Shown: in pieces, positions 1 through 55,433 of the stretch
How positions within the stretch are numbered: position 1 is the stretch's first letter
Layout of the letters: every line of letters begins with the position of its first letter
Origin: Methylobacter sp.
Lineage (GTDB): Bacteria; Pseudomonadota; Gammaproteobacteria; Methylococcales; Methylomonadaceae
Assembly: GCA_026399025.1 (NCBI GenBank)
Contig: JAPLRU010000056.1
Span: 1-55,433 of the forward strand
Direction: 5' to 3'
DNA: 55,433 nucleotides
Notes under the pieces: model-generated
What the model saw: only the letters and a program-made list of their open reading frames with translations
What the model was told of the DNA's origin: nothing
Database searches by the model: none
Position numbers and translations under genes: made by a program

Positions 1-379
1 AATCCGTTCAAGACTGGACGTAGGCCGGAATACCCATAGGGCCCAAGTAAGCCCGCCCGGTGACAGCCAGGGTTTATAGTTCCCACGCTCCGGCGTGGGA
101 ATTCAGTCTGCAACGCTCCAGCGTTGCGGGACGCTGGAGCGTCTACTACTGCATTCCCACGCCGGAGCGTGGGAACGATGCAATAATTAAAATATCCTGT
201 ACGCTTTGGGCTACGGAATGGGGCGCGATGCGCCCCCTGGCTAAGGCGCGGACAGGCTTATTCCGGCCTACAGCGAGATGTGTATAACGATGAGAGCTCC
301 AGCTTGGGAACCAGCGGAACTCCGTCCTAACCAGAAAATTAGGAGCGTAGCGAGTAATCTTTCTGCGTGCAGAGCCTTG
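1..379. repeat. Gene-free palindrome cluster (REP/BIME-like)
   Basis: No gene is supported here. Positions 80-101 form a near-perfect palindrome built on CCCACGC-TCCG-GCGTGGG. Positions 111-126 form a second small palindrome, and 151-176 repeats the first in the opposite orientation (CATTCCCACGCCGGAGCG). A related half-palindrome (GCTCCAGCTTGGGAACC) lies near 296-312. The same CCCACGCTCCGGCGTGGG unit recurs near 3955-3975 and at 16788-17055. This is the arrangement of clustered repetitive extragenic palindromes. The short reading frames inside are artefacts of the repeats. Confidence 0.7.
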
Positions 380-979
380 TTATGTGCTATTCGTAGCATG
401 CACTACTGCACACTTTATAGCCTCCATATACTTTTTAAAAGCCTCAATATTTATGATTAGGTCTGAGAATGAGACATCCATTGCACTATCATTGTGATGA
501 ACAATATTGTTTCTTTTTATAACTACTGAATTGACTAACTCTTTGTTGGCATTGAAGCTTGCTTCAGAGGTTAAGTCTACTCCCAATAGTCTATATAACT
601 TAATCGTTTTATAAGGATTAGCAGAAACACTTTCGGATATCTCTTTCTTATCAGCAGGATAGTTAGCCTCTTTAAACTCCAGATCTTTATCTTTTACTTC
701 TTTCGCAACTTTCCAGTATATAAAGTTATGAGGTATTTTCGCGTTTCTTACCCTCTCGTTGACGACTTTGGCATATTCAAAAGCAAGATCCTGTATATAA
801 GCCTCTAAATATGAACATATGTTTATCATATAAGACTTAACAAAGAAATTTACATTATCAGAAAACAGATCATCGGGTTCTTCTGATATTACTCGTTGCT
901 CAGATACTTGAATTATCGAAACCAATAGGTCATAGAGATTTTCATATTTCTCATATAACTCTGCTGCTCTAGCTTGCAT
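380..979 (-). CDS. HEPN-domain protein, predicted RNase partner of a DUF262 protein
   Basis: A 199-residue, mostly helical, AT-rich protein. Near the C-terminus RNNIVHHND fits the HEPN R-x(4-6)-H signature (Arg, four residues, His), which in active HEPN families forms the RNase site. The sequence resembles the MAE_28990 / RiboL-PSP-type HEPN proteins. Its start codon lies inside the 3' end of the upstream DUF262 gene (11-base overlap), so the two are almost certainly translated as one unit. HEPN proteins of this kind usually act as toxins or phage-defence effectors; that role is inferred from family and pairing. Confidence 0.65.
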   Translation of the reverse strand: MQARAAELYEKYENLYDLLVSIIQVSEQRVISEEPDDLFSDNVNFFVKSYMINICSYLEAYIQDLAFEYAKVVNERVRNAKIPHNFIYWKVAKEVKDKDLEFKEANYPADKKEISESVSANPYKTIKLYRLLGVDLTSEASFNANKELVNSVVIKRNNIVHHNDSAMDVSFSDLIINIEAFKKYMEAIKCAVVHATNST

Positions 980-2021
980 TAATCGCAGCCTCCAACAATT
1001 CAGCCCAACTTGCTTTCCTCCTCAAGATTGAGGATTTATTTTGCAACCCCCCTGATAATGTTCTTTTAAAGTCGTCGCTTTGGCAAAGGTTAAGATATGC
1101 TTGCTGAATTTCCGTCTTTTTACTGATAGCGACCTCATAGTCAAGCTGCCCTACACTTAGCATTAACAGGTCATAATGAACTAATCCTTTTCTCTTCTTT
1201 TCCGCAGCAGGATTTGTGAAACTAGCATCACCAAATACGTCGATGCAATTTTGAAGCGCTTTCGTATATTTATCCTTATGGTTATTAATAGATTCCTGAT
1301 TGAGCTGTGACTTGCTCTCCATATAATTATCTAAAAAATCTTTTAAATTTGTATTAAATCCAGATAGCTCAGGGTCATCTAAAAATGCAAAAAATCGAAG
1401 AACTTGCTCTTCTGGCTCAAGGCTATCTCTTTCAACATCGGAATCTTTTGCTAGCCCAAACCGCTTTATAAGTGGATGACTACCCAGTTCGGTTAACAAC
1501 TCATCAAGGCTTCCTGGATAGAGTGCATGCCTAATTTCTTGATCTGATAGCTCAACGGCTCCTTGGTTTAGTCGTGAAAATATTTCTCTAACTAGGCTTT
1601 TTGGATTTTCCTTTCGAAGAATAATGCACCGAATGGTTGTTGACTCTAGCTCGGATTGTAATGAACCAAGTTCTGAAAACTTTTTACCTTCTAATTCTTT
1701 AAAGGTAGTCATCCCTTCTAACGCAAACTCGTCATTGAAGAAGCGAGTAATAGTTGTTAAGCGTTGTACGCCATCAATCACCATGTGTCGCCCGTTTTCA
1801 TCCTCAGCAAGATAACATGATGGCAAAGGAATTCTCATTAGGCATGATTCAATGAACTTTGAAGACCTTACCCAACCATCTTTATCCCATTTGTATTTTC
1901 TCTGGAAATCAGGGTCTAGTTTAAGTTTGGCTGGTTCCGCTTTTATTCTTACCACAAGAGTCTCAAATGGATAATCAATTGGGTATAAATTTAGAGTCTT
2001 ATCTTCAACTGTCTCTGTCAT
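969..2021 (-). CDS. DUF262 (ParB/Srx-like, GmrS-type N-domain) protein
   Basis: 350 residues. The N-terminal half has the DUF262 hallmarks: DPDFQRKYKW (about 37-46), HMVIDGVQRLTTI (the DGQQRL motif, with V for the first Q) and FSRLNQGAVELSDQEIR. DUF262 is the nucleotide-handling domain of GmrSD type IV restriction enzymes. The usual DUF1524 HNH nuclease domain is absent; the C-terminal half is helical and unassigned. The downstream HEPN gene overlaps by 11 bases and could supply the effector. AGAG lies a few bases before the ATG at 2021. Composition is more AT-rich than the housekeeping genes, suggesting transfer. Defence or toxin control is the likely role, by inference. Confidence 0.75.
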   Translation of the reverse strand: MTETVEDKTLNLYPIDYPFETLVVRIKAEPAKLKLDPDFQRKYKWDKDGWVRSSKFIESCLMRIPLPSCYLAEDENGRHMVIDGVQRLTTITRFFNDEFALEGMTTFKELEGKKFSELGSLQSELESTTIRCIILRKENPKSLVREIFSRLNQGAVELSDQEIRHALYPGSLDELLTELGSHPLIKRFGLAKDSDVERDSLEPEEQVLRFFAFLDDPELSGFNTNLKDFLDNYMESKSQLNQESINNHKDKYTKALQNCIDVFGDASFTNPAAEKKRKGLVHYDLLMLSVGQLDYEVAISKKTEIQQAYLNLCQSDDFKRTLSGGLQNKSSILRRKASWAELLEAAINAS

Positions 2022-2136
2022 ATCGCTCTCATATTATTTTTTCAAGGTTATAATCTATATGCCTGAGCACATAACTGGTTATTTTCAGGCCTACATATCT
2101 ACTGCAAATCAAACCACTCTTTTTGGAAGTACAAAT

Positions 2137-2182
2137 AGCTTGGAGTGTAGAGGCTGACCAATCAGCCTCTACACTCCAAGCT
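2137..2182. repeat. Perfect 21-bp hairpin between two minus-strand genes
   Basis: Positions 2137-2157 and 2162-2182 are perfect inverted repeats (arm starting AGCTTGGAGTGTAGAGGCTG) around a four-base loop. It lies just downstream of the Cry-like gene and upstream of the DUF262 gene, both on the minus strand. There is no clean T-run after the stem, so it may be a weak terminator or one of the dispersed palindromes of this genome. Confidence 0.6.
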
Positions 2183-2199
2183 CCCACACAGATTCTATT

Positions 2200-3510
2200 T
2201 TAGATTTTCGGAATCGGATTAGCCGTCAGTTTTCGCCATTGTTCCGTGGTGTCCAGCGGATTTCCAAGCGTTGAGATAAGTTGGTTGACCACGCTATTCA
2301 CATGGGCGTCGAGAGCGGCTTGCGCGCTTTCTTGAGCGGAGGGGCCGTCCTTGCTGCCTTCATACAAGCCGCTGCTTTCTCCGGTGACATCGTCTTGCCA
2401 GAAATAACGGGGCTTACTGACACAGCTATTGCCCATGCAATCGACGAATGGGTTGTACTCTAGCTTCACTTTGCCTTTTCTATCGGCAATTAATTCATTA
2501 TAGGTTTTGACGGCATGGTCATAATAAAGCTGGGCATTGAGCTTAACCGAAATTGCGAAAGACGATTCTTCGGGATTCGGGTGATCCGGATCGACCAAGG
2601 CCTGTTCCTGTAACAAGGCCAAATGAACCCCGGCCGCTATCATGAACACACTGAATCCCTCTTTGGCGTATCGGGTCAGCATGAGGGTTTGCACGGCCTC
2701 GGTATAGAGCAGGTTGACAAAGGGCGTGACGTCGTTAAACAGGTCTCTTCGGGAGGTTGACGGGTTGGTCACTTCTTTTCTCGGCGTGTAGGAGTTTTTC
2801 ACCCAAGCCTGAGTACCGTTGATCCGTCCGTTGATTTCGTCGATGGTGTTTGCGGTCAAGGCTTGGCCGACGATCTTTTTTATTTCATCGTAAACTTGAT
2901 CGAAATAGCTGGGAACGCCCGGCGGGAAGATGGAATCGAAGATCAGCGCGCCGATTTTGCCGCCTATGCCGGCGACCAATCCGCTACCTAATTGCTTGGC
3001 TATATCGGTAGCGGCAGAATTCGCTACGTTTCTGAGCGGTGCATGAACCGCTTGGTCGAGAGTTGCTTGCGGCAGCAGTTCCAAATTGCCGTTGTGCAAT
3101 CGTAAATGGCTAAACAGGTAGTAATGCTCGGAATAATTGGTTTTTCGTCTCAACACCGGCGTATCGGCAGGCGCATCCCCGAAAGGCTCGATCAAATAGG
3201 AAAAAAAGTCTTCTTCAATAATCTCGCCCTCAAGCAGAGGAAATTCCCTGGCAAGGGTCATTACTGCGCATCTTTTTCTGGCTTCTATTTCGACTGTTTG
3301 TTTCGGCGTGAGCTCATAAAAATCGCTAGCTTCGGCGATGGGGAGCGGCTTATCGGAAAGATTTTCGATAACTCCGGTGGATAAACTATCGAAATCCTGA
3401 TCCGATAGGGCTGCATTGGCAGGCAATAGGTTTTGATAGGAGGCTTGCAGCTTCTGTTCTACGTATTGCTTTTTAGAATCGGAAAAGATCTTGTGAAATA
3501 CTATTTGCAT
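2200..3510 (-). CDS. Protein with a Cry delta-endotoxin domain I-like region
   Basis: 436 residues from the ATG at 3510. A longer form from TTG at 3594 adds 28 residues, but neither start has a strong ribosome binding site. Residues about 175-345 look like the helical pore-forming N-domain of insecticidal delta-endotoxins: a Gly-rich hydrophobic helix ending in IFDSIFPP, an amphipathic stretch (YFDQVYDEIKKIVGQAL), a hydrophobic helix with FSVFMIAAGVHLALLQEQAL (Cry proteins have an analogous YAQAANLHLLLL) and a final helix YYDHAVKTYNELIADRKG (compare ADHCVKWYN in Cry). The 170 residues before are unassigned. Only about 90 residues follow, so Cry receptor-binding domains II and III are missing. 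No signal peptide. Function unknown; a toxin-like pore former is an inference by eye. Confidence 0.5.
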   Translation of the reverse strand: MQIVFHKIFSDSKKQYVEQKLQASYQNLLPANAALSDQDFDSLSTGVIENLSDKPLPIAEASDFYELTPKQTVEIEARKRCAVMTLAREFPLLEGEIIEEDFFSYLIEPFGDAPADTPVLRRKTNYSEHYYLFSHLRLHNGNLELLPQATLDQAVHAPLRNVANSAATDIAKQLGSGLVAGIGGKIGALIFDSIFPPGVPSYFDQVYDEIKKIVGQALTANTIDEINGRINGTQAWVKNSYTPRKEVTNPSTSRRDLFNDVTPFVNLLYTEAVQTLMLTRYAKEGFSVFMIAAGVHLALLQEQALVDPDHPNPEESSFAISVKLNAQLYYDHAVKTYNELIADRKGKVKLEYNPFVDCMGNSCVSKPRYFWQDDVTGESSGLYEGSKDGPSAQESAQAALDAHVNSVVNQLISTLGNPLDTTEQWRKLTANPIPKI

Positions 3511-4177
3511 GTCGGTTTTCTTTTTAGAGGTGAATCGCCCGCGAGTTCGGGCGCTGGAGAGGGCTATTTTCAAGTTATAGACGACGAAGGTCAATGATGT
3601 GAGTAGGATTTTATTGCGCCGGCTCTCAAGTCATAAGCATCTACACAAGTTCCGGCCCTCTCTCCTTTGAGAAAAAAGGTTGAGATAAGTAAGGTGTAAG
3701 CAGTTGATTTTATTCTCCTCACCCCAACCCTCTCCAGCAGGAGAGGGCGCTTATCGACTTATAACTCCTTGTATTTATAATACAAAAAGTTGTGTAGATG
3801 GTTATGCTCTCAAGCGGGAGCCTCATCGTTATACATACATCTACCGGGGGTTGGCGACAATCAGTCTGTAGGGCGCGCACGGCACGCGCTACATTGCATT
3901 CCGGTATCCCTGCCGGAATGAGGGTGTTCCGCAGATACTTGTGTATAAAGACGAGCGCCGGAGCGTGGGAACGATGTCGAATAGACTGGATAAATTACAG
4001 TAACTTATCATTAATAGCAGGTAAGCATTCACCACGACGGCACGCAGTTTTATTGTCTTTGCGCCTTCTTGGTGAATAAATATTTTTAAGCGCCTGTAGA
4101 TATAATGATTTTTAAGGAAAAAATTATAATGCGCTGTGTGCGAGAGTTTGATGTAAATTCGAATTAACCGAGGTTTT
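3511..4177. repeat. Gene-free stretch with several palindromic repeats
   Basis: No supported gene. It contains the palindrome CCCTCTCCAGCAGGAGAGGG (3728-3747), which recurs at 25207 and 43651. A half-copy of the CGCCGGAGCGTGGGAACGATG element lies near 3955-3975. A degenerate hairpin of the CACCACGAAGGCACGAAG family spans about 4028-4076 (arms ATTCACCACGACGGCACG and CGCCTTCTTGGTGAAT). The promoter of the downstream receptor gene should lie in the AT-rich last 100 bases, but no clear boxes stand out. Confidence 0.55.
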
Positions 4178-6790
4178 ATGAGCATAAATAAAAACAAATT
4201 GTTGCCTTTATTGGGGCTGTTTCTATCATTATCGCCCTCACTGGTCCAAGCCCATACCGGCAGCCACTTAATAAGCGGCTGGTATAACGGCTTCAATCAT
4301 CCTTTGCACGGATGGGATCATCTCCTGACTATGCTGGCAGTCGGTGTTTGGGCCGCGCAATTGGGTGGCCGAGCTGTTTGGCAGCTTCCGTTGGCGTTCG
4401 TCGGCGTGATGAGTATCGGGGGGCTGGTCGGTGTGATCGGCGTGACCGTACCCGGCGTCGAAATGATGATTCTGCTTTCCGTGGTTGTTTTCGGTTTTTT
4501 GGTTATCAGCAGTATTCGTTTTCAAGCTACGGTCAGTGTGCTTATCGTGGTTTTTTTTGCCTTTTTTCATGGTTACGCGCACGGTCAGGAAATGCCCGCT
4601 TCGGCCAGTCTTTTGTCATTCGCGCTGGGATTTATGCTGGCAACGATGCTGTTGCACGGTGTGGGTATTCTGGCTGCGCGTCTGGCTTTGTTGGTCTTTG
4701 CCTGTTTGCTCGGCAACAGCGTCTATGCTCAGCCATCTGCCGACGCTGCAAGCGGCAAAGCTAAAACCAAAGCGAAGGACAAGGAACCGGTGGTGCTTTC
4801 GGAAATGCTTGTTAGCCAACGCGCCGATTCACAAGTCGGTATTGCCGATAGCGCCTCTCAAGGCAATGTCGGGCAGGAGCAATTGAAATATCGCCCGATC
4901 AGCCGTCCCGGCGAAATCCTCGAAACCGTACCCGGCCTGATCGCTTCGCAGCACAGTGGCGAAGGCAAGGCGAACCAGTATTATTTGCGCGGCTTTAATC
5001 TCGATCACGGTACGGACTTTTTGACGCAGATAGACGGTGTGCCGGTCAACCAAGTCTCCAACGCGCACGGGCAAGGCTGGACCGATACAAACTTTCTGAT
5101 TCCCGAGTTAATAAAGACGCTCCGCTATCAAAAAGGCAACTATTATGCGGAAAACGGGGATTTTTCAAGCACCGGTGCGGCCAATATCCAATACTTCAAC
5201 GAGCTGCCGGGTACTATGGCCAAGTTTACCGGCGGCAGTTTCGATTATTATCGGGGGCTGTCCACCGGATCGCGCAAATTGGGCGACGGTAACCTGCTTT
5301 ATGGCGGAGAAGTCGTAAATAACGGCGGTCCGTGGACAGTGAGCAATGATTATCGTAAATATAACGGTGTGCTGCGTTATAGCAAAGAGCACGACGATTC
5401 CGGCTGGAGCGTCACTGCGATGGCCTATAAAGCCGACTGGAAAGCAACCGATCAAATTCCCAAGCGCGCCGTAGATTCCGGTTTGATTGGCCGGTTCGGG
5501 AACATCGACCCGACCGATGGCGGCAACAGCCAGCGTTACAGTCTGACCGCCGAATGGCACCGGCAGAACGCAGCCGGGGCTACCCAGTTAATGGCGTATG
5601 GGCTTTATACTGATATGCATTTATACTCGAATTTCACTTATTTCCTGAATGATCCGATTCGGGGCGATCAGTTTGCGCAGCCAGACAAACGCTGGGTATC
5701 CGGTCTTAAGGCGAGCCATAGTTTTTTTCATCAACTGGGCGGCGCCGACTCCGAAACTACGCTTGGGCTGCAAATCCGTAACGATAATATCCATAACGGT
5801 CTGTTGTTAACGCAAGCCCAACAGCGTTACTTCACAGTACGTGAAGATGATGTGTGGATGACCGGTATCAGCCCTTATGCGGAAAACAAAACCCATTGGA
5901 ATGACTGGTTGCGCACCCGTCTCGGTGTGCGTTTTGATGGATTTCGTTTTAATGTGGCGAACAGCAATATTCCCGATAACAACGGTAACACTACGGACGG
6001 TCTTGTCAGTCCCAAGTTCGGCATAGTGTTTGGGCCTTGGGCGGATACTGAATATTATCTCAACGGCGGCCTAGGGTTTCACAGTAACGATGCTCGTGGC
6101 GTGAATATCCGGGTTGACCCGGCTACCGGGAAATCGGTTGATGTTGACGGTAATCCGATCAAACCGGCCGTTCCGCTTGCACGTACTTACGGTGCGGAAG
6201 TCGGTGTACGCAGCAACTGGATTCAGGGTTTGCAAAGCACGTTGTCGCTATGGTGGCTGGATATTGATTCCGAACTGTTGTTCGTAGGCGATGCAGGCAC
6301 GACTGAAGCCGGCCGTCCAAGCAGACGGTACGGAGTAGAGTGGGCAAATTACTATTCGCTTACCGATTGGTTGACGTTCGATGCTGATTTCAGTTATTCC
6401 AAGTCGCGTTTTCGCGGTGATGCTCCCGAAGGTAATTATATTCCGGGCTCAATCGAAACCGTCGCCGCCTCGGGCGTTACGTTCCATGACCTGTTCGGCG
6501 GCTTTTTCGGCGGGCCGCGCCTGCGTTACTTCGGTCCCCGGTCACTGATCGAGGATAACAGTGTCCGCTCGAAGCCGACCGCCATGTTATCGGCAATGCT
6601 GGGCTACGCGTTCAATAAGAACTGGACAGTACAAGCGGAGATGTTCAATCTCCTTAATAGAAAGGACAGTGCCATCGACTACTATTACAGGTCCCGACTG
6701 CCCGGCGAAGACGCAGCCGGTATCGATGATATACACTTGCATCCGGTTGAACCAGTCAGTTTTCGTATGAGTCTAACTGCGTCATTTTAA
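4178..6790 (+). CDS. HupE/UreJ-like permease domain fused to a TonB-dependent receptor
   Basis: 870 residues, good start (GAGGT before the ATG). Residues 1-25 look like a signal peptide ending LVQA. Residues 26-165 match the HupE/UreJ nickel/cobalt permease family: HPLHGWDH (41-48, the H-x3-G-x-D-H metal motif) and FHGYAHGQE (130-138), with about five hydrophobic segments. The expected last permease helix is replaced by RLALLVFACLLGN followed by SVYA-Q (184/185), which reads like a second signal peptide. A TonB box-like EPVVLSEMLV (203-212), a plug domain (about 225-335, with LETVPGL and YYLRGFN) and a 22-strand-type barrel follow, ending in a terminal Phe as outer-membrane proteins do. A permease and a receptor in one chain must end in different membranes, so internal processing or a recent gene fusion is likely. 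Substrate is probably a metal chelate (Ni/Co by the HupE link), inferred. Confidence 0.8.
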   Translation: MSINKNKLLPLLGLFLSLSPSLVQAHTGSHLISGWYNGFNHPLHGWDHLLTMLAVGVWAAQLGGRAVWQLPLAFVGVMSIGGLVGVIGVTVPGVEMMILLSVVVFGFLVISSIRFQATVSVLIVVFFAFFHGYAHGQEMPASASLLSFALGFMLATMLLHGVGILAARLALLVFACLLGNSVYAQPSADAASGKAKTKAKDKEPVVLSEMLVSQRADSQVGIADSASQGNVGQEQLKYRPISRPGEILETVPGLIASQHSGEGKANQYYLRGFNLDHGTDFLTQIDGVPVNQVSNAHGQGWTDTNFLIPELIKTLRYQKGNYYAENGDFSSTGAANIQYFNELPGTMAKFTGGSFDYYRGLSTGSRKLGDGNLLYGGEVVNNGGPWTVSNDYRKYNGVLRYSKEHDDSGWSVTAMAYKADWKATDQIPKRAVDSGLIGRFGNIDPTDGGNSQRYSLTAEWHRQNAAGATQLMAYGLYTDMHLYSNFTYFLNDPIRGDQFAQPDKRWVSGLKASHSFFHQLGGADSETTLGLQIRNDNIHNGLLLTQAQQRYFTVREDDVWMTGISPYAENKTHWNDWLRTRLGVRFDGFRFNVANSNIPDNNGNTTDGLVSPKFGIVFGPWADTEYYLNGGLGFHSNDARGVNIRVDPATGKSVDVDGNPIKPAVPLARTYGAEVGVRSNWIQGLQSTLSLWWLDIDSELLFVGDAGTTEAGRPSRRYGVEWANYYSLTDWLTFDADFSYSKSRFRGDAPEGNYIPGSIETVAASGVTFHDLFGGFFGGPRLRYFGPRSLIEDNSVRSKPTAMLSAMLGYAFNKNWTVQAEMFNLLNRKDSAIDYYYRSRLPGEDAAGIDDIHLHPVEPVSFRMSLTASF

Positions 6791-6826
6791 CGGAACAAAG
6801 GATTCTATTAGGGGGGTATAATAAAA

Positions 6827-6854
6827 TTGCCCACAAATAGGGTGGGACTATAAT
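6827..6854 (+). promoter_or_regulatory. Possible sigma70 promoter before the PepSY gene
   Basis: TTGCCC (6827-6832), a 16-base spacer and a perfect TATAAT (6849-6854). The predicted start site would fall on the Shine-Dalgarno of the next gene, so it is doubtful. A second TATAAT lies at 6817-6822 but lacks a good -35. Confidence 0.25.
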
Positions 6855-6871
6855 TTTTTAGGAGAGCTTTC

Positions 6872-7399
6872 ATGAACACAATCCAAAAAATCCTGATCGC
6901 GAACATTGCATTTGCAGTCTGTGCGCCTGCAATGGCCGATATTAAAATGCCGGAAACCAAGAGCAGCATGGAAACCTGTTTGAAAGCGGCTTTAGGAAAA
7001 CGCGATGGCGAAGTTGTCAAACTTGAGTTCAAAGACGAGCGTGGCGCTCCCACTTATGAATTCGAAATTCTAGGCAAAGACGGCAAGAGCTGGGAGCTTG
7101 AATGCGATGCCAACAAGGGCAAAATAACCGAGGAAGAACAGGAAGTAGAAAATGGTGACGATTCCTTATTCAAGGAAAAAACCAAAATAAGCTTGGAGCA
7201 AGCCAAGGAAATCGCGCTAAAAGCCCATGCGGGCGAAGTTGTAGAAGTCGAGTATGAAATCGAGTCCGATGGTAGCGCTTCCTACGAGTTCGACATCAAA
7301 ACTGCCGACAAGGGGGAAATTAAGTTGGAAGTGGATGCTGCTAGCGGAAAAATCGTCGAAGACAACGAGAAAGAAATCTACCAAATAGGCAAGGAATAA
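6872..7399 (+). CDS. Secreted protein with two PepSY domains
   Basis: 175 residues after a strong ribosome binding site (AGGAGAG, 6 bases before the ATG). A Sec signal peptide ends at AMA-D (about residue 22). Two homologous PepSY units follow, about 30-90 and 105-170, each with the pattern of an alpha-helix ([37 protein letters not shown]), then YEFEI or YEFDI, a charged turn and a C-terminal GKI. PepSY domains are small periplasmic modules found in protease inhibitors and in metal and redox proteins. The acidic composition fits a periplasmic protein. It lies 80 bases after the receptor gene and may be co-expressed, but its exact role cannot be read from sequence. Confidence 0.8.
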
Positions 7400-7712
7400 G
7401 CCGAACGAATTATAAACATGTCGCCATTTATGATGGATCCAAACCGTTTCTCATCGGATTTTGAGCTTCATAGTTGGCGGCATATTTATTGGTAGTCGTT
7501 AAGGCTCATCTGACAGGTAAAACACTGGACTTGACCTAACAGATTCTAAAACGAGTCTCAGCTTTATCTGGCATTGACTGTCTCAGTTCGACCCAAACCG
7601 GACTGTCGAGGTGAGGCACCCTACCAAGCGAAAAACCCTATTAATATTGATGGATTAATTATTGTATTTGCACCACTATATACCTTAATAGGTTTTAGTT
7701 TGAGGATAAGCG
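7400..7712. other. Gene-free stretch carrying the left flank of an inverted repeat pair
   Basis: No gene seen. It holds the left copy (7570-7610) of the repeat that recurs inverted at 10506-10546. The last 100 bases are AT-rich and should contain the promoter of the hydrolase gene. Confidence 0.5.
7570..7610 (+). repeat. Left arm of ~40-bp inverted repeat flanking the AT-rich module
   Basis: GCATTGACTGTCTCAGTTCG and the following bases to GGACTGTCGAG match the reverse complement of 10506-10546 at about 34 of 39 positions. Each arm also contains a small internal dyad (CGGTT...AACCG). The pair encloses exactly two genes. Confidence 0.65.
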
Positions 7713-8951
7713 ATGAGTGATAAATTAGGTGGTAAATGGGAACGCGAGCCTAGTAGTGATACAGTGGTGGTCTTTGTTCATGGTATAAATTCAAGCAGCA
7801 CAGAATGTTGGACAAATGCCTCCACCGGTTCATATTGGCCTACTCTTCTAAAAGAAGAGCCGGAAATCGAATCAGTAGGTATTTATGTTTATTCCTATGA
7901 AACAGGTTTTGCCAGCGGTTCGTATGATTTAGACAATGTCGTCCAAAATCTTAAAAGTAGTTTATTTAAACTAGACAACGTCGCCGAATGCAAAAACATC
8001 ATTTTCGTTTGCCATAGTATGGGAGGCATTATTGCTCGCAAGCTTGTATTACGGGAACAACTTGAATTTTTTCCACAATATAAACTTGGATTTTTTCTTT
8101 TGGCTTCTCCATCCTTGGGTTCGGATTATGCAAACCATCTAATTATAAAACTATTTGGTAATGCACAAGCGCTTGACTTGCGTTCAAGTGCAGACAACCA
8201 TTGGCTGAATGATCTTGATAACCAGTTTTTTAATCTTACTAAGAAACTTCCAGAAGAAATATATGGGGTAGAATTGATAGAAGATAAATTTATTCGCGTT
8301 AATCGCTTAGAGTTTTTAAATCCCATCTTAAATAGGATATTCAATCCAATAGTTACTACGTTATCAGGACACAGATATTGGGAAGAGCCTGAAAAAGTTT
8401 CCGAGTCTGACCATATTTCTATTGCTAAACCAGAGAATAAAGAAGCAACTCAGCATAGGCTTTTAATAAAATTCATAATCAATAAAATACACCCCATTCC
8501 GACTCCTAATTTAGGTGGTATCTCTCGATTAATTACTTTCGAGTATAGAGAACCCTTGGTTGTTTTTGAACAACTATCAACAGTAAAAAATATAAAATTT
8601 CCACCGCTTTGGTATAGCAGCTCAGAGGATGAAGACCAGCACCAACCAGTTACGAACCGCTTTAGAGTTGATATAAAAGGGACAAATCAGAGCTGGTTTA
8701 TTCCTACTATTCATATTGCCTGGGAAAAACCTTGTTTGCCAGAACAGGATAGCTTAGAAACACGAATGGATAATTTAAAAGATTATAAGGAACTATATAA
8801 CCTATTACAGGATATAAAAAAAATTGGCGGAGATATCACTTGGTATGGAATAAGCCAAGATAAAATGCACAAAGCAAGAACCCCTTTAAAAAGGGAAGCA
8901 AAAAAAGAAGAGGAATTAGGGGAAAAGCCCTGTAATGAATTTTTTGTTTAA
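7713..8951 (+). CDS. Alpha/beta-hydrolase (SERAC1/DUF676-like lipase fold)
   Basis: 412 residues, preceded by GAGGATAAGCG. The first 250 residues carry hydrolase landmarks: VVVFVHGIN (oxyanion strand, 18-26), IIFVCHSMGGIIARKLV (nucleophile elbow, Ser102, with Cys in place of the usual first Gly of GxSxG) and SDHISIAKP with His234 as the likely catalytic His. This combination is typical of PGAP1/SERAC1-like serine hydrolases, which often sit in bacterial conflict systems. The C-terminal 150 residues have no recognised domain and end in a Lys/Glu-rich tail. No signal peptide, so it is cytoplasmic. It is much more AT-rich than its neighbours and paired with an unknown gene inside an inverted repeat. 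A defence role is possible but unproven. Confidence 0.75.
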   Translation: MSDKLGGKWEREPSSDTVVVFVHGINSSSTECWTNASTGSYWPTLLKEEPEIESVGIYVYSYETGFASGSYDLDNVVQNLKSSLFKLDNVAECKNIIFVCHSMGGIIARKLVLREQLEFFPQYKLGFFLLASPSLGSDYANHLIIKLFGNAQALDLRSSADNHWLNDLDNQFFNLTKKLPEEIYGVELIEDKFIRVNRLEFLNPILNRIFNPIVTTLSGHRYWEEPEKVSESDHISIAKPENKEATQHRLLIKFIINKIHPIPTPNLGGISRLITFEYREPLVVFEQLSTVKNIKFPPLWYSSSEDEDQHQPVTNRFRVDIKGTNQSWFIPTIHIAWEKPCLPEQDSLETRMDNLKDYKELYNLLQDIKKIGGDITWYGISQDKMHKARTPLKREAKKEEELGEKPCNEFFV

Positions 8952-9070
8952 AAGGGAAAAGCAAACTTTCGCTTACTTTTCCCGCTTAATTGTCTAACCC
9001 ATAAACTCACATGATGGGTTCAAGGATCCGGTTTTGCTTATAGTTAGCTATAAAATAAGCGCCGCCTCTA

Positions 9071-9112
9071 CGAAAAAAACCTTAGGGAGTTACAGCCCCA
9101 GGAGGTTTTTCG
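9071..9112 (+). terminator. Hairpin between the two genes of the AT-rich module
   Basis: CGAAAAAAACCTTAGGG (9071-9087) pairs with CCCCAGGAGGTTTTTCG (9096-9112). The A-tract/T-tract shape resembles a bidirectional intrinsic terminator, about 120 bases after the hydrolase stop. If active it would separate the two genes into different transcripts. Confidence 0.4.
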
Positions 9113-9196
9113 TTGTAACTTTCTCCAAAGAGAAGATGAATAATAATGCAATTCTGCTTATTATGAAAGAAAAAACATATCATTGGAATAATTAGT

Positions 9197-10423
9197 ATGG
9201 AAATTAAACAATTGCGTTTTTCTTGTATATGGACTGTTAGTTTGTTAAAGATAAAAGAATTTGAGGTTGGTGAAGGAGTCTATAGGCAAGTATTTAAAGA
9301 CACACTAGAACGGCAATCTGGTGTCTGGTCACCCCCATGGAATACTATAAAAGATTCAACATGGGAAGATAGTCTTAATCAGTCATTTTTTTGGAAAAAA
9401 TATCTTGAACTAGATAATCCAAAAATACGCTCTAAAAAAGATTATGCTTCGATTCTATTTGAAGAGAGATCTCGCTCTAAAATTTGGTCACATTTATTGC
9501 CTCTAAAATATAATATTCCAAAATTAACAATAGAGACCAAAAGCCAGCACATCAAGTTTGAAAGCTTTCGTTACCCCTATGGCATCGGAATAGTTGCAAC
9601 ACTCTACATAAAAATAAAACCAAAAACTTCACTAGAAGACACTATAAATTATGCTATAAACTCAAGGTATGATGAGGTATATAAAATTAATTATGAAAAT
9701 GATCAATCGGATACAGGGAACCTTCAGTTATTAGCAGAAAAACTATTTGATCGCTTATCCCTACAACTTTTACCAAAACAATCGATTGATACAACAGGCC
9801 ATAATATATGTTTACCTAAAGACCCATTCATTATTGCTACTATTATCAATGCGAAGAGTACTGAAAGCGAAGAGTTCTCTGACTTATCAAAAAGCTATCC
9901 GAATTGTTGGGATAATTTGGTTGCTGGTCTATGTGATTGGAATAAACAATGGAAAGATAACAATTCAATCGGAAAAATCATTCCAAATTTAAAACATGAT
10001 CCGAGTAAGAATTTTGTCAACTCTATAATTGGAACAGAAAGAAGTAGATTGATTTTTTTTCCAAAATATTTTACCGAAAATTTAGGCAAACCAACAAAAA
10101 CACCCAAGCACTACCCATTAGGTAATTATCATAGACATTTATTATTTCTAAGCTTACAAACAGAAATGTTAATGGGAATTTTAGAAGATTATATTGACAT
10201 ACCACAACCAAGCACTCATCAGAAGTACATTGCAAAACGAGCATTAGTATTAATCAAGTTAATATTAAGAAGTTCAAAAACAAAAAAGTCTGGAGTTTTC
10301 CAGTCATGGAGCGCTTTTAAGCGAATAGAACTATCTTATAAAATAATCGAAGACGCAAATTTCAAGCTGCGTGCTAAAAAATTTGATATAGCGAAAATCA
10401 TAGTTCCTAGCCCACCGGTTTAG
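9197..10423 (+). CDS. Unknown 408-residue protein paired with the hydrolase
   Basis: I do not recognise a family. The protein is soluble, without a signal peptide or membrane helix, rich in Lys, Ile, Asn and aromatic residues, and encoded by very AT-rich DNA. Notable stretches are WTVSLLKIKEFEVGEG at the start, a strand-rich middle (PYGIGIVATLYIKIKP) and a helical C-terminal third beginning HRHLLFLSLQTEMLMGILEDY. GGAATAATTAGT precedes the ATG. It follows the hydrolase by 245 bases on the same strand and both genes sit between the same inverted repeats, so they probably travel and act together. Confidence 0.6.
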   Translation: MEIKQLRFSCIWTVSLLKIKEFEVGEGVYRQVFKDTLERQSGVWSPPWNTIKDSTWEDSLNQSFFWKKYLELDNPKIRSKKDYASILFEERSRSKIWSHLLPLKYNIPKLTIETKSQHIKFESFRYPYGIGIVATLYIKIKPKTSLEDTINYAINSRYDEVYKINYENDQSDTGNLQLLAEKLFDRLSLQLLPKQSIDTTGHNICLPKDPFIIATIINAKSTESEEFSDLSKSYPNCWDNLVAGLCDWNKQWKDNNSIGKIIPNLKHDPSKNFVNSIIGTERSRLIFFPKYFTENLGKPTKTPKHYPLGNYHRHLLFLSLQTEMLMGILEDYIDIPQPSTHQKYIAKRALVLIKLILRSSKTKKSGVFQSWSAFKRIELSYKIIEDANFKLRAKKFDIAKIIVPSPPV

Positions 10424-10505
10424 TTATCATAATTCGTAACACTAACTTAACTACAAAACAGTCAATAAAAAATGTTGAATCAGGATGAAACATGGCCAAA
10501 TTTAG

Positions 10506-10546
10506 CTGATAGTCCGGTTTTGGCCGAACCGAGACAGTCAATGTCA
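10506..10546 (-). repeat. Right arm of ~40-bp inverted repeat flanking the AT-rich module
   Basis: TAGTCCGGTTTTGGCCGAAC and the bases to GACAGTCAATGTC are the inverted counterpart of 7570-7610. The arm lies 80 bases past the stop of the unknown gene. Confidence 0.65.
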
Positions 10547-10607
10547 GGATCAATTCAAACTAATATTTGACACCGTCAGCTCAAGTGCAGAGTTTTACAT
10601 CCGACAG

Positions 10608-11324
10608 TCACTTATTTTTTAACCCTAATGCAGTTTCTACCCCGCTAACGTTTTTGAAACTCGCCCCTTCCAGATTAGCATTGTGAAAATCCGCTTCAGA
10701 GACATCGGCCCCGTTCAATTTTGCCCCTGACAAATCCGCCCACTGAAAACGAGCTTTAGATAAGTTGGCGTTTTGCAGTTTCGCATATGGCATCACGGCA
10801 TGGATAAGATTAGCGCCGCTTAAATCGACGCCATTGAGTACGGCATTGTTCATTTCAACTCGCGCCGGCGCCATGCCTTGATTGGCCATATCAGCGCCAA
10901 GATTGGCATTGTTCAATTTGGCATTAGTCAGGTTGACGTTGTTCAATAACCCGATGATACGGCTTCCAGTCAGGTTGGCATCGGTCAAATCGGAGCTATC
11001 CAATACCACGGCATACAAGCCGGCGCCGGATAAATCGGCTCTATTCAACATAGCTTTACGGATCTGGGCTCGATTGAGATTGGCTCCCATTAGTTTCGTT
11101 TCACTGAGATTGCATCCGTCCAGGTTTGCTGAAAATAAATCTGCGCCTTTAAAATCGATTCCTGATAAATCCAAACCGGAAAGGTCTTTATTGTGGAATT
11201 TTGGTTGATTATTTCCAGCGCCGGCTATGGTGGCTATAACTTGCTCGCGCGAGAGTTCAGCCGCCTCACAGGGTAAAGTAACCGCGTTGATCAAGACCAA
11301 ACTGTAAAATAAATAATATCTCAT
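10608..11324 (-). CDS. Secreted pentapeptide-repeat protein
   Basis: 238 residues from the ATG at 11324, chosen because it puts a Sec signal peptide (MRYYLFYSLVLINAVTLPCEAAE) at the N-terminus and has GAGAG upstream; a longer frame to 11393 is unlikely. After about residue 45, consecutive five-residue repeats of the A(D/N)LxG type run almost to the end (for example LSGANLIHAVM and LSGAKLNGADVSEADFHNAN), predicting a right-handed quadrilateral beta-helix. Periplasmic or surface location follows from the signal peptide. Cytoplasmic members mimic DNA to protect gyrase, but that cannot apply to an exported one. Function unknown. Confidence 0.85.
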   Translation of the reverse strand: MRYYLFYSLVLINAVTLPCEAAELSREQVIATIAGAGNNQPKFHNKDLSGLDLSGIDFKGADLFSANLDGCNLSETKLMGANLNRAQIRKAMLNRADLSGAGLYAVVLDSSDLTDANLTGSRIIGLLNNVNLTNAKLNNANLGADMANQGMAPARVEMNNAVLNGVDLSGANLIHAVMPYAKLQNANLSKARFQWADLSGAKLNGADVSEADFHNANLEGASFKNVSGVETALGLKNK

Positions 11325-11708
11325 AAAGACTCTCGGCAATAATTGAATGTTTTTTAGATTTGGCAGTGTGGATGAAGAGAGTTTCCATTGCAATCCTACT
11401 TCGTAACAAAAGGAAAAAGTGAATATAGGTAAGACATAGGATAAACAAATCCTATAATTTTTGGTTGATGCCGAATTAAAACGACGGGAGGCATTGGTAT
11501 CTTTAGAGGCAACGATAACCTTTCCGCTAAAGACGTGACGTTCAGGTTCTATGACGGCTAGGCGGCGAATTCAGGCAGTTCAGTGTTCGGGCGTGGGTAT
11601 ATTGATAGCCGTTTCCATATTCCACCATCGAAATATTGGGCATAAACCGGCATACCCACATTTTTTGAAGCTATGTGCCTATGAGGAAAAGTGCTTGCCC
11701 CCATCCCT
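11325..11708. other. Gene-free stretch, possibly degraded coding DNA
   Basis: No intact gene. The part from about 11465 to 11570 reads as broken coding sequence with in-frame stops, without a recognisable parent. No strong repeat or terminator is evident. Confidence 0.35.
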
Positions 11709-14180
11709 CTATTTACGCTGCAACCTCAAAGAATTCAGTACTACCGAAATAGAACTTAAGGCCATCGCACCCGATGCAATCATCGGGTTAAGCTTGCCCA
11801 TCGCCGCCACCGGAATGGCAACCGTGTTGTAAGCCAAGGCCCAGAACAGGTTTTGCTTGATGACGGTCAAGGTGGCTCCGCTTAATTCCATGACATCGGC
11901 GACCTTACTGATGTCGCCGCTGACCAAGGTAAGATCCGCTGTTTCGATCGCGACATCGGTACCCGTCCCGATAGCAAAACTGACATCGGCCGCCGCCAGA
12001 GCGGGGGCATCGTTAATGCCGTCGCCGATCATGCCTACTGTATTACCTTGAGCTTGCAAGTCGCGGACAATTTCGAGTTTTCGATCCGGTTTAGCAAAGG
12101 CAACGACTATATCGATGCCTACCTGATCGGCAATATAACGAGCGGTTTGTTCGGTATCGCCGGTGACCATTATCGGGTTGATGCCAAGTTTGCGCAGTCT
12201 TTCGATCGCTTTAGCGGCGTTTGCTCTGGGCCGGTCGGCGATGCCGAACAGTGCCGCGGCTTTGCCGTCTACGCTGACATAAACCGGAGTTTTGCCTTGC
12301 TCGGTTAAGGGGACGGCGCGTTTGCTCAAGGTTTTTAAATCAATGCCCGAGTCTTCAAGCCAGGAGCGGTTACCGATCAGAACGTCGCAACCATCGACGC
12401 GCGCATGAATGCCGTGACCTGGAACATTGGTAAATGCTTCGACCGTAACCGGGCTGACATGGCGTGTCTGGGCATAAGCGACTATTGTTTTCGCCAAAAA
12501 ATGCTCGGAGCCGGATTCAGCCGCTGCGGCCAAGGTTAATATGCGCTGCTCGCTGTTTTTAGCAACGGCAATAAAATCGGTAACTTGCGGCTTGCCTTCG
12601 GTAATGGTTCCGGTTTTATCGAATAGGATTGTAGTCAACTTCGATGCCTGCTCCAGGCTTTCCCCGTTACGGATGTAAACCCCGCGCCGCGCCGCTTGCC
12701 CGGTGCCGACCATGGTCGCCATCGGTGTCGCCAAGCCGAGCGAACAGGGGCAGGCGATCAGCAGCACCGTTACCGCATTACTGAAAGCGCTTCGAAAACC
12801 CAGTCCAAGCGCGAGCCAAGCCAGGAATGTCGCTGATGATACCGCTATCACGGAAGGCACAAACACAGCGGAAATACGATCCACGGTTTTTTGGATGGGT
12901 AATTTGGACGACTGGGCCTGGTCCACCATGTGAATAATGTTGGCCAGTACAGTATCGGTACCGACCGCGGTGACGCGCATTTTTAGGACGCCATTGCCGT
13001 TAATGCAGCCGCCCATCAAGCGATGGCCATGTTCCTTGACAACAGGCAGGCTTTCGCCGGTCACCATTGACTCATCGACAGTAGAAAGCCCGTCCATCAC
13101 GATACCGTCAGTCGGAATTTTTTCGCCGGGGCGAATCAGCAAGATGTCATTAACGTGAACCTGGTCGATGCTGATCAGGACTTTTTTGTTGCCGTGCATG
13201 ACGGTGGCGTTTTGCGGTTGCAAATCAACCAACGAGCGAATCGCTTCATGGGCTTTGCCTTTGGCTTTTTCCTCCAGGTAGCGGCCGATCAGGACGAAAG
13301 TAATGATCCCGGTCGCGGAATCGAAGTACTGTCCCCGTTTACCGGACAGTAGGGATGCTACGCTATAACCATAGGACGCCGCCACTCCAATAGCAATCAG
13401 GCTGTCCATATTGGTGGCGCGTTGCCGAGCCAGTTTTATCGCTTTTTCAAAGAACGGTCGTCCCGCCCAAAGCACGATAGGCGTGGCGAGTAAATGCTGC
13501 GCCCAGTGCCAAAATCGGGAGGAGGGCGCGACCATGCCGATAACCATAACGGGCAAGCTTAGTGTTGCCGCTATAAGAGCGCGCCGCCTGGCGTCAACCA
13601 AGCGCTGCTGTTCGCGCGCGATCATCATTTGACGTTGAGCCAAGCTGTCCATATTCTGCGCCGGATAGCCCATGTTGCCGATCAACAGGCAGACATTTTC
13701 TTTAGTCGTTCGACCGGTCACCGTAGCGGTTTCTGTCGCGTAATTGACGTTTGCCGAGGAAATACGCGGATCCCGCTTCAACAGCATTTCGATCAACAGG
13801 GCGCAGGACACGCAACTCATGCCGTCTATGCTGAGGTTGAATTCCTGCTCGGCGAGGTGCTCATCGGCTTCGGCAGGCATTAATTGCGCGGTGTTATTTG
13901 CAGCCGTGGATTTTTTTTTGCCCAGATTCGCCAGCAACGTATCCAGAACAGTGAGCAGCTTGGTTTTCGGCAATTTATCGGGATCAAAATGGATGACTAT
14001 GGAAGCAATATCGGGAACCGTGCGCACGTGTTCGATGCCGTCCCGCTTTTGCAGCAAAATTCCCAGAATACAGGCGCGCTCGGGATCTTTGTGCAGAATC
14101 GGCGCAATAATACGCACTCGCCGGTTCAATGTATGAACTACTTTACCGTGGGTTAGGTTATCGATGTGCGAAGATTTCAT
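11709..14180 (-). CDS. copA: Copper-transporting P1B-type ATPase with HMA_2-like N-domain
   Basis: 823 residues, ATP-driven Cu(I) export from the cytoplasm. Order: an HMA_2-like domain without the CxxC (about 12-85), a heavy-metal-associated domain with GMSCVSC (Cys123, Cys126), membrane helices, actuator TGES (374-377), CPC (477-479) in the ion path, DKTGT (521-525, phospho-Asp521), MVTGD (671-675) and GDGIND (719-724). YN in helix 7 (AYNTV) and MALSS in helix 8 match the Cu(I) subgroup. Odd point: the nucleotide-binding HP motif reads SEHFLAK (His560-Phe561), losing the normally conserved Pro. It is last in a minus-strand operon behind two small membrane proteins and divergent from a TauE-cupredoxin gene. 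Confidence 0.93.
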
Positions 14181-14379
14181 TTCAACGTCCGTTTGTAGTG
14201 GGATTTCAGGGCTTTCAAAACGCTTATGTTGCTACGCAAGGTTGCCCGTTAAAATGCTTCCATTGCTACAAAACAACACTCTATTCCGGGTTTGATTAAT
14301 CAAGCGGCATACGCTGTGCGTACCTTGGGGGCGGTTAAAGGGTAGGTGCGGCGTTCCCTGCGAACTGCCCAACATCCTG

Positions 14380-14658
14380 CTATCGGGCTTTGCCGGAAGC
14401 TGAGATGATAGACTTGCGATATTTATAAATATAACAGCCCGCAACGACACCGAGACCGAGAAGTGCCAACGGGTGCGTGAAAATTTTTCCGATAACGCTT
14501 TTCCCCGCACTGGAACCGGCTGATGCGGCAAGGCCTGACGATTTCATTATAGTTCCCATGCCCTCGCTCATCATTGAGCCCAAAGTCATGTTGTTCATTG
14601 ATGCTGCTGTTCCGGCGCCGGACTTTACTTGACCGGCTATAGCGTGTAGATGTGACAT
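14380..14658 (-). CDS. Small one-helix membrane protein, paralogue of its neighbour
   Basis: 92 residues with an excellent ribosome binding site (AAGGAG). The N-terminal half is Gly/Ser/Ala/Met-rich; the C-terminal part has a single hydrophobic helix with THPLALLGLGVVAG followed by KYRKSII. The next gene upstream has the same signature (KHPLVMFSLGIAAG and KYRKEII), so the two are tandem paralogues. The Met-rich N-terminus (MNNMTLGSMMSEGMG) could bind Cu(I), which would fit its position before the copper ATPase, but this is speculation. No family recognised. Confidence 0.7.
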   Translation of the reverse strand: MSHLHAIAGQVKSGAGTAASMNNMTLGSMMSEGMGTIMKSSGLAASAGSSAGKSVIGKIFTHPLALLGLGVVAGCYIYKYRKSIISASGKAR

Positions 14659-14718
14659 AACTGCTCCTTATGAAGATTAAAATAAAACAAAAGAAAACAG
14701 GATTCGGCTCTAAAACTA

Positions 14719-15084
14719 TTATTTAGCGTCGTCCTTTTGTTCAACGGCTTCCTGACTTTCGGCAATCAGGTCTTTAAGGTTTTCTTTTTGCCGCAAAACA
14801 AAATCCTTGCTTTGTTCGGCGGTTTTGCTGGTGATTAAAATAATCTCCTTACGATATTTATGCGTTAAAAACCCCGCGGCAATGCCCAAGCTGAACATAA
14901 CCAGCGGATGTTTGGCCAGTGTCGTTATTACGCTTTTGCCGGTTTCAATGATTGTTGCCGCGGCTACGGCGGTAGCGACGCCCTTGACGACTAATTCGCC
15001 TTTAGAGCTGCGCTCGCCGATTGTGATTTTTGCTTTAGCCGGTTCTATGTCGGTGGAATGCGTTTCTGTAGATATGTGCTTCAT
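14719..15084 (-). CDS. Small one-helix membrane protein, first gene of the copA operon
   Basis: 121 residues. A hydrophilic N-terminus is followed by a hydrophobic region carrying KHPLVMFSLGIAAG and the positively charged KYRKEII, then an amphipathic charged tail (QSKDFVLRQKENLKDLIAESQEAV) that may form a coiled coil. The HPL...AG...KYRK signature is shared with the gene 60 bases downstream. Small proteins like this are sometimes seen next to HMA_2-type P-ATPases; a scaffold or regulatory subunit role is possible, not shown. Confidence 0.7.
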   Translation of the reverse strand: MKHISTETHSTDIEPAKAKITIGERSSKGELVVKGVATAVAAATIIETGKSVITTLAKHPLVMFSLGIAAGFLTHKYRKEIILITSKTAEQSKDFVLRQKENLKDLIAESQEAVEQKDDAK

Positions 15085-15372
15085 CGAATACCCTATATGT
15101 TAATTAAAATTTATTTAAGACAATTTTCATAGTTAAGTCAATTAATATTCAACTTGATTTGGCATTAATGTTAGGGTATTAATTAAATTACATATAGCCG
15201 GATTTACTTAGTTGAAAATCAGGTTCGAGTGGAGGGAATAAATTCTTGCTTGACCGAGATACTAAGTATTTACTATCCTGCATTGTGTTTATATCTCCCA
15301 TCATATTATCCGTCCTGGCAGTCCTGTCCGGCCTTCTATTCACCCGATAGCTTCACTATATCAAATTCCCTT

Positions 15373-16650
15373 ATGACCATTCATAACGAGAGTCTCCAGC
15401 CTAACCTGGCTCATCGGTCTGGCGCTTTACTGCGTACCTTAAAAAAGATCGCCGCGGTCATGTTTGCGCTTTTTGGCATCGGTTTTATTCTTTGGCTCGA
15501 CAGCTGGTTTATGAATCACTCCGACATGCCCAAATTCAGTCGCGACATGAGCTATGGCTTATTGGTCCTGATCGGTTTCCTGACCAGCTTTCACTGCGTC
15601 GGCATGTGCGGCCCGCTGATTCTCGGTTATACCGCAAAATCCGCTACCGGCGGCCATAAATCCTACGCTACGCATGTTCTTTACGGCATCGGCAAAACTA
15701 TTTCTTATACCCTTATCGGCGCGCTGTTCGGCGCATTCGGCTCAGTTGTGGCGTTCACGCCCTATACACAAGGCGCTGTCGGTGTTGCCGCGGGAATTTT
15801 TTTGATGCTGTTCGGCTTGCATATGCTGGAAGTATTTCCGGTGCTGAGTCATTTTCAGTTTAAGGCGCCGAAGTTCGTGATGCGCTTTGTCGGCAAGGAA
15901 TATCGCAAGCACAGTAATCCGTTCGTGATCGGCTTGTTGAATGGCTTGATGATTATTTGCGGGCCGCTGCAAGCCATGTATGTAATGGCTGCCGGAACCG
16001 GCAGTTGGTCTCAGGGCGCGGCGATTCTGTTCTTTTTCGCTATCGGCACCTTGCCGTTGTTGCTGGGTTTTGGTTTTTTGACCAGCTTACTCTCAGCAAA
16101 TTTGACGCCTAAATTGCTAAAGGCTTCCGGGGTGATCGTTATGGCCTTGGGAGCGATTATGCTGAATCGAGGCTTGGCGGTTACCGGTACCGGCGTTGAT
16201 TTTAATACCCTGGTTGCCCGCGTCTCGCAGCAATTGTCGCCGACAGTCTCGGAAAGTCCCATTTGCGAAACCGAGCAAACCATTCATATGGATGTGCTTG
16301 GCGCCGGCTTCAAGCCGAACAAATTCACGTTACGCAAAGGCATTCCGGTTAAATGGGCGATCAACGCCAAGGAATTAAACGAATGCAACAAGGCGATTGT
16401 GGTTCCTCAATACGGGCTTGAGATTAAGTTGCAACCGGGCTTGCAAGTCATTGAATTCACGCCCGCCGAGACCGGCGTGGTGCCGTGGAGTTGCTGGATG
16501 GGCATGATTCCGGGAACCTTTATTGTTGTTGAGAACGCGCCTGAACCGAATATAAAACCAGAAACGCAGGAAATTCCGGCAACGGAAACCGATAGGCAAC
16601 GGCTGGTCAGGGAACTAAAGCAGCTGTGGCATCGGCTGGCGGCACCATAA
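15373..16650 (+). CDS. TauE/SafE (DsbD_2-like) membrane protein with C-terminal cupredoxin domain
   Basis: 425 residues from ATG 15373; a GTG at 15229 would add 48 unconvincing residues. One N-terminal helix (LLRTLKKIAAVMFALFGIGF) is followed by about six helices of the DsbD_2/TauE type with the paired-Cys motif FHCVGMCGP at about residues 72-80. From about 297 a cupredoxin-like fold follows, with CNKAIVVPQYG and a Cu-site-like VPWSCWMGMIPG near its end. DsbD_2 proteins move reducing equivalents or copper across the inner membrane; a periplasmic cupredoxin fits copper handling. The gene is divergent from the copA operon, sharing the 15085-15372 intergenic region, so common metal control is likely. 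Confidence 0.8.
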   Translation: MTIHNESLQPNLAHRSGALLRTLKKIAAVMFALFGIGFILWLDSWFMNHSDMPKFSRDMSYGLLVLIGFLTSFHCVGMCGPLILGYTAKSATGGHKSYATHVLYGIGKTISYTLIGALFGAFGSVVAFTPYTQGAVGVAAGIFLMLFGLHMLEVFPVLSHFQFKAPKFVMRFVGKEYRKHSNPFVIGLLNGLMIICGPLQAMYVMAAGTGSWSQGAAILFFFAIGTLPLLLGFGFLTSLLSANLTPKLLKASGVIVMALGAIMLNRGLAVTGTGVDFNTLVARVSQQLSPTVSESPICETEQTIHMDVLGAGFKPNKFTLRKGIPVKWAINAKELNECNKAIVVPQYGLEIKLQPGLQVIEFTPAETGVVPWSCWMGMIPGTFIVVENAPEPNIKPETQEIPATETDRQRLVRELKQLWHRLAAP

Positions 16651-16801
16651 CAAAAGTCGGGTAGGGCGGGCACAGCGCGCCCTAAGCTAGACAGAGCTTA
16701 TCTACGCTTTATGTCAAAACAAATAGCACCATATTATGGAGCCCGGAATTAATATAGCGACGCAAAGCCTGGAGAGGGCCTGTTATCGTTCCCACGCTCC
16801 G

Positions 16802-16963
16802 GAGACTGTGAAAGTATTATCAAAATCGGTTTAAAAAACTCTTCACCACGAAGGCACGAAGAGCACGAAGGAAAAATAATTATTTAATTCAGTGTATTGA
16901 AAACTTCGTGTCTTCGTGGTGACTGCTTTTGCTTTAGTTCTAAAACGAATACTTTCACAGTCT
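16802..16963. mobile_element. MITE-like element inserted in a palindrome
   Basis: A 162-bp element with perfect 17-bp terminal inverted repeats, GAGACTGTGAAAGTATT at 16802-16818 and AATACTTTCACAGTCTC at 16948-16964 (the last base is shared with the flank). Flanks read CCCACGCTCCG on the left and TCCGGCGTGGG on the right, so the target palindrome CCCACGC-TCCG-GCGTGGG appears to have been opened in its loop with duplication of TCCG (or CTCCGG if the ends are drawn one base in). The interior has a CACCACGAAGGCACGAAG hairpin. No transposase is encoded. Confidence 0.75.
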
Positions 16964-16984
16964 CTCCGGCGTGGGAACGCAGTG

Positions 16985-17055
16985 AGGGACGCTCCTGCGT
17001 CCCGTACCGCTAGAGCGGTGCTTCGGCATTCCCACGCCGGAGCGTGGGAACGATG
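16985..17055. repeat. Palindrome cluster, second copy of the window-start type
   Basis: GGGACGCTCCTGCGTCCC (16987-17004) and CATTCCCACGCCGGAGCG (17028-17045) followed by GTGGGAACGATG repeat, in the same order and spacing style, the cluster at 80-180. Confidence 0.65.
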
Positions 17056-17275
17056 TCGCTTTATTCACTTCGGACTCTATACAAATCCCCGCACTTTATT
17101 ACATCACCCATGACAGCGATTGGAGCCTGTCGCTTGGGGCAGGGTTTGTGTGTGAGGATAGACTGGATACGCTCATTTGTTTATGAATGAACAAGGATTA
17201 TTGTAAGTATTCAGTCCCTTAGCTCCATACGGCCGGGTTATTCAATAATACCCGCTAAGCAGTGAATTAATACTC

Positions 17276-17306
17276 TATTAAACTATGTTATTTAACGTAG
17301 TTAATA
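17276..17306. promoter_or_regulatory. Operator-like dyad upstream of the NosL/ABC/DsbD operon
   Basis: TATTAAACTATGTTA and TAACGTAGTTAATA form a dyad of about 14 bp around TT. Related half-sites follow (CAGTTTAAT near 17318-17327; AGTTAAATTAAACT at 17381-17394). The array lies 180-300 bases before the first gene. Which regulator binds is unknown. Confidence 0.35.
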
Positions 17307-17579
17307 GGCGATATAACACAGTTTAATTATTTTATATATCCCATGTTTTGTTTAATATGTTGAGCAATATAGTTAAATTAAACTAGGCATATATCCTGCC
17401 TGATTAACTGAGTTAAGCTTGGTGATATTTGAGTTTTATAATAATTATTGCATGTCCATCATTTACGAATAATTCGAATATACGGGAGATTGACTGGCCT
17501 TTGCAATCGGGGGATTCGGCTATCCGATATTACTCACAGAAAAACCTGAAACGACCACGCACTTTTTTGAGTACTGCCG

Positions 17580-17876
17580 ATGAGAAATTCCTCGTTATTC
17601 TTTTTGTATTTATCCGGCGGCATCTTGTTGTTGGGCTTGCTGTTGGTACATGCTTCCTTTAGCGAAAAGGCCGGGCGGGAAAACCTCGAAGAAAAAGCGG
17701 CGCTGGTCAAGACACTACAGCTTACCGATTTGTGCCTGTTCACCGAAGCCCGCTATACCCGGCATCTGTCGCAAGCCGACTTGAACACCGCGTTCCAGGA
17801 TCATCCGTTGTCGCTGGAACACTTCCCGTCCGGTTCGTTTACCCAGCCACCCGAAAGGATTATCGCTCGCCCATGA
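17580..17876 (+). CDS. Small membrane-anchored protein, first gene of the copper/thiol operon
   Basis: 98 residues: a single hydrophobic helix (LFFLYLSGGILLLGLLLVHA) and a periplasmic tail with one Cys (TDLCLFTEARYTRH) and a Pro-rich end. Its stop overlaps the ATG of the permease gene (ATGA), so translation is coupled. No family recognised. The tight coupling implies it works with the ABC transporter. Confidence 0.65.
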   Translation: MRNSSLFFLYLSGGILLLGLLLVHASFSEKAGRENLEEKAALVKTLQLTDLCLFTEARYTRHLSQADLNTAFQDHPLSLEHFPSGSFTQPPERIIARP

Positions 17877-19108
17877 CACATTGGATTGAAAAGCAACGTT
17901 ATATTATCGATTTCACCCTGTCTTCGTTGTTGCGCAGAAAGGTGAAAAACTTCGGCTTGCTGGCTTTATATACGCTGATCGTGTTTATTCTGGCTTCGAC
18001 GATGTTTTTTACTTACGCGATTAAAAAAGAAGCTGCGTTGATTCTGAACGGCGCGCCGGAAATTGTGGTGCAAAAAATCGTTGCCGGGCGGCATGATCTT
18101 TTTCCACTTGCTTATGTCGAAACTATTAAAAACATCCGTGGCGTGGCCTCCGTCGAAAGCCGGTTATGGGGCTATTATTACGACAGTCTGGTCAGCGCCA
18201 ACTACACGTTGCTGACCCCGCCAGGCAACGATGCCGCCAAGCCGTCGGCCAAGACTACGGTGGTTGAAAACGACTCCGGCGGAGAAGCAGTCAAACCCCT
18301 ATTTGAACTGAACGGAGCGAAGCTCGAACCCGGAACGCTGATTATCGGCAACGGCATTGCCCGTCTTCGCGCTATCGGCAAGGATGATTACATGCCGTTC
18401 CGCGCCTTTGACGGCAAGGTGTTGAACTTCAGGATAGCGGGCGTTTTGTCCTCTCAATCCGAACTGGTTTCCTCCGATTTGATGCTGATTACCGGGGAAG
18501 ACTTTAGAAAACTGTTCGGCATCGATAACAGTCATGTGACCGATCTTACCGTTGTCGTCAATAATCCCAGCGAGGTGGCGATGGTGGCGTCGAAAATAAA
18601 AAAACACCTGCCCGATGCCCGGCCGATTATTCGGGATGAAATCCTCAGAACTTACGATTCCATTTTCAATTGGCGAGGCGGCATGATGATCGTCATTTTC
18701 TCAGCGGCCGTGCTTGCTTTCGTTATTTTCGCCTGGGACAAGGCTTCGGGCCTGAGTGCCGGTGAAAGACGCGAAATCGGCATACTCAAGGCGGTCGGCT
18801 GGGAAACCTCGGACGTGATCCAGATGAAGTTTTGGGAAGGCGCGATGATTTCGCTGACGGCATTTTTTACCGGCGTGATTTTGGCTTATATACATGTGTT
18901 TTTTACCGGTTCCATTGTCTTCGAACCGGCGCTAAAAGGTTGGTCCAGCCTTTATCCCAATTTTGAGCTGACGCCGTTTGTCAATCTCGAACAACTGACC
19001 ACGCTGTTTTTTCTGACCGTGGTGCCTTATACCGTGGCAACCATCGTCCCAATCTGGCGGGCTGCGACCATCGACCCGGATTCGGCGATGCGATTTACCG
19101 GAGAATAG
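17873..19108 (+). CDS. ABC transporter permease, FtsX/MacB type
   Basis: 411 residues from the ATG at 17873, which overlaps the preceding stop; longer frames upstream only shadow that gene. Topology is classic FtsX: one N-terminal helix (LLALYTLIVFILASTMFF), a large periplasmic domain (about 50-265) and three C-terminal helices. The last part ends with IVPIWRAATIDPDSAMRF, the usual FtsX C-terminal motif (P-x-x-x-A-x-x-x-D-P). The cytoplasmic loop ERREIGILKAVGWETSDV is the coupling segment. Such permeases act as mechanotransmitters or lipoprotein/peptide exporters rather than importers. The NosL and TlpA neighbours suggest a role in metallocentre assembly, comparable to NosFY but of a different permease family. 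Confidence 0.85.
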   Translation: MTHWIEKQRYIIDFTLSSLLRRKVKNFGLLALYTLIVFILASTMFFTYAIKKEAALILNGAPEIVVQKIVAGRHDLFPLAYVETIKNIRGVASVESRLWGYYYDSLVSANYTLLTPPGNDAAKPSAKTTVVENDSGGEAVKPLFELNGAKLEPGTLIIGNGIARLRAIGKDDYMPFRAFDGKVLNFRIAGVLSSQSELVSSDLMLITGEDFRKLFGIDNSHVTDLTVVVNNPSEVAMVASKIKKHLPDARPIIRDEILRTYDSIFNWRGGMMIVIFSAAVLAFVIFAWDKASGLSAGERREIGILKAVGWETSDVIQMKFWEGAMISLTAFFTGVILAYIHVFFTGSIVFEPALKGWSSLYPNFELTPFVNLEQLTTLFFLTVVPYTVATIVPIWRAATIDPDSAMRFTGE

Positions 19109-19110
19109 TC

Positions 19111-19782
19111 ATGATCGAACTAATGAATGTCAGAAAAGTGTTTAACGCCGGTAATCCCAGCGAGTTTTCGGCGCTGAACAGCGTCAATCTGCATATAGCG
19201 GAAAATCAGGTCACCGTGCTGAAAGGCCCCAGCGGTTCGGGCAAAACCACGCTGTTAAGCATCGTCGGTTGCATGAGCCGGCCTTCGGCGGGGCGGGTAA
19301 ACTTGCAAGGACGTGAAATCACCAGTCTGCCGGAACGTTTCTTAACCGATATACGGCGCAAGACCTTCGGTTTCATTTTCCAACAACCGAATCTGATCAA
19401 GGGCATTTCGGTATTGGAAAACGTGATGTTGCCTGCTTATCCGCTGGGAGAAAAGCGTTCCCAGCTGAAAATCAAGGCGATGAAAGGTCTGTCCGAGCTG
19501 AATATCGCCAACAAGGCGGCGTCGAAGGTGGAATGGCTGTCCGGCGGCGAAGCCCAGCGGGCCTCTATCGTGCGCGCTTTGATCAACGACCCGCATATCA
19601 TCATTGCCGATGAACCGACCGCTCATCTGGATAGCAAACTGTCGTACCGCTTCATGGAAATTATCGAAAAATTCAAGGCGGAAGGCAAAACCGTGATCAT
19701 CACCAGCCATGATCCATTGGTCTATGAATCTTCGATGGTGGACCGGGTGGTCAATCTTCGCGACGGCCAAATCGAGAGGTAG
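19111..19782 (+). CDS. ABC transporter ATP-binding protein, LolD/MacB type
   Basis: 223 residues, 2 bases after the permease stop. Walker A GPSGSGKTT (about 39-47), Q-loop (FIFQQPNLI), signature LSGGEAQR, Walker B IIIADEPTAHLD and the switch His (ITSHD) are all intact, so the protein should hydrolyse ATP. It belongs to the short-domain class that pairs with FtsX-like permeases, and the gene order confirms the partner. Confidence 0.92.
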   Translation: MIELMNVRKVFNAGNPSEFSALNSVNLHIAENQVTVLKGPSGSGKTTLLSIVGCMSRPSAGRVNLQGREITSLPERFLTDIRRKTFGFIFQQPNLIKGISVLENVMLPAYPLGEKRSQLKIKAMKGLSELNIANKAASKVEWLSGGEAQRASIVRALINDPHIIIADEPTAHLDSKLSYRFMEIIEKFKAEGKTVIITSHDPLVYESSMVDRVVNLRDGQIER

Positions 19783-19784
19783 CC

Positions 19785-20798
19785 GTGATCCTGCATCCTA
19801 CCGTCATCGCCAATCTGCTGGCCGCCTATGTAGGCAGCGGCATGGTGTTGTATGCCGTATTTTACGGGGTGCAAATACTAAGACATTGGGATATACAAAG
19901 CGGCCACGAAGTGCAGTTGGTGCTGGAACGTAAAACTTATTTGATTTCGACACTGTTGTCGTATGTGTTCGGGCTGCAACTGCTGTCGCTGTTTTTGTTC
20001 ATATTTACCGCCGATAGCCTGACTCCGCTGTTTGTCGGTGCGATGTGCGCTGCCGGTACCTTAAACGTCGACGGCTTCGGCTATCCGACGCTGGTATTGA
20101 AAATTTTCAACTTTATTGTGGCCGGGCTGTGGCTGGTTTTAAATTATGCCGACAATCAGGGTTACGATTACCCGCTGATCAAAAAGAAATACCTGCTGTT
20201 GGCGTGCGTTACGCCGTTTATCCTGCTGGAGGCGGTTCTGGAGAGCGCCTACTTTCTGAGCATGAAGGCGGATGTGATTACCTCTTGCTGCGGCAGTTTG
20301 TTCAGCAGCGAGCGGGTAACCGGTATCGGTTCGGAAATTGCCTCATTGCCGGCGTTGTCGATGATGTGGGTTTTTTACAGCACCGTTTCATGCACTTTGC
20401 TTTGCGGGATTTTTTTCTACCTGAAAGGCTTAGGCGGCTATCTGTATGCCGCGCTGAGCTTGCTGATGTTTATCGTCTCGCTGGTTTCTATCGTGTCCTT
20501 CATCTCGCTGTACATTTATGAGCTGCCGACCCATCACTGTCCGTTCTGCATCATCATGGAAGAGTACAGCTATATCGGCTACCTGCTTTATCTGTTGCTG
20601 TTCGGCGCCGTGGTGTCGGGTCTTGGCGTCGGCGCATTGCTGCCTTTTCGTCAGGTCGAAAGCCTGCAAGCCATGCTTGGCGGCTTCATCCGCAAACTGG
20701 CGCTGGCCTCCGTTATTTTATTCGCCGTGTTTACCGCGCTGGTCAGTTATGAAATCGTATCCTCAAGTTTGGTGATTGCTTATGAAGTCGTTTATTAA
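19785..20798 (+). CDS. Polytopic membrane protein with CxxC motif
   Basis: 337 residues starting with GTG (GAGAGG five bases before). About eight hydrophobic helices. Two Cys pairs face one side: TSCCGSLF near the middle and HHCPFCIIMEEYSYIGYLLY in the second half; the latter resembles the redox-active CxxC loops of VKOR-like membrane thiol oxidoreductases, though I cannot assign that family. It is coupled on both sides in the operon (NosL starts inside it). A membrane thiol or copper carrier for the NosL proteins is a reasonable guess. Confidence 0.7.
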   Translation: MILHPTVIANLLAAYVGSGMVLYAVFYGVQILRHWDIQSGHEVQLVLERKTYLISTLLSYVFGLQLLSLFLFIFTADSLTPLFVGAMCAAGTLNVDGFGYPTLVLKIFNFIVAGLWLVLNYADNQGYDYPLIKKKYLLLACVTPFILLEAVLESAYFLSMKADVITSCCGSLFSSERVTGIGSEIASLPALSMMWVFYSTVSCTLLCGIFFYLKGLGGYLYAALSLLMFIVSLVSIVSFISLYIYELPTHHCPFCIIMEEYSYIGYLLYLLLFGAVVSGLGVGALLPFRQVESLQAMLGGFIRKLALASVILFAVFTALVSYEIVSSSLVIAYEVVY

Positions 20799-21297
20799 CA
20801 CGCTGCACCCTACGGCCGGTGTTCTTAAAATCGTATTTTGGCTGTTTTTGCTTTTTAGTGTAACCGTCAGCTACGGCGACGAACCCGCAATTACGATCAA
20901 AAAATCCGACCGCTGCCCGGTATGCGGCATGTTTGTCTACAAATACCCGAAATGGGTCGCTCAAATCATGTTTAAGGATGGTACGTACTATTTTTACGAC
21001 GGCGCGAAAGACATGTTCAAACATATCTTCGATACCGCCAAATATACGCCCGGAAAGTCGGCGGAAACCATCAAGGATATTTACGTCACCGACTATTACG
21101 AAGTGGAGTTGATCGATGCCAAATCGGCTTTTTATGTGCTCGGTTCGGACGTATTGGGCCCGATGGGGCATGAATTACTGCCGTTTAAGGACCGGGAAGC
21201 GGCGCAGGAATTCATGGAAGATCATAAAGGCAAATCCATCATCCGCTTTCAGGAGGTGACCCCCGCCATCATTGAATCGCTGGATCACCGGACATGA
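20782..21297 (+). CDS. nosL: NosL-family copper chaperone
   Basis: 171 residues from the ATG at 20782, inside the end of the previous gene (17-base overlap). Sec signal peptide ending near VSYG-D (about residue 32). Unlike classical NosL lipoproteins it has no lipobox. DRCPVCGMFV (Cys45, Cys48, Met50) is the signature CxxCGM of the NosL family, which binds Cu(I) and helps assemble the copper centres of nitrous oxide reductase. No nosZ lies in the window, so the target may be another cuproprotein. Confidence 0.88.
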   Translation: MKSFINTLHPTAGVLKIVFWLFLLFSVTVSYGDEPAITIKKSDRCPVCGMFVYKYPKWVAQIMFKDGTYYFYDGAKDMFKHIFDTAKYTPGKSAETIKDIYVTDYYEVELIDAKSAFYVLGSDVLGPMGHELLPFKDREAAQEFMEDHKGKSIIRFQEVTPAIIESLDHRT

Positions 21298-21830
21298 ACA
21301 TGATGTCCTATTTGAAACTCACGCTACTGAGCCTGTTAATTGTTGTTGCGCTCAGCGGATGTAATAAACGAGGAGGATTACAGATTGGAGATACGGCTCC
21401 GAATGTCACCTTAACCGACATCAATGGCAATCCCGTTACCTTGCCTAAAAACATTAAGGGCAAAGTCGCGCTACTGCGCTTTTGGTCCATTGATTGCGGT
21501 TTCTGCGACAAACAGATTCTTTTATCGCTGGAGCTGCTCTATCAAAAATACAAAGATCGGGGATTTATTCCGGTGGCGATTAATGAAAGCCGACTGGACA
21601 AAACCGATCCGCGGCTTAAACCGTTTGAAAACCTGACTTATCCCATGCTGATCGATGAATACGGCTTGATAGCCAAACAATTTAGTGTCATCGGTCTGCC
21701 GACGACTTTCATTATCGACGGGCAAGGTATTGTCCGGGACAAAATTACCGGCGATGCCGGTATCGATGAATTTGAAAAACGCTTTACAACGATTCTAAAT
21801 AAAGGAGTTTTTTATGAAAACGGTCATTAA
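21294..21830 (+). CDS. TlpA/ResA-like thioredoxin lipoprotein
   Basis: 178 residues; ATG overlaps the NosL stop (ATGA). Lipobox LSGC with Cys23, so it is membrane-anchored in the periplasm. Thioredoxin fold with active site WSIDCGFCDKQ and cis-Pro in GLPTTF. TlpA/ResA proteins keep Cys of copper or haem sites reduced; together with NosL and DsbD here this suggests reduction of apo-cuproprotein thiols before copper loading. Confidence 0.9.
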   Translation: MNMMSYLKLTLLSLLIVVALSGCNKRGGLQIGDTAPNVTLTDINGNPVTLPKNIKGKVALLRFWSIDCGFCDKQILLSLELLYQKYKDRGFIPVAINESRLDKTDPRLKPFENLTYPMLIDEYGLIAKQFSVIGLPTTFIIDGQGIVRDKITGDAGIDEFEKRFTTILNKGVFYENGH

Positions 21831-23226
21831 AATAGCGTTCATGCTGGTCTTTTTTTACTTTGCCTTGCTTTCTACATGGGTATCGGCCGAGCAAACACAC
21901 AAACGCGAAAGCTGTAGAGTCTGCGGCATGTACATTGATCAGTACCAAAAGAGCGCCGCCGAATTGGTCTACAAAGATGGAGCCAAGGAATATACCTGCG
22001 GCGTCGCTTGTATGTTGCGGGAAGTCGAGGATGCGGGCGGCCTATCCGCATTCAAGTCGGTGCAAGTGCACGATTGGGTTTCGGGTAAGTTAGTGGATGC
22101 GGAAACGGCCACTTATGTGATCGGCAGCAGTGTGATTCCTGACATGGTGCCCAACTACATCGCGTTCGCCAAGCGCGAGGAGGCCGAAGCGTTCGTTGTC
22201 AAACAAGGCGGCGAAGTGATCGACTTCAATATTGCCTACGATGACGTATCGCCGGTCGGCACGACCGCGCCGTTTCGGATTCGCACTGCGGTAACGCCGG
22301 GCAAGGGCAATTTCAGCGCCGGTATGGTTTACGGTTATACACAAAAAGACAATCTTAAGATCGGCTCCAACGGTGTGGATCCAGATAGTTTCATCCATGG
22401 CAACATAGCTCAACCAAGAGCACCGAAGGAAATGCAGGTGCAGCAACAAGCCCTGACCTTCAATTACTCGCCGACCGACAAGCTTGCGCTGTTCATGAAC
22501 GTGCCTTGGTTCGAAAAAAGGCTGACTACCCTGAGCCAAACGCAACCGCCGGGAGTTCTGCCCGGAAGATTCGGTGAAACAAACGATAACACCAACGGGC
22601 TCGGCGACATCAGCCTTGAAGGGCGTTATAACCTATGGCGCAGCACCCGGTGGGACAAGTTCGCCACCGTGCTGCTCGGCACCAGCTTGCCTTCCGGCCG
22701 TTTCAACGGTAATCGGGATGCGACCGGCGCGCTCCAGGCGGCGGGTCTGCAACTGGGTAAAGGAACCGCGACTTTTACCGGCGGGATGCTTTACTCTCAG
22801 CGCTGGAAAGACTTCTGGTTGCACGCTTCGGCTCTTTATAACGTCAATCCCGAAAATGATGACCGCTTTGCCTTCGGCGATGTGGCTACCGCCGGTCTGG
22901 CCTTGCACTACACGCCAAACTACGACTGGATGATCGGTGTCGAAATGGATGCCGGCTACAGCGAGAAAAATACAGACCGGGGCATTAAGGCCGGCAACAG
23001 CGGCGGCACCGTCACCAATCTGGCATTCGTTTCCGACTACCGCTTTCTTAATGCCTTGGGCGGCAACTTCAAATTGCGCGGGTCGGTCGGCTTACCGATT
23101 TACGAAGATTTGAACTCCCAAAAGGCGAGAAATATCCGGGGACCGTTCCAGCAAGTTCAATTGGGTGACGGGTTCTTCGGTAATCTCTCGGTTATTTGGA
23201 CCTTCCGGGCCGCTCCGGATTATTAA
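21814..23226 (+). CDS. NosL domain fused to an outer-membrane beta-barrel
   Basis: 470 residues, AAAGGAG before the ATG, overlapping the previous stop by 17 bases. Signal peptide about 1-25. Residues 30-150 are a NosL domain (RESCRVCGMYIDQ with Cys34, Cys37, Met39; a second pair in EYTCGVACML). From about 155 the chain becomes a beta-barrel of alternating hydrophobic strands with aromatic girdles (for example NFSAGMVYGYTQ, DISLEGRYNLW, FFGNLSVIWTF), like the transporter/porin families of the outer membrane. A copper chaperone tied to an outer-membrane barrel implies delivery or uptake of copper at the outer membrane. The combination is unusual; both halves are supported by sequence, the function is inferred. 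Confidence 0.8.
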   Translation: MKTVIKIAFMLVFFYFALLSTWVSAEQTHKRESCRVCGMYIDQYQKSAAELVYKDGAKEYTCGVACMLREVEDAGGLSAFKSVQVHDWVSGKLVDAETATYVIGSSVIPDMVPNYIAFAKREEAEAFVVKQGGEVIDFNIAYDDVSPVGTTAPFRIRTAVTPGKGNFSAGMVYGYTQKDNLKIGSNGVDPDSFIHGNIAQPRAPKEMQVQQQALTFNYSPTDKLALFMNVPWFEKRLTTLSQTQPPGVLPGRFGETNDNTNGLGDISLEGRYNLWRSTRWDKFATVLLGTSLPSGRFNGNRDATGALQAAGLQLGKGTATFTGGMLYSQRWKDFWLHASALYNVNPENDDRFAFGDVATAGLALHYTPNYDWMIGVEMDAGYSEKNTDRGIKAGNSGGTVTNLAFVSDYRFLNALGGNFKLRGSVGLPIYEDLNSQKARNIRGPFQQVQLGDGFFGNLSVIWTFRAAPDY

Positions 23227-23270
23227 GTTTGCAGCTGTTGTCAATTTATAACTTACTGGAGAGATTGCTT

Positions 23271-25040
23271 ATGGTTAAAATCTCAATCCTGAGATTTTTA
23301 TGTTGTCTGGCATTCTGCTTTGCCGGTCAGGCTTACGCTATCGACGCAGAGGATGTCCTGCCGGCCGAGCAGGCTTTCCAGTTCACCGCCAAGGCGAAAA
23401 CATCAGACAGGCTGAGACTCTCCTGGCATATCGCGAACGGCTATTACCTGTACCGAAACAAATTCAAATTCGTTTCGTTGACGCTCGGCATCAAAGTGGG
23501 GGAGCAGGCTTTTCCTCCAGGCCATGCCAAGCACGATAATATTTTCGGTGATGTGGAAGTTTTTCGTGACCACCTTGAGGTGGATATTGCTGTTCAACGT
23601 CAGGATCCGAAACTGAATAAGCTGGTATTGGAAGTCACTTTTCAAGGCTGCGCCGATGTAGGCGTTTGTTATATGCCTGTACAACAAACCGTTAGTTTCG
23701 ACTTGCCGGATGACGGTCTCAACGGGTGGGGATTGACTTCCGCTTTCGATCGTTTATCGTCGCTCATGTCGGAACAGGACAGTATCGCCGCTTCGATAGG
23801 TGGCAGATCGCTGTGGCTGATTATTTTTAGTTTCCTCGGTTTTGGTTTGTTATTGGCGTTTACGCCCTGCGTGTTTCCGATGATTCCGATTCTTTCCGGC
23901 ATCATCGTAGGCCAGGGCAGGCGATTAACCACCCGCAGAGCTTTTTTGTTGTCGCTGAGTTACGTACTGGCGTCCGCTGCGACTTATACGATTTTCGGCG
24001 TATTAGCCGGTCTTTTCGGCAATAACCTGCAAGCCTTTTTTCAGGAACCGTGGGTGATTAGTGTTTTTAGCGGCATCTTTGTGTTGTTGGCTTGCTCGAT
24101 GCTTGGCTTGTTTAATTTGCAAATGCCTGATTTTATCCAAAATAGAATCGTGATTATCAGCGCCAAACAACACGGCGGAAATGCGTTGGGCGCGGCGATA
24201 ATGGGCGCGCTGTCGGCGTTGGCGGTAGGGCCGTGCATTACCGCGCCACTGGCGGGAGCATTGATTTACATCGGCCAAACCGGTGATGCGATGTTGGGAG
24301 GCGTGGCGTTATTTTCGTTGGGCATGGGCATGGGCATACCGCTGCTGATTATCGGGACTTCGGCCGGGAAATTGTTGCCCAAAAGCGGAGCTTGGATGAA
24401 TGTGACCAAGGCCGTTTTCGGCATAGGCTTGCTGGCGGTGGCGATTTGGTTATTGGGGCGTATCCTGCCGCCGCCTGCGACTCAGTTGCTTTGGCTGGCA
24501 TTGCTGATTTTCCCGTTGATGTATCTGGGCTGGAAAAAGCTCTGGAAAGGCATCGGACTGATGGTGTTGACTTATGCGGCGTTTTTGTCGGTAGGCATTG
24601 CTACACATCGGCAACGCGATGCCATGCAGCTTTTATGTGTTGCCGCCGTCGCCTGCGAAGAACCGCCGCCGCTGCCGTTTCAAAAGGTCAAATCAGCGGA
24701 ACAGTTGCAGCAAACCCTAGCTGAAGCCCATGCCCAGGGACGCTGGGTTATGCTTGATTTTTACGCCGACTGGTGCGCATCGTGTAAGGAAATGGCGGTT
24801 TATACTTTTTCCGATCCCAAGGTTAGGGACGTTTTATCGTCTGTGGTGTTGGTGCAGGCCGATGTTACGCAAAATTTACCGGCGGACCAGGCATTGCTGA
24901 GAAAATTTAATCTGATCGGCCCGCCCGCGATACTTTTCTTCGGTCCCGATCAACAAGAGCGCGATGCTTATAGAGTGATCGGTTATTTGCAAAAAGATAA
25001 ATTTCTGGACATGCTTGCCGCGTTTTTAAATTCAGTTTAA
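23271..25040 (+). CDS. dsbD: Thiol:disulfide interchange protein DsbD
   Basis: 589 residues from the ATG at 23271 (CTGGAGAGA upstream). Signal peptide (ends AYA-I), periplasmic alpha domain with FQGCADVGVC (Cys127, Cys133), eight-helix core with the Cys pair in FTPCVFP and VGPCITAPL, and a C-terminal thioredoxin domain with DWCASCK. It passes electrons from cytoplasmic thioredoxin to periplasmic thiols. It closes the operon and would reduce the TlpA-like lipoprotein. Confidence 0.95.
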   Translation: MVKISILRFLCCLAFCFAGQAYAIDAEDVLPAEQAFQFTAKAKTSDRLRLSWHIANGYYLYRNKFKFVSLTLGIKVGEQAFPPGHAKHDNIFGDVEVFRDHLEVDIAVQRQDPKLNKLVLEVTFQGCADVGVCYMPVQQTVSFDLPDDGLNGWGLTSAFDRLSSLMSEQDSIAASIGGRSLWLIIFSFLGFGLLLAFTPCVFPMIPILSGIIVGQGRRLTTRRAFLLSLSYVLASAATYTIFGVLAGLFGNNLQAFFQEPWVISVFSGIFVLLACSMLGLFNLQMPDFIQNRIVIISAKQHGGNALGAAIMGALSALAVGPCITAPLAGALIYIGQTGDAMLGGVALFSLGMGMGIPLLIIGTSAGKLLPKSGAWMNVTKAVFGIGLLAVAIWLLGRILPPPATQLLWLALLIFPLMYLGWKKLWKGIGLMVLTYAAFLSVGIATHRQRDAMQLLCVAAVACEEPPPLPFQKVKSAEQLQQTLAEAHAQGRWVMLDFYADWCASCKEMAVYTFSDPKVRDVLSSVVLVQADVTQNLPADQALLRKFNLIGPPAILFFGPDQQERDAYRVIGYLQKDKFLDMLAAFLNSV

Positions 25041-25403
25041 TAGTAACTACTCAGCACATTAAAGAAATGAAATAGTAAAACTTGGCGTAGATGGAGTGTA
25101 AGTTTTTTGCTGAAATTGGTTTACCGATGTTTCACCTTGTCGGTGGGCTTAGGAATGTGCATGAAATAACTTCGGAACGAGCATGAAATAACGTCGGCAA
25201 CTGGCTCCCTCTCCTGCTGGAGAGGGTTGTGAGGGCGAGGAGAATCAAATGCTCAAATTATTTCATGCACGTTCCTTAGCTAGGCCTGAGAAAATACTTG
25301 TTATTCAATTGCCTGTGTCGTATCGGCAGCCTTATATATGAGGCAAAATATCGGCCCTATAGGTCATAGAAGCGCCTATTTGTGGTTTGTTGGTCGTTAA
25401 AAA
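25041..25403. other. Gene-free stretch with a nested inverted-repeat element
   Basis: No gene. Besides the 25148-25279 element it has GTAACTACTC at 25043-25052, the same ten bases that occur next to the IS66 fragment at 55181-55190. Confidence 0.5.
25148..25279. mobile_element. 132-bp inverted-repeat-bounded element with inner palindrome
   Basis: Outer arms 25148-25169 and 25258-25279 match at about 20 of 22 positions (core TGCATGAAATAA). In the middle lies CCCTCTCCTGCTGGAGAGGG (25207-25226), a palindrome found also at 3728 and 43651. A direct repeat GCATGAAATAAC occurs at 25159 and 25181. No coding capacity. Confidence 0.55.
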
Positions 25404-28250
25404 CTAAAACTCTTCCCATTCATCGCTGGAAGACTGCGGAATGGGTTTAGGTTTGACGGCTGCCGGTTTTTTAGCGCTTGCCGTTCTAGCCTGTGCCGTT
25501 TCTTTTTGAGGAGGCGCGGCATGAAAAGAAACGGCTTTAGATGCGCCGCTCCGTGCCGTGCGAGAGTCGTTGTCCACTTTGAATTGCGCGACCGTGATCG
25601 AGAGGCTGTGCGCCTGTTCTTCCAATGACTCGGCCGCAGCGGCGGCTTGTTCCACTAAAGCGGCGTTTTGCTGGGTGACATCGTCCATTTGGCCGATGGC
25701 CTGATTGACTTGCTCGATGCCGGCGGTTTGTTCCGCCGAAGCGGAGCTGATTTCGGACATCATCACGGTCACGCCGCGGATGGAATTGACGATGTCTTCC
25801 ATGGTCAATCCGGCTTGGGTGACCAATTTACTGCCGTCGGAGACTTTTGTCACCGAATCGTCAATCAGATGCTTGATTTCTCCGGCGGCGGTCGCCGCGC
25901 GTTGCGCGAGGTTGCGCACTTCGACCGCGACGACCGCAAAACCCCGGCCTTGTTCGCCGGCGCGCGCCGCTTCGACAGCGGCGTTCAAGGCCAGGATGTT
26001 GGTTTGGAAAGCGATGTCGTCAATGACCGAAATAATGTCGCCGATCCGGCGCGAAGAGTCGTTAATGTCTTCCATGGTCCTAACCACTTGACCGACCACT
26101 TCAACACCTTTGCCTGCGATAGCGGAGGCGTCGACGGCCAGTTGGTTGGCCTGTTTGGCATTGGCGGCATTATGCTGCACGGTGGAGGTCAACTGTTCCA
26201 TGCTGGCCGCGGTTTGCTCCAGACTGGCGGCTTGCTCTTCGGTGCGGTGCGACAAGTCGTTGTTGCCGGAGGCGATTTCTTTGGAGCCGGTGTTGATATT
26301 GTCGGTGGCTTCTTTGATTTGGTTGATGACGTCCTTCAGTTTGTCCACCGTGGTGTTGGCATCATCCTTGAGTTGTCCGAAACTGCCGGCATAGTCGTTG
26401 CTGATGGTTTGGGTCAGGTCGCTATGGGACAACGCGCCCAGTACGCGCATCACGTCATTGATGCCGGTCTCGGTCATGTCCAGCAGCTCGTTAAGGCCTT
26501 CGCCCAGTTGTTTAAAGAACTCTTCCTTACCCTGCATGTCGATGCGTCGGGTGAAGTCGCCCATCACCGCGCCATGAACAATGGCGGCCACTTCTTGTTC
26601 CACCTCGACTTCAATGGAGCGGTCCTGCCATTCGGCCACCGCGCCCAGACGCTGTCCCTGCTCGTTAATGACCGGACTGGCCTTGACCACCATGGAGCGC
26701 CCGCCGAGATTCATTCGGGCGGTATATATATTGTTAAAAGTAGATAGCATCTGCGCTTGGTGCGTGGGGTTTGTGTGAAAAACATCAATACTGGCGCCGA
26801 TTAAATTGGTGGCGGAGAAGTTGGGCAGCTGTTTACGAATATCCGTTTCGGCCGTGCTGAGAATCTCGACTACCGATTTGTTCACATAAATGATATTGCG
26901 TGCGTTGTCGGCGATCATTACGCCGGTGCTGACGTTGTCCAGGCCGATTTTGATGCGCATATTTTCGTTATTGATACGCTTGCTTTCGGCTAGATCGAAA
27001 CCGAATTTGCTTTGCAGCAATTTAAGCGCTTCCATCATTTTGCCGATTTCGTCTCGGCGTTCAATCTCAATATTCTTTTGGCTGCCGTGGGCCATATGGT
27101 AGAGCAGGTTGATAACCCTTTCAAGCGGACGCACAATAGCGCGCAGCAGGGTAAAGCCCATGATCAAGGCCAGCACTACGCCTAACGCAACCAAGCCGAT
27201 AGCGATGTTGCGGGTGCTGATAAAGCTTGACCTTGCGGCATCGTATTCCTGCTGGGCAACGTCTATTTGCAATTGTAAAAGGCTTTGAATTTCGTCGCTA
27301 ACGGGCTCATAGAGAGGGCGAATTTTGGTGCCGATAATCGTGTTGGCTTGTGCAATATCGTTGGCGCGTAGGGCCGATATAGCGGGTTTCAGGCCTTCCG
27401 CAACGAAGATTTTTCTGTCTTCGGCAAATTTTTCAGCCAGTTGCTTTTCCTTGGGGGTGAGATAAGTGCCCATGTAAGCATCCCAGGTTTTACTTATTTC
27501 TGCGATGTTTTGCTCCACTTCGGCCGTATTATTCTTTATCACCTCGGTCGTGGGTGTGACCAAGGCTGCGGTAATGAGCAGCCGGTTGGTCAGTATCAGT
27601 TTTTGAATGGCGGCAATCTGGGCCATCGGCACGGTGCGGTCCTCATATACGGTGCGTAAACTCCGAGTGGTATCCTGCATACCATGCAAACCCATGCCGC
27701 CAATCAGTATCATCAGCGCACTTAACATTCCGATAACATAGACTAAACGGCTTTTGAGCGTGAGTTCCTTGAACGGATTCAGCTTGGTTAAAACGGTGTG
27801 CTTGATGACTTTTCCGTTCCGGATTTTCAGGTTTCCGGCCTTGCCTTCTTTAAATAATCGGTAGGCATTATCCGCTTCATCGATTTGTTCGCGACGGGGT
27901 TTGGTGCGCACCGACAGGTAACCGACCTGTCGACCTTCTTCATAAAAAGGGGTGGTATTGGCTAAAACCCAGTAAAAATCACCGTTTTTACAGCGATTTT
28001 TGACGATGCCGGTCCAAGGGCGGCCTTCTTTCAAGGTTTGCCACATGTCTTCAAACGCTTCCGGCGGCATGTCGGGATGCCGCACTATATTATGCTCGGA
28101 GCCGACCAGTTCTTCTTGGGTAAAGCCGCTGACGCGAATAAAGTCTTCGTTGATGTAAGTAATTACCCCTAACAAGTTGGTCTTGGATACGATGGAATCC
28201 GTCTTTTTAAGCGAATACTCCGTCTGGGTTACCGGCATGTTGATTCTCAT
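25404..28250 (-). CDS. Methyl-accepting chemotaxis protein with two PAS domains
   Basis: 948 residues, about twice a typical receptor. Order: cytoplasmic N-terminal Aer-like PAS (about 12-120, with GFTQEELVG and MP-rich HPDMPPEAF), helix ([17 protein letters not shown]), periplasmic four-helix bundle, second helix, HAMP, a second PAS ([19 protein letters not shown]), another HAMP-like linker, then the signalling hairpin whose tip [20 protein letters not shown] is intact. The C-terminus is a Pro/Ala/Lys-rich linker ending DEWEEF, a plausible CheR/CheB tethering pentapeptide (x-W-x-x-F). The first PAS suggests redox or oxygen sensing. Isolated, no che genes nearby. Confidence 0.93.
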
Positions 28251-28689
28251 AAGCTGCTCTTAGTTGTTATTTGAAAAGGGTAAGATAGCCGACCAATGAG
28301 AGTCGGATAATTGCGCTTGATTAAGGAGTGTTGCATAAGTGAAGTTTTGTTGTTTTTGAGATAAACGCCTTGGTTTGGCTATAGTGAGTTACAGCGTTTT
28401 CAATTTAAAGGAGTTACCAATCATTCAGCCTATGTCATCATTATTGCCGCTAGTACAGGCGAAGCACGCACTCCAGCCATACCATTGGTTTGATATTTTT
28501 TAGTAATTAACTGAATTTGAAAACGCTGTAAGCTTATTTAAACAATCGATCTCTTCTTTGCTGAAGACTCAGGCGTTTTTTTCAGGGAAGGATAATAAAA
28601 ACCTTAATTTTGAAGGGTTAAACATTATATGATTTAGCTAAGTTTCGTCAAGTAATTTGTAGATATAGGCATATGCTTACGATAAGAAA
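28251..28689. other. Gene-free stretch with an inverted-repeat element
   Basis: TTACAGCGTTTTCAATTT (28389-28406) and AATTTGAAAACGCTGTAA (28514-28531) are inverted repeats 107 bases apart, bounding a 143-bp segment without a gene. It resembles a MITE remnant. The rest holds nothing recognisable. Confidence 0.5.
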
Positions 28690-29330
28690 ATGATAAAAAT
28701 AGTACTCATCGATGATCAGGATGGCTGGCTGTTAATCAAAGCTTTTCTCGGCGGTATTTATCATAAAGGTGATATTGTTGAGTTTTTTTGGACAGCGGAT
28801 TTAGCTTATTTTTAAATTAGATAGGCAATCGGTCTGTGCTCAAGGCACTGATTTAATTTTGCCGGATGTGTTAATGCCGGTTTAAACGGCATTATTCCGG
28901 TGTTAATGGTGACCGCTGAGTTGGAATTTCCGGCCGATTCTTTCGAGCTTGGAGTCATCGGTTTTATCAATAAGCCGATCAGGAAAATCGAATTATTGGC
29001 GCGAGTGTGTTCCGCGTTAAGGTTGAGAAATGAAGTTATGACGTGCAAGCGGGAGTTAATCGAATTAAGCCTGACCTTGAACGTAGATTCAACTCATAAG
29101 TGCAATCGATTATTTTAAATTTTACAACGATGCTGATGGGCATCTTTGCGGAGACGGTTGCCTCCGTCAAGTCGCGTAAACGTTATAACGTTATAAAGCC
29201 AAATGAAGCGTAAAAACGATTTTATCGGTCGTTAGGGCGGCGAAGAGTTTTTGGTGATTTTGCCTAACATTGATCGTCATGATGCAATGCAATGGGCTGA
29301 AGTATTTAGATTTTTGTATTCATGGCTTAT
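28690..29330 (+). pseudogene. Decayed response regulator with GGDEF domain
   Basis: Pieces in different frames reconstruct a receiver-GGDEF protein. The ATG at 28690 opens MIKIVLIDDQ (acidic pair of a receiver), stopping at 28815. Then DLILPDVLMPV (phospho-Asp region) followed by a stop, VMVTAE and INKPIRKIELLARV (receiver C-terminus, Lys-Pro), IDYFKFYNDADGHLCGDGCL (metal-site region of GGDEF), and RKNDFIGR-stop-GGEEFLVILPN (active-site GGEEF). Several frameshifts and at least four stops separate these parts. It was a diguanylate cyclase response regulator and is now dead. Confidence 0.85.
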
Positions 29331-29428
29331 GCGGCGTTTTTTGCTGAACCCGAGTAAGAAGCCGTAGGGCGCTCGGGTAAACCAATAATGCATCAGTCGG
29401 CGTTTGATTATCGAGCAATAAATTAATT

Positions 29429-30094
29429 CTAACGGGTACCGAATACCACAATCGTTTTACCGCGTGCGGTAATCAGTTTTTTATTTTCCAGTTCTTTTAA
29501 AACGCGTCCTGCCATTTCTCTTGAGCAGCTGACCATGTGGCCGATTTCTTGCCGGGAAATATGCAATTGCATACCTTCAGGATGGGTTATTGCTTCGGGG
29601 CTTTTACACAGCTCCAGCAAGGTTCGGGCAATGCGTCCTTCGACGTCCATAAAGGCTAAATCGCATAGATTACGGCTGGTGTTTAAGAGTCGGGACGATA
29701 ATTGTTCGCCTATCATAAATAAGATGTCAGGCCCATGTTCCTTTAGCTCTTTTTTTAATATTTGACGCAGCCGCTCGTAGCTTATTTCAGCCAAATGGCA
29801 TTCCCCGCGGGTGATAACACTCACTTTCCGTTTTTCGGATTCTTTAAAAATGCCGATTTCGCCGATAAATTCATTTTTATTCAGGTAAGCCAAAATCAGT
29901 TCATGTTCGCCTTCGGGGTCTTCCACGCAGACGCTAACCGATCCGTTCATAATAAAATACAGCCGGTCGCCGGTATCGCCGGGCCGAATAAGGGTGGTTT
30001 TGGCCGGATATTTTTTTACATGGCAAAAACGTAAGAAATGTTCCAGCGCTTCTTTGTAAGGATGTTCTTGTGGTTTAAGAGTCATGGCAACCAT
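29429..30094 (-). CDS. crp: cAMP receptor protein family regulator (Crp/Vfr)
   Basis: 221 residues. N-terminal cyclic nucleotide fold (GEIGIFKES, phosphate-binding cassette; Arg-Lys at the usual position is RKVSV), long dimer helix, and C-terminal HTH ISRQEIGHMVSCSREMAGRV close to that of E. coli Crp, ending KTIVVFGTR as in Crp. It should bind TGTGA-type sites. Start MVAM agrees with Vfr. Divergent from osmC, which is followed by speD, the order seen around vfr in Pseudomonas. Confidence 0.93.
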   Translation of the reverse strand: MVAMTLKPQEHPYKEALEHFLRFCHVKKYPAKTTLIRPGDTGDRLYFIMNGSVSVCVEDPEGEHELILAYLNKNEFIGEIGIFKESEKRKVSVITRGECHLAEISYERLRQILKKELKEHGPDILFMIGEQLSSRLLNTSRNLCDLAFMDVEGRIARTLLELCKSPEAITHPEGMQLHISRQEIGHMVSCSREMAGRVLKELENKKLITARGKTIVVFGTR

Positions 30095-30223
30095 TTATCT
30101 ATCATCAATGTCGTGGCAGGTAGACTTACAATGAAGGATTTTAACAAAAAAATCAACATTGTCACTCTGGTAATAAGCATTTTTTATGCTACCCTATGCG
30201 TCATTTTTAACCGGGAAAAACAA

Positions 30224-30643
30224 ATGCAAGTAACAGTCAAATGGGTCGATGGCGTAATGTTCGTCGGCGAAACCGGCAGTGGACATGCTGTGGTTATGGA
30301 TGGTCCGCCCGATCATGGCGGACGTAATATAGGTATGCGGCCCATGGAAATGCTTTTGCTGGGTGTGGGCGGTTGTTCATCTTTTGATGTGGTGCAGATT
30401 TTACAAAAAGGCAGAAATGACATTGTAAAGTGTGTGGCTGAGGTCACTGCCGAGCGTGTCGATGCCGTTCCGAGTGTGTTTAGTAAAATTCATCTGCATT
30501 TTATCGTCAGCGGTCCCGGTTTAAAGGCCGCGGCGGTTGAACGGGCGGTAAAATTATCCGCGGAAAAATATTGCTCCGCATCCATAATGCTAAGCAAGGC
30601 AGCGGTGGAAGTCACCCATGATTTTGAAATTATAGAGGTTTAA
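30224..30643 (+). CDS. OsmC family protein
   Basis: 139 residues from the ATG at 30224, chosen because upstream sequence is non-conserved and hydrophobic. Motifs: [20 protein letters not shown] (first peroxidatic Cys region) and [14 protein letters not shown] (second Cys). OsmC-like proteins reduce organic peroxides or bind small ligands. It lies between crp and speD, a conserved neighbourhood in gammaproteobacteria. Confidence 0.9.
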
Positions 30644-30648
30644 CTATT

Positions 30649-31455
30649 TTGAATAAATTGCAATTACACGGCTTTAATAATTTAACAAAGTCGCTCAGTT
30701 TCAATATCTACGATATTTGTTACGCACCCGCTGAACAGCAGCAGGCTTATATCGAATATATCGATGAAGCTTATAATGCCGATAAGCTGACTCAAATCCT
30801 TAAGGATGTTGCCGAAATTATCGGTGCGCAGATTCTTAATATTGCCCGTCAGGACTATGACCCGCAAGGCGCCAGCGTTACCATGCTGATCTCCGAGGGC
30901 GAAGCGCCGCCGCCGCCGAGCATGAACAGCCAATCGCCCGGTCCTTTGCCTGAAACCGTGCTGGCGCATTTGGATAAAAGCCATATTACCGTACACACTT
31001 ATCCTGAAAGTCATCCGGATAGCGGCATCAGTACCTTTCGTGCCGATATTGACGTTTCAACCTGCGGTCGAATTTCGCCGTTGAAAGCGCTCAATTACCT
31101 GATTCACAGTTTTGAATCCGACGTGGTGACCATCGACTATAAAGTGCGCGGTTTTACCCGTGATGTTTCAGGCAAAAAACATTATATCGATCATAAAATT
31201 ACTTCTATTCAGGACTATATCGCTTTGGATACGCAAGAAAGTTATCAGATGATTGATGTGAACGTGTATCAGGAAAATATTTTCCACACCAAAATGATGC
31301 TCAAGGAAACCGAGCTGGAAAATTATTTATTCGAGAAGGAGTGCGACTTGTCCGCCGAACAAAAAGCCGGAATAGAAAGTAAGCTGCATAGGGAAGTGAC
31401 GGAAATCTTTTACGGCCACAATTACCGTCAGCGTTATGAAGAAGTTAAGGCTTAA
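30649..31455 (+). CDS. speD: S-adenosylmethionine decarboxylase, proenzyme
   Basis: 268 residues starting with TTG, five bases after osmC, with AGAGG upstream. Makes decarboxylated SAM for spermidine synthesis. Lys110-Ser111 in [13 protein letters not shown] is the self-cleavage site; Ser111 becomes the pyruvoyl cofactor. [20 protein letters not shown] holds the catalytic Cys. Length and motifs match the E. coli-type long form. Confidence 0.95.
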
Positions 31456-31488
31456 TTGTTGATCGAACCTTAACAAGGCATGTCACTA

Positions 31489-31522
31489 TGAAAGGCACGA
31501 AGTTTTTCCTCCGTGCCTTTCA
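31489..31522. terminator. Convergent hairpin between speD and glcF
   Basis: TGAAAGGCACG (31489-31499) and CGTGCCTTTCA (31512-31522) form an 11-bp perfect stem between two converging genes. There is no strong T-run, so it is only a likely bidirectional terminator. Confidence 0.45.
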
Positions 31523-31525
31523 CAA

Positions 31526-32746
31526 TCAATTCGTCATCCGATTACTTGTTAATTGCCGCGCAATAAGCGTTATTGGATGAAGCACTTCCAGTGCTATTCC
31601 GCGTTCCCTTAATCCCGCCGCTATGTGCAAAGCGCAGCCGATGTTGGAACTGACCAGATAACCGGGTTGCGGTTCTAAAGCGGCTGTCAGCAGGTTGTTT
31701 AACAAAGCTTGCGCCATGCGCGGATGATCCAGCATATAACTGCCCGCCGAGCCGCAACATTGAATGGTCGCCGGTAGTTGCGTTATTTTGATAGTGGGGA
31801 TTTGTTGCAGCAGCTTTAACGCGCCTTGCTCTTCGCGCATGACGTTTTTTAATGAGCACGGCGTATGCAGACATACCGATGCCGTTAACGGCAATAAGCG
31901 CTCGCTGAAATCGCAAGCTGATTTAATCAGAAACTGGCTAATATCAATCACTTTTCCGGCCAACTCGGTCTGCTGATATTCCCGCATCTGACTGCCGCAA
32001 CCGCTGGCGATGGTGATTATCGCATCCAAATTTTTATCGGCAAAGGCCGTGCAATTGATTGAAGCCAGTTGCTTGGACGTTTCGCTATCGCCGCCATGCA
32101 AAGCCAATGCACCGCAGCAGGTTTGTTGCTCGGGTATAACCACGTTAAATCCCGCCGCCGTTAATACCTTGATCGCCGCATCGACGGTCTCATGATCCAG
32201 CAACGATCCCATACAGCCGATAAACAGGCCTACTTGGCCTCTTGCTGTAATGGTTGCCGGATAATACGGCGCTAAAGGCGCCGGTTTATGGTAATCGGGC
32301 AATAGCCGGTCAATTTTATCCAGCCTTAACAATTCGGGTAACTTTAAGAAACGCGCGGTTTTTTGCAGACCAGTTGTTTGATAAAACCGTAAGCCGGATT
32401 CCGCTAAACGGCTAACGTTTTTATTTTGCGACACGGTTTTCAGTAGCGATACCGCCAGCGTCGAATGCCGTTCCGTTTGTATGTGTTCGCGAAAATTATT
32501 AATCAATCGGCCGTAAGGTACTACAGCAGGACAAACTTGTTCGCAGGAGCGGCATAAAAGACAATTGTCGATATGTTCAACCAGCTTTTTTGAGGTTTCC
32601 AGATGCTTGCCGGCCCACGCTTGAATAAGCGCAATACGCCCGCGGGGCGATTCGTTTTCGTTTTGGGTTTGGTTGTAGGTGGGACAATGCGGCAGACATA
32701 AGCCGCATTTGACGCAGAGATCGGCGTCGGCTAATAAGTTATTCAT
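31526..32746 (-). CDS. glcF: Glycolate oxidase iron-sulfur subunit
   Basis: 406 residues. Two [4Fe-4S] motifs at the N-terminus (LCVKCGLCLPHCP and CLLCRSCEQVCP), then two CCG domains (QTCCGALALHGGD and IQCCGSAGSYML) as in GlcF and the heterodisulfide reductase D family. It would accept electrons from a flavin subunit, but glcD/glcE are not next to it. The 5' neighbour overlaps by 8 bases and is a small membrane protein, so this may be a membrane-linked oxidoreductase. Confidence 0.85.
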   Translation of the reverse strand: MNNLLADADLCVKCGLCLPHCPTYNQTQNENESPRGRIALIQAWAGKHLETSKKLVEHIDNCLLCRSCEQVCPAVVPYGRLINNFREHIQTERHSTLAVSLLKTVSQNKNVSRLAESGLRFYQTTGLQKTARFLKLPELLRLDKIDRLLPDYHKPAPLAPYYPATITARGQVGLFIGCMGSLLDHETVDAAIKVLTAAGFNVVIPEQQTCCGALALHGGDSETSKQLASINCTAFADKNLDAIITIASGCGSQMREYQQTELAGKVIDISQFLIKSACDFSERLLPLTASVCLHTPCSLKNVMREEQGALKLLQQIPTIKITQLPATIQCCGSAGSYMLDHPRMAQALLNNLLTAALEPQPGYLVSSNIGCALHIAAGLRERGIALEVLHPITLIARQLTSNRMTN

Positions 32747-33236
32747 GGTGTTGTGCCGCTATGGCTGCAATTATTGCTGAGTATTCATCGGCTTTCGGAC
32801 GATATAAAAACAGTCCCAAAGCCGACAGCCCGGTGAATATGTGCAAGGTATTGAAGCCGTCGCCCAGTACGAACATAACCAAGCCAAAAACGCCGACCGC
32901 TTCAATCATTGACATGGACACGATGACGGTCAGCAAATAACGGCGTTTTGCTTCGTTCGCCGCTCCCTGCGTTGTCCGGGAAAACGGCATGGTTTGATTC
33001 AAGCGCAGTTGGATATGCCGGATCAGGTTGGTCAGTGGGAATGTGACGATAGCTACCGCATACAATACCGTTCTGATTAATACGCGCTGGGCTTCCGGCA
33101 ACGGTTGCCGGATTTGCCCGTCCAAGGTATGGCAAATAATAATATAGGCCGCCAGCATAGTGAGCATCATGCCGACAATGAGCCAAGGCAGAATAAGATC
33201 GGATTTTAACTGTTCGCGTTCAACCGGGTTCCCCAT
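32739..33236 (-). CDS. Four-helix inner-membrane protein preceding glcF
   Basis: 165 residues with four predicted helices (LPWLIVGMMLTMLAAYIII; LIRTVLYAVAIVTFPLT; LLTVIVSMSMIEAVGVFGLV; LHIFTGLSALGLFLYRP). Overlaps the start of glcF by 8 bases. No domain recognised; co-translation suggests a membrane anchor or partner for GlcF. Confidence 0.75.
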   Translation of the reverse strand: MGNPVEREQLKSDLILPWLIVGMMLTMLAAYIIICHTLDGQIRQPLPEAQRVLIRTVLYAVAIVTFPLTNLIRHIQLRLNQTMPFSRTTQGAANEAKRRYLLTVIVSMSMIEAVGVFGLVMFVLGDGFNTLHIFTGLSALGLFLYRPKADEYSAIIAAIAAQHHE

Positions 33237-33387
33237 GTTGCTTCCTGTTAAGTGGATGTAGCGGTCTATGATACCAAACCCTGTTGCTGCGGCGTTTGAA
33301 TTTGTCGGCCTGGGGGAAGCGGCTTGCTGTTTAGCGGGGACGTTTTACCGATTTCGGGAGCCGGAGTCGGTTTGAGAATAAAACATT

Positions 33388-33417
33388 TTGACAATCTAAG
33401 ACAACCGGTCGTATTAT
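33388..33417 (+). promoter_or_regulatory. Promoter of the TetR gene, likely leaderless mRNA
   Basis: TTGACA (33388-33393), 18-base spacer, TATTAT (33412-33417). The expected start of transcription (about 7 bases on) is at or next to the ATG (33424), and no Shine-Dalgarno is present. TetR proteins usually repress their own promoter, and overlap of this site with the regulator's operator is probable. Confidence 0.55.
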
Positions 33418-33423
33418 TTAGCC

Positions 33424-34026
33424 ATGCTTGAAACTACAAAAAAACAAATTAATCGGGAAAACTTGCTAAATCAGGGCGTCGCTTTGCTGATGGAGCAGGG
33501 CTATCACGGCACCGGGCTCAAAGCGATTCTGGATGCGGTGCAAATTCCCAAGGGTTCTTTTTATAATTATTTCGGCAGTAAAGAACGCTTCGGTGCGGAA
33601 GTCATTCAGCACTATATCGAGCCGTTTATTAAACAATTAAGCGGACATCTGCAACAGTCCGAGGGCGATGCGCTCGGCGCTTTACAACGTTATTTTGCTG
33701 AAGGCGTTGCAGAGCTGGAGAAGGCTGACTTCAAAGGCGGCTGTCTGCTGGGTAATCTAATGGGCGAGATCGGCGATACCAGCGATCTTTGCCAAAAATC
33801 CCTGCAATCCGCGCTCACTCGTTATCGGGATTTATTGCAAGCAGGCCTGGCTCAGGCACAACAACAAGGCACGGTCAGAACCGACAAGTCGGCTGAAGAC
33901 ATGGCCGATCTGCTGGTCAATGCGTGGCAAGGCGCGTTATTAAGAATGAAAATCGAAAAATCGTCGGCACCGCTGAAACAGTGCTGTCAGGACTTATTAG
34001 GGGATTTTTTTAAAGCGAAACCGTGA
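33424..34026 (+). CDS. TetR/AcrR family transcriptional regulator
   Basis: 200 residues. HTH in the first 50 residues: TGLKAILDAVQIPKGSFYNY followed by FGSKERFGAEV is the classic TetR signature. The C-terminal ligand domain contains FKGGCLLGNLMGEI, similar to the NemR/AcuR-type group that reacts with electrophiles through Cys. Likely regulates itself and the genes downstream (DUF4242 and the propeller protein). Confidence 0.9.
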   Translation: MLETTKKQINRENLLNQGVALLMEQGYHGTGLKAILDAVQIPKGSFYNYFGSKERFGAEVIQHYIEPFIKQLSGHLQQSEGDALGALQRYFAEGVAELEKADFKGGCLLGNLMGEIGDTSDLCQKSLQSALTRYRDLLQAGLAQAQQQGTVRTDKSAEDMADLLVNAWQGALLRMKIEKSSAPLKQCCQDLLGDFFKAKP

Positions 34027-34078
34027 TAGCGCTTTAAAAAACCAAGTCGTTATTTTTACAACCAACCAGGAGACACAC

Positions 34079-34351
34079 ATGCCAAAATATATTATCGAAC
34101 GCGAAATTCCAGGCGCAGGCTCTTTAGCTTATCGCGAGCTACAAGGCATTTCGCAGAAATCATGCGGTATTCTTTGCGAGATGGGGCCGAAAATTCAGTG
34201 GCTGGAAAGTTACGTGACCGATGATAAAGTGTATTGCATCTATATCGCACCCGATGAAGAAACCATAAGAGCACATGCGGAACAAGGCGGCTTCCCGGCC
34301 AACCGTATCTCTCAAATCAGGACTGTGATCGATCCCACCACCGGGGAATAA
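34079..34351 (+). CDS. DUF4242 family small protein
   Basis: 90 residues, AGGAGA upstream. PKYIIEREIPGAG, the motif WLESYVTDDKVYCIYIAPDE and AEQGGFPANRI are typical of DUF4242, a ferredoxin-like fold for which a nickel-binding member is known. Located between TetR and a YncE-like gene; function unknown. Confidence 0.85.
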   Translation: MPKYIIEREIPGAGSLAYRELQGISQKSCGILCEMGPKIQWLESYVTDDKVYCIYIAPDEETIRAHAEQGGFPANRISQIRTVIDPTTGE

Positions 34352-34446
34352 GCCACTCGATCCACATCCCGCCGCAGCAAAAGACCGGCGGCACGTCTAA
34401 GCACGGACAGGCCGCCGGCCCTCAACAAACATTCAGAGAGATCACA

Positions 34447-35616
34447 ATGAAAACAACGCAGATAATCAAAGCTATCCGCTCGGTGCTGGTTTGCACGGCG
34501 CTGCTGAGCCCTTTAACGGCACAGGCGCAAATACTGGCCATGGCCAACTACGAAAGCAAGCCCGGTCAAACGCCAAGACGCGAAGGCATCGCGATTATCG
34601 ATGTCGACCCGGCATCGAAAAGTTTCGGCAAAATTCTGAACGACATACCATTGCCGGACGACTTGGTCGCCCATCATATTTTCTATAATAAAGACCTCAG
34701 CAAAGCCTATATCACCTCACTCGGCAACGGCGCGCTGCATGTGATGGATATGACGCATGTGCCTTATCGGCCCCAAAAAATCGATATACCTGACTGTAAA
34801 GTCGCTGAAGATGTGGTCTTTTCCAAAGACAACAAGACCTGGTACATGACCTGTATGGGCTCAAACAACGTGATCGTCGGCGATGCGCAAACCGACAAAC
34901 AGATCAAAGTGATTGCCGCGAACGATAAAGACGCGTTCGTCAGTTATCCGCACGGCATCACTCTCAATGACGACATCGACCGCATCATCGTGACCAGCAC
35001 GGTCAGCCCGGATTTGAAAGACGCCGGCGAAACCGTCACCGTTATCGAAGCGTCCAGCGGCAAAGTACTGTCCAGCCATAAACTGACCGACAAACCGTCC
35101 CCGTCCGGTGTATCCCCGGTCGAAGCGGTGTTCCTGCCCGGTTCGAATCCGCCGCTGGCTTACATCAACACCATGTTCGGCGGCGCGGTGTGGACCGGCA
35201 CCTGGAATGCGGCCAACAAGAACTTTGACTTCCAGCAAGTGTTTGATTTCAATTCGGTCAAGCAAGGCGTGCCGTTGGAAATCTATTTCAACGACGAAAA
35301 CGACCGGATGTACATCACCACCGCGAATCCCGGTTATTTCAACATCTTCGACATCAGCGACAAGTACAAACCGACCTTGATCAAGGCGATACCGACCGCG
35401 GGCGGCGCGCACCACGTCGTGATCACGCCGGACGAGCAGTACGCGATCGTGCAAAACAGCTTTATAAACCTGCCGGACATGAGCGACGGTTCAATCACCG
35501 TCATCGATTTGAATAAGCAGGAAGTGAAGGCGACTATCGATACCTTCAAGAAACAAGGGCTTAACCCTAACTGTATTATCATGATGCCCAGATGGCATCA
35601 TGATACTGCGCATTAA
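34447..35616 (+). CDS. YncE-like periplasmic beta-propeller protein
   Basis: 389 residues, GAGAGA upstream. Signal peptide ends TAQAQ (about 26-28). The mature protein shows repeated propeller blades (AYITSLGNGALHVMDM; WYMTCMGSNNVIVGDA; MYITTANPGYFNIFDI; AIVQNSFINLPDMSDGSITV) as in YVTN/YncE seven-bladed proteins. No redox cofactor motif seen. It ends with Met/His-rich MMPRWHHDTAH, which could bind metal. Same strand as DUF4242, 95 bases after. Confidence 0.85.
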   Translation: MKTTQIIKAIRSVLVCTALLSPLTAQAQILAMANYESKPGQTPRREGIAIIDVDPASKSFGKILNDIPLPDDLVAHHIFYNKDLSKAYITSLGNGALHVMDMTHVPYRPQKIDIPDCKVAEDVVFSKDNKTWYMTCMGSNNVIVGDAQTDKQIKVIAANDKDAFVSYPHGITLNDDIDRIIVTSTVSPDLKDAGETVTVIEASSGKVLSSHKLTDKPSPSGVSPVEAVFLPGSNPPLAYINTMFGGAVWTGTWNAANKNFDFQQVFDFNSVKQGVPLEIYFNDENDRMYITTANPGYFNIFDISDKYKPTLIKAIPTAGGAHHVVITPDEQYAIVQNSFINLPDMSDGSITVIDLNKQEVKATIDTFKKQGLNPNCIIMMPRWHHDTAH

Positions 35617-35643
35617 AAAGCAGGATTTTGACAATACGCTACG

Positions 35644-35680
35644 CGCGCCTCCATGGTTGATGTTATGGAGGCGCGTTTAT
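35644..35680 (+). terminator. Intrinsic terminator after the propeller gene
   Basis: CGCGCCTCCAT (35644-35654) and ATGGAGGCGCG (35665-35675) form an 11-bp perfect stem with a 10-base loop, followed by TTTATT. It lies 28 bases past the stop. Confidence 0.75.
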
Positions 35681-35976
35681 TCCTGGACCAGAACCCAGGG
35701 CTTCACCACCACCGCCCAGACATCGGCATCGGCATCAAACCACTCAAGCGCTTGCCGGTCGGACACCAACGCGACTTGATTGTGTTGCAGCCATAATGCC
35801 ACCTGATCTTTATTGTCGACGGAAAACTGGTACGCCACATCGACTAAATCCAGGTCGGACGCGACGAATACCGCAGTGCCGGCGGCGAAAAAGCGTTGCA
35901 ATTCCTTCCAGGCGATTTGCGAAGTTTCCAGATTGACTTTTTCTTTGGCAATGTCGCAACCGTTTGATTTATTCAT
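35677..35976 (-). CDS. DUF2288 family protein
   Basis: 99 residues, matching the DUF2288 pattern: TSQIAWKELQRFFAAGTAVF, DLDLVDVAYQFSVD, and the C-terminal WAVVVKPWVLVQE. Small cytoplasmic protein of unknown function, conserved in gammaproteobacteria and cyanobacteria. Its 3' end abuts the terminator of the converging gene. Confidence 0.85.
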   Translation of the reverse strand: MNKSNGCDIAKEKVNLETSQIAWKELQRFFAAGTAVFVASDLDLVDVAYQFSVDNKDQVALWLQHNQVALVSDRQALEWFDADADVWAVVVKPWVLVQE

Positions 35977-36097
35977 GGTTCTCTCTTTAATTGGGCGTCG
36001 GTAATCGGCTATTTACAGATTTGCATGGTGTGCTTATCGGGTCAGCTGTTATTCTATAGCCTGCGATTATAAATTACTAAATCAAGAGAGATAAATC

Positions 36098-36913
36098 ATG
36101 TCGTTTTTTGAGTCATTAACCAAAAGATCCAAGTTGAAAGCCGCGATTAAACAAACCACCGAAGCGCGCGGCAGTGAAGGCATCAAGGCCGATCAACTGT
36201 TTAACAAAGTCTATCATGACTACGCCGAGGTCGTCGCCGACGAGCCCTTGGTGGCCGAGGCTTTATATAATTGGGGCTTCGCTTTGCTGCATCAGGCCAG
36301 AACCAAATCGGGCGAAACTGCGGCTAATCTTTATCAGGATGCCATCGCTAAATTCTCCTTTTGCCTGACTATTGAGCCTGCTTATCTGGGCGCGGCAATC
36401 GACGGGGGCGTGGCTTATATGGAATTGGCTCGGGTTAAAGCGGTTGAAGCGAATGACGCTTTGTATGAAAGTGCAACAAGCTATTTTAAAAAGGCCAATG
36501 CGATTCAGGCCGGATCGGCTTCTTATAATCTGGCTTGTATTTACGGTTTGCGTAACGATAAGGAAGGCTGTTTGACGGCGTTGGAAATCTCAAAAGGGAA
36601 GGGCAGTTTGCCGGTTTCCGCCGATATTCTTGCCGATCCGGATATGGCCGGCGTTAAAGATCAAGACTGGTTTATCGATTTTATGGCGTCTTTAAATCAA
36701 AAGCCGCAAGTGCCGATTCTAACGAGCCCCGCCGTTACCGAAGCTGTTGAAAGCGCGCCGCTAACTGAAATCGTTGAAGATGCATCGGCAAGCGAAGAAA
36801 CGGAAGTTGCGGTTAAGGATGACAATGCAGTTGCCGAACAAGACGCGGTAGTTGATGAAGACGCGGCTGTCAACGAAAAAGCCGAAGTTGCAGGCGAAGC
36901 GGTTAAGTCATAG
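36098..36913 (+). CDS. TPR-like protein with acidic C-terminal tail
   Basis: 271 residues, AGAGAG upstream. Residues 20-190 show helical TPR-like repeats (ADEPLVAEALYNWGFALLHQ; NLYQDAIAKFSFCLTIEPAY; GSASYNLACIYGLRNDKEGC). After about 215 the chain turns Val/Glu/Ala-rich and disordered. No signal peptide. Similar TPR proteins occur in methanotroph and other gammaproteobacterial genomes; partner unknown. Confidence 0.8.
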   Translation: MSFFESLTKRSKLKAAIKQTTEARGSEGIKADQLFNKVYHDYAEVVADEPLVAEALYNWGFALLHQARTKSGETAANLYQDAIAKFSFCLTIEPAYLGAAIDGGVAYMELARVKAVEANDALYESATSYFKKANAIQAGSASYNLACIYGLRNDKEGCLTALEISKGKGSLPVSADILADPDMAGVKDQDWFIDFMASLNQKPQVPILTSPAVTEAVESAPLTEIVEDASASEETEVAVKDDNAVAEQDAVVDEDAAVNEKAEVAGEAVKS

Positions 36914-36954
36914 GGCCTTCGAAAAAACTCTCTTGTTTTTATCATTTTTTATTT

Positions 36955-37017
36955 CACCACGAAGGCACGAAGAACACGAACAGAATAAAACTTCGTGTTC
37001 TTCGTGCCTTCGTGGTG
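36955..37017. repeat. Perfect 26-bp hairpin of the CACCACGAAGG family
   Basis: 36955-36980 and 36992-37017 are exact inverted repeats (arm starts CACCACGAAGGCACGAAG) around an 11-base loop. The same core occurs inside the element at 16802, near 4028 in decayed form, at 46653 and at 48933. It also lies between two convergent genes and may serve as terminator. Confidence 0.7.
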
Positions 37018-37033
37018 CATTTTTTTCAAGTTT

Positions 37034-37597
37034 TTAGCTAACCGAATAACACGCCGCCAATAAAGCCTGCATTTTGGCTAATCCCAGTTTCCGGGTTAAT
37101 TCTATATTATGTTGCGGGATATTTTCCGGATCGGGGTAAGCGGCGATGGCTTGTTCCAGGCTGCTTTCCCGCAGCAAATGCAGCATGGGGTAAGGGGAGC
37201 GATTGGTGTAATTGGCCGCATCGTCCGTATCGCTGCCTTGAAAGCAATAATCGGGATGAAAACTCGCCAGCTGGTAAATGCCGTCATAGCCTTGTTCGCT
37301 TAACAATGATTCGGCAACCTCAAGAAAGTCCAGATAATCGTCGAATTCTGCAAATGCATCCGCATAAATTACTAGCGTGGTTTCAATGCCTAACTCGGTG
37401 TCCAGCCGCTCGCATTCATCGATCAGGCGCAACAAGCAGTGTTCGATTGTTGTGTCGCGATTGACGCTGAAATGAATACTGCCCCGGTCCAGCTCCCGTT
37501 TTGCGAACGGGCAAATGCCGTATTCAATGATCACTGATTTTAACCAAGCTTGTGTTGCGGCTTGAATGTCTGGATCTGCAAGGGTTTTAGGTGTCAT
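37034..37597 (-). CDS. DUF1415 family protein
   Basis: 187 residues. The family signature is clear: WLKSVIIEYGICPFAKRE near the start, YDGIYQLASFHPDYCFQG and YTNRSPYPMLHLLRESS. Conserved cytoplasmic protein of unknown function in proteobacteria. Confidence 0.88.
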   Translation of the reverse strand: MTPKTLADPDIQAATQAWLKSVIIEYGICPFAKRELDRGSIHFSVNRDTTIEHCLLRLIDECERLDTELGIETTLVIYADAFAEFDDYLDFLEVAESLLSEQGYDGIYQLASFHPDYCFQGSDTDDAANYTNRSPYPMLHLLRESSLEQAIAAYPDPENIPQHNIELTRKLGLAKMQALLAACYSVS

Positions 37598-37620
37598 CTG
37601 ATTTACTGCCGGTTAAAACG

Positions 37621-37647
37621 AAAAAGCCCCGTTATGCGGGGCTTTTG
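37621..37647 (-). terminator. Intrinsic terminator of the CBS gene
   Basis: AAAAGCCCCG / CGGGGCTTTT stem with loop TTATG. On the minus strand it ends in TTTTTCGTTTT, 22 bases after the CBS stop. Confidence 0.85.
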
Positions 37648-37668
37648 TGCTGATGCAAGTACGTTACT

Positions 37669-38145
37669 TTATTTATGGCTGACGCCGGCTGAGATTCTTT
37701 TTTCTCTTTCTTCGCTGGCTTTTTCGATTTTTGAGAAAACCCGCAAGATGTCGGTGGACGATAATATGCCGACCAATTTGTTGTCTTTATCGACCACGGG
37801 CAATGCGCCGATTTTGTTTTCGGCCATTTTTGCGGCCGCTTCCGATGCATAAGTTTCGGGGGTAACGGTGATGACGCCGCGATGCATGATGTGTTGCACT
37901 TTTTTCGGGATCACATGCAGTTCCGCAGTGCCGGTTCCTGTCGGCGCTTCGATTGCGTTGGAGTTGCTTTTGGGGCCGAGGGCTTTGTACAGATCCCGGT
38001 CGGATACAATCCCGATAACTTTGCCTTTTTCAACGACGGGTAAGTGGCGAATTCTTTCGTAATGAATTAAGAAAAAGACACGATCAATCAAATCGTGTTG
38101 CTCGACTGTAAATACTTTTGAAGTCATTAAATCTTCAACACGCAT
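37669..38145 (-). CDS. CBS-domain pair protein
   Basis: 158 residues: two CBS domains (about 1-55 with LPVVEKGKVIGIVSDRDLY, and about 85-140 with IGALPVVDKDNKLVGILSS). Such stand-alone pairs bind adenosine nucleotides and sense energy charge. Its position back to back with adenylate kinase (divergent) fits that. No effector domain. Confidence 0.9.
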   Translation of the reverse strand: MRVEDLMTSKVFTVEQHDLIDRVFFLIHYERIRHLPVVEKGKVIGIVSDRDLYKALGPKSNSNAIEAPTGTGTAELHVIPKKVQHIMHRGVITVTPETYASEAAAKMAENKIGALPVVDKDNKLVGILSSTDILRVFSKIEKASEEREKRISAGVSHK

Positions 38146-38300
38146 TATTATTCTCCTGAAGGTAAAAAACTGGATAAGAATAGGGAAATAAACGTATTTT
38201 TACAAGAGATAAAATTTGATGTGTTATAAAATAATCAGTCACGCTTTTTGTTGGGGTTTATCGGACGGCTTAAGCGAATGAGTGTTATGTTAAAGTTTAA

Positions 38301-38972
<672 letters not shown>

Positions 38973-39183
38973 TGTTGCCGAGTGGCAATGAAACGCCGCT
39001 GTATAGGTAAAAATAAATATAGAACGCAGATGATTATGATAAACACGGATAATTGATAAAGAATCTGCGTTAATCAATTATCTGCGCCCTCTGCGTTCCA
39101 TTGTCTTTACGGTTTATTTATTGCGGGTTGCCTTAATTTATTTTCAATCCAGTTTTACCACGATATAAAAGGTTTTAAAGTTA
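38973..39183. repeat. Intergenic hairpin-like repeats (GAACGCAGAT type)
   Basis: GAACGCAG (39023-39030) and CTGCGTTC (39091-39098) with inner complementary pieces (GATAATTGAT, ATCAATTATC) make a long imperfect hairpin. GAACGCAGAT recurs at 47338-47347. No gene. Confidence 0.4.
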
Positions 39184-39285
39184 ATGATAAAGAAAGTTGT
39201 CGTTTTACCGGTCGGCATTGATGCAGGCCGCGTTGCCGTGCCAATGGCGCGTGATCGTGTTTCAGTGATGCGGAAGGAAGGCTAG
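39184..39285 (+). pseudogene. 33-codon ORF before asd, possible leuB remnant
   Basis: MIKKVVVLPVGIDAGRVAVP to RKEG, stop one base before the asd ATG. The beginning is reminiscent of the N-terminus of 3-isopropylmalate dehydrogenase (KKIxxLPGDGIGPE), and leuB precedes asd in Pseudomonas. It may be a leftover of that gene, a leader ORF, or chance. Confidence 0.3.
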
Positions 39286-39286
39286 G

Positions 39287-40309
39287 ATGACCCAGTTATA
39301 TAATGTTGCTGTGGTTGGCGCTACCGGCGCGGTGGGTGAAGCCATGCTGTCTATTCTGGAAGAGCGTAATTTCCCTGTCGGCGAGGTTTATGCCTTGGCC
39401 AGCAGCAATTCGGTAGGCAAAAGAATTCCTTTTAAAGGCGGGTCTTTAGTCGTAAAGGACTTGGCGACCTTCGATTTTTCCAAGGCGCAAATCGGTTTGT
39501 TTTCACCGGGTGCATCCGTTTCCGCGGAATACGCGCCGAAGGCCGCAGCAGCGGGCTGTATCGTCATCGATAACACCTCGCAGTTTCGCTATGACGACGA
39601 TATTCCGTTAGTGGTGCCTGAAGTTAATCCCGAAAAAATTGCCGATTATAAAAATCGCGGCATTATCGCCAATCCGAATTGCTCAACCATCCAGATGTTG
39701 GTGGCGTTAAAGCCTATTTACGATGCGGTGGGAATAACCCGTATCAATGTTTGCACCTATCAGGCCGTTTCAGGGACCGGCAAAGACGCCATAGAAGAGT
39801 TGGCAAAGCAAACGGCCGCACTTCTCAATATGCAAGCCATTACCGCCAGCGTTTATCCTAAACAGATTGCTTTTAACGTATTGCCGCAGATTGACGTATT
39901 CATGGACAACGGCTACACCAAAGAAGAAATGAAGATGGTTTGGGAAACCAAGAAAATTCTGGGCGATGACACGGTTTTAGTGAATGCAACCGCAGTGCGG
40001 GTTCCGGTGTTTTACGGACATTCCGAGGCCGTGCATATCGAGACCGGTAAAAAAATCGATGCGGCGACAGTCAGAGCCTTGCTTGAGCAAGCGCCCGGCG
40101 TGACGGTTATCGATGAGCGTAAAGACGGCGGTTATCCGACTGCGGTTACCGAATCGTCAGGTAATGACGATGTCTTTGTCGGGCGTATCCGGGAAGATAT
40201 TTCGCATCCTCTCGGAATCGATTTATGGGTGGTGGGCGATAATGTTCGAAAAGGCGCGGCGCTTAACAGCGTACAAATAGCAGAGCTGCTGGTAAAAAAA
40301 TACATCTAG
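39287..40309 (+). CDS. asd: Aspartate-semialdehyde dehydrogenase
   Basis: 340 residues, GGAAGG before the ATG. Reduces aspartyl phosphate to the semialdehyde for lysine, threonine, methionine and diaminopimelate synthesis. GATGAVGEAM (NADP loop), catalytic Cys132 in NPNCSTIQ, and RVPVFYGHSEAVHIET with the catalytic His region. It belongs to the shorter, Gram-positive-like/P. aeruginosa Asd2 type. Followed by fimV as in other gammaproteobacteria. Confidence 0.95.
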   Translation: MTQLYNVAVVGATGAVGEAMLSILEERNFPVGEVYALASSNSVGKRIPFKGGSLVVKDLATFDFSKAQIGLFSPGASVSAEYAPKAAAAGCIVIDNTSQFRYDDDIPLVVPEVNPEKIADYKNRGIIANPNCSTIQMLVALKPIYDAVGITRINVCTYQAVSGTGKDAIEELAKQTAALLNMQAITASVYPKQIAFNVLPQIDVFMDNGYTKEEMKMVWETKKILGDDTVLVNATAVRVPVFYGHSEAVHIETGKKIDAATVRALLEQAPGVTVIDERKDGGYPTAVTESSGNDDVFVGRIREDISHPLGIDLWVVGDNVRKGAALNSVQIAELLVKKYI

Positions 40310-40358
40310 GCTAAGCTTGTCTTCATATTTGACTGGATGGTAAGAGATTGTGGTAACA

Positions 40359-43300
40359 ATGGCGAAGAAGTGCAGTGTGCGTTTATTGACTAAAACTTTA
40401 GCGGTTTTATCGTTACTGGCGTCAACTAACGGTAACGCGTTAGGCATAGGCGAGATTAAATTGCATTCCGCGCTGAATCAAAATCTGAATGCTGAAATTT
40501 CGTTAACCTTATCCGGCGAGAGCGCATCCGACATCAAAGTCAGCTTGGCGGCGCCTGAAAAGTTCGATCAGGCGGGAGTAGCATGGACCTCTTTTCTATC
40601 GAAAATTAAATTTCAAACGATTACCCATTCTAATGGTTCGGCCACCATTAAACTGACTTCGACTGAGGCGTTGAAAGAACCGTTCTTGGATTTTCTGCTC
40701 GAAGTCAGTTGGCCCAAAGGTAATTTGTACCGTGAATTTACGGTATTGGTGGATCCTCCGTCAGCTTACAATCAGGCCACCCGGCAGGTTCCAACCGACA
40801 CTGAACAACACTATGCGCAACCGTCGGCTGCTTCTTCTTCGCTTCCATATCAAACACATAGCTCTGGGCAAAACAGTGACGGCGAATATGGGCCCACACT
40901 TGGCAACGATACGCTCTGGAGCGTGGCGGAACGTGCAATAGGCTCGAGCGATATTTCCGTAGAGCAAATGATGATGGCGATTTATGATGCTAATCCTCAA
41001 GCCTTTTATAAAGGCAATGTGCACGCGTTAATGAGCGGGAAAATGCTGAAAATGCCTACACCGGAAACAGCTTCACGACTATCGAGGCATCAAGCGTTAG
41101 CGGAATTCGCTCAACATACCAAAGCCTGGAGAAATCACTCCGCTTCGGATTATGTCGGAGCGGCAAAGCGAAAGCCTGCCTTGAACGAAGCTGAACGGCC
41201 TGCTCCGGCTAAAATCGAAAAACCCGTCGATAATCAGCTAACGCTGCTTGCTCCGAACAAGGTAGCGCCCGAAGGCCGTACCGTTGTTGCTCCAGTCGAC
41301 GGCCGCGAAGATACCGAACAAAATGCAAGCGATACTTCATCGGCAAGCCCGAAGGCTGTTAAAAGTAAAACGGCCCTAAGCGGAGCCGAAGGGACAAAAG
41401 AGGGAGCAAGCGCAGCCGCATCGGCTGATAATGATGCGATACAAAGCAAGATAGCCGTGCTGGAAAAGCAACTGGCGATGATGCAGGAATTGATCGCCTT
41501 AAAGGATCAACAGCTTGCGGCTTTGCAAAATCAAGCCGAAGCAAGTCGGATTGTTCAACCTCAACCGGCATCAAGCCAGGCTGCGAAGCCTGCGGAACAA
41601 AGCCCTCCTGCTGCTCAAGCGGTTATTGTTCAGCCGGTAGCCGGCGAAGTTGTCGCATCTAAGCCTGCGGATCAAGCAAGCCCACCCGCTACTCAGCCGG
41701 TTGTTGCTCAGCCGGCGCCAAGCGAAGTCGTTGCGGCTAAACCTGCGGATCATGCAAAACCCGCTGCTAAAGTGGTTGTTAAACCGACGGCTCAAGCTGA
41801 AGCGGACAGCTTGATCGACCCTTATTATATAAGCGTCGGTGGGATTGGAACGGTTGTTCTCAGCTTGTTGGGTTGGCTTTTGTGGCGCAAGCGTAAAGTG
41901 GATGAGGAAACCAATACCGAGAGTATGTTTGCCTCTTCCGGTATCATTGAAAGATCCGTACCCGATGAAAATATTTCTGTGCCGATTGTTGAGGATGCGG
42001 TCGTTCGTGACACCGGCGTGGTGGGAGAAAGTTCGTTCTTAAGCGAATTCACGCCGAGTGACTTTGATTCATTCGACACCGATCAGGGAGAAATCGATCC
42101 GGTATCCGAGGCTGATGTGTATCTTGCTTATGGGCGTTATCAACAAGCCGAAGAATTAATAAGACAGGCGATTAAAGATCAACCGAATCGCGATGAATGT
42201 AAATTAAAGTTACTGGAAATTTTTTACGCTAACGAAAACAAAGCGGCTTTTGAAGCCTATGCCAATGAATTGGCTGAGGCAGGCAAGCAAAATGAGGCCG
42301 GGTTTTGGGAACAAGCCGCGGAAATGGGCCATGAGATTTGTCCTGACTCGCCTTTGTTTTCATCAGGAGGATCGGCCGGTGTCAGTTTTGCTAAAGAAAC
42401 AACCGAGTCTAAAAATAATGGACTGGATTTTGATTTGGCAACATCTGAAGTTGAAGAAGATTCTCCGGCCGATGAGCCGCGAAATAACCAAGACATTGAT
42501 TTTGACTTAAGTTCCTTTTCAATGGATTCGGATGAAGATGCCGTCGCTTCCAACGCTATTATCGACAAGTCTCCAGCAGCACAAATTGAAAGTTTTGATT
42601 TTGATTTAAGCTCATTTCCAATCAAACCGGATGAGGCCGATAAAGGTGTCATCGCGCCTAACGCTAGTGTCGATAGGTCTTCAGCATCGCAAGCTGAAGA
42701 TCTTGATTTTGATTTAAGCTCATTTTCACTGGAATCCAATGAAGACGATGACACGAACCAAGCGGATCAGGGCGTTATCGCGTCCAACGCAGTTTTACGC
42801 CGGTCATCGGCAACGCAAACAGAAGACCTTGATTTTGATTTAAGTTCATTTTCACTGGAATCCAATGAAGAGGATCATGGTGTCATTGCTGCCAACACGG
42901 CTTCACGTCAGTCATCAGTCAGCCAAATAGAAGACCTTGATTTCGATTTAAGTTCATTTTCATTAAAATCGGATGAGGCGGATCAAGGCGTTATCGCTTC
43001 CAATCCCGCTTCCGACAGAATGCAAACAAGGGACATTGATTTCGAGTTAGGTTCATTCTCAACGGATACCGACGTAGATGATGAGGATAAGGATTTTGCC
43101 GCGCTCGACGCTTTATCGGATATCGTCTTAGAGACAAAACCAGCCGATAAACAACAGGGATTTGAAGCGTATGCGCTTGACTTTAATGCGGATAATACTG
43201 AAACACAAAACATTGAGGATGTTGATTTTAATGCTTTAGAGCGTGACGATAAAAATATTGAGTTCTCTGAGGATGAGTTGCTGGATTTAAACGATGATTT

Positions 43301-43544
43301 TGACTTTAATTTTGATCTGGAAACGTTTTCAACAAAAAGCGGACAGAATTTCGATCAATATAAAGAGTTTGGTGTATCCGACCTGACCGATATGGACGAA
43401 CTGGAAACAAAACTGGATTTGGCCAAAGCCTACGTCGATATGGGGGATGCCGATGCCGCTAAAGACATCGCCAAAGAGGTGCTTGAACAAGGCACGGTTG
43501 AGCAAAAGAAAACAGCTAAAGCATTGCTTGACGAGTTAAATTAA
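40359..43544 (+). CDS. fimV: FimV/HubP family polar protein
   Basis: 1061 residues from ATG 40359 (a GTG three codons upstream is also possible). Signal peptide ending NALG, a conserved N-domain (GIGEIKLHSALNQNLNAEIS, about 28-130), a LysM-type peptidoglycan motif (NDTLWSVAERAIGSS, about 182-240), a Pro/Ala-rich region with a short coiled coil (VLEKQLAMMQELIALKDQQL), one membrane helix (SVGGIGTVVLSLLGWLLW, about 490-508), then an acidic cytoplasmic part with TPR-like pieces and six repeats of DFDLSSF, and the conserved C-terminal FimV motif (LDLAKAYVDMGDADAAKDIA). FimV organises the cell pole for type IV pili. Confidence 0.93.
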   Translation: MAKKCSVRLLTKTLAVLSLLASTNGNALGIGEIKLHSALNQNLNAEISLTLSGESASDIKVSLAAPEKFDQAGVAWTSFLSKIKFQTITHSNGSATIKLTSTEALKEPFLDFLLEVSWPKGNLYREFTVLVDPPSAYNQATRQVPTDTEQHYAQPSAASSSLPYQTHSSGQNSDGEYGPTLGNDTLWSVAERAIGSSDISVEQMMMAIYDANPQAFYKGNVHALMSGKMLKMPTPETASRLSRHQALAEFAQHTKAWRNHSASDYVGAAKRKPALNEAERPAPAKIEKPVDNQLTLLAPNKVAPEGRTVVAPVDGREDTEQNASDTSSASPKAVKSKTALSGAEGTKEGASAAASADNDAIQSKIAVLEKQLAMMQELIALKDQQLAALQNQAEASRIVQPQPASSQAAKPAEQSPPAAQAVIVQPVAGEVVASKPADQASPPATQPVVAQPAPSEVVAAKPADHAKPAAKVVVKPTAQAEADSLIDPYYISVGGIGTVVLSLLGWLLWRKRKVDEETNTESMFASSGIIERSVPDENISVPIVEDAVVRDTGVVGESSFLSEFTPSDFDSFDTDQGEIDPVSEADVYLAYGRYQQAEELIRQAIKDQPNRDECKLKLLEIFYANENKAAFEAYANELAEAGKQNEAGFWEQAAEMGHEICPDSPLFSSGGSAGVSFAKETTESKNNGLDFDLATSEVEEDSPADEPRNNQDIDFDLSSFSMDSDEDAVASNAIIDKSPAAQIESFDFDLSSFPIKPDEADKGVIAPNASVDRSSASQAEDLDFDLSSFSLESNEDDDTNQADQGVIASNAVLRRSSATQTEDLDFDLSSFSLESNEEDHGVIAANTASRQSSVSQIEDLDFDLSSFSLKSDEADQGVIASNPASDRMQTRDIDFELGSFSTDTDVDDEDKDFAALDALSDIVLETKPADKQQGFEAYALDFNADNTETQNIEDVDFNALERDDKNIEFSEDELLDLNDDFDFNFDLETFSTKSGQNFDQYKEFGVSDLTDMDELETKLDLAKAYVDMGDADAAKDIAKEVLEQGTVEQKKTAKALLDELN
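42492..43070 (+). repeat. Tandem repeats inside fimV
   Basis: Six units of about 33-42 codons, each beginning with (I/F/L)DFDLSSF(S/P) and ending in a Ser/Ala/Gln-rich spacer (RSSASQAED, RRSSATQTED, RQSSVSQIED). Unit length varies by in-frame insertions, suggesting copy-number change. Confidence 0.8.
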
Positions 43545-43737
43545 ACAGCTTAGTTATCGTTAACGGACGTTAAGTTATACGCTGGGTTTTAGCGTTAAAT
43601 AATTGTAACTACGCCGTTATAGATACCTCAGTTGATAAGGCGACGTAAAGCCCTCTCCAGCGGGAGAGGGTTGGGTGAGGGGGTATATCCCATACGCGCC
43701 AACTTAAGAACCATGCTATTGAATGTTAACAGGTACC

Positions 43738-43771
43738 GGTCGGGGCATTCGCCCCGACCGTAACGTTTTTT
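43738..43771 (+). terminator. Terminator-like hairpin downstream of fimV
   Basis: GGTCGGGGC / GCCCCGACC (9-bp perfect stem, loop ATTC) followed by GTAACGTTTTTT. Confidence 0.6.
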
Positions 43772-43803
43772 ATCAATGGGTCGCCTTGATCACTTAAACG
43801 TGT

Positions 43804-43838
43804 GGACGGGTAAATAACCCGTCCAGCCGCCGTTTTTT
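43804..43838 (+). terminator. Second terminator-like hairpin
   Basis: GGACGGGT / ACCCGTCC with loop AAATA, then eight bases later a six-T run (43832-43838). Confidence 0.5.
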
Positions 43839-44006
43839 CTTAAGTTGGTGCATATGCCAATAATCCCACCTTTCCTGAACGGCTTCCCGCTTAAGGTTTG
43901 GCAAGCATCTACAGCGCCGGCATTAGAGTTTCAGGAGACTGGGCCTAGAAGGTATGGCTAGGCTACTTCTTAATACTTGCAAGAATTTTTAGAATAAGAG
44001 GCCGTC

Positions 44007-46577
44007 ATGTATAAGAACTCAGCTACTTTCGCCTTATCTATCAGCCTGCTTATTGCCGCGCCGTCACCTCGGGCTGGTAATTTACCCGAAAATTACACTG
44101 TACTTGCCGATATTAGGCCTGATTCAACGGCGCAACCACCCCAAAATGCCGCACTGATTGACGGCAGCAAAATGCCGAGTTTTCTGTGGGCTACGCCGGA
44201 GCGTACCGGCAGCGCGGCACGGACCGCCTCAAAAAATAATACTGCTGCGATTATAGAGCACGCCGCGCGTAGACATTTAGTTCGCTATGCAGCGCTTTAT
44301 CAACTTGGCAAAACGGCGCAAGCGAGCGCCAAACTACAGCATATTCATCGTCTTGGCGATAGCGGTTATATCGTAAGTCTCGGGCAACAGGTGAAGGGTG
44401 TCGAGGTCTTTGCGCAACAGATGAATTTATTGCTGGACCGCTCCTTACAGCTGACCGCCATTTCCGGCCATTTAGCGCCGCAGGCGGCTACAGCCAAGGC
44501 AGTGGCGTTCAATTGGAGCGCAATGCAAGCCATTGCAGCGGCCTTCCATGATCTGCATCGGGAATATCTGCCCGCCAAGCAGTTAAAATTGCACAAGCGG
44601 CAAGGGAGCTATCACTGGTACGCCCTGAAAACGGCCTTACCGATGCCGCTAAAACACGATTTGGCCCAACCTGTACGTATCAAAAAAGTCCTGTATCCTC
44701 TGGCTAAGGGCTTGGAGCCCGCTTACTACATCGAACTCAGTACCCAAACTACGGATGGCGGCAACGATAAAGCCCATTTTGCCTATGTTATTTCAGCCGT
44801 AAACGGTGCGTTGTTATCGCGCGGCAATATGACCCGGAACGACACGCCCTTTACTTATCGCGTTTGGGCGGATGAGACCACGACCATGCCTTATGACAAT
44901 CCTTATGGCGATGACGCGTTAACACCTTTAATCACCCGGCCGCTAGTGCCCGTTAGCCGCGTTGTCTCCAACCTGATAACGTTAAGCTGCGGGCCGATCA
45001 GCACTTGCGATCCGTGGTTGCCTGCTGCGGCAACGCAAACCGTCGGCAATAATGTCAATGCTTATGCCGATTTTAATGCTCCCGATGGCTTTAGCAAAGG
45101 CGACCTCCGTGCTAACCAAACCTCGCCTTACGTCTTCGATTACTCGTACAAATTTTATGCGCAGGATAATCTAAACCGCAGCGGACAATTGAAGGCCGCT
45201 ATTGTGCAAGCTTTTTATACCGCCAACTTTATGCATGACTGGCTGTATGATCATGGCTTTGATGAAGCTGGCGGCAATGGACAGAAAAATAACTATGGTC
45301 GGGGCGGCCTAGACGAAGATCGTATGCGCGTTGAAGTCAATGATTTTGGCAAAACGGATAACGCGAATATGACCACCCCGTTGGACGGCGCTTCAGCAAC
45401 CATGCAGCTTTATCCGTGGACGCACGAAGGGCTGAATAAATTGGTCGTGGTTGTCAACGGTAATGAAACCCCCTATGCAGTGACGTCCGCCGAGTTTGGC
45501 CCGTCGAAATTTTTCTTGACCGGTAAAAGAATTGTTTTGGTCGACGATGGCGTACCCACAACGTCCACCGGCGCTGCGGGTGCCGTTACCGACGGCTGTC
45601 AGGCTCCACTGGTCAATGCCGCTGAGTTAGTCGGCGCTATCGCCTTGATAGACAGAGGCGATTGCCGGTTTGTCGATCAAGCAAAGAATGCGCAAAATGC
45701 CGGTGCCGTCGGCGTAATTATCGCCAACAACGTTAATCAAGCATTGAGGGAGTTAGGCGGGAGGGACAACACGATTCATATTCCTGTGCTGGGTATCGAT
45801 CTCTATGTAGGCTTGTCTATAAAGTTGGCCTTATTAAGAGCAACGGTAACGGCGACGATGACACACCGGCATGCGATTAACGGCGCCTTGGACAACACTA
45901 TTGTTATTCATGAGTGGGGACACTTTTTGAGTCAGCGTTTGGTCACCTTGAACAATAATCAAGGCGGCTCCATGGGCGAAGGTTGGAGCGATTTCCTGGC
46001 ACTGCTGGCGATAGTCAAAGAACGGGATCGCGGTGTCGCCGGTAATGAACACTTCCAGGCACCTTACGCAATCGGACAGTATGTGTCATCCGTTCAGCCG
46101 GCCTTATATCCGTTTGGCTTACGCCGCTACCCGTATTCTACCGATCTTCGTAAAAATCCTCTGACCTTCAAACATATCCGCAATGGCGTTGGCCTGCCTA
46201 AAAATGTTCGTGCCGCGCCCGGTACGGATATGAAGGGTACAAACAATTCGGAACTGCATAATAGCGGTGAAGTTTGGGCGTCTATGCTGTGGGAGGCGTA
46301 TACGCTGTTGCTGAACGATAGCGCTAGGCTGTCTTTTAGCGAGGCTCAAAACCGAATGCTCGATTATCTGGTTGCTTCACTAAAACTGACCCCGGTTAAT
46401 CCGACCTTCCTAGATGCGCGCGATGCTTTACTGGCCGTGGTAAAAGTGCGTGACATTGCCGACTATGAGCTTTTTTGGCAAGCGTTCGCTAAGCGGGGCG
46501 CCGGTATAAACGCAAAAGCGCCGGGGAAATATTCAAAAAATCATGTGGGCGTGGTTGAGGATTTCACTGCGCCTTAG
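44007..46577 (+). CDS. M36 (fungalysin-like) metallopeptidase with PA domain
   Basis: 856 residues. Signal peptide of about 23 residues, a propeptide (about 24-300), the M36 catalytic domain interrupted by a PA insert (about 512-577, with GAIALIDRGDCRFVDQA), and HEWGH (635-639) as the zinc site with the third ligand Glu658 in EGWSDF. NFMHDWLYDHGFDEAGGNGQ is the conserved M36 segment before the PA insert. A secreted or periplasmic zinc endopeptidase, presumably extracellular protein breakdown. Monocistronic, with hairpins on both sides. Confidence 0.92.
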   Translation: MYKNSATFALSISLLIAAPSPRAGNLPENYTVLADIRPDSTAQPPQNAALIDGSKMPSFLWATPERTGSAARTASKNNTAAIIEHAARRHLVRYAALYQLGKTAQASAKLQHIHRLGDSGYIVSLGQQVKGVEVFAQQMNLLLDRSLQLTAISGHLAPQAATAKAVAFNWSAMQAIAAAFHDLHREYLPAKQLKLHKRQGSYHWYALKTALPMPLKHDLAQPVRIKKVLYPLAKGLEPAYYIELSTQTTDGGNDKAHFAYVISAVNGALLSRGNMTRNDTPFTYRVWADETTTMPYDNPYGDDALTPLITRPLVPVSRVVSNLITLSCGPISTCDPWLPAAATQTVGNNVNAYADFNAPDGFSKGDLRANQTSPYVFDYSYKFYAQDNLNRSGQLKAAIVQAFYTANFMHDWLYDHGFDEAGGNGQKNNYGRGGLDEDRMRVEVNDFGKTDNANMTTPLDGASATMQLYPWTHEGLNKLVVVVNGNETPYAVTSAEFGPSKFFLTGKRIVLVDDGVPTTSTGAAGAVTDGCQAPLVNAAELVGAIALIDRGDCRFVDQAKNAQNAGAVGVIIANNVNQALRELGGRDNTIHIPVLGIDLYVGLSIKLALLRATVTATMTHRHAINGALDNTIVIHEWGHFLSQRLVTLNNNQGGSMGEGWSDFLALLAIVKERDRGVAGNEHFQAPYAIGQYVSSVQPALYPFGLRRYPYSTDLRKNPLTFKHIRNGVGLPKNVRAAPGTDMKGTNNSELHNSGEVWASMLWEAYTLLLNDSARLSFSEAQNRMLDYLVASLKLTPVNPTFLDARDALLAVVKVRDIADYELFWQAFAKRGAGINAKAPGKYSKNHVGVVEDFTAP

Positions 46578-46652
46578 CCTATGAAGATGCAGTCTTTACT
46601 CAGGAACGGTTCGGCCGGCTGAGCAAAGTCAAGGCCGTTAAACTAAAGAAGC

Positions 46653-46697
46653 CACCACGAAGACCCTTTTTGTGCTCTTCGTGGTGATGGTTTTTTT
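46653..46697 (+). terminator. Terminator-like hairpin after the metallopeptidase
   Basis: CACCACGAAG (46653-46662) and CTTCGTGGTG (46677-46686) form a 10-bp stem, followed by ATGG and seven T. It belongs to the CACCACGAAGG repeat family. Confidence 0.6.
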
Positions 46698-46797
46698 AAA
46701 AATGAAATGTGCAGAATTATAACGATGTATTACAAGTTAGGCGGATTCTCGAGTATTGATTTGCTAAACTCCGTTTAGGCCCATCCCAAGAATTAAC

Positions 46798-47193
46798 TTA
46801 TTTTTTAGTGAAATACATATAAGTTCCGTACTTATTGTCTTTAAGCACCATTGCCGTATCGGTTTTTTCCACTAAAGAATAAACGTCGTATTTGCCCGCT
46901 CTGCCCAATATGCTGACTTTTAAAGTACCGTCTTCAACAACATAATCAACCGCGGGCGCGTCATAAGGGTTGCCTCTTACTTGAGGAATATCTTTTTGGG
47001 TCAGTTGATTGTTATTAAGCACCCACGTCATGCCCATCGGTTTTTTTTCAGTGTCTTCCGGCGATTTTTTGGTATATTCCAGAAACCAGCTACCGAGAAT
47101 ATCTTTATCGGAATTAAGGGTATCGGCGTATACAGCCGCGCTTGATAAGCCAAACAACAAAGACGCCGCAACTAATAGATTAATTTTTTTCAT
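46798..47193 (-). CDS. Small secreted protein, possible lipocalin-like fold
   Basis: 131 residues from the ATG at 47193 (AGGA upstream), which gives a clean Sec signal peptide (MKKINLLVAASLLFGLSS to AVYA-D). The mature part (ILGSWFLEYTKK, MTWVLNNNQL, GTYMYFTKK) is beta-rich and begins with the G-x-W of lipocalin-like proteins. No family assigned. Confidence 0.7.
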   Translation of the reverse strand: MKKINLLVAASLLFGLSSAAVYADTLNSDKDILGSWFLEYTKKSPEDTEKKPMGMTWVLNNNQLTQKDIPQVRGNPYDAPAVDYVVEDGTLKVSILGRAGKYDVYSLVEKTDTAMVLKDNKYGTYMYFTKK

Positions 47194-47394
47194 TATTTTT
47201 TCCTGGGTTAAGAAGCCGAAGATATAAACCACTATTTAACGATAGCGGGGCTATTGTACAAGAAACTCTCCTTTTAACGATAATTTATAGGGGATTTCCG
47301 TTCATGCCGTTTTTGGCTTTAAAAAAATCGGAAAATAGAACGCAGATGGCACCGCTACAGACTGTCTCCACGTTCTATTTATACTAGCGAGCGG

Positions 47395-48435
47395 TTATAC
47401 GGAACTATTGATGCCCTTATCAACTTCGGTTATGCCCAGCCATTTTTGTAATAAGTTGTGATGGCTCCGTTCGTCGCCGTAACCCATTCGGAGCATTTCA
47501 TTTTTTGCTTCCAACCAATCCCGAAGTTCATGACCTGGATAAAAACCGCGTTTTTCGGCTTTGTAATAAGCGGCTTCGGCGATCATCGTTTCAAGACTCA
47601 CCGCGGCTTTATCGGACGATCTGTGGGGCATGGTAAAACCGAATTTCAGCAGATTGACAAAGTCTTGCGGCGAGCTTTTTTTAATCCCTATGGCCTCGGG
47701 TTCCAGCTCCGCCAAAGTACCGAACAAACGATCCCATACCGACAAAACCGTGCCGTAATTACGGTCATGTTCATTACGCTGAACTGAGTGATGAACCCGG
47801 TGCAGGTAAGGTGTAATGATGACTCGGCCCAAGAGCTTTTCAGCTTTTAATGAAATATTAGCGTGATGCAGCAGGGTGAAAAAGACAATGATCGCCTCAT
47901 TCACCAGCAACCATGTGTCCTGTATGCCTAAAACCATCACTAATAACGCCTTTATCAGGTTGATGATGACAAGCTCCGGAAAGTGAATGCGAAATGCAGT
48001 TGAAACATTCAAATAAGGATCGTTGTGATGCACCTTATGAAACATCCACAAACAGTCAAAGCTATGGCTGGCTTTATGCAGCAGATACAGCAGCAAATCA
48101 ATCGCTAAAAACGAAAGCACGGCTTTCAAGACCGGGCTGGAGATAGCGCTAAGCAGTCCCGTACCTGCGTATTGGCCGGCCAAACTTAACAGTGACGGAA
48201 GCGGCAATAACGACATCGCGACACTGTTAAAAATGAACAGTCCGATATTGGTCCGGTAGGACTGGCGCAACCGGTTGGCGAGCCAATCTTTTCTGGGCTC
48301 GTAAAACTCAAGAATCAAAAACAGAGCGAAAAACAGGCACAAAATATAAGCTGCCACCCCTTCTGCCGATATATTGATGAGCCAGGTTAGATAGGATTGA
48401 GCTAAGTCGGTTAGGAATTTAAATTCGTTTAACAT
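47395..48435 (-). CDS. Sterol desaturase / fatty acid hydroxylase family protein with DUF2934-like tail
   Basis: 346 residues. Several helices and the His clusters of the di-iron family: LHKASH, FHKVHHND, LHHANI and HRVHHS. It uses O2 to hydroxylate or desaturate a lipid; the substrate is unknown. The C-terminus (AYYKAEKRGFYPGHELRDWL, then EAKNEM) looks like the DUF2934 motif, an unusual attachment for this family. Methylococcales make sterols and hopanoids, so a membrane lipid role is plausible. Confidence 0.85.
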   Translation of the reverse strand: MLNEFKFLTDLAQSYLTWLINISAEGVAAYILCLFFALFLILEFYEPRKDWLANRLRQSYRTNIGLFIFNSVAMSLLPLPSLLSLAGQYAGTGLLSAISSPVLKAVLSFLAIDLLLYLLHKASHSFDCLWMFHKVHHNDPYLNVSTAFRIHFPELVIINLIKALLVMVLGIQDTWLLVNEAIIVFFTLLHHANISLKAEKLLGRVIITPYLHRVHHSVQRNEHDRNYGTVLSVWDRLFGTLAELEPEAIGIKKSSPQDFVNLLKFGFTMPHRSSDKAAVSLETMIAEAAYYKAEKRGFYPGHELRDWLEAKNEMLRMGYGDERSHHNLLQKWLGITEVDKGINSSV

Positions 48436-48532
48436 TATCGTCTCCTTTTATTACAGCACTGACGAAATTATTAGAACAAAGTTATCTTAACTGGGAATTA
48501 TTGAAAGTTGTTGGCAAATATAGAGCACTGAA

Positions 48533-48648
48533 TTGATTGAGCGACATGACAGCTACCCATTCAATCTGAGGCAAATTGGAGTGCAGGCTTTGCCTGCTTG
48601 CAGGCAAAGCCTGCACTCCGGATGCCTGGATTAATGTCGCTTAATCAA
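48533..48648. mobile_element. 116-bp inverted-repeat-bounded element with inner hairpin
   Basis: Outer arms 48533-48547 and 48634-48648 (TTGATTGAGCGACAT versus TTGATTAAGCGACAT read inverted, 14 of 15). Inside, 48578-48596 and 48601-48619 form a perfect 19-bp stem starting GGAGTGCAGGCTTTGCCTG. No coding capacity. The layout repeats that of 25148-25279 with unrelated sequence. Confidence 0.55.
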
Positions 48649-48889
48649 CGATAGCATCTATAATGCGGCGAGTCTTACTGTCTTTAAAGCGTTGTCGGTT
48701 GACCGATAGTACGCATTAAACCCCCTAATGTCAGGGCATTTGGCTGCTAAGAAGGAAGCCTTTCCGTCGCTATAAAGACGGTTTGACTCGGACGCTATTT
48801 TAAAAAAAATGCGATGCTTGCTCAAGTCTTCGTCCGGTCGAAGAGCGTATCCCCCTATCAAGGGTTCCGCGCTCGTTCCCAAGCTGGAA

Positions 48890-49064
48890 AGACTGTGAAT
48901 GCATTATCAAAATCAGTTTAAAAACCTATTCACCACGAAGGATATAACTTCGTGTTCTTCATGTCTCGGCAACTGCTCCTGCGTTGCCCTACCTCCTGCG
49001 TCCATACAAGTCGTTCGTGGTGAATGCTTTTGCTTTTGTTCTAAAACGAATATTTTCACATTCT
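48890..49064. mobile_element. Diverged relative of the MITE-like element at 16802
   Basis: Ends AGACTGTGAATGCATT (48890-48905) and AATATTTTCACATTCT (49049-49064) correspond to the termini at 16803 and 16963. The interior shares TTCACCACGAAGG and TTCTAAAACGAATA. It sits between the halves GTTCCCAAGCT and AGCTTGAGAAC of a different palindrome. Confidence 0.7.
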
Positions 49065-49110
49065 CTCCAGCTTGAGAACGAGCGAGTGGATGGCTCGCCT
49101 AAAGCTATGT

Positions 49111-52100
49111 CTAATCAGCGGCGTCAGTAGTTAGCTTGCCGATCGAATAGTGCTTACACTGCGCATAAAGCGCCGGAATAACGATCAGCGTCAACAGCGT
49201 CGACGACACCATGCCGCCCACCATCGGCGCGGCGATACGGCGCATGACTTCCGAGCCGGTGCCGGTGCTCCATAATATCGGCAAAAGCCCGGCCATGATC
49301 GCGGTCACAGTCATTATTTTCGGCCGCAAGCGTTCCGCCGCGCCATCCATTAATGCACTGTAAAGATCGTCCTCGGTGAAAGCCCGCTGTTGTTCCAGGC
49401 ATTGCCGCTGCTTTTCCCGAAAGGCTTGATCCAGGTACATCAACATCACTACGCCGGTTTCGGCGGCAACTCCCGCCAACGCGATGAAACCGACGCCGAC
49501 CGCCACGCTGACGTTGTATTCCAGAAACCACAACAGCCAGACGCCGCCGACCAAAGCGAACGGCACCGACAACATCACAATCAGCGTCTCGGTCAAACGA
49601 CTAAAGTTAAGATAAAGCAGCAGGAAAATAATGCACAGCGTTAACGGTACCACCAGTTGCAGACGCTGTTTGGCGCGTTCCATATATTCGAATTGACCGC
49701 TCCAGGCGATGTAATAACCGGCCGGAAACTTGACCGCTTGCTGCACCGCCTGCTTGGCATCCTGCACATAACCGCCGATGTCGCGCCCGCGCATGTCGAC
49801 ATAGATATAAACCGACAACAACGCGTTCTCGGTGCGTATTGCCGGTGGGCCTTTGTTTAAACTCAACTCGGCCAATTGCCCCAACGGAATCACCGCGCCG
49901 CCGGGCACCGGCACCAACACATGTTCGCCGATGGCTTGCGGGCTGTCGCGCAGCTCGCGCGGATAGCGCACGATCACGGCAAAACGTTCGCGCCCTTCGA
50001 CCATCGTGGTGACGGTTTCGCCGCCGACGGCGGTGGCGATAATATCCTGCACGTCGCCGACCAATAAGCCATAGCGAGCCAAGGTTTCGTAGTTCGGCAC
50101 GATGTCCAGGTAAAAACCGCCGGTCACGCGTTCGGCGTAGGCGCTGGTAGTGCCGGGGACGGTAAGCACGACTTGCTCTATTTGTTGCGCCAAGCCTTCC
50201 ATTTCGGCCAGATTTTTACCGAACAGTTTGATGCCGATAGGCGTGCGGATACCGGTCGCCAACATATCGATACGGTTCTTGATCGGCATGGTCCAGGCAT
50301 TGCTGACGCCGGGAATTTGCAGCGCCTTATCCATCTCGGCAATCAGCTTGTCGACGGTCATGCCGGGCCGCCAAGCCGATTCGGGCTTTAGATTGATCAA
50401 GGTTTCGGACATCTCCAGCGGCGCGGAATCGGTGGCGGTCAGCGCCCGCCCGGCTTTACCGAACACCGATTCGACCTCGGGAAAGCGCTCGATAATGCGA
50501 TCCTGGGTTTGCAGCAATTCGGCGGCTTTGGTGACCGACAGGCCGGGCAAGGTTTGCGGCATGAATAACAAAGTGCCTTCATTCAGCGTCGGCATGAATT
50601 CGCCGCCCAACTGCGAAGCCGGATACCAACTTGCTCCGAGTATCAGCAGCGCTAAAGCGAGCGTCAGTTTTTTATAATGCATGACCCAAGTAATAACCGG
50701 GCGATAAATCCAGATTAAAACCCGGTTGATCGGATTATGGTGCTCGGGCAGGATTTTTCCGCGTACAAACAACGACATCAATACCGGCACCAGCGTGACC
50801 GACAGCAAGGCCGCGCCCGCCATCGCGAAAGTCTTGGTATAAGCCAGCGGATGGAACAAGCGGCCTTCCTGGGCTTCCAACGCAAACACCGGCAGGAACG
50901 AGACCGTAATAATCAGCAAACTGAAAAACAGCGGCGGCCCGACTTCCTTGCAGGCATTGAGCAGGATTTCGGCGCGCGGCAGGCGGTTTGCATCGCGTTC
51001 CAGGTGCTTGTGCGTGTTCTCGATCATCACAATAGCGGCATCGACCATCGCGCCAATCGCAATCGCAATGCCGCCCAAGCTCATAATATTGGAATTCATG
51101 CCCAGCGCTTGCATGATGATGAAAGCGATCAACACGCCGACCGGCAGCATCAAAATCGCCACCAGCGCGCTACGCAAATGCAATAAAAACAATACGCAAA
51201 CTGCGGCGACCACCGCGCTTTCTTCCAATAAGGTATGGCGCAAATTATCAATCGCGCGGTGAATCAGCTCGGAGCGGTCGTAAACCGTTTGCACTCTGAC
51301 CCCGGCAGGCAAACCGGCGGTAATTTCGTGCAATCTATCTTTCACATGGCTGATGACTTCCAAGGCGTTCTGGCCGTAACGCGCCAGCGCAATGCCCGAA
51401 ACCGCTTCGCCTTCGCCGTTCCATTCGGTGATGCCGCGGCGCTCGTCGGGAACCAGTTCGACCCGCGCCACATCGCGCACTAAAACCGGAATGCCGTTTT
51501 CGACTTTCAGCACCAGCCGTTGCAAATCCGCCTGGCCGCGCAAATAACCGTGACCGCGCACCATGTATTCGGTTTCGGCAAGCTCGATAACGCGTCCGCC
51601 GACGTCGCGGTTGCCGTTGCGAATGGTCTCGCTGAGGTCGCGTAAAGAAATACCGTAAGCTTGCAGTTTATGCGGATCGACGGTGACTTGGTATTGCTGG
51701 ACAAAACCGCCGATGCTGGCGATTTCGGCGACGCCTTTGGCTTTGGTTAATTGGTAGCGCACAAACCAGTCTTGCAAGGTGCGCAATTCGGCCAGCGAAT
51801 AATTTTTCGCCAGCAAGGCGTACTGGTAAACCCAGCCGACCCCGGTGGCGTCAGGACCCAATTTCGGTTTTACGCTGGACGGCAGGCTTCCGGTCAGCGT
51901 GGTCAGGTATTCCAAAACCCGCGACCGCGCCCAGTAAATATCGGTGCCGTCCTCAAAAATGACATAGACGAAAGACGCGCCGAAAAAAGAAAAACCGCGC
52001 ACCACTTTCGAACGCGGCACGCTCAGCATGGCGGTGGTCAACGGATAAGTCACTTGGTCCTCGACCACTTGCGGCGCTTGTCCGGGGTATTCGCTGTAAA

Positions 52101-52245
52101 CGATCACTTGCGCATCGGATAAATCGGGCAGCGCATCCAACGGCATTTGCGACAATGCATAAATCCCGCCGATGATAATAGTGAAGGTTGCCAGCAGCAC
52201 TAAAAACACGTTGCGTAGTGACCAGGCAATAATATGATTCAACAT
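49111..52245 (-). CDS. cusA: Cu(I)/Ag(I) efflux RND transporter CusA
   Basis: 1044 residues, twelve-helix RND pump that uses the proton gradient to export Cu/Ag from the periplasm. DALPDLSDAQVIVYSEYPGQ, the proton-path GGIAIAIGAMVDAAIVMIEN (TM4 Asp), and the three Met sites equivalent by eye to E. coli CusA Met573, Met623 and Met672 (LLFMPQTLPG, DSAPLEMSETL, NRIDMLATG) are present, marking the copper/silver subgroup rather than CzcA. Two bases after cusB. Confidence 0.95.
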   Translation of the reverse strand: MLNHIIAWSLRNVFLVLLATFTIIIGGIYALSQMPLDALPDLSDAQVIVYSEYPGQAPQVVEDQVTYPLTTAMLSVPRSKVVRGFSFFGASFVYVIFEDGTDIYWARSRVLEYLTTLTGSLPSSVKPKLGPDATGVGWVYQYALLAKNYSLAELRTLQDWFVRYQLTKAKGVAEIASIGGFVQQYQVTVDPHKLQAYGISLRDLSETIRNGNRDVGGRVIELAETEYMVRGHGYLRGQADLQRLVLKVENGIPVLVRDVARVELVPDERRGITEWNGEGEAVSGIALARYGQNALEVISHVKDRLHEITAGLPAGVRVQTVYDRSELIHRAIDNLRHTLLEESAVVAAVCVLFLLHLRSALVAILMLPVGVLIAFIIMQALGMNSNIMSLGGIAIAIGAMVDAAIVMIENTHKHLERDANRLPRAEILLNACKEVGPPLFFSLLIITVSFLPVFALEAQEGRLFHPLAYTKTFAMAGAALLSVTLVPVLMSLFVRGKILPEHHNPINRVLIWIYRPVITWVMHYKKLTLALALLILGASWYPASQLGGEFMPTLNEGTLLFMPQTLPGLSVTKAAELLQTQDRIIERFPEVESVFGKAGRALTATDSAPLEMSETLINLKPESAWRPGMTVDKLIAEMDKALQIPGVSNAWTMPIKNRIDMLATGIRTPIGIKLFGKNLAEMEGLAQQIEQVVLTVPGTTSAYAERVTGGFYLDIVPNYETLARYGLLVGDVQDIIATAVGGETVTTMVEGRERFAVIVRYPRELRDSPQAIGEHVLVPVPGGAVIPLGQLAELSLNKGPPAIRTENALLSVYIYVDMRGRDIGGYVQDAKQAVQQAVKFPAGYYIAWSGQFEYMERAKQRLQLVVPLTLCIIFLLLYLNFSRLTETLIVMLSVPFALVGGVWLLWFLEYNVSVAVGVGFIALAGVAAETGVVMLMYLDQAFREKQRQCLEQQRAFTEDDLYSALMDGAAERLRPKIMTVTAIMAGLLPILWSTGTGSEVMRRIAAPMVGGMVSSTLLTLIVIPALYAQCKHYSIGKLTTDAAD

Positions 52246-52247
52246 GG

Positions 52248-53627
52248 CTAAGGGTCTCCATGCGTATCGGTAGTAGCCAAGCCGTCCAAAGCAGACTTCA
52301 AGTTGCTCTCGGCATCGATCAGGAAATTGGCGCGGGTTACCACTTCATCGCCCGCGTTCAGTCCCGCCAGAACTTCCCAATAGCCGTCGGCTTGCCGCCC
52401 CAGTTTCACCACATGCGGCTCGAACCGGCCTTCGGCTTTTTGCACTAAAACCACTTGCCGGGCGCCGCTGTCGATGACCGCCGAATCCGGTACCGCTAAA
52501 CAGGCGGCCTTGTCCGTCAATGCGGCCAAGGTCACGCTGCCGTACAGTCCGGGCTTTAACAAACTTTCCGTATTGGGTAACTCGACACGCACTTTGACGG
52601 TCCGGGTTTCGGCGGTTAGCGTCGGGTAAATGAACTCGACCTTGCCGCTGAACAGCTTGTCCGGGTAAGCGTTAATATGCACTTGCGCGACTTGGCCCAA
52701 ATTCACTCCACCGATGTCTTGCTCGAATACCTCGATGATGAGCCACACCGTGCTTAAATCGGCGATACGAAACAGCAATTCGCCGGGCATGAAACGCATG
52801 CCTTGTTGCGCCGGTTTTTCCAGCACCACGCCGGTGGCCGGCGACTGCAACGGCAAAGTATCCAACGCTTGTTCCCGGCTTTGTAAACGCTGCAAGGTTG
52901 CCGGGGCAATGTCCCAGTAATGCAGGCGTTGCAACGCGTTATCGGCCAATTGCTTGGCGGTACCGCGCGCTTGGGCACTGCCTTGTTGCAGCGCTTGTTG
53001 TCCTTGTCGGGCGATTAAATATTCCTGTTGAGCGGTCATCAGCTCCGGGCTATAGACTTCAAGCAAGGGCTGGCCGCGCTTGACGGCTAGCCCGGTGGCG
53101 TTCACATACAAACGCGAAATCCAGCCTTCGAACTTGGCGGTCACCGCGTGAATGCGGCGTTCGTCGGCCTGAATGCCGCCCAGCGCACGAATACTGCGGG
53201 TTAATGTGCGTGTTGCCAGGATTTCCGTGCTAACACCCAGTTTTTGGATTTTTTCCGGACTGATTTGAATTTGTCCGGCACCGGCAGGCTCTTTTTCATA
53301 GACCGGAACATAGTTCATGCCCATTTCATCTTTTTTCGGCACCGGCGAGGTATCCGCCGCGCCCATCGGATGCCGGTAATACAGGATTTTCCCCGATTCC
53401 GGCGCGGCTACGGTCGGCTGTTCCGCGTAAACCGGCACATAGTCCATGCCCATTTCGTCTTTTGCCGGAGTCATCGAAGTGACTTTGGGATTCATCGGAT
53501 GGCGATAATACAGCGGCTTTTTTTCGCCGACTGTGGCAGGATTTTGCGGACTATTTAATCGGCCCGCCCAAAAGCCCAAAGCTAAGCCTAGCGCCAACAT
53601 CAAAGCGGCCAAAATAGTTTTAATCAT
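52248..53627 (-). CDS. cusB: CusB-like periplasmic adaptor with two heavy-metal-binding domains
   Basis: 459 residues. An N-terminal helix anchors it, then two copies of the small YHS-like heavy-metal-binding domain (39-67 with YYRHPMNPKV and DEMGMDYVPVY; 82-110 with YYRHPMGAAD and DEMGMNYVPVY), then barrel-sandwich and beta-barrel adaptor domains. It links CusA to the outer-membrane channel. The domain usually occurs once; the duplication may add metal capacity. Overlaps the cusC 3' end by 8 bases. Confidence 0.92.
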   Translation of the reverse strand: MIKTILAALMLALGLALGFWAGRLNSPQNPATVGEKKPLYYRHPMNPKVTSMTPAKDEMGMDYVPVYAEQPTVAAPESGKILYYRHPMGAADTSPVPKKDEMGMNYVPVYEKEPAGAGQIQISPEKIQKLGVSTEILATRTLTRSIRALGGIQADERRIHAVTAKFEGWISRLYVNATGLAVKRGQPLLEVYSPELMTAQQEYLIARQGQQALQQGSAQARGTAKQLADNALQRLHYWDIAPATLQRLQSREQALDTLPLQSPATGVVLEKPAQQGMRFMPGELLFRIADLSTVWLIIEVFEQDIGGVNLGQVAQVHINAYPDKLFSGKVEFIYPTLTAETRTVKVRVELPNTESLLKPGLYGSVTLAALTDKAACLAVPDSAVIDSGARQVVLVQKAEGRFEPHVVKLGRQADGYWEVLAGLNAGDEVVTRANFLIDAESNLKSALDGLATTDTHGDP

Positions 53628-54993
53628 GGCTTAACTCCTCGCCGACTTCGGCGGATAACTCGGCTAATAGTTGCTGAGTATTGCTTAAGGCTTGCCAATA
53701 CTGGGCTTGATATTGAAAGAGGCTTTGTTGCGTGCGCAGCAGATCGCTAAAGTTGTTTTGGCTCACTTGATAACCGGCCAGCAGGGAATTAACCGTTTGT
53801 TGGGCTTGCGGGATGATTTCATGTTCGAGCAGCAATAATTTTTCCTTGGCGTGTTGATATTCGGCGGCTTTGACCGCTATCTCGGCGCGGATTTTATGAT
53901 GCTCATCCTGTAGCGCATAGTGTTCCTGCAACAACTCGCTCTGGCGCTGATCGACCGCCTTGGCTTGCTTGCGGTTTGCGTAAATCGGTACATTCATGCT
54001 CAACTGGACGCCGGCAAAATCGCTACGCGTCTGTCCTGCCTGAGTGTTCTGCCTGAACGCATAGCCTGCGCCTACAGTAAAGTCGGGGTAGAAATCCCGC
54101 TTTGCCAGCTCGACTTTGGCCGTGGCCGCATCCAGCATCTTGCGGTGTTGGGAGAATAAAGGACGGATTTGTAGCACTTTGTCCTGCAACGCGGATTCCG
54201 TAAACGACGGCAACTTGAATTCGGCCAGCGCCGGAATCCGCACCGGTTGTTCCGGGCTGCGATCCAGTAAGGCATTAAAGCGGGCGCTTAGGGCGTGACG
54301 CATACTGGTCAGGCCGAGTCTTTCGTCTTTGAGCTTGGACAATTCAAGTTGGGTCAGCAGCACTTCCTGTTGCGTTCCCTTGCCCACTTTGTATTTTGCT
54401 TGGCTAATGTCGATCAGTTGCTGGAACACGCGTTCGGTCTCGTCCAGCAGGTTTAAGGCCCGATCGTAATAAAACAACTGCCACCAATTTTGTTTGACCT
54501 CCCGGACCAAGCGTAACCGGGCTTCGTCCACCGAATCGGCGGCGGCCATCGCTTCATGTGCGGCGATTTTTTCCCGCAACGCCAGCTTGCCGGGGAAAGG
54601 TAGTTCTTGGCTGATGCCCATTGCCATCATGGTCATGTCTTCTTGGCGTAAATTGAAACTGCGCGTCGGCACATTCAGCATCTCGAAGTTTACCGTAGGG
54701 TCCGGCAAAGACCCCGCTTGTGACGGGATGGCGGCGCTGGCTTCGGCGCGCGCCTTGATTTCCGCCAAGCCGGGATTGCCGGCTAACGCTTGCTCAATCG
54801 CCAGATTGAGGGGCAAGGTGGATTCATCGGTGTGCGTCGGCAGAGGTTCGGCTGATGCTTCAGTCCAAGTCATCCCTATGGTGCCGGTTGAAACATGATA
54901 AACCGGGCCGGGCGCAAACAGCGCCAGCCCAAAAGTCATTGCCCAAGCCGGATGATTGCGGGGTAACGGCCAGGAATCGTTAATAAAAAACAT
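53620..54993 (-). CDS. cusC: Outer-membrane efflux channel (TolC/CusC family)
   Basis: 457 residues with two OEP repeats (LNLAIEQALAGNPGLAEIKARA; FTVGAGYAF; VPIYANRKQAKAVDQRQSEL; SLLAGYQVSQNNFSDLLRTQ). First gene of the cusCBA operon. N-terminus (MFFINDSWPLPRNHPAWAMT) is not a typical signal peptide; an internal Met may be the true start. Completes a tripartite copper efflux pump. Confidence 0.88.
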   Translation of the reverse strand: MFFINDSWPLPRNHPAWAMTFGLALFAPGPVYHVSTGTIGMTWTEASAEPLPTHTDESTLPLNLAIEQALAGNPGLAEIKARAEASAAIPSQAGSLPDPTVNFEMLNVPTRSFNLRQEDMTMMAMGISQELPFPGKLALREKIAAHEAMAAADSVDEARLRLVREVKQNWWQLFYYDRALNLLDETERVFQQLIDISQAKYKVGKGTQQEVLLTQLELSKLKDERLGLTSMRHALSARFNALLDRSPEQPVRIPALAEFKLPSFTESALQDKVLQIRPLFSQHRKMLDAATAKVELAKRDFYPDFTVGAGYAFRQNTQAGQTRSDFAGVQLSMNVPIYANRKQAKAVDQRQSELLQEHYALQDEHHKIRAEIAVKAAEYQHAKEKLLLLEHEIIPQAQQTVNSLLAGYQVSQNNFSDLLRTQQSLFQYQAQYWQALSNTQQLLAELSAEVGEELSHD

Positions 54994-55195
54994 TGGATTG
55001 TCCTTTCAAATCGTAATCAACAGGCTCGGCAGAGCCGTACTACGCCTGCAACGGCGCGGGTTCGGATTCGAAAGAGGCTAGTTCAGCAGGGTGCAGAACC
55101 GATAGATCAGCAAAACCCGTCGGCCCAGCGGTGGGTCGGCTTTAGGAGGAATTTTCGGGGAAGGATAGCTTAGCAATAAGGTAACTACTCGCCCC

Positions 55196-55433
55196 CTAAA
55201 TATCAAACTTACCCGCCAAAGCCAATTGCACAGCAATGAGCGGGTTATATCCCTTATTTGCCATAGTTTGCAAATAGCTTGAAATGCGGCAAGAGGCCTT
55301 GGCATAATCTTCCGACCGAAAGCACCCTGAAACCTTTTGCTTAACTTTTGACATCCTGAGGTCACGCTCAGCTCTGTTATTCGTAAACGAAACGGATGGT
55401 TCCTTGGTGAAACGCAATACCGATGCCTCATGC
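55196..55433 (-). mobile_element. IS66-family transposase, C-terminal part cut by window edge
   Basis: The frame runs in from the right edge: HEASVLRF, then SFTNNRAERDLRMSKVKQKV, SGCFRSEDYAKASCRISSYL and NPLIAVQLALAG. This is the conserved C-terminal end of the IS66 DDE transposase (NNxAERxLR with the catalytic Glu). The rest lies outside the window. GTAACTACTC at 55181-55190 may belong to the element's end. Confidence 0.88.

Follow-up and report, generated by a model that had tools for sequence, protein, structure and literature searches.

A mobile insertion cassette (MIC) consists of cargo between imperfect inverted repeats, without a transposase gene and usually with a target duplication (PMC3913671). 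Its movement depends on a transposase acting in trans, from an insertion sequence with matching ends. The locus reported here lies in a window of 55,433 nucleotides of Methylobacter sp. DNA, the whole stretch analyzed, and resembles the MICs mic-qnrD and MIC231 of Bacillus cereus in that an inverted repeat brackets cargo in which no transposase gene was found. It differs from them in several respects. The arms of mic-qnrD measure 24 bp and those of the window family about 85–91 bp; the target duplication is 2 bp, as against 7–8 bp in the window family; and the window family, unlike MICs, has polarised A and B ends, arms that may lie far apart and cargo that appears to be replaced at fixed sites, and no cognate insertion sequence was found for it.

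Tn7-like transposons have arrays of binding sites at their ends and diverse cargo, including defence genes, with unrelated cargo in related elements (PMC8649781). The window family shares with them the diverse or unrelated cargo and may share the repeated end sites, but only two putative binding-like sites per end were detected, in contrast to the arrays of Tn7, and the TnsA, TnsB and TnsC core genes are absent from the window cassette, whose two ORFs are unrelated to them. Tn7-like elements also have TG...CA ends and left and right ends that differ from each other, to which the A and B ends of the window family may correspond; Tn7 duplicates 5 bp of its target, fewer than the window family. 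Integron gene cassettes are exchangeable cargo as well; however, they carry single attC sites, whereas the ends of the window family are paired and inverted, attC is folded while these ends show no consistent fold, and no integrase lies between the window arms.

We regard it as likely that positions 7517–10599 represent a non-autonomous MIC-like transposon, of a family whose ends can act as sockets for replaceable cargo. These bounds fit better than the earlier 7570–10546. An earlier note on this DNA had described inverted repeats of about 40 bp matching at 34 of 39 positions, which is right from 7569 onward, but the arms in full extend to 91 nt, with 67 of 91 positions matching when left and right are compared. 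The left arm, a B-type end on the plus strand (7517–7607), was assigned from its inverted pairing with the right arm and from the family model; it starts GTAAAAC, and the first T of the arm family is a G at 7516 in this copy. The right arm, an A-type end on the minus strand (10508–10599), was assigned from the same pairing and from a genome match, and reads TGTAAAAC inward from 10599. Directly outside the arms lie the candidate target-site duplications TCTGACAG (7509–7516) and TCCGACAG (10600–10607), which match at 7 of 8 positions; a wider candidate pair, CATCTGACAG/CATCCGACAG, matches at 9 of 10, but it extends into the end of the right arm.

When 141 bases containing the left arm were searched against the 5.23-Mb genome, only two places were found at E≤0.001, the right arm being recovered at E=3.7e-10. 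The window repeats are therefore neither chance matches nor abundant in their own genome, and the objection that they might be dispersed repeats fails there. An 18-nt core pattern had 12 sites, of which 2 were exact and 10 carried three mismatches, compared with 8 for the control. The element is AT-rich, as had been claimed: its GC content is 0.35, against 0.48 for the whole window, with 0.32–0.37 in kilobase segments across 7501 to 10500, 0.46–0.51 in those covering 6001–7500 and 0.44–0.52 in those covering 10501–12500. No tRNA or Rfam family was found within the window. At 40–45%, the right neighbour of the element has counterparts across most of the genus, and it matches elsewhere in its own genome too, so it is probably a paralogue; the best relative of the left neighbour belongs to another family, and no shared DNA was found farther out.

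According to the family model, arms of the TGTAAAAC type occur in 31 of 101 related genomes, the genome of the window being one of them. Target duplications exceed those of shuffles (p=5e-5 over 18 arm pairs), although a clear one (≥0.85) is seen in 5 of these pairs. Facing arms lie up to 14 kb apart, and once 22 kb. Of 60 arms, 41 have a second site like ATCTGACA, a motif picked after looking, at a distance of 32 bp from the first. The sequence AGCnGnC, which we had presumed to form a tail inside B ends, reaches a density of 12.3 per kb when the first 60 nt are counted in 27 B arms, as compared with 7.3 in A arms and a background of 4.7. Two exact patterns gave no arm in viral contigs, and the matches in plasmids (3 records) and phages (2) are all partial and weak. 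Literature searches, conducted partly with the end sequences as text, found no account of the A and B ends.

Such ends might instead be conserved regulatory or terminator sequences that flank operons and are inherited with the flanking genes. They are indeed retained at orthologous sites in different species, no partner faces about 100 of the 150 listed arms within 25 kb (many contigs are short), and 13 of the 18 pairs are without a clear target duplication. However, 24 of the 29 adjacent pairs face inward, an A end is matched with a B end in 17 of 18 pairs, and the duplications are above shuffles as a whole. Of 22 loci at pqqE, 3 have the arms of a sister cassette, and in 10 the far flank was found downstream with no arms; an empty site thus exists for this cassette, and none was found for the window copy among related genomes via either neighbour. 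Moreover, of 8 inner-arm segments, 6 fold within one standard deviation of shuffles, which also led us to reject an attC-like fold for the ends; better folding than in shuffles is seen in L048 and L042 (z of −4.2 and −2.3). A regulatory origin is accordingly very improbable. No common transposase was recognised by eye in the ORF lists of 54 regions plus the window, and for this reason the cassettes are called mobile-insertion-cassette-like; neither of the two main ORFs of the window cassette matches a transposase family, and no autonomous relative was found. An ORF that we take to be RAYT-like is present in 5 loci at two sites, and ORFs presumed IS91-like are found in L049, L104 and overlapping L047/L111, so that a RAYT-type Y1 or IS91-type enzyme carried inside some cassettes could be considered as the mover, all the more as the IS91-like block begins 6 bp inside the arm in L104. 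In L049 that block is set back some 200 bp from the arm, and for this reason looks like a separate insertion; the remaining cassettes listed showed no such ORFs, and target duplications are, to our knowledge, not expected of either enzyme type. As the mover, either enzyme type is very improbable. Among these ORFs, L112:3903–4436 matched no Pfam family. An element assumed to be IS1182-like was likewise rejected as the mover; it has repeats of its own (20 bp in L095, 21 nt in L046).

The cargo of sampled sister cassettes comprises both restriction or abortive-infection-type genes and metabolic ones, with efflux, MetE and pmo/amo-like genes among them. Of 13 comparisons at orthologous sites, 11 show unrelated DNA between the arms and the other 2 DNA common to both (12 and 4 of 16 with three filtered pairs), the comparisons at one site not being independent of each other. 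The unrelated DNA inside the arms therefore points to replacement of cargo between retained ends. The differing cargos could also reflect independent insertions into the same target, since some transposons are site-specific, and the point of exchange is only broadly placed within the arm (joint estimate at position 32, with broad single intervals); an exchange exactly at the inner edge of the arm, hinted by a first profile, was lost with a larger baseline. Against independent insertions, the outer flanks at orthologous sites align right up to the arm, the flanks at other sites are diverse, and B arms are more alike at the same site than at different sites (0.886 versus 0.846; reached in 2 of 560 permutations, and in 8 of 560 for the inner half). 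We consider independent insertion unlikely. One cargo stretch is common to G009 and G011, behind arms at unrelated sites. Taken together, the sequence comparisons support a swapping of cargo in the arm family while the outer chromosome and the arms persist, for which homologous recombination between the arms of different elements would be the simplest route.

The window cargo consists of two ORFs on the plus strand, placed as the earlier note had them. P0001 (7713–8951, 412 aa) is an alpha/beta serine hydrolase of the DUF676 type, judging from its match to PF05057 (E=1.2e-8; 35.2 bits against a cut-off of 20.3) and from its conserved residues: Ser102, which sits in CHSMGG, and His234 were located as claimed and are invariant across 6 sequences (P0001 and 5 plasmid homologues), the likeness to these homologues ending near residue 255–282. 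These features are shared with effector hydrolases of the DUF676 or SERAC1/PGAP1-like type. LmuA of Lamassu is an example of these, and in hydrolase-type Lamassu it is paired with the SMC-like LmuB, whereas the window pair includes no LmuB or SMC partner. P0001 had no sequence match among solved structures at E≤0.01, and a pattern scan of genome contigs gave no relatives. P0002 (9197–10423, 408 aa), taken from the ORF list, belongs to no known family by profile searches, with no Pfam family above cut-off and no PADLOC, NCBIfam or PHROGs match. Its one distant relative (24% identity, in G036:C38) was found in 1 of 150 other related genomes; searches of 72,556 plasmid and 50,697 phage records gave no match, pattern scans gave none in genome or viral contigs, and there was none among solved structures at E≤1. 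Its predicted structure is unusable (mean pLDDT 31).

It had been proposed that the two genes move as a unit. Inward polarised arms, target duplications and the empty site of the sister cassette argue for a mobile-type unit bounded by the repeats, and this part of the proposal stands; a conserved two-gene system was not borne out. It appears somewhat doubtful that P0001 and P0002 are a dedicated conflict system moving as a unit. They share strand and AT-rich composition, a weak partial match of P0001 to PADLOC LmuA (E=5.5e-4) was obtained, and of the 3 other phylum genomes that have a relative of the hydrolase, 2 encode an AAA_35 ATPase as the next gene, an effector-plus-partner layout. However, 245 nt (8952–9196) separate the genes, and no second genome with relatives of both was found, a weak test because P0002 is very rare. 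No hydrolase adjoins the relative of P0002, though its contig starts 0.9 kb away, and no P0002 relative lies near the hydrolase relatives (5 plasmid and 3 genome loci). A scan of the gap revealed no terminator-like site on the same strand and one on the minus strand.

For the MIC-like transposon, we envisage that two polarised ends of about 85–91 bp, B on the left and A on the right, bracket the cargo and would be flanked by a 7–8 bp target duplication, which is supported at the family level and of which the window copy has a candidate matching at 7 of 8 positions. The window element would have been inserted by a transposase supplied in trans, and it is probably old and no longer moving, because its arms are only 74% alike and it is present in a single copy. 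In this family the ends can serve as long-lived sockets, as the comparison of sites supports, with outer chromosome and arms staying in place while cargo is replaced, most simply through recombination between homologous arms of different elements. In the window cargo, the serine hydrolase would probably be the effector, and P0002 may be its sensor or regulator. By analogy, this cargo may plausibly act against phages or in some other conflict, and the defence role proposed for the pair is a plausible inference.

More tentatively, the A and B arms may be the sockets of a transposon-derived cassette-exchange platform in Gammaproteobacteria, probably methane-oxidising ones, in which a one-time entry by transposition is followed by whole-cargo swaps across species and sites; we put this forward as possible rather than likely. 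If true, cargo would travel much as in integrons, though with no integrase within the unit; defence-type genes and a pmo/amo-like operon would be among what is swapped, and the window pair would be one cargo. The A and B ends provide a sequence handle to delimit accessory cassettes in the bacterial family, where such an operon and restriction or abortive-infection-type genes are among the cassette cargo, and they make it testable how cassettes lacking a transposase swap cargo yet keep their ends. For the window itself, a cassette would give a reason why two AT-rich genes adjoin, and it cautions against taking them for an obligate system.

Two ORFs of the window, P0001 (a 412-aa hydrolase, 7713-8951) and P0002 (a 408-aa protein of no known family, 9197-10423), lie within an AT-rich island (kilobase windows across 7501-10500 have a GC of 0.32-0.37) on what is contig C113 of genome G000 (5.23 Mb, 138 contigs). 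The flanking inverted repeats described in the earlier note were confirmed: its 39-nt core matches at 34/39 positions, and the full arms, at 7517-7607 and 10508-10598, are 91 nt each and match at 67/91 positions. When the whole genome was searched with the left arm (E≤0.001), only the two window arms were found, the right one at E=3.7e-10. A looser search with an 18-nt core gave 2 exact sites and 10 with three mismatches, the control matches numbering 8. These searches indicate that the repeats are real, longer than first noted and, within the searches made, private to the island in its own genome, rather than abundant and dispersed, the alternative that the note had named.

As a DNA query, the left arm matched 17/151 genomes, own included (E≤0.001). 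We fetched 54 regions (14 + 20 + 20) and aligned 36 arms into a sequence-only model of 86 positions, which matched 31/101 relatives (E≤0.01) and 7/369 genomes of the class (E≤0.001), own included in both; in 5 of the 6 other class genomes roughly the outer 55-66 positions only are matched. Five such loci from other gammaproteobacterial families (L088-L092, in G154, G497, G333, G404 and G303) carry single arm-like sequences of this outer part, several with a second CTGACA/CAGACA-like motif further inward, as judged by eye.

The geometry of arm pairs was analyzed on 150 arms taken from among the matches listed for the 101 relatives. Among these, 24/29 adjacent pairs 0.25-15 kb apart face each other, as do 25/30 pairs at most 25 kb apart (binomial p=3e-11 against 0.25); the count in the fetched regions, 22/26, comes from a biased set, some regions having been chosen as pairs. 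Clustering of 70 arms gave two end types, A (n=22) and B (n=48), and 17/18 arm pairs, with the pair L095/L096 added by hand, have one end of each, the exception (L101) having two B ends. At the window cassette B is left and A is right. For the 18 pairs with both termini defined, the flanking 7-8 bp gave a match sum of 11.9 versus 9.5 with shuffled partners (p=5e-5), small shifts being permitted for real and shuffled partners alike. The match was at least 0.85 in 5/18 pairs, window included (candidate copies TCTGACAG and TCCGACAG), and lower in 13/18; AATAATGC flanks the cassette on both sides at locus L041, and ATTTATT at L038. Judging from inward orientation, A+B pairing and target duplications, the arms appear to behave as transposon ends, and the earlier suggestion that the island moves as a unit between its repeats is probably right. 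Within the arms, a second ATCTGACA-like site (at least 6/8 match, the motif having been chosen after looking at the arms) occurs in 48/60 arms versus 8% of shuffled controls, exactly 32 bp from the first in 41/60; the best direct repeat of the A consensus is at spacing 38, as against these 32 bp. Two such sites per end would resemble paired transposase-binding sites.

An empty site for the window cassette was looked for in relatives and not found. A filled and an empty site can be compared at pqqE. PqqE matches were obtained in 23/23 genomes of the genus; 22 are nearly full-length and at least 89% identical. Arms follow pqqE by ~110-120 bp in 3/22 loci (genomes G018, G006 and G012). In 10/22, the sequence that borders the A end of the G018 cassette on its outer side occurs downstream of pqqE with no arms, its start lying 9-172 bp from the gene in nine loci and 514 bp in one; the other 9, including that of the window's own genome, have different sequence in the stretch covered (one only 253 bp). 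With the insert present, the site reads ...GGTGAATACT-cassette-AATAACTTATCC; in G007, where it is empty, it reads ...GGTGAATAATTTATCC. This fits a duplication of ~8 bp, allowing for small changes. The G018 cassette adjoining pqqE holds a pmo/amo-like operon (PF02461, PF04744, PF04896; L042 6504-9346, contig C2); other DNA takes its place in G006 and G012.

Comparison of orthologous sites implies that cargo changes between retained ends. Among 78 distinct arms, nine groups have an orthologous outer site in common; here the inner 1.2 kb was unrelated in 11/13 comparisons, with outer DNA 76-95% identical, and in 12/16 when three more same-type pairs dropped by the offset filter were included; several comparisons come from one site and are hence not independent. 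Of the three added pairs, two at the MarR site (L043/L098 and L098/L112) have cargo in common, and in the third, L006/L038, it differs. When G018 and G006 are compared by blastn at pqqE, similarity spans flank and arm and ends, at both arms, no more than ~10 bp from the inner edge; the cargo between them gives no match. B arms are more alike at the same site (0.886) than at different sites (0.846; 2/560 label permutations, 8/560 when only the inner half is used), which favours ends that were inherited and cargo that was replaced. One stretch of cargo, beginning ~140 bp inside the arm, is shared at 94% identity over 1,059 bp between unrelated arm sites of G009 and G011. As to the crossover point, a first profile suggested the inner arm edge; with a larger baseline this was not upheld, the joint estimate falling at position 32 and single intervals being broad. 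Ends are nested or doubled in L033, L038, L054, L098 and L101, which we regard as candidate intermediates of arm-arm recombination.

Neither a gene nor a transposase common to the cassettes was recognised in the ORF lists. Cargo proteins picked by eye from cassettes and single-arm loci, not an unbiased census, matched Pfam in 25/30 cases and PADLOC in 7/10. Among them are two GmrSD_N proteins (L031), an IrrE/RmrA-like protein with DUF4411 (L102), a type IIG-like methyltransferase (L106), AbiTii (L049), AbiJ_NTD5/Abi_C (L054, left arm weak), HD-CE with an ATPase (L111) and PIN_8 (L041), together with the pmo/amo-like operon (L042), MetE (L105), a biotin-carboxylase/carboxyltransferase protein (L110), efflux proteins (L103), an ArsP permease (L099) and a PAS-GGDEF-EAL protein (L051). 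A transposable element, which we take to be IS1182-like, starts directly at the arm's inner edge in L046 (~1976), and a similar start was seen by eye in L045 (~110). Two cassettes of G049 share an identical 2,461-bp block (L049 6810-9270, L104 2170-4630) with a presumably IS91-like ORF; its distance from the arm is ~200 bp in L049 and 6 bp in L104.

In the window cassette, P0001 gave a Pfam match to PF05057 (E=1.2e-8), along with further alpha/beta-hydrolase models. Matches occur in 19/72,556 plasmid records; P0001 and five homologues taken from these all have Ser102 and His234, similarity stops near residue 255-282, and the annotated neighbours differ (one record lacks annotation). Among phylum genomes 4/398 match, own included (E≤1e-10), and an AAA_35 ATPase gene comes next after the P0001 relative in 2 of the 3 others. 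P0002 gave no family match in profile searches, no solved relative, nothing in plasmids, phages or pattern scans, and an unusable single-sequence structure model (mean pLDDT 31). In 397 other phylum genomes its sole match covers 46 residues with two stops (E=0.006). The proposal that hydrolase and P0002 form a two-gene system found no support: the one relative of P0002 among 150 other related genomes (23-24% identity) has no adjoining hydrolase, its contig beginning 0.9 kb away. By analogy, the hydrolase might be an effector and P0002 a sensor, and a defence role of the pair would be a candidate function. Nearby, two minus-strand genes in an AT-rich stretch (380-2021) make another candidate conflict pair: a GmrSD_N (DUF262) gene (969-2021, E=1.9e-24) overlaps the beginning of a RiboL-PSP-HEPN gene (380-979, E=4.7e-18). 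A 464-aa protein at 2200-3594 (minus strand) matches a delta-endotoxin N-terminal domain above the Pfam cut-off (E=6.1e-7), and a single ORF at 4178-7399 (plus strand) encodes both a HupE/UreJ domain and a TonB-dependent receptor. The adjoining PepSY gene may have been transferred horizontally, since its best relative, 76% identical, is in another family of the same order.

Taken together, the island is, as read from its sequence, a single member of a transposase-less cassette family, of which no description was found in the open-licence literature searched. The polarised ends recall Tn7 (PMC8649781). Under the definition in PMC3913671, the family counts as a variant mobile insertion cassette, one with polarised ends and with cargo that is replaced while its sites stay fixed.
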